Source: Minisyncoccota bacterium (GTDB taxonomy: Bacteria; Patescibacteriota; Minisyncoccia; Phycocordibacterales; SBAW01). From it: a stretch of DNA of 32,855 nt. The DNA lies in contig JAGOUZ010000002.1 of assembly GCA_018060985.1 (NCBI GenBank), positions 90,396 to 123,250 on the forward strand. The letters are read 5' to 3'. The notes under the pieces are model-generated. The model made no database searches and was not told the DNA's origin. It saw nothing but the letters and a program-made list of their open reading frames with translations. This document shows, in pieces, positions 1-32,855 of the stretch (positions within the stretch are counted from its first letter, which is position 1; each line of letters begins with the position of its first letter). Made by a program: the position numbers and the translations under genes.

Positions 1-1
1 T

Positions 2-232
2 TCCTCCACTGCTACTCGGCTCCGTGTGGCAATAGAGCACACCAAGTTATTTGAGGAGCTTTTGGGCGACATCAAAAACTTTGCGATTATGAAGAAACAC
101 TTCAAGGCATACGTAGAAGGTTTCCATGGCGCTAAGGAGCTACGGGTACAACTCATGGAGGCAAAGAATGCAGATGAAGTGGAAACTATCGTAGAAAATT
201 TCTTAAAAGAGTATACTGGTATACATGAGTGA
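2..232 (+). CDS. dus: tRNA-dihydrouridine synthase, C-terminal end (partial)
   Basis: The reading frame is open from the first bases of the window, so only the last ~76 residues are present. The visible part (LFEELLGD, then FAIMKKHFKAYVEGF and GAKELRVQLMEA) resembles the helical C-terminal domain of Dus enzymes, which reduce uridine to dihydrouridine in tRNA D-loops with FMN and NADPH. The GTG at 26 is probably internal rather than the true start. The stop overlaps the next gene by 8 bp, so the two are likely co-transcribed and translationally coupled. The flavin-binding barrel lies outside the window, so the assignment rests on the C-terminal domain only. Confidence 0.75.
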   Translation, partial: SSTATRLRVAIEHTKLFEELLGDIKNFAIMKKHFKAYVEGFHGAKELRVQLMEAKNADEVETIVENFLKEYTGIHE

Positions 233-539
233 TCTCGTGCAGGCAGATATCTTCTTTTTTATAAGCTCGCTACTTGCCCTGGTCGTGACTATTGGCATGG
301 GCCTCCTTTTTTACTACCTGGTCCCTGTAGCACGCGATATTAGAGAGATAAGTAAAAAGATTCGAAGAGCAGGCGAAGATATCGAGCAGGATTTTGCATC
401 AGTGCGCGCCACCGTACGTGAAGAGGCGGTGAAAGGTAAGGCAATTACCGATCTCGTGTTGGGCTTTGTGGCACGCAAGCTCGCTCCCAAGCGTCCAAGA
501 CGTAAGAAAGAGGATCCAGAAGAGTCATCAGAACTATAG
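225..539 (+). CDS. small single-pass membrane protein with charged helix
   Basis: This is a 104-residue protein. A hydrophobic segment at about residues 8-32 (ISSLLALVVTIGMGLLFYYL) is followed by a charged amphipathic helix (IREISKKIRRAGEDIEQDF) and a basic, then acidic tail (KRPRRKKEDPEESSEL). Similar anchor-plus-helix proteins are common in CPR genomes. I recognise no catalytic domain and assign no function. The ATG overlaps the stop of the upstream dus gene by 8 bp, which supports this start and an operon. A scaffolding or membrane-tethering role is possible, but that is inference. Confidence 0.7.
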   Translation: MSDLVQADIFFFISSLLALVVTIGMGLLFYYLVPVARDIREISKKIRRAGEDIEQDFASVRATVREEAVKGKAITDLVLGFVARKLAPKRPRRKKEDPEESSEL

Positions 540-561
540 GAGTCTGCTATACTGCAGACTC
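540..561 (+). promoter_or_regulatory. -10 box inside an 8-bp inverted repeat
   Basis: GAGTCTGC (540-547) and GCAGACTC (554-561) are perfect inverted repeats. The six bases between them are TATACT (548-553), a good -10 box with an upstream TG (extended -10). The gene at 594 starts 40 bases downstream. The palindrome could be an operator or, as RNA, a weak terminator hairpin for the upstream operon; no strong U-run follows. Confidence 0.6.
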
Positions 562-593
562 AATATTCATTTATTAAGTTACGTAACACATCT

Positions 594-995
594 ATGGCAA
601 AGAAAAATACAGGAAATGGAGCAGTGGTGGGAGTGGGTGTTGGAGTTGCCGCAGCAGCTGCCGCCGCTGCTGGTGCGTATTGGCTCTATGGCGCTAAAGA
701 TGCTGCAAAACATCGCAAACAGGCACGCAGCTGGATGCTTAAAGCACGAGCAGAAGTGCTTGAGGCAGTTGAAAAATTGCAGGATATCGATAAGGCAAGT
801 TACATGGCAATTGTTGATGGCGTCATGAAGCGCTATGCCGGTGTTGCCGGTATCAGTGCTGGCGAAATGAAGCAGGTTGCAAAGGACCTCCGCGATTCGT
901 GGATGCATATGCATAAGGCAACGACAAGCGGGAACCGCGCCGCAAAGAAAGGGAAAAAGATTGCTAAAAAAGCAGTAAAAAAGGTCACAAAGTAA
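594..995 (+). CDS. small membrane-anchored protein with lysine-rich tail
   Basis: This 133-residue protein starts with a Gly/Val/Ala-rich hydrophobic segment (residues ~8-33, including an eight-alanine run) that ends in YWLYGAKDAAKHRKQ. A helical middle follows (ARSWMLKARAEVLEAVEKL), and the tail is strongly basic (RAAKKGKKIAKKAVKKVTK). The layout suggests a membrane anchor with a soluble helical bundle and a lysine tail that could bind nucleic acid or phospholipid; that binding is inference. The family seems recurrent in CPR, but I know no function for it. The gene has its own promoter-like site in the palindrome at 540-561 and a strong terminator directly after the stop. Confidence 0.7.
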   Translation: MAKKNTGNGAVVGVGVGVAAAAAAAAGAYWLYGAKDAAKHRKQARSWMLKARAEVLEAVEKLQDIDKASYMAIVDGVMKRYAGVAGISAGEMKQVAKDLRDSWMHMHKATTSGNRAAKKGKKIAKKAVKKVTK

Positions 996-1029
996 TCAAA
1001 AACGCCCCGGATAACGGGGCGTTTTTGAT
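995..1029 (+). terminator. strong intrinsic terminator
   Basis: ATCAAAAACGCCCCG (995-1009) pairs perfectly over 15 bp with CGGGGCGTTTTTGAT (1015-1029) around a short loop. The A-run and T-run flanking the GC core mean it could stop transcription in either direction. It closes the 594 gene and insulates dnaX. Confidence 0.9.
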
Positions 1030-1045
1030 ATAAGGGGATGTAATC

Positions 1046-1051
1046 TATACT
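1046..1051 (+). promoter_or_regulatory. -10 box of dnaX
   Basis: TATACT ends 11 bases before the ATG at 1063. Transcription would start within a few bases of the start codon, so the mRNA is leaderless or nearly so. No convincing -35 is seen. Confidence 0.55.
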
Positions 1052-1062
1052 TACCCTTATAT

Positions 1063-2118
1063 ATGGCAAAAGGCATGAAAGAAGGATTGAGGACCCCGAT
1101 GGCGCTGTATCGTACGTATCGCCCCTCGAACTTTACAGAGGTTCGCGGGCAGGAGCAGGTGGTGTCGGTGCTAAAAGCCGCGGTAGAGAAGAGCGAGCCC
1201 GCACATGCATACCTGTTTGCTGGTGGGCGCGGAACGGGCAAGACGTCAATGGCGCGCTTGCTGGCAAGGGCACTCGGGACCGATGAGAAAGATATTTATG
1301 AAATGGACGCTGCAAGTAATCGTGGCATCGACGAGATCCGCGAGCTGCGCGATGGCGTGGCTACGTTGCCATTTAACTCGCCGTACAAGTTTTACATAAT
1401 CGACGAAGCGCATGCACTTACCAAGGACGCATGGGGCGCCTTGCTTAAAACACTGGAAGAGCCGCCTAGTCATGTAATCTTTGTGCTTGCTACGACCGAA
1501 CTCGATCGCGTTCCTGATACTATCCAATCGCGCTGCCAGGTCTTCCAATTTAAAAAGCCGTCACACGAGATATTAAAAAAGCTGGTACTCGATGTCGCTA
1601 AAAAAGAAGAAACGGCGCTTGAGCCTGCTGCCGCAGAACTTATTGCGCTCATGGGCGACGGGTCGTTTCGCGACACGCTCGGCATACTCCAAAAAGTGCT
1701 TACCGTCTCGACCGAAAAAAAGCTGACCGAAGAAGAGGTGGGGAAGGTGGTTGGCGCGCCTGAGAGCGCACTCGTAAACGAATTTCTGAAGGCGCTGGCA
1801 GAAAAGAAAATAGACGTTGCGCTAACGGGCTTTCATAAAGCGCTCTCTGGCGGTGCAGAACCAGGAATCTTTTTGCTCCTCGCCATCGCCAAAATCCGCG
1901 CCGTACTCTTGATGCGCTACGCGCCCAAAATGGAAGACGCATTGGGAGAGCAGTTTAGCGAAGACGACCTAACACTTATTAAAGAGCTTTCTGGCGCCAA
2001 AGGCGCAGCCATTAACTCCAGCGTGCTCGCCGAGCTTATCACTGCACTGCTTGAGACAAACCGCGCGCCGGTGCCCGCAATACCGCTCGAACTCGCGCTC
2101 TACAGGGTGTTTGGGTAA
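1063..2118 (+). CDS. dnaX: DNA polymerase III subunit gamma/tau, short form
   Basis: This is the clamp-loader ATPase that opens and loads the sliding clamp at the replication fork. Visible motifs are the start MALYRTYRPSNF (from residue 13), Walker A GGRGTGKT (54-61), Walker B IIDEAHAL (112-119), sensor 1 LATTE and the SRC arginine finger (~156-158). Standard bacterial DnaX carries a four-cysteine zinc module right after the first helical segment; here ARALGTDEKDIYEMDAASN runs straight through, so the zinc module is missing. The protein ends at 351 residues with only a short clamp-loader collar and no tau extension. A start at residue 13 is possible, but the -10 at 1046-1051 fits the ATG at 1063. 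Confidence 0.93.
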   Translation: MAKGMKEGLRTPMALYRTYRPSNFTEVRGQEQVVSVLKAAVEKSEPAHAYLFAGGRGTGKTSMARLLARALGTDEKDIYEMDAASNRGIDEIRELRDGVATLPFNSPYKFYIIDEAHALTKDAWGALLKTLEEPPSHVIFVLATTELDRVPDTIQSRCQVFQFKKPSHEILKKLVLDVAKKEETALEPAAAELIALMGDGSFRDTLGILQKVLTVSTEKKLTEEEVGKVVGAPESALVNEFLKALAEKKIDVALTGFHKALSGGAEPGIFLLLAIAKIRAVLLMRYAPKMEDALGEQFSEDDLTLIKELSGAKGAAINSSVLAELITALLETNRAPVPAIPLELALYRVFG

Positions 2119-2123
2119 AGTCG

Positions 2124-2129
2124 TATAAT
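2124..2129 (+). promoter_or_regulatory. -10 box of tRNA-Gln
   Basis: A perfect TATAAT lies 21 bases before the mature tRNA 5' end, just after the dnaX stop. No clear -35 is seen. Confidence 0.6.
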
Positions 2130-2150
2130 TTGCTATTCTCAGTTTGTTAT

Positions 2151-2224
2151 TGCCCGATCGTCTAATGGTAGGACAGTGGCCTTTGAAGCCATTAATTGGG
2201 GTTCGAATCCCTGTCGGGCAGCCA
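2151..2224 (+). tRNA. tRNA-Gln (anticodon UUG)
   Basis: This 74-base cloverleaf has acceptor stem TGCCCGA (2151-2157) pairing with TCGGGCA (2214-2220), discriminator G and encoded CCA (2222-2224). The D-arm contains TAATGGTAGGAC. The anticodon loop CTTTGAA carries TTG, which reads the Gln codon CAA, on stem GTGGC/GCCAT. The T-arm loop is TTCGAAT. The gene has its own TATAAT. Its 3' end is repeated 158 bp downstream at the end of a structured element. Confidence 0.95.
2204..2222 (+). repeat. direct repeat copy 1 (3' end of tRNA-Gln)
   Basis: This 19-base stretch covers part of the T-arm, the acceptor 3' strand, the discriminator and one further base. It recurs exactly at 2362-2380. Such a tRNA-end duplication is the usual signature of site-specific integration at a tRNA gene. 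Confidence 0.85.
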
Positions 2225-2380
2225 GCTAATTTTTCCATACCGCCAGGTATGTGAAAATTTGCTCGTACGTTTGAAGGGATTCGAAGGGCGGAAAAATTCG
2301 TTCGCGTAACGAATTTTGAGCCGGGGTCGCGAAAATTTTATCCGACAAAATTATTTGTGACCGAATCCCTGTCGGGCAGC
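2223..2380 (+). other. tRNA-linked structured element (three to four stems)
   Basis: The segment between the tRNA and the next ORF is full of paired sequence. There is a hairpin at 2228-2259 (AATTTT, two mismatches, CATACC, loop GCCA, GGTATG, AAAATT). An outer stem pairs AGGGATTCG (2275-2283) with CGAATCCCT (2362-2370). Inside it is a perfect 10-bp stem AAAATTCGTT/AACGAATTTT (2293-2302 and 2308-2317, loop CGCGT). A second inner stem pairs GGTCGCGAAAATTTT with AAAATTATTTGTGACC, with wobble pairs and a bulge (~2325-2362). The end duplicates the tRNA 3' terminus. It encodes no ORF. It could be a tiny integrated element, a tRNA-associated repeat family or a structured RNA processed with the tRNA; I cannot decide from one copy. 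Confidence 0.7.
2362..2380 (+). repeat. direct repeat copy 2 (tRNA-Gln 3' end)
   Basis: This is an exact 19-base copy of 2204-2222. It also forms the closing strand of the outer stem of the structured element, and it lies 6 bases before the next start codon. Confidence 0.85.
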
Positions 2381-2386
2381 TAATAT

Positions 2387-2737
2387 ATGAAAGTCTTGTA
2401 TAGAACGGGGGCAGATGCAATCTTTATTCTGCATTTTCTTTTAGTTTTGCTTGTAGTGTTTGGGTTTTTGCTCCCTAGTTTTTGGTACTTGTATATGGCT
2501 GCATTAGTTGCGACACTTATTTCAGACCTCGTATTCGGCTACTGTATTTTAAGTAAATGGGAGTTTGATTTACGCAAAAAGATAAATCCAAAGATCAACT
2601 ACAACTTTACGTGGACAACGTATTACACCTACAAGATTACTAACTATAAGATCTCGGATAATTTTTATCGAAGAGCATCCATTGTGGTGTTAGTGGGGTG
2701 TATTGCACTAAATCTATACTTTAAATTCTTGTTCTAA
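2387..2737 (+). CDS. DUF2784-like small membrane protein
   Basis: This 116-residue protein has hydrophobic segments at about residues 10-32, 35-58 and 96-115. The N-terminal pattern ADAIFILHFLLVLLVVFG, followed by YCILSKWEFDLRKK, resembles the DUF2784 layout (membrane helices and a cysteine-then-WE..LR motif). The C-terminal half is unlike that family, so the assignment is tentative. The gene is clearly more AT-rich than its neighbours and begins 6 bases after the repeated tRNA end, which fits DNA acquired at the tRNA. No ribosome binding site is visible. Function unknown. Confidence 0.6.
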   Translation: MKVLYRTGADAIFILHFLLVLLVVFGFLLPSFWYLYMAALVATLISDLVFGYCILSKWEFDLRKKINPKINYNFTWTTYYTYKITNYKISDNFYRRASIVVLVGCIALNLYFKFLF

Positions 2738-2765
2738 TATCGTCCCAGACTGCCAGCAAATGCAG

Positions 2766-2771
2766 TAGACT
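2766..2771 (+). promoter_or_regulatory. -10 box, leaderless spacing
   Basis: TAGACT ends exactly 6 bases before the ATG at 2778, which would put +1 on the A of the start codon. Confidence 0.4.
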
Positions 2772-2777
2772 AACCGT

Positions 2778-3035
2778 ATGAAAAAGAAGGCTAAGAAAAC
2801 AGTGCCTGTCAAAAAGGCGACGGTAGTCGGTGGGTACACTATTAAGTATCACGCTAACGGAAAGACTAAATGGTCTAAAGGAAAAATAAAGGAAGGAAAG
2901 CCAGATGGATATTGGGAGTGGTACAGGATCGACGGCACCTTGAAGCGGTCAGGCACTTTTAAAATAGGTGAACCTGCTGGGACCTGGACAACGTACGATG
3001 CAAAAGGGAAACCCTATAAGGTTACAAAGAAATAG
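2778..3035 (+). CDS. MORN-variant repeat protein
   Basis: This 85-residue basic protein has a lysine-rich start (MKKKAKKTVPVKK) and then two to three copies of a short beta-hairpin repeat: YHANGKTKWSKGKIKEGKPDG, WEWYRIDGTLKRSGTFKIGEPAG and TWTTYDAKGKPY. This is the pattern of MORN_2 repeats (YxxxGxxxxxGxxxxGxxxGxW). Such repeats mediate protein or lipid contacts; some annotated proteins with them are labelled YwqK-type antitoxins, but no toxin partner is adjacent. There is no signal peptide. It lies in the atypical patch downstream of tRNA-Gln. Confidence 0.75.
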   Translation: MKKKAKKTVPVKKATVVGGYTIKYHANGKTKWSKGKIKEGKPDGYWEWYRIDGTLKRSGTFKIGEPAGTWTTYDAKGKPYKVTKK

Positions 3036-3104
3036 ACGCTATATACCGTTTTAGAGTGCAATTCCCTATAAAAGAGCCCCAAAAATGGCCTGGGATTTAC
3101 CCCC

Positions 3105-3133
3105 TTGCAATGTTTTACATATGATGTTATGGT
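3105..3133 (+). promoter_or_regulatory. probable promoter of the glycine-rich secreted gene
   Basis: TTGCAA (3105-3110), a 17-base spacer and TATGGT (3128-3133) make a plausible sigma70-type promoter. It would give a 5' leader of about 75 bases. The rest of the 3036-3214 gap shows no gene. Confidence 0.45.
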
Positions 3134-3199
3134 GCTGGCGGTAGGGCTTAACGGGGCCATGAAGGCTTCCTGTTGCCTTATCTCGTGCAACCAATCCTC

Positions 3200-3207
3200 A
3201 AGGAGGA
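3200..3207 (+). promoter_or_regulatory. strong Shine-Dalgarno site
   Basis: AAGGAGGA lies 7 bases before the ATG at 3215. It decides this start over an in-frame ATG at 3173. Such a site is unusual here, because most genes in the window have none. Confidence 0.85.
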
Positions 3208-3214
3208 ATTTGGA

Positions 3215-3568
3215 ATGAAAAAGCTCTTTCTCAGTGCGGTCGCCGCGGCAGCCGTGATGTCCATTGCCTCGCTCGGTCCGATCGACTCGGCCTTCGCCAA
3301 GAACAAGAACTCGGCGAGCGCCTCGTTCTCGGGCGGCGGCGGCGGTGGCGGCAAGGGCTACAGCGGTTACCACGGCTCGGGCGGCAACGGCGGCGGTCAC
3401 GGCGGCATGAGCGCCAACTCCAACACCAAGGGCAACTCGGGCGGCAACGCCGGCGGTGCGGTCGTCGCGGGCGGCGCCGGTGGTGGCGGCTGGGGCATCG
3501 GCCTGGGCGGCGGTGGCGTGGCGGTCGTGGGCGGTGCCCAGACCTGCAGCGGCGCGGCCTGCAACTAG
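3215..3568 (+). CDS. secreted glycine-rich protein
   Basis: This 117-residue protein has a classic signal peptide: MKKLF, a hydrophobic core AVAAAAVMSIASLG and a likely cut after DSAFA. The mature part is almost all Gly, Ser, Asn, Ala, with a seven-glycine run, GYSGYHGSGGNGGGHGG, and a C-terminal TCSGAACN holding the only two cysteines. It is probably a disordered extracellular or wall-associated protein; its exact role is unknown. The gene is very GC-rich, with GGC and GCC dominant, unlike the surrounding genes. It has a strong Shine-Dalgarno site and its own terminator. The gene at 3647 is similar in style and looks like a partner. Confidence 0.75.
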   Translation: MKKLFLSAVAAAAVMSIASLGPIDSAFAKNKNSASASFSGGGGGGGKGYSGYHGSGGNGGGHGGMSANSNTKGNSGGNAGGAVVAGGAGGGGWGIGLGGGGVAVVGGAQTCSGAACN

Positions 3569-3591
3569 TCGAGCAGACGCTCGACTCAATG

Positions 3592-3624
3592 GGGGTGGTA
3601 CGCGCAAGCGTACTACCCCTTTTT
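3592..3624 (+). terminator. intrinsic terminator with GCAA tetraloop
   Basis: A 12-bp stem (3592-3603 with 3608-3619, one G-T pair) is closed by a GCAA tetraloop and followed by TTTTTCTTT. It separates the two glycine-rich genes and suggests they are separate transcripts, or that read-through tunes the second. Confidence 0.9.
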
Positions 3625-3646
3625 CTTTGACAGCGGAGAGAATGAC

Positions 3647-4552
3647 ATGAAGATGACGAAGAGTCTTTGGGGTGTTACGGCACTGTGTGCCGCAATGCTC
3701 CTCGCAATTGGTCCGCTCGAGGCCAAGGGCGGCGGCGGTGCCGGCGGTTCCAATGGCAGCGTTGCTGCCGGAGGAAGCGGCGACGTCGGGGGTGGCGGCA
3801 GCGCCAACCTCAACGCCAACGCCAGTTCCACCAACAAGGACGGCAACGGCAATGCCAACGGTAATGCCAATGGTGGCGGCAAAGGCACCAACGGCAAGTC
3901 GAAGGCTGCGACCACCTCGAACACCAACGTCACCGCCGCCAACAAGGGCGGAAGACTTGTGGTCAAGGTCGTCGCGTCGGGTACGGCTCAGGCCGATGGA
4001 ACCCAGGGCAACAACAATGCCCAGGCGGGCGGCGGTGGCACCCTGACAGCGAAAGCCGTCGGAGGTACTTCGAAGCCCAAGGCAATGTCGACGAGCGACT
4101 CGACCAAGGTCGTAGTCGTCAACGGCAAGGTCAAGGTCGTCGAGGGTACTACCGTCTACGTCGACAACAACGGGCATCGCGTCGTGAAGGTTGCCTGCGA
4201 CGGCAACAACTGCAGCGGCGCAATCTCGACCGGCGGCAAGGTCAAAGCCTTCAGCTTCCATGCCGATGAGGACTGGGACGGTGGGGGCGGCGGCCTGTTC
4301 GCGGCGACCAAGACGGCAGGGTATGTCTCGGCCACGGCGACCAGGCACAGTGTCAACGGGCGCGGATCGTTCTTTGCAGGAGCAGTCGCGGGCGGCGGTA
4401 ACAGCGGGGCAATCGCTTCGGCTCACACCGGCGCATTCGCGATGGTGAGGTCGGGCGGCCCCAAGAAGTCCACGACCAGTGTGAGGGCTTCGGGCGCATG
4501 CTCGAATACCTTCCTGCAGACTCACTGCGTGGTCAGGGTCAAGCAAAACTAG
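3647..4552 (+). CDS. secreted Gly/Asn/Ala-rich protein
   Basis: This 301-residue protein has a signal peptide (KSLWGVTALCAAMLLAIG, likely cut after PLEA). A low-complexity mature region follows (GGGGAGGSNGS, NANASSTNKDGNGNANGNANGGG). Around residues 155-195 a more ordered part, VVVVNGKVKVVEGTTVYVDNN, looks beta-rich. Cysteines appear as VACDGNNCSG and, near the end, ACSNTFLQTHC, so disulfides are possible. GGAGAG six bases before the ATG serves as ribosome site. The gene is GC-rich, like the upstream glycine-rich gene, and ends in its own terminator. It may be a surface fibre, matrix or adhesion protein; that is inference, and I recognise no named family. Confidence 0.75.
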   Translation: MKMTKSLWGVTALCAAMLLAIGPLEAKGGGGAGGSNGSVAAGGSGDVGGGGSANLNANASSTNKDGNGNANGNANGGGKGTNGKSKAATTSNTNVTAANKGGRLVVKVVASGTAQADGTQGNNNAQAGGGGTLTAKAVGGTSKPKAMSTSDSTKVVVVNGKVKVVEGTTVYVDNNGHRVVKVACDGNNCSGAISTGGKVKAFSFHADEDWDGGGGGLFAATKTAGYVSATATRHSVNGRGSFFAGAVAGGGNSGAIASAHTGAFAMVRSGGPKKSTTSVRASGACSNTFLQTHCVVRVKQN

Positions 4553-4568
4553 CGTCCTACGGGACCTC

Positions 4569-4604
4569 GGGCGGCGATGCAAAGCATCGTCGCCCTTTCT
4601 TTTT
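4569..4604 (+). terminator. intrinsic terminator
   Basis: GGGCGGCGATGC (4569-4580) pairs with GCATCGTCGCCC (4584-4595) over 12 bp with one G-T pair and an AAA loop. TTTCTTTTT follows. It ends the GC-rich cassette. Confidence 0.9.
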
Positions 4605-4641
4605 ATGATTCTAACGGACCGAAGTTAAAATACACAGATGG

Positions 4642-4647
4642 TATACT
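4642..4647 (+). promoter_or_regulatory. -10 box, leaderless spacing
   Basis: TATACT ends exactly 6 bases before the ATG at 4654. There is no Shine-Dalgarno sequence. Confidence 0.6.
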
Positions 4648-4653
4648 TGGTCG

Positions 4654-5274
4654 ATGAAAGTACTCCTTATAGTTCTTGTGCTCGTTGCTTTGTGGTCTGT
4701 GTGGGGTTATTTTTCTTCTCGCGTTGAGGAGGCACACCATTCGGTTATTAAAAAAGCTGATGGATACGAGGTTCGTGAATACGCTGCTCATATCGAAGCC
4801 CAAACCAAAGTTGAGGGCTCCTATAGCGATGCGCTTAACGAGGGGTTTAGGATTATTGCCGGATATATTTTTGGCGGCAATACCAAAAAAGAGAGCATTG
4901 CCATGACTGCGCCGGTGCGAGAGCAAAAGCAGACATCACAAAAAATAGCCATGACTGCACCTGTTGTTGCAAGTCTGAAGGGAGAGTCGCGCGTGATCGC
5001 ATTTGTAATGCCCAAGTCTTACACGCTGGAATCACTCCCAACGCCAAATGACTCTCGGGTGACTCTGGTCGAGGTACCAGCCAAAAAAATGGCAGCATTG
5101 AGGTTTTCTTGGTTCAGGAGTAGCGACCGCGTGGCTCAGATGGAGGAGCGGTTACTGGCTTCGCTTTCTCGCGACAAGGTTGAGGTGATCGGGGTGCCAT
5201 CGTATGCCGGCTATAATGCGCCATGGACTCCGCCGTGGATGACCCGTAACGAAATCCTGGTCGAGATCAGGTAA
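4654..5274 (+). CDS. SOUL-family haem-binding-like protein, membrane-anchored
   Basis: This 206-residue protein has an N-terminal hydrophobic segment (KVLLIVLVLVALWSVWGYF) that anchors it or exports it. The rest matches the SOUL/HBP family: YEVREYAAH near the start of the domain, GFRIIAGYIFGGN, a doubled IAMTAPV motif (IAMTAPVREQ and IAMTAPVVAS), FVMPKSYTLESLPTPND, and the ending APWTPPWMTRNEILVEI. Family members bind haem or related tetrapyrroles with weak or unclear axial ligands, so haem binding here is by analogy. It lies directly after the GC-rich cassette, and its codon use returns to that of the host. Confidence 0.9.
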   Translation: MKVLLIVLVLVALWSVWGYFSSRVEEAHHSVIKKADGYEVREYAAHIEAQTKVEGSYSDALNEGFRIIAGYIFGGNTKKESIAMTAPVREQKQTSQKIAMTAPVVASLKGESRVIAFVMPKSYTLESLPTPNDSRVTLVEVPAKKMAALRFSWFRSSDRVAQMEERLLASLSRDKVEVIGVPSYAGYNAPWTPPWMTRNEILVEIR

Positions 5275-5293
5275 TTATCATATATGTTGCGCG

Positions 5294-5299
5294 TATAAT
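5294..5299 (+). promoter_or_regulatory. perfect -10 box upstream of zinc-ribbon gene
   Basis: TATAAT at 5294-5299 would start a leader of about 100 bases before the ATG at 5405. The leader holds a hairpin GCGTAT/ATACGC (~5369-5386) and a possible 17-codon ORF (5309-5362) whose ATG lies 9 bases after the -10. Confidence 0.55.
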
Positions 5300-5404
5300 T
5301 TACAGTCTATGATTGCTCACATATCGGTGCAGTGTGGTTTGATCCGGATAAGAAATAACTAGTAAAGCGTATTTCGAGATACGCATTCATCTTCTTTAAC
5401 CACT

Positions 5405-5614
5405 ATGAATAATAAGCACCAAGTGTATTCAAGTCATTTGTGCAGTCACTGTGGCGGGCCGGCGCCAGATTGGAAGTGTCCGGAGTGCGGTCTTACTTCA
5501 CCTACGTTTGATCCGCGGCATTTCCTCGACTGTAAAGGTAAGGGGAAGATACAACCGCTCTGTAAGGCGTGCGGGGAAGCGGAGTCAAAGTGCACTTGCA
5601 AACCCAATCACTAA
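5405..5614 (+). CDS. small double zinc-ribbon protein
   Basis: This 69-residue protein has two zinc-ribbon-like knuckle sets. The first is CSHCGG (residues ~13-18) with CPECG (~25-29). The second contains LDCKGKGK, CKACGEAESKCTC near the end. It has no membrane segment or signal. Small zinc ribbons of this sort bind nucleic acids or proteins, but no specific role can be read from the sequence. A second, unrelated zinc-ribbon protein is at 14931. The start follows a long leader without Shine-Dalgarno sequence. Confidence 0.75.
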   Translation: MNNKHQVYSSHLCSHCGGPAPDWKCPECGLTSPTFDPRHFLDCKGKGKIQPLCKACGEAESKCTCKPNH

Positions 5615-5635
5615 TAAAGCTGTCATAACCTGTCG

Positions 5636-5641
5636 TATACT
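5636..5641 (+). promoter_or_regulatory. -10 box, near-leaderless spacing
   Basis: TATACT ends 9 bases before the ATG at 5651. Confidence 0.5.
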
Positions 5642-5650
5642 TATAGGTAT

Positions 5651-6037
5651 ATGGTTATCCTCAAAAGTATCGGAGCAATTGTAGCGGGGTTTGTAACAGT
5701 CGTAGTGCTGTCTACTGGTATGGACTGGCTTATGGAGACCGTCGGAATCTTTCCGCCGCCGTCCGAAGCGGGCCTCTATGTTACATGGATGCTCGCGCTC
5801 GCTCTTATATACAGAACAATTTTTACAGTAGCAGGCGGGTATGTTACTGCTAGGCTCGCGCCCGTTAACCCCATGCGCCACATTATTGTGCTCGGCGTAC
5901 TCGGCACTATCGGCGGCATTGTCGGAGTTATTGTGGGCTGGGATCTTTCTTCACACTGGTACCCGATTGCGCTTGCGGTTCTTGCGTTCCCATCGGTTTG
6001 GGTCGGAGGGAGGCTGTACCTTACACGTTCTCGCTAG
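5651..6037 (+). CDS. conserved four-helix membrane protein
   Basis: This 128-residue integral membrane protein has about four hydrophobic helices (residues ~5-27, 44-66, 76-96, 103-121). Recognisable features are WMLALALIYRTIFTVAGGYVTARLAP in the middle and NPMRHIIVLGVLGTIGGIVG after it. Proteins with the same GGYVTARLAP-type motif occur in several bacterial groups without known function. A leaderless-type promoter precedes it, and the DUF2177 gene follows at a 33-base distance. Confidence 0.75.
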   Translation: MVILKSIGAIVAGFVTVVVLSTGMDWLMETVGIFPPPSEAGLYVTWMLALALIYRTIFTVAGGYVTARLAPVNPMRHIIVLGVLGTIGGIVGVIVGWDLSSHWYPIALAVLAFPSVWVGGRLYLTRSR

Positions 6038-6070
6038 GTAGAACATATAGTTACTAAATTAAATTCAAAT

Positions 6071-6472
6071 ATGTTGTTCATAAAACTCTATGCCATTGCC
6101 CTCCCTGTGTTCCTTGCGGTCGATCTTGTCTGGCTTGGGCTTGTCGCTAAAAACTTTTATCGAGACCAGATTGGCTTTTTGATGAAGAGCGACATCAACT
6201 GGGTGGCGGCTATCGTCTTCTACCTGCTGTTTATCGTTGGACTTGTTATATTTGTTATCACACCGGCGTTAGAAAAAGGGTCGTGGGTGCACGCCCTTCT
6301 TTTTGGGGCACTTTTTGGCCTCATAACGTATGCAACGTATGACCTTACGAATCTTGCTACGATAAAAAACTGGCCCGTTTTAGTCACTGTGGTGGACCTT
6401 GCCTGGGGTGCAGCGCTCGCAGCGTCGGTCTCTACGGCGACATTCTTTATTGCTAGCAAGCTTGGCTTGTGA
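6071..6472 (+). CDS. DUF2177 family membrane protein
   Basis: This 133-residue protein has four membrane helices. The DUF2177 pattern is visible: DLVWLGLVAKNFYRDQIGFLM near the start, ALFGALFGLITYATYDLTNLATIKNWP in the middle and VDLAWGAALAASVS before the last helix. The function of the family is unknown. The stop overlaps the GTG start of the next gene by 4 bases (GTGA), a sign of translational coupling with the DUF1295 protein; in other bacteria these two families are often found near lipid-modifying genes. Confidence 0.88.
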   Translation: MLFIKLYAIALPVFLAVDLVWLGLVAKNFYRDQIGFLMKSDINWVAAIVFYLLFIVGLVIFVITPALEKGSWVHALLFGALFGLITYATYDLTNLATIKNWPVLVTVVDLAWGAALAASVSTATFFIASKLGL

Positions 6473-7239
6473 CCTACGTTATAGTTCTCGGCGTACTTCT
6501 CTTTGCGTACATGAGTTTTTGGTTTCTGCTGTCTGTCCTAAAAAAGAGAAACGATGTAGCGGACGTCGCATGGGGCCTTGGCTTTGTGCTTATAGCTTGG
6601 GTATCTTTCTTTCTATCAGACAGTGAAGGTGTTCGAGGAATTCTTGTTAATGCTTTGGTAACCGTGTGGGGTGTTCGGTTAGCGTGGCACATACATCAGC
6701 GCAACAAAGGCAAGACAGAAGATTATCGCTACCAAGCATGGCGCAAAGAGTGGGGTAAGTGGTTTTACCCACGGTCTTTTTTGCAGGTTTATATCTTGCA
6801 GGGAATTTTGTTGTTCCTGATTGTGCTTCCGGTAGTACTCATCAACAAGAGTGCGGGCGGGGCGCTTGGGTTACTGGACCTTATGGGTGTTGGGCTGTGG
6901 CTGTTTGGATTCTATTTTGAGTCGGTAGGCGATGCACAACTGGCGCGGTTTATTAAAGATCCGGCAAACAAAGGAAAGTTGATGCAGAACGGTTTGTGGG
7001 CGTATACGCGTCACCCCAACTATTTTGGCGAGGTGACCCAGTGGTGGGGTATCGGTCTTATCGCACTGTCGGTACCGTATGGCCTTGTCGGGATTATCGG
7101 GCCAATCACGATTTCGATCCTGATCTTAAAAGTCTCCGGCATCCCACTCCTTGAAAAAAAGATGGCAGAGAATCCGGCTTTTGCCGAGTATAAGCGCCGG
7201 GTCAGTATGTTTGTGCCACTGCCCCCAAAACGTTCGTAA
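6469..7239 (+). CDS. DUF1295 family membrane protein (steroid-reductase/ICMT-like)
   Basis: This 256-residue polytopic protein has about six to seven membrane segments. DUF1295 hallmarks are DVADVAWGLGFVLIAW near the N-terminus, VWGVRLAWHIHQRNKGKTEDYRYQ, and the C-terminal catalytic-like part GLWAYTRHPNYFGEVTQWWG with a conserved RHPNYFGE, ending in LLEKKMAENPAFAEYKRRVSMFVP. This C-terminal motif is shared with steroid 5-alpha-reductases and isoprenylcysteine methyltransferases, which use NADPH or SAM on lipid substrates. The actual substrate is unknown. The GTG start is supported by the 4-base overlap with the upstream gene. Confidence 0.9.
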   Translation: MTYVIVLGVLLFAYMSFWFLLSVLKKRNDVADVAWGLGFVLIAWVSFFLSDSEGVRGILVNALVTVWGVRLAWHIHQRNKGKTEDYRYQAWRKEWGKWFYPRSFLQVYILQGILLFLIVLPVVLINKSAGGALGLLDLMGVGLWLFGFYFESVGDAQLARFIKDPANKGKLMQNGLWAYTRHPNYFGEVTQWWGIGLIALSVPYGLVGIIGPITISILILKVSGIPLLEKKMAENPAFAEYKRRVSMFVPLPPKRS

Positions 7240-7288
7240 TTCAAATAGAAACACATTCGCGAAAATGTAAAGAGCATGGTAAGGTTGC

Positions 7289-8743
7289 ATGATGCAGCGT
7301 GGAGAAGTCATACTTCGATTTGAGAAAGTCTCGTTCGACTTTGGCATCAAGAAGCCCATTTTAGATGAGGTGGATTTTTCTGTGCGCCGCGCCAGCAAAA
7401 TTACCTTCATGGGTCAAAATGGCGCAGGCAAGAGCACTATTTTTGGGCTCATGACCGGCGCCAACCAGCCTGAGGCCGGCATCATACACATGGCTCACGG
7501 CCTTACGGTTGCTACAGGGCGCCAGGTTGTGCCGCGCGAAGATATGGATCTTACCGTGCGGGAATTCTTTCAGAGTGTATTTCCAAAAAAAGTTTACGAT
7601 ATCGATCCAAAAATAGATGCCGTTCTTGAGGTAGTTAACCTTGTTGCGCCGCATGACCGAAAAGTTGGCTCGTTTTCTGGCGGCCAGCAGGCACGCTTAC
7701 TATTGGCACAGGCGCTTATTCAAGACCCAGACCTGCTTCTCCTAGACGAACCAACCAACAATCTCGACAAAGAGGGTATTGCGCATCTCACCAAGTTTCT
7801 TATTGCGTATAAAAAGACGGTTATTGTAATCTCGCACGATGCGGAGTTTCTTAACTCGTTTACCCAGGGTGTGCTTTACCTCGATGTAAATACTCACAAG
7901 GTCGAGCAGTATGTCGGCAACTACTTTGATGTGGTTAACGAAATTTCAGTACGTATAGAGAAAGAAAACCGGAAAAACGCGCTCCTAGCCAAAGAGATCC
8001 AAGAAAATAAAGACAAGGCAAACTTTTTTGCCAACAAGGGCGGTCAGATGCGTATGGTGGCCAAGCGCATGCGCGAAAAGGCTGAGGAGCTAGAGGAGTC
8101 TAAGGTGGACGTCCGCAAGGAAGACAAGACCATTCGCTCGTTCCGCATACCGTTCCAGAGCGATATTATCGGCGAGATTCTGACTATTAGTTCACTTGCC
8201 GTCGTGCGCAATCACAAGCCGGTCGAGCGTAAGGTTAAAATTGCGCTGCGCAAAAATAATCACCTACTCCTTAAGGGGCCAAACGGCATCGGCAAAAGTA
8301 CGTTACTGCAGTCTATTGCAGGTGGTACCGCCAAGGGCGCTGTTGTGGCTCCTGGTGTAGAAGTGGGCTACTACCGCCAGGACTTTTCGAACCTCGATTT
8401 TAATAAAACCGTATACGAAGAACTTGCTGCAGTAGTAGATCGCCCTATTGAAGAAGATTTGCGCAAAGTCGCGGCAGGGTTTTTGGTGAGCGGGGAAATA
8501 TTCCACTCTAAAATCGGCACGCTGTCAGAAGGACAGAAGGGCTTGGTGGCTTTTGCGCGTTTGGTGTTGCTTAAACCAGGCCTACTTATTCTCGACGAGC
8601 CAACCAACCACATTAACTTCCGCCACCTGCCGATTATCGCCGAGGCACTGAGCGCCTACGAGGGCGCAATGATACTTGTCTCGCACGTTCCCGACTTTGT
8701 AGAAAAGATCCGTATCGACGAAACGCTCGACCTCGGCGCATAG
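7289..8743 (+). CDS. ABC-F family ATP-binding protein
   Basis: This 484-residue soluble protein has two ATP-binding cassettes and no membrane domain. Domain 1: Walker A GQNGAGKS (42-49), signature FSGGQQ (129-134), Walker B with LLLDEPTNNLD (150-160), switch His in VISHD. A charged helical linker (~215-280) joins the domains. Domain 2: Walker A GPNGIGKS (330-337), signature LSEGQKG (412-418), DEPTNHINF (436-444), VSHVPDF. ABC-F proteins act on the ribosome, in translation quality control or antibiotic protection. The second site is altered: LSEGQ in place of LSGGQ/E, and HINF where HLDI-type sequence is normal. ATG codons at 7289 and 7292 are both possible starts. Confidence 0.92.
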   Translation: MMQRGEVILRFEKVSFDFGIKKPILDEVDFSVRRASKITFMGQNGAGKSTIFGLMTGANQPEAGIIHMAHGLTVATGRQVVPREDMDLTVREFFQSVFPKKVYDIDPKIDAVLEVVNLVAPHDRKVGSFSGGQQARLLLAQALIQDPDLLLLDEPTNNLDKEGIAHLTKFLIAYKKTVIVISHDAEFLNSFTQGVLYLDVNTHKVEQYVGNYFDVVNEISVRIEKENRKNALLAKEIQENKDKANFFANKGGQMRMVAKRMREKAEELEESKVDVRKEDKTIRSFRIPFQSDIIGEILTISSLAVVRNHKPVERKVKIALRKNNHLLLKGPNGIGKSTLLQSIAGGTAKGAVVAPGVEVGYYRQDFSNLDFNKTVYEELAAVVDRPIEEDLRKVAAGFLVSGEIFHSKIGTLSEGQKGLVAFARLVLLKPGLLILDEPTNHINFRHLPIIAEALSAYEGAMILVSHVPDFVEKIRIDETLDLGA

Positions 8744-8751
8744 AACGCTTT

Positions 8752-10002
8752 ATGGCAGAAGACGCATACGACGTAGTAGTGGTGGGCGGCGGTGCCTCGG
8801 GGCTTATGGCAGCAGGCCGGGCCGCCGAAATGGGGAAGCGTGTCCTCTTGCTCGAAAAGAACAAACGCGTGGGCGAAAAGTTGCGCATCTCTGGCGGCGG
8901 CCGCTGCAATATAACCAATGCAGAAGAGGACGAGCGTGTCCTGTTGCGCGCCTATGGCAAAGCAGAGCAGTTTTTATATTCGGTCTTTGCCCAGTTTGGC
9001 AATAAAAATACATTTAATTTTTTTGAGTCGCGTCAGCTCCCGCTGGTGGTACAGGCGCGCAAACGCGCGTTCCCCTCAACTGAGCGCGCTGCCGATGTAG
9101 TACGCGCGCTCGAAGCGTATGTAAAAAAGGGTGGCGTCGTGGTGCGCACTGGTTCGCCGGTTACGAGCGTGCTGAGCGACAAGTCTGGTATTACTGGAGT
9201 AGTGTGCGGCAAAGAAGTATACAAAGCCACTAACTATATTTTTTGTACCGGCAGTGTCTCACATCCAGAAACCGGTTCAACGGGCGACGGATTTAAATGG
9301 CTCGAGAAGCTCGGTCATCGCATTGTTAAGCCGACGCCTTCTATCGTGCCGCTCGAGGTTAAGGACGAGTGGATCAAAGCGCTTTCAGGAAGCTCACTTT
9401 CATTTATGAAGATCACGTTCTTTGTAGATGGCAAAAAAGCATTTTCTAAAACCGGCAAAATATTGTTTACCCACTTTGGGTTGTCGGGCCCGCTCATACT
9501 CAACAGTGCAACTGCAGTTTCGGATCTGTTGTACGAAGGCCCGGTGTCAGCCACGATAGACGCATATCCCCATACCGACCTTGGAGCACTTGAGCGCAGC
9601 ATTATTGCCGTGTTTGATAAAAATAAAAACAAAGCGCTTAAGAATATTATTAAAGAAGTTGTCCCCGACAACACGGCGCGCGGCATACTCTTGTTGCTTG
9701 CAGATAAAATAGACGTCACTAAAAAGGTGCACTCGGTTACTAAAGAAGAGCGTAAGGTGCTCGTTCACATGCTTAAGGCGTTACCGCTCACTATTGAGGG
9801 GCTCATGGGCTTTGATCGCGCGGTTATCGCCGACGGAGGCGTACCAATGGAAGAAGTAGATACTCGCACCATGCAGTCCAAAAAAATTCCTAACCTCTAT
9901 TTAACAGGGGACCTGCTACACGTGAACCGCCCTTCGGGTGGGTACAGCCTCCAGCTGTGCTGGTCCACAGGGTATGTTGCAGGTACCCACGTGGCTGCAT
10001 AA
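8752..10002 (+). CDS. HI0933/BaiN-type NAD(P)/FAD-dependent oxidoreductase
   Basis: This is a 416-residue flavoprotein. The N-terminal dinucleotide-binding fold is YDVVVVGGGASGLMAA (residues 6-21), followed by EKNKRVGEKLRISGGGRCNITN, the hallmark of the HI0933 family. Later motifs are FCTGSVSHPETGSTGDGFKW, LFTHFGLSGPLILN and, near the end, YLTGDLLHVNRPSGGYSLQLCWSTGYVAG, where the FAD ribityl contacts lie. Family members are flavin-containing reductases with mostly unknown natural substrates; some reduce bile acids. It starts 8 bases after the ABC-F stop and may share its transcript. Confidence 0.92.
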   Translation: MAEDAYDVVVVGGGASGLMAAGRAAEMGKRVLLLEKNKRVGEKLRISGGGRCNITNAEEDERVLLRAYGKAEQFLYSVFAQFGNKNTFNFFESRQLPLVVQARKRAFPSTERAADVVRALEAYVKKGGVVVRTGSPVTSVLSDKSGITGVVCGKEVYKATNYIFCTGSVSHPETGSTGDGFKWLEKLGHRIVKPTPSIVPLEVKDEWIKALSGSSLSFMKITFFVDGKKAFSKTGKILFTHFGLSGPLILNSATAVSDLLYEGPVSATIDAYPHTDLGALERSIIAVFDKNKNKALKNIIKEVVPDNTARGILLLLADKIDVTKKVHSVTKEERKVLVHMLKALPLTIEGLMGFDRAVIADGGVPMEEVDTRTMQSKKIPNLYLTGDLLHVNRPSGGYSLQLCWSTGYVAGTHVAA

Positions 10003-10011
10003 TCTCCGCGA

Positions 10012-10017
10012 TATACT
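10012..10017 (+). promoter_or_regulatory. -10 box, near-leaderless spacing
   Basis: TATACT ends 9 bases before the ATG at 10027. Confidence 0.5.
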
Positions 10018-10026
10018 TATATCCAC

Positions 10027-10440
10027 ATGCGCAGGATGTTTGTCAGTACGTATGAGTTTGTTGAAACACTGCCGGATCGTTTTTACCCCTTTGCAAACGA
10101 TATCAATGGCCGGCGGATACGCGGCATACGATCCTATAAAAAAGCAGTGCAACGTGCCCTAAAAAAGAATGGCGTTGGGCGCTTAGGCTACAAGCTTATG
10201 GTATACCGGCAAACCTTTCACTTTATAGGGTCACTACTTTTTATTGTCTTTGCCACACTTATTTCCCAGGACCTTTTTGGCAGCGAAGCTGCGCTGTACG
10301 CACTACTGTGTATGGCTATTATCGCTCTTACGTACCAAGAGTTTTATCTCCATCCGCGCAAGTACGGCCAACGCGTAAAGAAGGGCGTTATCGATTGGTG
10401 TGTGTGGATCGCACCCATGCTCGTTTATATTTTCCGCTAG
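10027..10440 (+). CDS. hypothetical two-to-three-helix membrane protein
   Basis: This 137-residue protein has a soluble, basic N-terminal third (RRIRGIRSYKKAVQRALKKNG) and hydrophobic segments at about residues 63-80, 86-103 and 119-136. No recognised domain. The promoter-like TATACT 9 bases upstream supports this start. The stop codon abuts the stop codon of the convergent gene at 10441 with no gap, so the two mRNAs must overlap at their 3' ends unless transcription stops inside a coding region. Confidence 0.7.
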   Translation: MRRMFVSTYEFVETLPDRFYPFANDINGRRIRGIRSYKKAVQRALKKNGVGRLGYKLMVYRQTFHFIGSLLFIVFATLISQDLFGSEAALYALLCMAIIALTYQEFYLHPRKYGQRVKKGVIDWCVWIAPMLVYIFR

Positions 10441-11223
10441 TTAGATTTTCTGAATCATTGTTGCAGAAATAATGCCGTCGATAGGGTACTGCTGCCACTG
10501 GTCGCTGCTGAGCTGGTTGGCAGGAGTCATCACACCCTCAACGCGCACATGGTCGCCAACTTTTGCTGTAAGGGTTGCTGACATGAGCATCGTGTCTACA
10601 ATAAAGTGAGCGTCGCTTTGGTCGCGCGCGACCCCCGGTACGCACTCACTGTCAGGCAAGCCGCTTGTAAGTGGTACGCACTCCCAAATGCCGGTTACGC
10701 TGATACGTTGCGGGAGTTCGCTGTACGCGCCTTTCCGTACATTGGTGATCCAATACTGTCCGGCAGGTTCTTCTTTAATAATGAGCGTGACTGGGTATAC
10801 AGCGGCTGGCTCAAAAGGAGTGTCAGCGTTCGTTACTTCTATAACATTGGCCTCAGCTTGAAATTGGCTGTCACCAATGGGGGAGACGGTAACGACCTCG
10901 ATGCGGTCGGGCCACGGACTCGACGTGTTGCGGCCAAGAGCCTCTGAGGGGTTTGCTTGCCATGCTGCCAAAAGTTCTGGTGCTAGATACACGTTATAGT
11001 GTGCGGCAATATCTGCGGACACCGTGGGGCTGAGGAGAGAAACATTCTTTAACGTTCCCCCAAATTCGGTGATCATAGTGCGGATAGCCATGTCTGTTTC
11101 TGCAGAAATTTTACCCTGTGGGGCAGCCTGCTCTTCTCTTATAGAATTTCCACCACCAAAAACTAGTACGCCTCCAACAATAAATACCAGCAAACCGGCT
11201 GCAATAAGAATGTTTCGTGTCAT
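10441..11223 (-). CDS. membrane-anchored protein with C-terminal OB-fold-like domain
   Basis: This 260-residue protein has an N-terminal anchor (ILIAAGLLVFIVGGVLVFG) and then an exposed part. The middle (residues ~45-170) is unassigned. The last ~85 residues (RISVTGIWECVP, SECVPGVARD, VGDHVRVEGVMTP, YPIDGIISATMI) look like a small beta-barrel of the OB type with two cysteines. The same layout is found in the otherwise different protein at 20230, so this is probably a shared module. The reading frame is open further upstream, but the ATG at 11223 fits the signal anchor and the -10 on this strand. It is divergent from the META-domain gene. Role unknown; ligand or glycan binding at the cell surface is a guess. 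Confidence 0.75.
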   Translation of the reverse strand: MTRNILIAAGLLVFIVGGVLVFGGGNSIREEQAAPQGKISAETDMAIRTMITEFGGTLKNVSLLSPTVSADIAAHYNVYLAPELLAAWQANPSEALGRNTSSPWPDRIEVVTVSPIGDSQFQAEANVIEVTNADTPFEPAAVYPVTLIIKEEPAGQYWITNVRKGAYSELPQRISVTGIWECVPLTSGLPDSECVPGVARDQSDAHFIVDTMLMSATLTAKVGDHVRVEGVMTPANQLSSDQWQQYPIDGIISATMIQKI

Positions 11224-11234
11224 AAGTAATAGAT

Positions 11235-11242
11235 AGTATACT
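11235..11242. promoter_or_regulatory. symmetrical bidirectional -10 box
   Basis: AGTATACT is palindromic and holds TATACT on both strands. On the minus strand it ends 11 bases before the ATG at 11223; on the plus strand it lies 20 bases before the ATG at 11263. One melted region could thus serve both divergent genes. Confidence 0.55.
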
Positions 11243-11262
11243 AAGTACGTCAGTAATAACGC

Positions 11263-11703
11263 ATGAAGAAGACCCTTATTACAGGAGGTTTGATAGGTAT
11301 TGCGCTGGTGGGCGGGTTTTTTCTGCTCAACAACTATATCTATCAGGAAAAACAGGCCGACACCGAAAACGCGTCGCTTACAACTCAAACTTGGACCTGG
11401 GTGGCCGCGCTGTATAACGATGGTCGCGAGATTGTGCCGCAGGACCCTCAGGCCTTTACTCTTTCGTTTGGCACCGACGGCTCGTTTACTGCAACAACTG
11501 ACTGTAATCAGATGAATGGCTCCTATACGACAGAAGGTGACAAGATTACGTTTGGCACTATCGGAATGACCAAGATGTTTTGCGAAGGCTCGCAAGAGGC
11601 AACCTTTTCGCAACTTCTAACTGACACGCAGACCTACCATATAGCAGACGGCGAGCTTATTTTTGACCTTAAGTTCGACAGTGGTTCGGTCATGTTTAGA
11701 TAG
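11263..11703 (+). CDS. META-domain (HslJ-like) membrane-anchored protein
   Basis: This 146-residue protein has a hydrophobic N-terminal anchor (LITGGLIGIALVGGFFLLN), then a META domain: WTWVAALYNDG, FTLSFGTDGSFTATTDCNQMNGSY, KITFGTIGMTKMFCEG, EATFSQLLTDTQTYHI and DGELIFDL. The DCN.~.G.Y and TKMFC cysteines are typical of HslJ, a heat-inducible outer-membrane-associated protein of Escherichia coli, and of related lipoproteins. There is no lipobox cysteine here. The GTG of the next gene follows the stop directly, suggesting coupled translation. Confidence 0.88.
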   Translation: MKKTLITGGLIGIALVGGFFLLNNYIYQEKQADTENASLTTQTWTWVAALYNDGREIVPQDPQAFTLSFGTDGSFTATTDCNQMNGSYTTEGDKITFGTIGMTKMFCEGSQEATFSQLLTDTQTYHIADGELIFDLKFDSGSVMFR

Positions 11704-12267
11704 GTGAGACGCATAACCAACAATATAGGATTTTTAAAGGACCTCGGGCTTTTGGCGCTCAGTATTCTTATTGCCATTATTTTGGTGCGCACCGATGCGC
11801 TCGTGAGTATCCTTACGCGCACTGAAGAGCTCGAATTTTGGGGGAGCTTTGTCGCTGGTCTCTTTTTTACCTCGATTTTTACCACTGCACCCGCGATTGT
11901 AACCTTGGGCGAGATTGCGCAGGTGTATCCGATCTTCCTTACGGCACTCGCTGGTGCTGCGGGTGCGGTCGTGGGCGACCTTATTATCTTTAGGTTTGTT
12001 AAAGATCGGTTTTCAGACCACTTAATGGAGGTGTTTGGTGCCCAAGGTGGACGCAAGCGCCTAAAACACCTACTTAAGATCCGATCGTTCAGGTGGCTGA
12101 CTTTTTTGCTCGGAGGGCTTATTATTGCCTCTCCATTGCCGGACGAGCTCGGGGTGGCCCTGCTCGGCTTCTCTAAGATGAAGGTGTCGGGCTTTATATT
12201 CATCTCGTTTATCTTTAATTTTATTGGGATACTTATTATTGGCATTGCCGCCCGTTCGTTTGGCTAA
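11704..12267 (+). CDS. polytopic membrane protein with DedA/VTT-like features
   Basis: This 187-residue membrane protein has about five hydrophobic segments. The GTG start immediately follows the upstream stop. Motifs that recall the VTT/SNARE-associated (DedA) fold are a glycine-rich segment leading to GD (AGAAGAVVGDLIIFRFVKD) and a later SPLPDELGVALLGFSKM, which resembles the SP-P-E re-entrant loop of that fold. The similarity is weak and by eye only. A clear DedA protein is at 18857. If related, it may act in lipid or small-molecule transport, but that is inference. Confidence 0.65.
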   Translation: MRRITNNIGFLKDLGLLALSILIAIILVRTDALVSILTRTEELEFWGSFVAGLFFTSIFTTAPAIVTLGEIAQVYPIFLTALAGAAGAVVGDLIIFRFVKDRFSDHLMEVFGAQGGRKRLKHLLKIRSFRWLTFLLGGLIIASPLPDELGVALLGFSKMKVSGFIFISFIFNFIGILIIGIAARSFG

Positions 12268-12270
12268 ACT

Positions 12271-13020
12271 ATGAAACAAAACAAGATATTTATTTACGGG
12301 AAGCACGCAGTTGCTGAAGCGCTTACGCAACGGCCAGAGAGCGTGCGCAAAATACACTTAGCATCGAGTATGGACGACCGCAGTCTGCGCGAGCTTATTA
12401 AGCGCTCAGGTATTCCGGTGGAAAAAATAGATGAACGCAAAGTGTCCTCACAGGCCGAGGGAAATGCCTCGCATCAAGGGGTCATTGCCCTTATTTCTTT
12501 AAGCGGACTGGTAGTTCCGTTTGAAAAGTTTCTTGATACGTTTGAGCCAACGCCAGATACTGCTCTCGTGTTTTTGAGTGAGGTGCAAGACCCGCACAAT
12601 GTGGGCGCTGTTATTCGCTCTGCTGCTGCGTTTGGCGCCAAGGCAGTTTTGTTTGCCGAGCACAATCAGGCATCAATTAGTGGCGCGGTTATTAAATCTT
12701 CCGCGGGTACCGCGTTTACATTACCGCTCGTACAGGTGCCGGGGACTCAACAGGCACTCTCTGCATTAAAAAAGAAAGGCATGATGATCTATGGTCTTGC
12801 TGGAGAGAGCAGTACTACGCTCTGGGACACGGAATTTACAAAGCCGAGCGTGTTTGTGCTCGGTAATGAGGCGCACGGGATTGCCTCTGCTGCCAAATCT
12901 TTGTGCGATACTATGCTCTCTATACCAATGAGCAGCCGGGCGGAGTCCCTTAACGTGGCGGCTGCAGGAGCTACTGTTTTGTATGAGTGGAGTACCCAAC
13001 ATCCAGATGCACTTCAATAA
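12271..13020 (+). CDS. rlmB: 23S rRNA 2'-O-methyltransferase, TrmH/RlmB family
   Basis: This 249-residue SpoU-type enzyme transfers a methyl group from SAM to a ribose 2'-OH. It has an N-terminal substrate-binding part (FIYGKHAVAEAL, and ASHQGVIALIS), then the knotted catalytic domain: motif 1 VQDPHNVGAVIRSAAAFG, motif 2 VFVLGNEAHGI and motif 3 IPMSSRAESLNVAAAGATVLYEW. This pattern matches RlmB, which modifies a guanosine of 23S rRNA; a tRNA-directed TrmH role is less likely because of the N-terminal domain. It starts 3 bases after the preceding stop, probably in one transcript. Confidence 0.88.
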   Translation: MKQNKIFIYGKHAVAEALTQRPESVRKIHLASSMDDRSLRELIKRSGIPVEKIDERKVSSQAEGNASHQGVIALISLSGLVVPFEKFLDTFEPTPDTALVFLSEVQDPHNVGAVIRSAAAFGAKAVLFAEHNQASISGAVIKSSAGTAFTLPLVQVPGTQQALSALKKKGMMIYGLAGESSTTLWDTEFTKPSVFVLGNEAHGIASAAKSLCDTMLSIPMSSRAESLNVAAAGATVLYEWSTQHPDALQ

Positions 13021-13069
13021 AATTACTTTTTGTGGTATTGTGTAAATAAGCCCATGGGGCACTTTTTTT

Positions 13070-14854
13070 ATGGAGATTCGTAACATAGCAATCATCGCGC
13101 ACGTGGACCACGGCAAGACTACTTTGACCGATGCTTTGATGCGTCAAAATGGCGTGGGGGAGGAGGGCGTTTCGATGGACTCGAACGACCTTGAGCGCGA
13201 ACGAGGTATCACTATTTATGCCAAAAACGCGTCAGTCCCATACAAGGGAACCAAAATAAACATCGTAGACACCCCCGGCCATGCCGACTTCGGTTCTGAG
13301 GTGGAGCGCGTGCTCCGTTCTATCGACTCGGTGCTGTTGGTGGTAGACGCTCAAGAGGGCCCGATGCCGCAGACACGCTTTGTACTTAAGAAATCGCTTG
13401 AGCTCGGCCTTAAACCTATCGTTATCATCAACAAGATCGACAAGCCTGCAGCCGACCCAGCGATGTGCGAAGAGGCGGTGCTCGAACTCTTTTTGGAACT
13501 CGGTGCATCCGATGAGCAGTCTAACTTTCCGGTTATCTACGCTATCGGCCGCCAGGGTATCGCTAAAAAGAAGTTGGAGGATGATTCTAAAGATCTGACG
13601 CCGCTTCTCGACATGATTCTCTCGCACGTGAAGCCTGCTTCAGCTGCGGAGCTCGAACAAAAGCCCCTACGTGCTCAGCCGTTTAACCTTGGCTACGACA
13701 ACTTCCTCGGCCGTCTTGCTATTGCCCGTATTTATGATGGCTCGCTTACAACTGGCCAGCAGGTATTTGTAAAGAACGCGGCAAAAGAAACCCGTTCTGC
13801 AAAGATCATTAAGATGTTTTCTTTTACAGGTCTTAAGCGCGTAGAAATAACCGAGGCTCACGCAGGCGACATTGTGATGGTGGCAGGTCTTGGCGCTATC
13901 GACATCGGCGAAACTATTGCTGGTACTGAAGCAGTAGAACTTTTGCCGGTTATCGCGGTAGACGAGCCTACTATTGCACTCAACTTTTTGGTTAACAGCT
14001 CTCCGTTTGCAGGGCGCGAAGGAAAGTTTGTAACTTCTCGCCAGATCCGCGAGCGCCTAGAGCGCGAACTTGAGGTGAACGTAGGCCTCAAAATCGACTT
14101 CTCACAGGCAGAAGCATTTAAAGTGTACGGCCGCGGCGAGCTTCACATTTCTATCTTGCTCGAACACATGCGCCGCGAGGGTTACGAAATGCAGGTATCT
14201 CAACCACAGGTTATTTTGCATACCGACGAGAGCGGCCAGAAGCAAGAGCCGTTTGAGGAAATTGTTATTGATACTCCGCAAAACTATCAGGGCGCTATTA
14301 TCGAACGCTTGGGTCAGCGCAAGATTGTACTCAAAGATGTTAAACAGCATAGCGACTCGGTGCGCCTTATGTTTGAAGGCCCAACGCGTGGCCTCCTAGG
14401 CTACCGCAGCCAGTTTGTGCTCGACACCAAGGGCGAGGGCATTATCTCCAGCCGTTTTATTGAATTCCGCCCATACGTAGGCGAGATACAGAAGCGCGTC
14501 GTTGGTTCGATGGTCTCAATGATTTCCGGCAAAGCACTTGGTTTTGCACTTTGGAACTTGCAGGACCGCGGTGTGCTCTACATTGCACCTGCAACTGAGG
14601 TGTATGAAGGCATGGTGCTTGGTAACACCTCAAAGGGTGAGGAGATGTATGTAAACCCAACTAAGGGTAAGCAGCTTACCAACATGCGCGCCAGCGGTTC
14701 TGACGAGGCAATTAACCTCGTGCCGCCGTTTGAGCTGTCTATTGAGCGCGGACTCGAAGTTATGAGCGAAGATGAGTACCTCGAAGTAACCCCTAAGAGC
14801 GTGCGCCTTCGCAAACAAACCCTCACGAAAAACATGAAGGACCGCAACGCGTAA
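13070..14854 (+). CDS. typA: ribosome-associated GTPase TypA/BipA
   Basis: This 594-residue translational GTPase is near the usual family length. G1 is HVDHGKTT (11-18), followed by [18 protein letters not shown] with the switch I region, G3 [11 protein letters not shown] and G4 INKIDKP. The middle carries the beta-barrel domain and EF-G-like domains III and V. The BipA-specific C-terminal part includes [44 protein letters not shown] and [12 protein letters not shown]. TypA binds the 70S ribosome and aids 50S assembly and growth under stress, especially cold. The small stem GCCC/GGGC plus a T-run just before the ATG is a weak feature. Confidence 0.96.
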
Positions 14855-14883
14855 TTGACAAAAGTCCTTACGTACTATATAGT
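14855..14883 (+). promoter_or_regulatory. consensus sigma70-type promoter
   Basis: TTGACA (14855-14860), a 17-base spacer and TATAGT (14878-14883) form the best full promoter in the window, starting on the base after the typA stop. The predicted start near 14890 falls at the first base of a terminator-like hairpin. Confidence 0.8.
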
Positions 14884-14889
14884 AAATGA

Positions 14890-14922
14890 ATCAAAACTCT
14901 CTTCTTCTAGAAGAGGGTTTTT
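14890..14922 (+). terminator. terminator-like hairpin just after a promoter
   Basis: AAAACTCTCTTCT pairs with AGAAGAGGGTTTT (13 bp, one G-T pair) around a three-base loop, and a T-run follows. It can end the typA transcript, but it also sits exactly at the 5' end of the RNA made from the promoter at 14855-14883, so it may act as an attenuator or 5' stabiliser of the zinc-ribbon gene. Confidence 0.7.
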
Positions 14923-14930
14923 GCATTCCT

Positions 14931-15119
14931 ATGCAGAAGAAAAAGGCTCAGCCACAACCTAAAACACCAATCAAGCAGGATAAACCCGTACATGCCTATG
15001 GCACGTGGGTTTTTAAAACTACCAAGTCCCAGATATATCTATGCGAGTGCGGGGGTAAATATTTAAAGACGCGTAAGAACCAGACCAAGTGTCTCAACTG
15101 CATGCGTGCAGGTCTCTAG
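14931..15119 (+). CDS. small zinc-ribbon protein
   Basis: This is a 62-residue protein if read from the ATG at 14931 (MQKKKAQPQP). An earlier in-frame ATG at 14886 is less likely, because it lies only 2 bases after the -10 box and its codons would run through the terminator-like hairpin. The N-terminal third is rich in Lys, Gln and Pro. The rest is a zinc ribbon: YLCECGGKYLKT and KCLNCMRAG give four cysteines in CxCG and CxxC form. Function is unknown; nucleic acid binding is plausible. The gene converges on the histidine kinase gene with an 18-base gap. Confidence 0.7.
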   Translation: MQKKKAQPQPKTPIKQDKPVHAYGTWVFKTTKSQIYLCECGGKYLKTRKNQTKCLNCMRAGL

Positions 15120-15137
15120 CACTCGAAGCCATTTTTA

Positions 15138-17243
15138 CTACGCTGCGGCAGGTTCCGAAGTGATCCTATACAAGAGCCCTTCTAACTCGCGTAAACTAAC
15201 GGGTTTAGTTAGATGATAATTAAAACCAGCGTTGTGAGCCATCGCTTTATCCTCGTCTTGTCCATACCCGGTAAGGGCAACGAGGGTAGGTCCGCCCCCT
15301 TCCATATGGGTGCGGATATGCTCAGCAACTTCGTAGCCGTTCATGTCCGGCAGGCCAATGTCGAGAAGTATTAAATCGGGTGTGTAGGCTGTCAGGGTAT
15401 CCAAACCCTGTTGTCCCGTGTAGGCGGTGCGCACCTCATGTCCGCGCATTTCAAGCAGGCGCTTGAGGCCCTGAGCCGCAGGTTCGTTGTCGTCGATTAC
15501 TAAAATACGGCTTGCGGTTGGCTGCAGCGATCTAGAGGTAAATTGTGGCGAGACAGGCTGCTCAACCGTTGTGGCAACTGCCAGTGGGATGCGGACAGTA
15601 AAACTGCTACCACGCCCAGGACCCGAGCTCGCGGCCTCTATGCGCCCCTGATGCATCTCAACAAGGCGTTTAGTAAGAGCAAGACCAATACCAAGGCCGG
15701 TACCTACGCGCGGCGCGGCGCTAATTTGTCTAAACGGTTCAAAAATATCTTCGAGACGTTCAGCGGGGATGCCAATACCGTCATCTTCGACTTTTATCAT
15801 GAGAGCTTCGTTCTCCGGCCATGCAGAAAGGCGAATATGCCCGCCGCGCTCGGTGTACTTTGCAGCATTGTTAAGAAGATTGACGACGATCTGCTCAAGA
15901 CGCACTGGGTCGGCATACAAGGCCAGGTTCTCTTCAGGAAATTTTGTGTGCAGGGCATGTCCGCGGCTTTTTATAAAGACTTCGGTGCTGGAAACCGCGC
16001 GACGCAAAATTGTTTGGGCAGAGATATGCTCCTGCTGGAGTTTAAATTTTTGCTGTGTTACGCGCGCTACATCAAGGAGGTCGTCGAGTAGGCGACGCAT
16101 ACTGTGGGTCTGCTGCTCCGCGCTCTCAATAAGCTGGCGCGATTCATCGTCGTGGTTTTTTAGTTTTAAAATCTCGAGCGTCGACATAACTGGCGCTAGG
16201 GGGTTGCGTAGCTCGTGAGCCAATATGGCAATAAATTCGTTCTTTGCTTTGTCGGCACTGCCCATTTTGTGTAGAGAGCTGCGAAGCTGGTCGGTATATG
16301 CTTTTAATTCGCGCACGGCTTTTCTACGTTCTTCTGCAACACCTGCAAACGGGAGGAAGATAGCCCCCATCAGCACAATAAACATCTGGACTGCAAAGAG
16401 TTGCGCCGCAAGCGTATTTGCTGGGTTAACATCGACCAGTATTGAACCGAGTACTCCAATAACGGTGCTTGCAAAAATAGCCGCGGTCATGACGCGAGGC
16501 TCGTGCTGGAGCGCTATCCAAAAGAGTGTGGCAAGATAGGCATAAATGGCAAGGAGGCTTACGCCCCATTGCCCTACGGGAAGCCAGAAGGTGATGACGG
16601 AGATGAGAATAAACATCCCAAACGAAAAGGAAAGGCTTAGTGTTTCTTTCTGATTTAGAATGGCATTACTGTTTTTATATGGATACCAAGAGACCACAAG
16701 TGCGGTGATCACCAGCACGCTCAGCATGCCGCCGCCCCATGCGCGACCCCAGGTGGTGATCCAGTTGTCCGAAAGGGTGCCCGCGAGCCATTGGCCTGAA
16801 TAACTAAATGCAGGTCCTAGCATAGTTATGAAGATTCCCGCGCCAATTAAAAGGAGGGGGTCGCGTACATTGTTAAATTTGCCCGTAAAACCGAAGTAGC
16901 GCATAGCGTATGCGCCCACGAGGGGCTGAAGGGTGTTTCCTAGAGTCGACAAAGCAATAACGGCAAACGGATGACTCGCGGGCGAGGTAAGAGCCGTCAC
17001 AATGTGAGCAAGGGCGATAGGGAACCACATCCGATATCCGCCAAGAAGAACGGCCGCAAGGCCAACCCCTGCCGGGGCAAGTACAACGGCCGGCGATGTG
17101 TCAAAGGTAAAAAAAATATACTGGCCCAATTTTGCGGCTAGCAAATATCCCGCAAAGGTAATGAAGGAGGGAAGTATCTGTTGGTTGCGAAAGGCCTGGA
17201 TACCAAGTAGAGCGGTATGGCGGACAGTCGTGGGCATGGACAT
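15138..17243 (-). CDS. MASE1 hybrid sensor histidine kinase/response regulator
   Basis: This 701-residue membrane sensor begins with eight to nine membrane helices forming a MASE1-type input domain (~25-305). It is followed by a HisKA dimerisation domain with phospho-acceptor H343 in AILAHELRNPLAP, a HATPase domain (N-box VVNLLNNAAKY, VEDDGIGIP, GTGLGIGL at 514-521) and a C-terminal receiver domain (~578-695) with phospho-acceptor D628 in LILLDIGLPDMNG and the conserved Lys in LTKPVS. There is no DNA-binding output domain, and no partner regulator or HPt protein lies nearby. A TATACT on this strand ends 4 bases before the first ATG and 10 before the in-frame ATG at 17237, so residue 3 may be the real start. 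Confidence 0.93.
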   Translation of the reverse strand: MSMPTTVRHTALLGIQAFRNQQILPSFITFAGYLLAAKLGQYIFFTFDTSPAVVLAPAGVGLAAVLLGGYRMWFPIALAHIVTALTSPASHPFAVIALSTLGNTLQPLVGAYAMRYFGFTGKFNNVRDPLLLIGAGIFITMLGPAFSYSGQWLAGTLSDNWITTWGRAWGGGMLSVLVITALVVSWYPYKNSNAILNQKETLSLSFSFGMFILISVITFWLPVGQWGVSLLAIYAYLATLFWIALQHEPRVMTAAIFASTVIGVLGSILVDVNPANTLAAQLFAVQMFIVLMGAIFLPFAGVAEERRKAVRELKAYTDQLRSSLHKMGSADKAKNEFIAILAHELRNPLAPVMSTLEILKLKNHDDESRQLIESAEQQTHSMRRLLDDLLDVARVTQQKFKLQQEHISAQTILRRAVSSTEVFIKSRGHALHTKFPEENLALYADPVRLEQIVVNLLNNAAKYTERGGHIRLSAWPENEALMIKVEDDGIGIPAERLEDIFEPFRQISAAPRVGTGLGIGLALTKRLVEMHQGRIEAASSGPGRGSSFTVRIPLAVATTVEQPVSPQFTSRSLQPTASRILVIDDNEPAAQGLKRLLEMRGHEVRTAYTGQQGLDTLTAYTPDLILLDIGLPDMNGYEVAEHIRTHMEGGGPTLVALTGYGQDEDKAMAHNAGFNYHLTKPVSLRELEGLLYRITSEPAAA

Positions 17244-17247
17244 AAAG

Positions 17248-17253
17248 AGTATA
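17248..17253 (-). promoter_or_regulatory. -10 box of the histidine kinase gene
   Basis: TATACT on the minus strand lies 10 bases before the second in-frame ATG (17237) and 4 before the first (17243). Confidence 0.5.
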
Positions 17254-17299
17254 GTACCTAGTCTGAACAGAATATGAAGAGCTCAAATTATATTCATGA

Positions 17300-17327
17300 A
17301 AACAAAGCCCCGGCGATATGCCGGGGC
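17300..17327 (-). terminator. intrinsic terminator
   Basis: GCCCCGGC (17307-17314) pairs perfectly with GCCGGGGC (17320-17327). On the minus strand the stem is followed by TTTGTTTT. It closes the 78-residue gene at 17346. Confidence 0.85.
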
Positions 17328-17345
17328 CTCTAATCAGAAACGCGC

Positions 17346-17582
17346 TCACTCTCCGTCGATCACTTGGCCCTGCCATTTGTGGCCCTCGGACCCGGTCAGG
17401 ATGGCCAGCCAGTGATTGACCCACCGTTCAATACGAGCACTCGTGCTCTCGGAGGGCTCGTTCTTGATGGTGCGCAGATTGTATTGGAAATACGGCTGGT
17501 CCTGCTCCCCAGCGGTTCTCTCACGGAAACACAGAGCGTTGTGAGGGGTCACTTGAACGACAAATTTGGATGTATCGGACAT
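17346..17582 (-). CDS. 78-residue protein of unknown function
   Basis: The start MSDTSKFVVQV at 17582 is chosen because AAAGGCGAGGT lies 4 bases upstream; the frame is open further up without support. The protein is soluble, with aromatic and charged residues (CFRERTAGEQDQPYFQYNL, ARIERWVNHWLAIL, GHKWQGQVIDGE) and no signal, membrane segment or recognised motif. The gene is GC-rich, has a Shine-Dalgarno site and a private terminator, like the cassettes at 3215-4552 and 28760. It sits alone between the histidine kinase gene and the CHRD gene. Confidence 0.65.
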   Translation of the reverse strand: MSDTSKFVVQVTPHNALCFRERTAGEQDQPYFQYNLRTIKNEPSESTSARIERWVNHWLAILTGSEGHKWQGQVIDGE

Positions 17583-17586
17583 TTCT

Positions 17587-17597
17587 ACCTCGCCTTT
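17587..17597 (-). promoter_or_regulatory. Shine-Dalgarno site
   Basis: AAAGGCGAGGT on the minus strand lies 4 bases before the ATG at 17582 and selects that start. Confidence 0.65.
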
Positions 17598-17654
17598 CTT
17601 ACGGTTCAGCGGTACCAACAAAGATCTTACCCTGTTCTATATGAATAAACAAAG

Positions 17655-17686
17655 AACAGCTGCAAAAGGTTTCTTTTGCAGCTGTT
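17655..17686 (-). terminator. perfect 13-bp hairpin, likely terminator
   Basis: AACAGCTGCAAAA (17655-17667) and TTTTGCAGCTGTT (17674-17686) pair perfectly around a 6-base loop. On the minus strand it lies 23 bases after the CHRD gene stop and is followed by CTTTGTTTATT, so it probably ends that transcript. Confidence 0.75.
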
Positions 17687-17709
17687 GCTATGTGTTACTT
17701 AGTAATTGT

Positions 17710-18711
17710 CTACCGACCGCCAAACACTCTTACCTTAACGTTGTCGGTAATAGTACGGATAGGGTGGCTATCGGAGGTGTGGCTCCAGTTATTGTCTTCA
17801 TCCTCAGTATCTTGGCTGTCGTCGCGATTGCGTTCCCCCCAGCTCATTTCATCGCTGCCATAGTCGTCATTCCAATCTTTTCCGTTATCCTGATCGTTAT
17901 TATTCCAGTTTTTCTTGTTGTGCGAGCGGTCGTTATCAGAGTCGCGATCTTCATCTATATCATTGTTGCTCCAGTTGCTGTTGTAATACCAGTTCATGTG
18001 CTTCCAATCACCCTTGTTCCAATCCTTGTCATCATTGTTCATCCAGCCTGTGTGATTGTGATCTGTGTCTTCGTCATCGTTATAGCTGTCGTTGTCATCG
18101 GTGCTGGTTCCATTATTGTCGTCAGTAGTGTTCTCTCTAAACGCAAGTTGTCCGCGAGCTACGCCATTTGGATACTGCTCAGAGTGAACGTTTGCATAAA
18201 TTTTTCCTTCTTCGATTGCTTGGGCAAGATCATCAAGATTTTCAATATCGTATCCTATCGTGCCGCTGCACTCTGAGCCTGTGTCGGCAATGTCGTTGTT
18301 AGTGATGTCGCCCTCGGCAAGACGGCCGTTTATGTCAGTACCATCTGACGATTCATAGAGCTCCACTACGACAGGGCCGTTATTCCCAGGTGCTGCACAA
18401 TGCAGGTGGGCCGCCTCGACTTCGTCGCCGTTGTTTACGTCGAGCCAGTAATTCATGTCTTGGCCGTTTGTGCCAAACCATACGCCGGCGTAACGCGATG
18501 TGGTGGAGGTAGAAACTGCAGGTATCTCACTGCTACCCAGGAGCTCGGCATCAAAGATTTTGCCCGTAGTGCTACTGTTTTCTTCGCCGCTTGAGTTGGA
18601 GTTGCTATAGGAAGTGTCGGCAAATGCGACCGTGCTTGCTCCAAGTAGCAAAGATGCTACGGCTACTGAAGTGATAACTTTCGCCCGGGTTCTTTTTAGT
18701 GGTGTATCCAT
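17710..18711 (-). CDS. secreted CHRD-domain protein with Asp/Asn/Trp-rich tail
   Basis: This 333-residue protein has a signal peptide (VITSVAVASLLLGASTVAFA, cut near residue 31). A CHRD domain spans ~50-195: FDAELLGSSEIPAVSTSTTS, YWLDVNNGDEVEAAHLHCA, GPVVVELYES, GRLAEGDIT and ANVHSEQYPNGVARGQL, all typical of the chordin-like fold found in secreted bacterial proteins. The last ~135 residues are low complexity, dominated by Asp, Asn, Ser, Trp and Lys (DDNDSYNDDEDTDHNHTGW, MNWYYNSNWSNNDIDEDRD). This tail is highly acidic and may bind cations or stay disordered. No sorting signal or membrane anchor is seen. The 18712-18856 leader holds a short hairpin AGGCC/GGCCT near the start. Confidence 0.88.
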   Translation of the reverse strand: MDTPLKRTRAKVITSVAVASLLLGASTVAFADTSYSNSNSSGEENSSTTGKIFDAELLGSSEIPAVSTSTTSRYAGVWFGTNGQDMNYWLDVNNGDEVEAAHLHCAAPGNNGPVVVELYESSDGTDINGRLAEGDITNNDIADTGSECSGTIGYDIENLDDLAQAIEEGKIYANVHSEQYPNGVARGQLAFRENTTDDNNGTSTDDNDSYNDDEDTDHNHTGWMNNDDKDWNKGDWKHMNWYYNSNWSNNDIDEDRDSDNDRSHNKKNWNNNDQDNGKDWNDDYGSDEMSWGERNRDDSQDTEDEDNNWSHTSDSHPIRTITDNVKVRVFGGR

Positions 18712-18856
18712 AACGTGTAATAGGCCTCTAGAACAAGGCCTTTAATAATTAGATTAAGTAGTAATGTCGACCTATACACTGTACCTAAGCTTGTATTAAT
18801 AAGAGATGAAGGCGCATAAGCGACACCGTAGGGCTTTGTTGTTACTATAGCCTTGC

Positions 18857-19549
18857 ATGAACAAGGTAAAGACCTTTTGGCAGGCCGCGCAGGTGCCGCT
18901 CATTGGCGCATGTTTTTTTGTTGCTATTTATTTTTTATGGGGTTTCTTTGACCTGCCGCCCCGCGAAGTGCTTATAGATTTTATACGCGGCCTTATTGAG
19001 AAATACGGCTACATTATTGTTTTTTTTGGTGCCTTTATTGAGTCCCTGCTCATTGTGGGGTGGTACTTCCCGGGGAGCCTTATTATCTTTATCTCGGTAA
19101 TCTTTGCTCCCACTCAGACAGCTGCCATCATTTCAGTTGCAGTGGTGATGTTGGCACTGTGGTGCGGCTATACGTTTAATTATGTATTAGGCCGATACGG
19201 CTGGCACCGAGTCCTTGTAGCGTTTGGTGTTAAGCCCTATTTAGATGAAGCTCAGTCAAAATTAACCAAGTACGGTATCTTTGCCGTCTTTACGAGCTAC
19301 TGGAGTCCAGGACTTGCTGCTTTTGTTGCGACCGCGGCTGGGATTTTGCGTTACCCTCCAAACAAATTTTTAACCTACTCACTTGCTGCAGTGATTATCT
19401 GGAACACTTTTTGGGGTTTATTGGTATACCACATAGGGGAGCGGGCACTCAACATGTTTCTCTCGTGGCCGTTTATGGTATTTGTTGTGGTGCTTTGGAT
19501 TGGCGCCCGGTATTGGAACGAACGAAAGACAGCCAGCATAAGTTTGTAA
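18857..19549 (+). CDS. DedA/VTT family membrane protein
   Basis: This 230-residue protein has five to six hydrophobic segments. Features of the DedA/VTT fold are EKYGYIIVFFGAFIESLLIVGWYFPGSL (acidic residue before a P-G re-entrant loop), LWCGYTFNYVLGRYGWHRVL and YWSPGLAAFVATAAGILRYP. DedA proteins are thought to scramble or transport polyprenyl-phosphate or phospholipid across the membrane. Usual ExxxP and FxGR-like features are recognisable but divergent. A TACTAT hexamer 8 bases before the ATG may be its -10. It is divergent from the CHRD gene. Confidence 0.88.
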   Translation: MNKVKTFWQAAQVPLIGACFFVAIYFLWGFFDLPPREVLIDFIRGLIEKYGYIIVFFGAFIESLLIVGWYFPGSLIIFISVIFAPTQTAAIISVAVVMLALWCGYTFNYVLGRYGWHRVLVAFGVKPYLDEAQSKLTKYGIFAVFTSYWSPGLAAFVATAAGILRYPPNKFLTYSLAAVIIWNTFWGLLVYHIGERALNMFLSWPFMVFVVVLWIGARYWNERKTASISL

Positions 19550-19551
19550 GG

Positions 19552-19557
19552 TAAAAT
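19552..19557 (+). promoter_or_regulatory. -10 box, leaderless spacing
   Basis: TAAAAT ends exactly 6 bases before the ATG at 19564. Confidence 0.45.
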
Positions 19558-19563
19558 AGGGCA

Positions 19564-20199
19564 ATGGCAACGTTCAGAGCTCATGTGACCGTAGGTGCTA
19601 TTGCTTCGATGGTAGTTGTAGTTGCGGTGTACTTTTACGCATTGCTTACTGACCCAATTTTACTTGCGGTATTGTTTGGCGTGACCGTAGTTGGCTCGTT
19701 TTTACCCGATGTCGACAGCGACTCTGGTATACCGTTTTATATGGTCTTTGGCTCCGCTACACTCGCCATTACCGGCGCCGCACTTTTTTATGCGCTCAGC
19801 CGCTGGCCGGGGCAATACGAGTACATTGGTGGTCTGCCACTTGTCGTTATGATACTTACCTGGTTTGTAGTCGGGGGTATTGTAAAACGTTTTACTAAAC
19901 ACCGCGGTATCTTTCACTCCATTCCTGCAATGGCGATAGCAGGGCTCGGCGTTTTTCTTGCAGCAAAACATTTCGGTGTTGGTAGCGATGTGGCGATGCT
20001 CTGGGGCGCGGGAACTTCGCTCGGCTATGCGAGCCACTTGGCGCTCGACGAAGTACACTCTGATGTAAACATGGACGGCAACCCGTTTACCAATAAAAAG
20101 TCGCTAGGTACGGCGGTAAAATTCTTCTCCCAATCGCATGGCGTTACGCTGGCCACCTACCTTATATTGGCGTCCTTGCTGTATACGGCGTTACAATAG
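19564..20199 (+). CDS. YdjM/LexA-binding-type metal-dependent membrane hydrolase
   Basis: This 211-residue protein has about four to five membrane segments, with the acidic and histidine motifs of the YdjM (DUF457) family: GSFLPDVDSDSG at ~55, KHRGIFHSIPAM at ~115 and LGYASHLALDEVHSD at ~157. These form a likely metal site at the membrane surface. The family is annotated as metal-dependent hydrolases, and some members resemble phospholipase-like enzymes, but a substrate is not established. The gene follows DedA by 14 bases with its own -10-like hexamer. Confidence 0.87.
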   Translation: MATFRAHVTVGAIASMVVVVAVYFYALLTDPILLAVLFGVTVVGSFLPDVDSDSGIPFYMVFGSATLAITGAALFYALSRWPGQYEYIGGLPLVVMILTWFVVGGIVKRFTKHRGIFHSIPAMAIAGLGVFLAAKHFGVGSDVAMLWGAGTSLGYASHLALDEVHSDVNMDGNPFTNKKSLGTAVKFFSQSHGVTLATYLILASLLYTALQ

Positions 20200-20229
20200 C
20201 TGTAATTAAATCGTTTAACCTACGTCTGT

Positions 20230-20997
20230 ATGAGCATGCTTAAAATTATTGGTATTGGGGCGGTTATTTTGGCGCTGGGGGCGGGTATATATGTGGCGAT
20301 AAACATGCCTGCTGCAAACACGGGCGATAGCAGTATTTCCAAGGAGGCGGTGCAGGAATTTACAGACCAGATGCGCGCAGGTACGATTGCCCGCGTAGGT
20401 CAGCCTATTGAAGGTTTTGAGCCAACTATGTTTATGCAGGCGTTCCCGGGTCTTACGGCAAACGACTTTAATAATGTCGATGCGCTGATTGGTTTGTATC
20501 GCTATCAAAATGGGGAAGCGGTGTACGACCTCAATGGCGAGATAGAAACGCATTCTGCGGCGCGGGCAATTTCTGACGAGGGTATGCTCACGTTGCTTCT
20601 TAATATTGCAGACCGCCTTAACTATGACCTTACTGGCAACGAAACAGTGGCAGATGTGCTTGCTGCAATTTCTGCAGCGCCGGGAGAAGATCCTACAAAT
20701 CCTGCAGCAGGTGGCGGCATCGAACCAACACTCTTTGGAACCAAAGTAACCTTTAAAGGCAGCATTGTATGTTTGCCGCACAAAGGCGATGGTCCGCACA
20801 CGATGGAGTGCGCCTATGGCCTTAAAGCAGACAACGGCAGTCACTATGCACTTAAAAATTTGTTCAATGAGCCAGGTCCGTGGGAGTTCGACGTAAGCGA
20901 CCGGATTGAAGTAACTGGCATGCTCGCAGAACCTGCCGCAAATGAGAAATATGACATCGTGGGCGTGATAGACGTACAAACCAAGCGGGGTATCTAG
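20230..20997 (+). CDS. membrane-anchored protein with C-terminal OB-fold-like domain
   Basis: This 255-residue protein has an N-terminal anchor (IIGIGAVILALGAGIYVAIN). The exposed middle (residues ~40-165) includes FTDQMRAGTIARVGQPIEG and is unassigned. The last ~85 residues repeat the layout of the 10441-11223 protein: a strand with one cysteine (GSIVCLPHKGDG), a second (MECAYGLKADNG), then SDRIEVTGMLAEP and YDIVGVIDVQT. This supports a shared two-cysteine OB-like domain carried by two otherwise different anchored proteins. ATG codons at 20230 and 20236 are both possible starts. Function unknown. Confidence 0.72.
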   Translation: MSMLKIIGIGAVILALGAGIYVAINMPAANTGDSSISKEAVQEFTDQMRAGTIARVGQPIEGFEPTMFMQAFPGLTANDFNNVDALIGLYRYQNGEAVYDLNGEIETHSAARAISDEGMLTLLLNIADRLNYDLTGNETVADVLAAISAAPGEDPTNPAAGGGIEPTLFGTKVTFKGSIVCLPHKGDGPHTMECAYGLKADNGSHYALKNLFNEPGPWEFDVSDRIEVTGMLAEPAANEKYDIVGVIDVQTKRGI

Positions 20998-21016
20998 CGG
21001 AGATTAAAAAGAGTGC

Positions 21017-21022
21017 TAAAGT
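21017..21022 (+). promoter_or_regulatory. extended -10 box, leaderless spacing
   Basis: TGC-TAAAGT ends exactly 6 bases before the ATG at 21029. Confidence 0.5.
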
Positions 21023-21028
21023 AGGGGC

Positions 21029-22072
21029 ATGCAAGCCGAAGTGCTTCGCCCCTATTTTTTGCTCCTGCTTCTCCTTGGCGCCTTTGTGCTGACCTTTTCT
21101 ATTTTTAAACCATTTCTTGGGCCACTCGCGATGGCGGCTATTTTTGCTGTAGTGCTTCAGCCTGTATATCGCCGGCTCCTCACGGCATATCGTGGTCGCG
21201 CTGCGCTTGCTGCTATTAGTTCTATTTTTGTATTTATAGTTTTGGTACTGGTACCTATTTCCTTCGTGGCTTCGCAGATTGTGGCCGAGGCAAGCGGACT
21301 GTATGTGTATTTTACGGCAGGTGATGGTATAGCGTCACTCTACGGTGTTGGCCAGCAGGTGAGCGCGCTTATTTCGCAGTTTGTACCGGGCGTGAATATT
21401 AATCTTGAAGTATTGGCAGCAAACCTTGATGCGTACCTAACTCAAGGTCTTGAGTTTATTATTGGCAACTTGGGGGGAGTGCTTTCTGGTGTAAGTAGCT
21501 TTATTTTGAGTCTCTTTTTCTTCTTTATTGCGCTTTACTATTTGCTTAAAGACGGTCCCGCACTAAAGAAAAAAATTATGGAGCTCTCTCCCTTGCGCGA
21601 TGTAGATGAAGAACGTGTATTTGGCCGGCTTGGACTTGCGGTGAACTCGGTCGTTAAGGGTAATCTGCTCATAGCGGCTTTTCAGGGCGTTATAGCAACT
21701 GCAGGCTTTACGCTGTTTGGGCTGCCAAACCCTGTGTTGTGGGGAACCGTCGCAGCGCTTTCTGCACTTGTTCCAGCCGTTGGCACCTCACTCGTTATGG
21801 TGCCTGCCGTACTCTTCCTATTTGCAACAGGAACACTTACGCAGGCTATTGGGCTGGGGGTATGGGCAGTACTGGCGGTAGGTCTTATCGACAATATGCT
21901 TGGTCCCAAACTAGTTGGTCGTGGCGCTCAGCTGCATCCACTCCTTATTTTGCTCTCAGTCCTCGGTGGTCTGGCACTTTTTGGCGCAACAGGAATCTTT
22001 TTAGGACCTCTTTCAGTGGCGCTCTTGTTTGCACTCCTTACTATCCACGCAGAAAGCTCTCGCGCTTCATAA
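21029..22072 (+). CDS. AI-2E family transporter
   Basis: This 347-residue integral membrane protein has about seven to eight helices. The family layout is clear: two N-terminal helices with FKPFLGPLAMAAIFAVVLQPVYRRLL, a long extracytoplasmic stretch (~90-150), then FFIALYYLLKDGP, GNLLIAAFQGVIATAGFTLFGLPNPVLWG, LVPAVGTSLVMVPAVL and the ending LLILLSVLGGLALFGATGIFLGPL. The family (TqsA/PerM/YdiK) includes an autoinducer-2 exporter and Na+/H+ antiporters; the substrate here cannot be told from sequence. It has a leaderless-type promoter and is not part of an operon. Confidence 0.92.
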   Translation: MQAEVLRPYFLLLLLLGAFVLTFSIFKPFLGPLAMAAIFAVVLQPVYRRLLTAYRGRAALAAISSIFVFIVLVLVPISFVASQIVAEASGLYVYFTAGDGIASLYGVGQQVSALISQFVPGVNINLEVLAANLDAYLTQGLEFIIGNLGGVLSGVSSFILSLFFFFIALYYLLKDGPALKKKIMELSPLRDVDEERVFGRLGLAVNSVVKGNLLIAAFQGVIATAGFTLFGLPNPVLWGTVAALSALVPAVGTSLVMVPAVLFLFATGTLTQAIGLGVWAVLAVGLIDNMLGPKLVGRGAQLHPLLILLSVLGGLALFGATGIFLGPLSVALLFALLTIHAESSRAS

Positions 22073-22175
22073 GATACGTATGAACGGTTCACTAGTGATG
22101 TTAACCGCTCTTTCAGCATGCCTAAGGTACGCTAGAAGTAGTCGAAATTAGTAAGAGAGTAATGAGACAACTCAT

Positions 22176-22448
22176 ATGGCACAAGAACGAGAGTTCGATG
22201 CAGAGCGCGACGAGGCGCTTAACGGAGAGTCTAGCGAGCTAGGGTCAGAACCCACCAACGAAGCACCTGAAATCACCGAAGCGATTGAACGCAAGAGTGG
22301 GCGAGGCTTTGCCTCAATGAGCAAAGAAGATCGTCGTCGGATTGCTGCAAAAGGAGGCAGAAGCCAGGGTAAGGCAACTAACCCAGGCAACTTTGCTAAC
22401 AATCCGCAGCGCGCTCGCGAGGCGGGCCGGCGGGGCGGACAGGCATAG
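22176..22448 (+). CDS. KGG-repeat stress protein
   Basis: This 90-residue very hydrophilic protein has an acidic N-terminal half (QEREFDAERDEALNGESSEL) and a basic, glycine-rich C-terminal half with the stress-induced KGG motif: GFASMSKEDRRRIAAKGG, then SQGKATNPGNFANNP and REAGRRGGQA. The motif occurs in GsiB-like general stress and desiccation proteins that are largely disordered. A small hairpin ATGAG/CTCAT abuts the start codon and may affect translation. A terminator-like structure follows the stop. Confidence 0.85.
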   Translation: MAQEREFDAERDEALNGESSELGSEPTNEAPEITEAIERKSGRGFASMSKEDRRRIAAKGGRSQGKATNPGNFANNPQRAREAGRRGGQA

Positions 22449-22455
22449 GGGAATC

Positions 22456-22492
22456 AATACCGTCCCGCGCATAGCGGGGCGTTATTGGTATT
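22456..22492 (+). terminator. probable terminator
   Basis: GTCCCGC (22462-22468) pairs with GCGGGGC (22474-22480) with one G-T pair, and AATACC/GGTATT pair outside it across a 6-base bulge. The T-run is interrupted, so it may be weak. Confidence 0.5.
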
Positions 22493-22532
22493 AAAATAGT
22501 TCGTTCTTCATCATTTACTCATGTGTCTCGTG

Positions 22533-22538
22533 TATAAA
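22533..22538 (+). promoter_or_regulatory. -10 box, near-leaderless spacing
   Basis: TATAAA ends 9 bases before the ATG at 22548. Confidence 0.45.
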
Positions 22539-22547
22539 TTACTGCTT

Positions 22548-22700
22548 ATGTTAACGACAATCGCAGTCATATTAATAGCACTCTGGCTCTTGGGTATGGT
22601 GTCTTCGTACACGATTAGTGGCTTTATCCATATTCTGCTTGTTATTGCGGTGGTGATGATTCTCGTGCGCCTTATTCGCGGCGAAAATCCTATTTCCTAA
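22548..22700 (+). CDS. 50-residue Lmo0937-like membrane peptide
   Basis: The reading frame encodes MLTTIAVILIALWLLGMVSS, then YTISGFIHILLVIAVVMILV and RLIRGENPIS. Two hydrophobic helices separated by a short turn with a G-F-IH motif, and a basic end, match the Lmo0937 family of tiny membrane proteins, which are widespread and often stress-linked. An in-frame ATG at 22521 would give 59 residues, but the TATAAA at 22533-22538 favours 22548. It lies between the KGG stress protein and msrA, which fits a stress setting. Confidence 0.78.
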   Translation: MLTTIAVILIALWLLGMVSSYTISGFIHILLVIAVVMILVRLIRGENPIS

Positions 22701-22709
22701 CAGTCGCGA

Positions 22710-22715
22710 TATACT
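22710..22715 (+). promoter_or_regulatory. -10 box of msrA, leaderless spacing
   Basis: TATACT ends exactly 6 bases before the ATG at 22722. Confidence 0.6.
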
Positions 22716-22721
22716 AGGTGG

Positions 22722-23255
22722 ATGGAGAAGGAGGTAATAGTTTTAGGCGGAGGCTGCTTCTGGTGTACCGAGGCAGTCTTCCTCATGCTCAAAGGTATTA
22801 TTTCAGCAGAGCCGGGCTATACCGGCGGGCACGTTGACCGTCCAACCTACGAGCAGGTGTCGGCGGGAGACAGTGGTCATATTGAAGTAGTTAAAATCGA
22901 GTACGACCCGCATAAAATTTCTTTCGAAGAAATTTTGCAGGTATTTTTTGAGACTCATGACCCTACGACCCCTAACCGTCAGGGTGCAGATGTAGGGCCG
23001 CAGTATCATTCGGCGGTGTTTTACACCACCGAGAGGCAGAAAGAGAAGGCAGAGCACTATATAAAGCTCATTGCCGGCAGATTTACCAAGCCTATAGTTA
23101 CTACAATTGCACCCTTAACGACGTTTTGGCCAGCCGAAGATTATCACAAAAAATATTACGAACATCATAAGACAGCAGGGTACTGCCAGGTGGTTATAGA
23201 GCCAAAGCTCGACAAAGTGCAGGAAAAGTTTAAGAATCTTCTTAATGGATCGTAA
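22722..23255 (+). CDS. msrA: peptide-methionine (S)-S-oxide reductase
   Basis: This 177-residue enzyme reduces methionine-S-sulfoxide in oxidised proteins, acting in the cytoplasm. The active-site motif is GGGCFWCTEAVF with catalytic C12 and a second Cys at 15. Other family motifs are GYTGGHVDRPTYEQVSAGDSGHIEVVKIEYDP, FFETHDPTTPNRQGADVGPQYHSAVFY and AEDYHKKYYE. A later cysteine in AGYCQVVIEP may serve in recycling. Its 3' end overlaps the metalloprotease gene by 11 bp, so both are likely made from one mRNA. MsrB is not in the window. Confidence 0.96.
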   Translation: MEKEVIVLGGGCFWCTEAVFLMLKGIISAEPGYTGGHVDRPTYEQVSAGDSGHIEVVKIEYDPHKISFEEILQVFFETHDPTTPNRQGADVGPQYHSAVFYTTERQKEKAEHYIKLIAGRFTKPIVTTIAPLTTFWPAEDYHKKYYEHHKTAGYCQVVIEPKLDKVQEKFKNLLNGS

Positions 23256-23643
23256 TGACTTTCACAAACTTGTAGTTGAGGAATTCCCAAATGCTATTCC
23301 AGAGAAATTTCGCTGCAAGATACAGAATGTTGCGTTCTTAATTGAAGACCAGCCTTCGCTTGCCGTACGCGAGGAAGAGGGATTAGGTCCGGGTGACACG
23401 TTGCTCGGCCGGTATCATGGCATTCCACACACAGTGCGCGGCGAGGGGTACGGGGTTGGGGCAACCTTGCCGGACACCATCACGCTGTACCAGCTACCGA
23501 TAGAGATCGCCGCGAATGAGCTTGGCGGCGGGGAAGAGAAGTTACGTAATGTTATTCGCGACACTATCTGGCATGAGATAGCACACTACTTTGGCATGAA
23601 TGAGCGTGAGGTCCGACGGCGCGAAAGCGAACGGGAGTTCTAG
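23245..23643 (+). CDS. minimal zinc metallopeptidase (HExxH)
   Basis: This 132-residue protein resembles the small zincin-like family (DUF1025): it opens with DFHKLVVEEFPNAIPEKF, has NVAFLIEDQPS, then LGRYHGIPHTVRG and TITLYQLPIE, and ends with IRDTIWHEIAHYFGMNEREVRR. The HEIAH motif with a downstream acidic residue is the zinc site. There is no signal peptide. The biological substrate is unknown. The 11-bp overlap with msrA suggests coupling, so a link to clearing damaged proteins is possible but is inference. Confidence 0.9.
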   Translation: MDRNDFHKLVVEEFPNAIPEKFRCKIQNVAFLIEDQPSLAVREEEGLGPGDTLLGRYHGIPHTVRGEGYGVGATLPDTITLYQLPIEIAANELGGGEEKLRNVIRDTIWHEIAHYFGMNEREVRRRESEREF

Positions 23644-23671
23644 GGGGAGACTTTGTGATAGTATAAAAAAT

Positions 23672-24256
23672 ATGAATCTCAAAAAAGGCTTAATTCTTGG
23701 AGCGGTGGCACTAGGTATTCTCGTAATCTTGGGGGTAACGGGCATCGTTCCTAATCCTATTGCGACAGGAACTCCAGTAGACGATACAGGTCCGGAAGTA
23801 ACCGCCTATGGTTCACTGGAGCACCATCTGGCTTTTGTGTATCCGGCAAATTACGAACTAAAAGAATTTCCTCTCAAAAATGAGGCCGATGAATGGACAG
23901 CCATTACGCTGATCGATAAGGAAATTCTTAAGTCTGCAATAGAAAATGGCGCATCCGAGGGGCCTCCGACCATTGCAATCCAGATTTTTCCTAATCCAAC
24001 AAATATTACCGCAGAGGAGTGGATTAAAGGTTCGCGGTTCTCAAACTACGGATTTTCAACAAATACCACTTTTGCCACTACTACGATTGGTGGCCAGCCG
24101 GCGTTTGGATATATTTACTCAGGGTTGTATTCCACCGATGTGTTGGTGGTGTCGCATAACAGTAAGATCTACATGTTCTTAGCTGACTGGATTGCAGAAG
24201 ACGACAAAAACCGCCAAGACTTCGACCCGATTATAGAATCAGTACAATTTATCTAA
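23672..24256 (+). CDS. membrane-anchored exported protein of unknown function
   Basis: The ATG at 23672 gives 194 residues starting with MNLKKGLILGAVALGILVIL, a clear signal anchor. The frame is open upstream to 23600, but that start lacks support and would overlap the preceding gene. GATAGT and TATAAA hexamers end 9 and 4 bases before this ATG. The exposed part has AYGSLEHHLAFVYPANYELKEF and later TTTIGGQPAFGYIYSGLYS, and ends with DFDPIIESVQFI. This resembles PsbP-like or lipoprotein-like folds seen in other CPR proteins, but the match is by general pattern only. Confidence 0.7.
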   Translation: MNLKKGLILGAVALGILVILGVTGIVPNPIATGTPVDDTGPEVTAYGSLEHHLAFVYPANYELKEFPLKNEADEWTAITLIDKEILKSAIENGASEGPPTIAIQIFPNPTNITAEEWIKGSRFSNYGFSTNTTFATTTIGGQPAFGYIYSGLYSTDVLVVSHNSKIYMFLADWIAEDDKNRQDFDPIIESVQFI

Positions 24257-24259
24257 CCT

Positions 24260-24673
24260 ATGTCACTCGCACCTTTTTACCTTGTATCACTGACGCTTAT
24301 AGGTATCGCCGATACGCTCTATCTTGCGTACAACAAGTTTATGAATACGACCCCTTCGTGTTTGCTCAAGGGTTGTGATGCAGTGCTGGCACATCCACTA
24401 TCAAATTTCTTGGGCGTTCCGCTTTCCTACTGGGGTCTCGTGTACTACGTGTACATGTTCGGACTTGTCGCACTTCTTGTCATGGATCCACGCTCAAAAG
24501 CCCTTCGTATCGGAACATTGGTGTATGCAGGCGTCGGTCTGCTTTGTTCGGCAGCGTTTATCTATATTCAGGCGACAATAATTGGCGCATTTTGTCAGTA
24601 CTGCCTACTTTCGGCAGCAGTAACGCTCGGCTTGTTTAGTCTTGCTCTGTGGCACTACAAAAAAACCAAATAA
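24260..24673 (+). CDS. vitamin K epoxide reductase (VKOR) family protein
   Basis: This 137-residue protein has four membrane helices. The VKOR signature is present: a loop cysteine pair C34 and C39 (SCLLKGCDAVL), the conserved SNFLGVPLSYWGL, and the active-site CQYC (112-115) in helix four. In bacteria VKOR reoxidises a DsbA-like thiol oxidase and passes electrons to quinone, driving disulfide formation outside the membrane. No thioredoxin-like partner is fused or adjacent. Exported proteins with cysteine pairs are encoded in this window and could be substrates. Confidence 0.93.
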   Translation: MSLAPFYLVSLTLIGIADTLYLAYNKFMNTTPSCLLKGCDAVLAHPLSNFLGVPLSYWGLVYYVYMFGLVALLVMDPRSKALRIGTLVYAGVGLLCSAAFIYIQATIIGAFCQYCLLSAAVTLGLFSLALWHYKKTK

Positions 24674-24674
24674 G

Positions 24675-25427
24675 TTAGCCTTCGTAGCTTGGTCGGCGGA
24701 AGCGTTTAAATGTTCTCCATAGCGCGTAGAGGAAGGAGATAGCGAGCGCTGGGTAGAAGATTCCGGCGTTACCTATAATAAATCGCAAGAGCTCCATTCC
24801 GTAGGTCGAGAAAGTCTTTACTACGCCGAGTACTGTACCGCCAATCCCGGTGCTCGAGCTCGGGATCCCGCCCTCGGGAGTCTTTGCCCACTCGATACCT
24901 TTGTCGAGGGCGTCGGCGCCTTTTTGGCGGAGAGAATCTATGGTTGCAAATACTGGCTCTGCAGCGTTGGCGAGATCGGGCGAAATGCCGGCAATAGCTT
25001 CTTTAACGGTGTCAGATGACTGCACCGTGGTAGAAGAGGTGGCGGCAGTTTTATCTTCCGGCTTTTGTTTTGCTTGTATCGTAAAGGTGGCTGAAAGTTT
25101 TTCTACTACAGTGCCATCTTTGGCCGTGAGCTCGGCAACAATAGGATGAGAGCCCGAAGTAGGCTTCCACGACAGCGAAGCGGTTTCTGCACCGCCTGCA
25201 GCTATAGAAACGGCGACAGTACCAATCTTGGTCTCGCTATCTTCAAAAATAACATCACCGGAAAACGCAGTAGCCGAGTCGTTGGCGACGATAGCGTGGA
25301 TAAATACTGTGTCGCCCTCGGTAACAGGCGATTTTGAAAGAAACAAAGACTCTTTTGCGAACCCTGCCGCAAACGTGAGAGAGGGGATAAGCAATGTGAA
25401 CAGAGTCAATATCCTTATAATCTGCAT
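24675..25427 (-). CDS. exported protein with Ig-like (CARDB-type) domain and C-terminal helix
   Basis: This 250-residue protein has a signal peptide (IIRILTLFTLLIPSLTFAAG). A beta-sandwich domain of CARDB-type pattern covers ~25-120 (SPVTEGDTVFIHAIVANDSA, GDVIFEDSETKIGTVAVSI, ETASLSWKPTSGSHPIVAEL). A Thr/Ser-rich linker, a helical stretch and a C-terminal membrane helix (GIFYPALAISFLYALW) followed by a basic tail (RTFKRFRRPSYEG) complete it. The domain thus faces outward. Function unknown, perhaps adhesion or surface scaffolding. It is divergent from the CAP gene, sharing a 14-bp gap. Confidence 0.75.
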   Translation of the reverse strand: MQIIRILTLFTLLIPSLTFAAGFAKESLFLSKSPVTEGDTVFIHAIVANDSATAFSGDVIFEDSETKIGTVAVSIAAGGAETASLSWKPTSGSHPIVAELTAKDGTVVEKLSATFTIQAKQKPEDKTAATSSTTVQSSDTVKEAIAGISPDLANAAEPVFATIDSLRQKGADALDKGIEWAKTPEGGIPSSSTGIGGTVLGVVKTFSTYGMELLRFIIGNAGIFYPALAISFLYALWRTFKRFRRPSYEG

Positions 25428-25429
25428 GG

Positions 25430-25439
25430 TACGATTGTA
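25430..25439. promoter_or_regulatory. overlapping bidirectional -10 boxes
   Basis: TACGATTGTA holds TACGAT on the plus strand, ending 6 bases before the ATG at 25442, and TACAAT on the minus strand, ending 6 bases before the ATG at 25427. Both genes would be leaderless. Confidence 0.55.
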
Positions 25440-25441
25440 GC

Positions 25442-26443
25442 ATGCGATTTATCCGCAGTTTTTTGCATATACTTTATAAAAAACTGCACAGCTATGTCGT
25501 GCCTTCACGCCACAATGCCTATAGGCCCTATCTGCTACGCAAGCAGTGGCTCCTTTTTTTCTTAACGGTCACTCTTACGGCTGAGGCGGTGCTAGTTATC
25601 AATGTGCTATCCCACGAGTCAGCTCGCAATTATTTGGCAGCCGTTCTTCCTCTTGAGGTGGTGGCACTTACCAATACAGAACGTAATCACAACAACTTGC
25701 CGTTGGTGACACAAAATCAGCTTCTTACTGATGCTGCGCAGGCTAAAGCGGAGGACATGGCTCTACTTGGCTACTTCTCGCATAGTGGTCCGGACGGTAA
25801 AGAACCTTGGGCGTGGATACGCGAGGCGGGCTATGTGTATGCCTCGGCCGGAGAGAACTTGGCTGTACGTTTTAATGAATCGTCGAACGTCGTGCGTGCG
25901 TGGATGGCTAGCCCGGGTCACCGCGCAAATATTGTTAAAGCCGGATATACAGAGATTGGTGTCGGTGTCGCCGACGGTATATATCAGGGAGCACCAGCAA
26001 CCTTTGTTGTGCAGTACTTTGCCCGGCCCTACGGAACTCCAGCGCCACTGCCGCCCCCGGTCGTATTAGGACCTGAAGGAGACTCCGGGGCTCAATTACT
26101 TGCCGCTGTCGGCTCGCAGCAGATAGGCGATTCGCTTATACGGAGTGTCGTAAGGCTCGGCACAGAACCCTCATCAAGTGCCTTGTATGTGCTTGGGGGC
26201 GTTGTGTCAGTTCTCATTATGCTCCTTGGCGTAACATTTTTTGCTCAGATTCAGATACAGCCAGTTGAGATGCTCGCAGGCGGCTCGGTAGTTGCACTCA
26301 TTGCCTTGAGCTTCCTCGCACTCAATATGACTGTAATGGCACCAACTCCCGAGCTGACACAAACAGCAAGTATATTTAATGCCGCTGGCAACTCCGTATT
26401 AGTAGGAGAGGAGGGGGCAACTACGCTTACTGAAGAGATTTAG
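25442..26443 (+). CDS. CAP-domain protein with membrane segments
   Basis: This 333-residue protein has an N-terminal membrane helix (LLFFLTVTLTAEAVLVINVL). A CAP/SCP domain (~75-200) follows: LTNTERNHNNLPLV, AAQAKAEDMALLGYFSHSGP, SAGENLAVRF, VRAWMASPGHRANIVKAGYTEIGVGV and VVQYFARPY. The conserved His and Glu positions of the CAP cavity are kept. A linker and two further helices (~243-265 and ~277-298) end the chain. Bacterial CAP proteins are extracellular, with possible lipid-binding or protease-like roles; the role here is unknown. It converges on the next gene with a 17-bp overlap. Confidence 0.92.
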   Translation: MRFIRSFLHILYKKLHSYVVPSRHNAYRPYLLRKQWLLFFLTVTLTAEAVLVINVLSHESARNYLAAVLPLEVVALTNTERNHNNLPLVTQNQLLTDAAQAKAEDMALLGYFSHSGPDGKEPWAWIREAGYVYASAGENLAVRFNESSNVVRAWMASPGHRANIVKAGYTEIGVGVADGIYQGAPATFVVQYFARPYGTPAPLPPPVVLGPEGDSGAQLLAAVGSQQIGDSLIRSVVRLGTEPSSSALYVLGGVVSVLIMLLGVTFFAQIQIQPVEMLAGGSVVALIALSFLALNMTVMAPTPELTQTASIFNAAGNSVLVGEEGATTLTEEI

Positions 26444-26921
26444 GTGCGCTTACAAACGCGGCCCACTGCACCGTCTTGGTGTGTAAAGGATCTCTCCACC
26501 GAGTCTTAAATTCTGCAACGGTCATAGGCTTTCCTTTGCCTTGGGGTTCTGCAGGGTCGAGTAATTTGATATAGCCATTTTTAAAGCCGCTAACGAGTGA
26601 GTAGTGGCCCCAATTTTCCTGTCGTTCTGTAAAACAAACAATCGGGATTTTATGTTGCGCGAGGGCGCGCTCTAGTTGGACGATAGTCATGTTATTGCCA
26701 GCATCAACGTGTAAGCCAAAAGAGCGCAGTACGCGCAGCATGTTGGTAATGGACGTCCCGGTTTCTTTACCTGAGGCTCGTCCAAATTCTTTATCGGTTT
26801 TTGCTAAGCGGGCAAGTTCCCGTTGTGTTTTCCGGATGCCAAAAGCTGCCAGAACTATCTGCAAAATCGCGGGACCGCAATAGTATTCTGTGCGCTGGTG
26901 CTTAAAATACTTCTCAATCAT
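26427..26921 (-). CDS. C39-like cysteine peptidase
   Basis: This 164-residue papain-fold protein has catalytic C15 in YYCGPAILQIVLAAFG, H106 in WGHYSLVSGF and D122 in LLDPAEPQG. This matches the C39-like peptidase family. There is no signal peptide, no transporter domain and no double-glycine leader substrate nearby, so it is not clearly a bacteriocin-type exporter. It probably acts in the cytoplasm, on an unknown substrate. A TACTAT hexamer ends 6 bases before the ATG on this strand. It overlaps the CAP gene at its 3' end by 17 bp. Confidence 0.85.
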   Translation of the reverse strand: MIEKYFKHQRTEYYCGPAILQIVLAAFGIRKTQRELARLAKTDKEFGRASGKETGTSITNMLRVLRSFGLHVDAGNNMTIVQLERALAQHKIPIVCFTERQENWGHYSLVSGFKNGYIKLLDPAEPQGKGKPMTVAEFKTRWRDPLHTKTVQWAAFVSAPKSLQ

Positions 26922-26927
26922 ATCCCC

Positions 26928-26933
26928 ATAGTA
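26928..26933 (-). promoter_or_regulatory. -10 box, leaderless spacing
   Basis: TACTAT on the minus strand ends exactly 6 bases before the ATG at 26921. Confidence 0.4.
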
Positions 26934-26960
26934 TTGCTTGCGGGAGCCCTCGTCGAGCTG

Positions 26961-26966
26961 TATCTT
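26961..26966 (+). promoter_or_regulatory. -10 box, leaderless spacing
   Basis: TATCTT ends exactly 6 bases before the ATG at 26973 and supports that start for the FKBP gene. Confidence 0.4.
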
Positions 26967-26972
26967 GGCGTT

Positions 26973-27428
26973 ATGAGTAAAGCAACCCTCACCCGGGCTA
27001 TAGCGGTAGGAGCAGGTCTTGTCGTCGTCGCATTATTTTTTGTATACGGTAATCCGTTTGCTGCAGTAGAAAGTGGTCTCGGCGGAGGGTTACAGGGCGC
27101 AAGCGGTCAACTTGTTGTCCAGGATGAGGTAATTGGTGTTGGAGAGGAAGCCCAAGTAGGTGACCAGCTCGTGGTGCACTATATCGGTAAACTTTCTGAC
27201 GGCACCGTATTTGATACCTCGGTAGGAGGATCGCCATATACCTTTACGCTTGGCGGCGGCGAAGTGATCCCCGGGTGGGACCAGGGACTCCAGGGTATGA
27301 AGGTGGGGGGCAAACGCCTTCTCATTGTTCCGTCAGACTTGGCCTATGGACCAACCGGTTACGGACCGATACCAGGAAATGCCACTCTTACCTTTGAAGT
27401 TGAGTTGGTTGATATTGTGGGTCAATAA
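26973..27428 (+). CDS. membrane-anchored FKBP-type peptidyl-prolyl isomerase
   Basis: This 151-residue protein starts at MSKATLTRAIAVG; an upstream in-frame ATG at 26823 would overlap the divergent peptidase gene and is rejected. One membrane helix (IAVGAGLVVVALFFVYG) is followed by an FKBP domain: VGDQLVVHYIGKLSDGTVFDTS, PYTFTLGGGEVIPGWDQGLQGMKVGGKR, LIVPSDLAYGPTGYG and NATLTFEVELVDI. Key aromatic and aspartate positions of the active site are kept. It catalyses proline isomerisation in folding proteins, here presumably outside the membrane, where several exported proteins of this cell fold. Confidence 0.93.
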   Translation: MSKATLTRAIAVGAGLVVVALFFVYGNPFAAVESGLGGGLQGASGQLVVQDEVIGVGEEAQVGDQLVVHYIGKLSDGTVFDTSVGGSPYTFTLGGGEVIPGWDQGLQGMKVGGKRLLIVPSDLAYGPTGYGPIPGNATLTFEVELVDIVGQ

Positions 27429-27431
27429 CGC

Positions 27432-28709
<1,278 letters not shown>

Positions 28710-28744
28710 TAGGCTCTTTGCAGTCCAGAACATTCAACACATAG

Positions 28745-28753
28745 AAAGGAGGT
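28745..28753 (+). promoter_or_regulatory. strong Shine-Dalgarno site
   Basis: AAAGGAGGT lies 6 bases before the ATG at 28760. It is one of only four clear sites in the window. Confidence 0.85.
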
Positions 28754-28759
28754 GGGCCA

Positions 28760-29746
28760 ATGCCCGCTAACAGTAATTACAAACGATTGGCTGCCTTACT
28801 CCGCAGCTTTCAGACCAAGAAAGTTCTGGTCATCGGCGACATCATGCTCGACGAATACTGCGAAGGGAAGGTCAAACGAGTGAGCCCAGAGGGTGCCGCC
28901 CTTGTGCTTGAAGATGTGGTCGAGCGTTTCGCTACAGGCGGAGCTGGCAATGTTGCCAAAAACTTGATTCAGCTTGGGGCAAAGGCGGTCATCATGAGCG
29001 TGGTTGGTGTCGATGAGCAGGCTAAAAAACTCATCGAAGCTGCCCATCAAGAAGGATACGACGCGACATTTTTGCGACAGGATCCAGAATACGACACGAC
29101 TGCCAAGACCCGATTCGTAAGCGGCCCTTCGCTTCTGCTACGGGTTGACCGCAACAATAAAAAGGTAATGCAGAAGCAGACAGTCGAAACACTCATTCGG
29201 GATCTCCCCGCAGCGATGGAGGGAGTGGACGGGGTACTTGTTTCCGACTACAACAAAAATACTCTCACGCATGAATTGGTGGGCTCGATCAAACAGCTGG
29301 CTCATCGACGCAGGTTGCCGGTACTGGCAGACGTAAAGCCGCAGAACGCTGAGTGGTTCAAGGGCGTAGATATGCTCTCGCCAAATGCGGAAGAGGCCCG
29401 TGCGTTTGTGGGAGTACAAGGCGATACGTATCCACTTGAAGATGTCGCCTATGACCTGTGCAGGAAGTTCTCTGCCTTGGTGTTTCTGACCGCAGGCGAT
29501 CAGGGCATATATGTCGGCCATCGGCGTAAAATGGCCGAGCTCGTCCCTCAGCGCCACAAAATCGAGATGAAGGATGCTTCCGGATGTGGCGACACGGTAT
29601 CGGCGGTGATCCTTCTTGCCATGCTTTGCGGCGCAGACCCTATTGAGGCCGCAGAACTGGCGAATGCCGCCGGAGCTGTGGTGGCAAGCAGGCGCGGAGC
29701 CGTTGCTCCCACGCCTCACGAGGTCCTTGCCATGCTTCGTTCGTGA
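28760..29746 (+). CDS. PfkB-family sugar kinase, RfaE/HldE kinase-like
   Basis: This 328-residue ribokinase-fold enzyme resembles the kinase part of HldE (RfaE), which phosphorylates D-glycero-D-manno-heptose 7-phosphate. Support: VIGDIMLDEYCEGKVKRVSPE at 24-44, the sugar-binding ATGGAGNVAKNLIQLG, LVSDYNKNTLT, VLADVKPQN, MLSPNAEEARAF and the catalytic DASGCGDT (272-279) with base D278. The usual GAGDT is GCGDT here. The cytidylyltransferase half of HldE is absent, and no heptose genes are adjacent, so the true sugar is uncertain. The gene has a strong Shine-Dalgarno site and its own terminator, unlike tgt and uvrB beside it. Confidence 0.85.
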   Translation: MPANSNYKRLAALLRSFQTKKVLVIGDIMLDEYCEGKVKRVSPEGAALVLEDVVERFATGGAGNVAKNLIQLGAKAVIMSVVGVDEQAKKLIEAAHQEGYDATFLRQDPEYDTTAKTRFVSGPSLLLRVDRNNKKVMQKQTVETLIRDLPAAMEGVDGVLVSDYNKNTLTHELVGSIKQLAHRRRLPVLADVKPQNAEWFKGVDMLSPNAEEARAFVGVQGDTYPLEDVAYDLCRKFSALVFLTAGDQGIYVGHRRKMAELVPQRHKIEMKDASGCGDTVSAVILLAMLCGADPIEAAELANAAGAVVASRRGAVAPTPHEVLAMLRS

Positions 29747-29755
29747 ACGACAATG

Positions 29756-29783
29756 ATCGGCGCCCCACGGGGCGCCGATTTTC
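29756..29783 (+). terminator. intrinsic terminator
   Basis: ATCGGCGCCC (29756-29765) pairs with GGGCGCCGAT (29770-29779) around a four-base loop, CACG, whose outer C and G may also pair. TTTTCTTT follows. Confidence 0.9.
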
Positions 29784-29794
29784 TTTAAATTTGC

Positions 29795-29800
29795 TACAGT
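29795..29800 (+). promoter_or_regulatory. extended -10 box of uvrB, leaderless spacing
   Basis: TGC-TACAGT ends exactly 6 bases before the ATG at 29807. Confidence 0.5.
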
Positions 29801-29806
29801 TGGTAG

Positions 29807-31834
29807 ATGGCTGCCTTTAAGATCAAATCTGCATACAAACCCGCAGGCGACCAGCCTAAGGCTATAGAAAGCCTGGTGGCTGGACTTAAAAAGGGGGAGC
29901 AACACCAAACACTCCTCGGTGTAACTGGCTCGGGCAAGACTTTTACGATTGCCAACGTCATCGAGGCGGTCAATGAACCGACTCTCGTTATTGCGCACAA
30001 CAAGACGCTTGCGGCGCAGCTCGCGCAGGAGTATCGCGAATTTTTTCCTGATGCGGCGGTGCACTATTTTGTTTCGTATTACGATTACTACCAGCCAGAG
30101 GCGTACATTCCGCATAGCGACACGTATATAGAAAAAGAGGCGCAAATCAACGAAGAGATCGAGCGCTTGCGTCATGCCTCGACACAAGCGCTGCTTACGC
30201 GCAGCGATGTGATCATTGTTGCCTCCGTCTCCTGTATTTACGGCCTTGGTTCGCCGGACGAATATAAACAAGCGCTTATTGAGATAGGACCAGGGGTTAC
30301 GAAAAACCGTGCCGAACTTATCCGTGAGCTTATTGGTATTTATTTTGAGCGTACTCCAGCAGACCTTACGCCCGGCACCTTCCGCGCTATTGGCAATGCT
30401 ATTGAAATTATGCCCACGCATGAGCGGGCTATTTATCGCGTAGAGTTTGGCGCTACAAGTGTAGAGCAGGTGCGAGTGATCGATCCTATTACGCGCGCGG
30501 AAAAGGAGAGTGTACAATCCGTTTTTGTCTTTCCAACCAAGCACTACGTGACTCCTGAGCAGGAGACTTCGCGCGCAGTGGCACAAATTAAAGAAGAACT
30601 TAAGGAGCAGCTCGCCAAGTTTGAGCGGCAAGGCAAGCTCCTTGAGGCAGAGCGCATTAAACGCCGCACTAACCACGACCTCGCGCTCATTAAAGAAATT
30701 GGCTACTGCAATGGTATCGAAAACTATTCCCGCCACTTCGACGGTCGCAAACCGGGCGAACCGCCGTACACGCTCTTAGATTACTTTCCTAAAGACTTTC
30801 TGACCGTTATAGACGAGAGTCACGTAACCGTGCCACAAATTGGCGCCATGTATGCCGGCGACCGTGCTCGTAAAGAAACATTGGTGGACTTCGGCTTTCG
30901 TTTGCCATCAGCCGTCGATAACCGCCCCCTGATGTTTGAAGAGTTTGCAAAGCGGGTCGGGCAGGTCATCTATACCTCTGCCACCCCAAGTACCTACGAG
31001 AAAACGCATTCGGGTAAGAATATTGTCGAGCAGATTATCCGCCCAACGGGCCTCGTTGACCCAGAAATTGTGGTGCGCCCCGTAACTGGCATCCAGGGCG
31101 ATAAGGGACAGGTGCAAGACTTTTTAGAAGAGGTAGACAAGGTAGTTGAGAACAAGGGTCGCGTGATGGTAACAACTCTTACCAAAAAAATGGCCGAAGA
31201 CCTCTCCGAGTTTCTTAAAGATAAGAAAATAAAAGCAGCCTACCTGCACAGTGATGTAGAAACGCTCGACCGCATTACAACACTTACTGACTTGCGTAAG
31301 GGCGTCTATGACGTACTGGTGGGTGTTAACCTCCTGCGCGAGGGCCTCGACCTGCCGGAAGTACAGCTGGTAGCTATTTTAGATGCCGACAAATCGGGCT
31401 TTTTGCGCTCAGAGACATCTCTCATCCAAACTATTGGCCGCGCGGCGCGCAACATTGAAGGGCGCGTCATACTGTATGCCGACGAGATGACCCCGAATCT
31501 TATAAAAGCCATTGATGAGACCAATCGCCGCCGCGCGGTGCAGGTTGCTCACAACAAAAAGCACAACATCACACCGGTAACTATCAAAAAAGCGATTAAA
31601 GATATTACCGAAGAGCTGCGCAGCGAGCATGGCAAGGCGGTAAACCAGCTAATGGTGCTCGAGAAGAGTGAATACAAAAAAGATCCACGCAAATTTATTA
31701 CCGCAAAACGCGCAGAAATGGCAGAGGCGGTTAAAAACCTAGATTTCGAAACAGCGGCGCTTATCCGCGATGAAATCTTTGCCCTAAGCGGGCAGGGCAG
31801 CGAAGGCAAGCCAAAGAAGCCAAGAAAAAAGTAA
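29807..31834 (+). CDS. uvrB: excinuclease ABC subunit B
   Basis: This 675-residue protein is full length for UvrB, the helicase-like damage verifier of nucleotide excision repair. Walker A is GVTGSGKT (38-45), the beta-hairpin that clamps DNA is VSYYDYYQPEAYIP (~89-102), and the DEAD-like box is VIDESHVTVPQ. Helicase motifs continue with GRVMVTTLTKKMAEDL, VGVNLLREGLDLPEVQLV and QTIGRAARN. The C-terminal UVR domain (RKFITAKRAEMAEAVKNLDFETAALIRDEI) binds UvrC. It is followed by uvrA on the same strand, with a structured leader between. Confidence 0.97.
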   Translation: MAAFKIKSAYKPAGDQPKAIESLVAGLKKGEQHQTLLGVTGSGKTFTIANVIEAVNEPTLVIAHNKTLAAQLAQEYREFFPDAAVHYFVSYYDYYQPEAYIPHSDTYIEKEAQINEEIERLRHASTQALLTRSDVIIVASVSCIYGLGSPDEYKQALIEIGPGVTKNRAELIRELIGIYFERTPADLTPGTFRAIGNAIEIMPTHERAIYRVEFGATSVEQVRVIDPITRAEKESVQSVFVFPTKHYVTPEQETSRAVAQIKEELKEQLAKFERQGKLLEAERIKRRTNHDLALIKEIGYCNGIENYSRHFDGRKPGEPPYTLLDYFPKDFLTVIDESHVTVPQIGAMYAGDRARKETLVDFGFRLPSAVDNRPLMFEEFAKRVGQVIYTSATPSTYEKTHSGKNIVEQIIRPTGLVDPEIVVRPVTGIQGDKGQVQDFLEEVDKVVENKGRVMVTTLTKKMAEDLSEFLKDKKIKAAYLHSDVETLDRITTLTDLRKGVYDVLVGVNLLREGLDLPEVQLVAILDADKSGFLRSETSLIQTIGRAARNIEGRVILYADEMTPNLIKAIDETNRRRAVQVAHNKKHNITPVTIKKAIKDITEELRSEHGKAVNQLMVLEKSEYKKDPRKFITAKRAEMAEAVKNLDFETAALIRDEIFALSGQGSEGKPKKPRKK

Positions 31835-31839
31835 TATGG

Positions 31840-31845
31840 TATAAT
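31840..31845 (+). promoter_or_regulatory. extended -10 box upstream of uvrA
   Basis: TGG-TATAAT begins 6 bases after the uvrB stop. It is a perfect -10 with an extended TG and predicts a start near 31852. A leader of about 70 bases would result, in contrast to the leaderless pattern of most neighbours. Confidence 0.7.
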
Positions 31846-31856
31846 AAACTTGTGTA

Positions 31857-31903
31857 TAGGTACCCCCTAGGAGCAGCCTCGGGGGCAGTTCGCGTACCTA
31901 GGG
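31857..31903 (+). promoter_or_regulatory. structured leader RNA of uvrA
   Basis: TAGGTAC (31857-31863) pairs with GTACCTA (31894-31900). Inside, a C-rich run and AGG (31864-31871) pair with CCT and a G-run (31877-31884), with one mismatch and loop AGCAG. An alternative pairing is possible: CCCTAGG (31865-31871) with CCTAGGG (31897-31903), which excludes the first fold. This suggests a switch or attenuator. It matches no riboswitch class I know. Confidence 0.5.
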
Positions 31904-31921
31904 AAGTTGTGTATCAAACAT

Positions 31922-32855
31922 ATGGAAGAAAGCATTCATATAAAAGGGGCTAAAACCCACAATCTAAAGAACGTCAGTCTCACGATCCCGCGAGGCAAGA
32001 TGGTCATATTTACAGGGCTTTCCGGCAGCGGTAAGTCGTCTTTGGCATTTGATACTATTTTTGCCGAAGGTCAGCGCCGCTATGTAGAAAGTCTTTCTGC
32101 CTACGCGCGTCAGTTCTTGCGCCAGATGCAAAAGCCGGATGTAGAAGAGATCACCGGCCTTTCTCCTGCTATTTCTATCGACCAAAAGTCCCGCTCTAAC
32201 AATCCGCGCTCGACTGTGGCAACTATTACCGAAATTTATGACTATATGCGTATTTTGTATGCGCGCGTAGGTAAGCCCCACTGTCCAACCTGTGGCCGCG
32301 AGATCAAAAAGCTTTCAAACGAGGAGATTATCCAAAGTGTCGTTGAGGGTGTATCTAAACATGCACCCAAAAAGGTAAAGAAAGTAATGGGTGTTGATAT
32401 TAACGAAGACACGGTCAAGATTTTCTCGCCGGTGGTTGTTGGTCGCAAAGGAGAGTACTACCAGCTGCTTTACGATTTGCTCGGAAAGGGGTATGAAAAG
32501 GCAAAAATAGATGGCGAACTCAAGTCGCTACGGTCGCAGATCATACTCTCAAAGTATAAAAAGCACGATATAGACGTGATGGTGGACGAAATTTTGGCAG
32601 GTGACTTTGCCAAAAAGCAGAGCGGCGCCCTAGAGCGCTTGAGCGAAGCGGTGGAAAGAGCGCTTACCGAAAGCGATGGCTTGGTAAAAGTAGAAGATGC
32701 TCATGGCGAGCGGCTTATTTCTGCAAAGTTTATGTGTCCGTACGATGGATTCTCATTCCCTGAAGTAGAGCCACGCCTCTTCTCATTTAACTCTCCGTAT
32801 GGTGCCTGCCCGGCCTGCAACGGTCTTGGTACGAAGCACTTTATGGGCGAGGAGC
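31922..32855 (+). CDS. uvrA: excinuclease ABC subunit A, N-terminal part (partial)
   Basis: The frame runs from the ATG at 31922 off the window end, giving about 311 codons. UvrA is the damage-recognition ATPase of nucleotide excision repair. Motifs: [19 protein letters not shown], Walker [10 protein letters not shown] (~37-45), [13 protein letters not shown], the UvrB-binding region with [12 protein letters not shown] and [20 protein letters not shown], the first zinc site CPTCG, and later [21 protein letters not shown] with CPACNGLG. The signature and second cassette lie outside. It has a structured leader and no Shine-Dalgarno site. Confidence 0.96.

Follow-up and report, generated by a model that had tools for sequence, protein, structure and literature searches.

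The window analysed here, a stretch of 32,855 nucleotides from a Minisyncoccota bacterium, holds a single tRNA gene, that for tRNA-Gln(TTG), which was identified by both ARAGORN and the Rfam tRNA model (61.8 bits). A dnaX-like gene (DNA polymerase III gamma/tau; 1063-2118, + strand) lies just 5' of it, and the gene order dnaX-tRNA-Gln is conserved in at least four further genomes of the same genus. Behind the tRNA, a 19-base stretch of its own 3' end (CGAATCCCTGTCGGGCAGC) recurs exactly, with a start-to-start spacing of 158 nt, as the initial annotation had described. The probability of an equal repeat arising by chance within the next 250 nt is approximately 2e-8. The right-hand copy, termed X'', starts exactly at T-loop C56. 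As in tRNA-site integrative elements, both junctions of the unit carry the tRNA 3' end as a direct repeat. The 158 nt of the unit are too few for a recombinase-sized protein.

The intervening sequence is strongly structured (Table 1). The perfect 10-bp stem noted earlier lies within helix P2, and the 9-bp outer stem is likewise present (2275-2283/2362-2370), with the repeated tRNA end as its 3' strand. The segment X'b can pair with either copy of the tRNA-Gln end, X or X''. Folding of positions 2223-2386 yields a minimum free energy of -59.4 kcal/mol, with z = -4.7 against dinucleotide shuffles. This copy is a single unit, with no tandem repetition, and lacks the P0 hairpin and the segment X'a, both of which are present in other copies.

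Table 1. Features of the unit behind tRNA-Gln and of its dispersed relatives (positions are those of the window unless loci are named)
Feature	Position	Strand	Remarks
tRNA-Gln(TTG), host gene	2151-2224	+	encoded CCA at 2222-2224; ARAGORN, Rfam
158-nt repeat unit (X + hairpin + X' + P2 + P3)	2204-2361	+	unit of the tandem repeats in relatives
X, tRNA-Gln 3' end from T-loop C56 on	2204-2222	+	left member of the 19-nt direct repeat
Terminator-like hairpin	2224-2263	+	between tRNA-Gln and core; arms AGCTAATTTTTCCATACC/GGTATGTGAAAATTTGCT
X'b, P1 5' strand	2275-2285	+	AGGGATTCGAA; exact reverse complement of tRNA T-arm 2202-2212
Covariance match to family model R1	2276-2370	+	84.1 bits; this copy is in the R1 training set, other copies were found independently
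P2	2287-2322	+	GGC (2287-2289)/GCC (2320-2322), internal loop, 10-bp stem 2293-2302/2308-2317
GGG joining strand	2323-2325	+	P2 to P3
P3	2326-2361	+	GTCGCGAAAATTTT...AAAATTATTTGTGAC; one G-U wobble is almost invariant
GTGAC, right end of the element	2357-2361	+	right end shown by dispersed copies
X'', second tRNA-Gln 3' end copy	2362-2380	+	P1 3' strand
Dispersed subfamily	loci L268-L273, L275		NGTGAGG[AT]CCGG...P0...CCGG[AT]CCGCAAGG...GTGAC

Distribution of related units

BLAST searches revealed a partial match in the same genome, located behind the tmRNA gene and with arms matching tmRNA rather than tRNA-Gln. Matches were also obtained in 32 of 60 relatives, where a tRNA or tmRNA gene immediately precedes most of the retrieved loci. 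A first alignment of 23 copies defined a three-way junction of helices P1, P2, and P3, in which 15 of 24 pairs show changes on both sides. The covariance model R1 detects seven copies in the window's genome, and 18 and 26 in two others. Across the order, R1 matches occur in 195 of 247 genomes, with copy number ranging from 0 to 26 among complete genomes. Matches extend to 46 of 362 genomes sampled phylum-wide, other classes included, and to 63 of 199 genomes from the phylum of an Elusimicrobiota metagenome-assembled genome (MAG).

At the gathering score, Rfam places no family over the element in the window or at eight further loci; the only hits were tRNAs and one downstream fluoride riboswitch. 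This riboswitch (L231:1726-1786, + strand) sits a short distance 3' of a unit behind tRNA-Val. No description of the family was found in the literature searched, which covered, incompletely, RtT and the repeats of Patescibacteria and Elusimicrobiota. The units thus appear to constitute a large family of tiny folded RNA elements that has so far gone undescribed.

Variation on this plan exists. At locus L007 (contig C10 of genome G049), the first unit behind tRNA-Gln carries the usual X'...X'' arms around a different core (AAGGTTCTCCCATATTTTTG...), which suggests further core families with the same layout. In variants at three other loci (L013, L153, and L217), GGGTGAGAA...CGCAAG and a second three-way junction take the place of GGG-P3, an arrangement that reads as if one unit had been built inside another.

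Conserved fold and target-copy rule

The family fold is a three-way junction, rather than the cloverleaf-like RNA considered in the initial annotation, with the core GCC-GGG-GUCGCG...GUGAC. The outer helix P1 is formed by X'', which repeats the 3' end of the host gene, and X', its reverse complement. In fuller copies, a P0 hairpin (AGC...AACTGCTT...GCG) splits X', so that pairing with the target copy comprises about 9-10 nt and then 6-7 nt. Compensatory base changes in the stems, proposed at the outset as a mark of a genuine element, are present across the family. Among 118 distinct copies, 95.3% of cells are paired and two-sided changes affect 23 of 24 pairs. The covariation score is 0.579 versus 0.175 for shuffled alignments, a value reached by 0 of 500 shuffles, and pairing drops to 25-53% in slid versions of the structure; fitting of the alignments to R1 favours the structure, yet compensated changes still lie far above both controls. 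A second set, drawn from other classes and Elusimicrobiota and fitted in the same manner, gives 95.9% paired cells and a score of 0.641 versus 0.172. The middle P2 pair occurs as GC, CG, AU, and UA, all four standard types, and for this reason a suspected likeness of the GAGCCG motif to group II domain V was dropped. In P3, almost every copy has G-U at one particular pair. In P2 and P3, G-U outnumbers A-C by 211 to 10 in the first set and by 128 to 2 in the second, which indicates that constraint acts on the tRNA-sense strand, in the simplest case as RNA.

A tRNA or tmRNA gene lies directly upstream on the same strand in 92 of 118 and 57 of 74 copies (about 78%), against a chance expectation for tRNA of roughly 1%, estimated from tRNA density. 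Many of the remaining copies follow tmRNA ends missed by ARAGORN, the C-terminal end of topA (five copies), or dnaJ, these two genes being presumed from recognised translated C-termini. The topA copies include 30-44 nt from the end of that gene. Within tRNAs, two entry points are used, one at T-loop C56 and the other just before the discriminator base, and most copies have the junction GTGAC|C with a purine as the next base.

Copies behind other tRNA genes, each with the 3' sequence of its own host, had been anticipated for a mobile repeat and were found. For X'', the score is 13.3 against the tRNA of the same locus versus 6.3 against other isotypes, with the own tRNA ranking best in 42 of 79 cases. 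The corresponding values for X' are 14.8 versus 6.7, and the own tRNA is best in 62 of 79. X'' is often decayed, and it has been lost in some copies within tRNA operons. Where X and X'' differ, X' agrees with X and with X'' at a similar rate (17 versus 12), which does not demonstrate that the P1 pairing is retained after insertion or that X'-X'' pairing is selected over X'-X.

Evidence for mobility

Several observations together indicate mobility, namely tandem arrays, a near-empty site, and a dispersed subfamily. Tandem units behind one tRNA are seen in relatives. At the near-empty site, tRNA-Cys and tRNA-Leu are separated by only 10 bp in genome G186, and its congener G049 carries a unit there. 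A member of another genus, G131, also has a unit at tRNA-Cys, so the difference between the congeners reflects a gain or a loss; the spacer sequence of the empty site differs as well, and a gain therefore looks the same as a precise loss. Four congeners share the dnaX-tRNA-Gln synteny of the window without the unit. In one Elusimicrobiota MAG, a 148-nt body, 88% identical between its two sites, stands behind tRNA-Val and tRNA-Ser, each time followed by the end of its own tRNA. Vertical inheritance is evident at some sites (tmRNA, Ser-GCT).

The dispersed subfamily, found in four Elusimicrobiota genomes, has about 125 nt in common. Its copies all end at GTGAC amid unrelated flanks, which identifies GTGAC as the true end of the element. 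They are mostly situated just behind genes or terminators, and one is nested in a tRNA-Arg unit, where no clear target duplication could be recognised. A target-duplication type of insertion was considered for loci L085 and L229 and rejected, as the right-hand repeat continues into the start of another unit, which suggests a second, truncated unit and not a clean duplication. No autonomous version bearing an open reading frame was found in seven dispersed copies and their 12-kb flanks, where only the roughly 125 nt are shared. Searches of viral contigs (exact scan) and of plasmids and phages (distant BLAST) returned no match. Neither an excised nor a circular nor an RNA form of the unit was observed, and no enzyme could be linked to it.

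Interpretation and relation to known systems

Taken together, the stretch behind tRNA-Gln is likely a copy of a family of small non-coding mobile elements with one exact entry position near gene 3' ends. The best reading is a non-autonomous, structured, RNA-coding element that very probably moves. The elements measure about 85-250 nt and would enter mostly tRNA genes, but also tmRNA, topA, and dnaJ. The repeating unit starts with the gene-end copy X and closes with GTGAC, the right end; the upstream gene is left intact, and the next end copy, X'', comes after GTGAC. In most copies, the internal X' is the reverse complement of X, and X' and X'' form P1 of the conserved junction with P2 and P3. 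The element would be co-transcribed with the upstream gene and may move through its folded RNA, in which X' and X'' would match element to target, whether by guiding it or by supplying the duplex portion of a folded substrate. The minimal mobile repeat targeting tRNA genes put forward in the initial annotation is thus supported by the further copies and their compensatory changes, except that its targets reach beyond tRNA genes to topA and dnaJ. A second acceptor strand that competes during tRNA maturation, also suggested there, would be a possible consequence.

A bolder version, which we consider a rather improbable proposal, casts the unit as a target-reading RNA retroelement. The transcript would carry a guide of about 17 nt, composed of X'a and X'b, split by P0, and complementary to one strand of the gene end. 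The 3' segment X'' would base-pair with the opposite strand and could act there as a primer for reverse transcription, so that the whole resembles an engineered prime-editing guide. If true, target choice would operate by base pairing, which would explain why one core, its arms matched each time, is found at tRNA-Ser, -Val, -Arg, tmRNA, and topA.

Alternatively, the unit might be a cis-acting RNA of benefit to the host, located in the 3' trailer of the tRNA and serving processing, quality control, or attenuation. X' would then pair with either the tRNA 3' strand or X'', so that the tRNA end is alternately blocked and free, in the manner of a riboswitch P1. The RNA-level constraint fits this role, as do the invariable sense orientation to the upstream gene, the capacity of both X and X'' to pair with X', and the production of E. 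coli RtT RNA from a tRNA transcript (annotated ncRNA rttR). However, complete genomes of one order hold anywhere between 0 and 26 copies, some copies lie at topA, at dnaJ, or dispersed without a tRNA, X'' is often decayed or lost, and insertions are nested and in tandem, all of which renders such a function unlikely, if still a plausible one. The view that 19 nt of tRNA 3' end reflect nothing more than a decayed partial tRNA duplication with chance stems is refuted by the family-wide covariation, the fold z-score, and the recurrence of one core at many genes, and we assign it practically no probability.

Two further readings start from known recombination systems. The units could be remnant att sites of integrative elements at tRNA 3' ends that have lost cargo and integrase, given that the direct repeat starts exactly at T-loop C56, as the identity block of an attB site would, and that a true serine-recombinase island occurs at tRNA-Glu in genome G027, between the tRNA and the unit. 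That island (about 10.4 kb on contig C18, at the tRNA-Glu 3' end, with a candidate large serine recombinase of 599 aa at L065:3479-5278, - strand) uses the tRNA-Glu end between tRNA and unit, which makes it a separate element. Against the att reading, a single folded core that shows compensatory changes is shared by two phyla and by more than 15 types of gene, att sites have no counterpart of the X' complementarity, and no copy contains an integrase, so this origin is very unlikely. A REP-like element moved by a Y1 (IS200/RAYT) transposase appears scarcely credible. Y1 matches occur in 20 of 24 element-rich versus 6 of 19 element-free genomes (Fisher p = 0.0013, kinship uncorrected), and one nested insertion has no clear target duplication. 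Yet a unit lies within 1.5 kb at only 1 of 30 Y1 loci, the Y1 genes are flanked by other repeats, and the window's genome has seven units and no Y1 match. Being enriched yet unlinked to the units, RAYT/Y1 was not retained as the mobiliser. RAYT-like Y1 genes of Patescibacteria and Elusimicrobiota (L276-L305) come with short repeats of their own (e.g., GGTACCTTTT, TGACCCC).

REP/BIME sequences with RAYT transposases are, like the family, small dispersed palindromic elements near gene 3' ends, but the family has another structure, no link to Y1 genes, and a target-copy rule. Islands and integrative and conjugative elements (ICEs) at tRNA sites share the exact entry in the tRNA 3' part and the copy that keeps the tRNA whole, although the family carries neither integrase nor cargo, spans 100-200 nt, and possesses a conserved RNA fold. 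Integron attC cassettes also combine folding recombination sites with tandem arrays; in the family, by contrast, no attC sequence boxes were noticed, the folded strand is the sense RNA strand, and the targets are gene 3' ends.

The closest known system is the RtT RNA (rttR) of the E. coli tyrT operon (RF00391), albeit as a distant structural parallel. Its units likewise form tandem arrays behind a tRNA, and every unit ends with the 3' end of that tRNA. Re-reading of E. coli tyrV revealed three tandem RtT units in which X' is GGGGAAGGAT and X'' is ATCCTTCCCCCACCACCA, the tRNA-Tyr end. In Salmonella (L307, Infantis AFYI01000003), two tandem units follow tRNA-Pro, and both end in the tRNA-Pro end ATCCTCTATCACCGACCA, which suggests that the target-copy rule applies to RtT as well. 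In this re-reading, X' (GGGGAAGGAT, GAGGAT) pairs with X'' and a multi-helix core follows. Covariation has been reported for some RtT helices (PMC8250186), and RtT-like sequences are known as dispersed repeats in Enterobacteria (PMC2965389). The RtT core differs from that of the family, which additionally occupies many more genes and at least two phyla. No RtT match was detected in the window by cmscan to E = 10, RF00391 found none in the window's genome while matching the E. coli control, and R1 scores merely 9.4 bits in the E. coli tyrT stretch. Membership of the window unit in RtT was rejected on these model scores, and RtT is retained as an analogue.

The family may accordingly be regarded as a new, widespread variant of the RtT kind, that is, a small structured RNA element with a target-copy rule. 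It reaches up to 26 copies in a genome of less than 1 Mb and occupies most sampled genomes of a large Patescibacteria order and a third of those from a second phylum. With a copy of its own target and the reverse complement in each unit, it raises the question of how an element of about 100 nt gains target-matching arms. The RtT repeats of E. coli, in turn, gain a wider comparative setting and a testable model in which they would be mobile units and not a one-off tRNA by-product.
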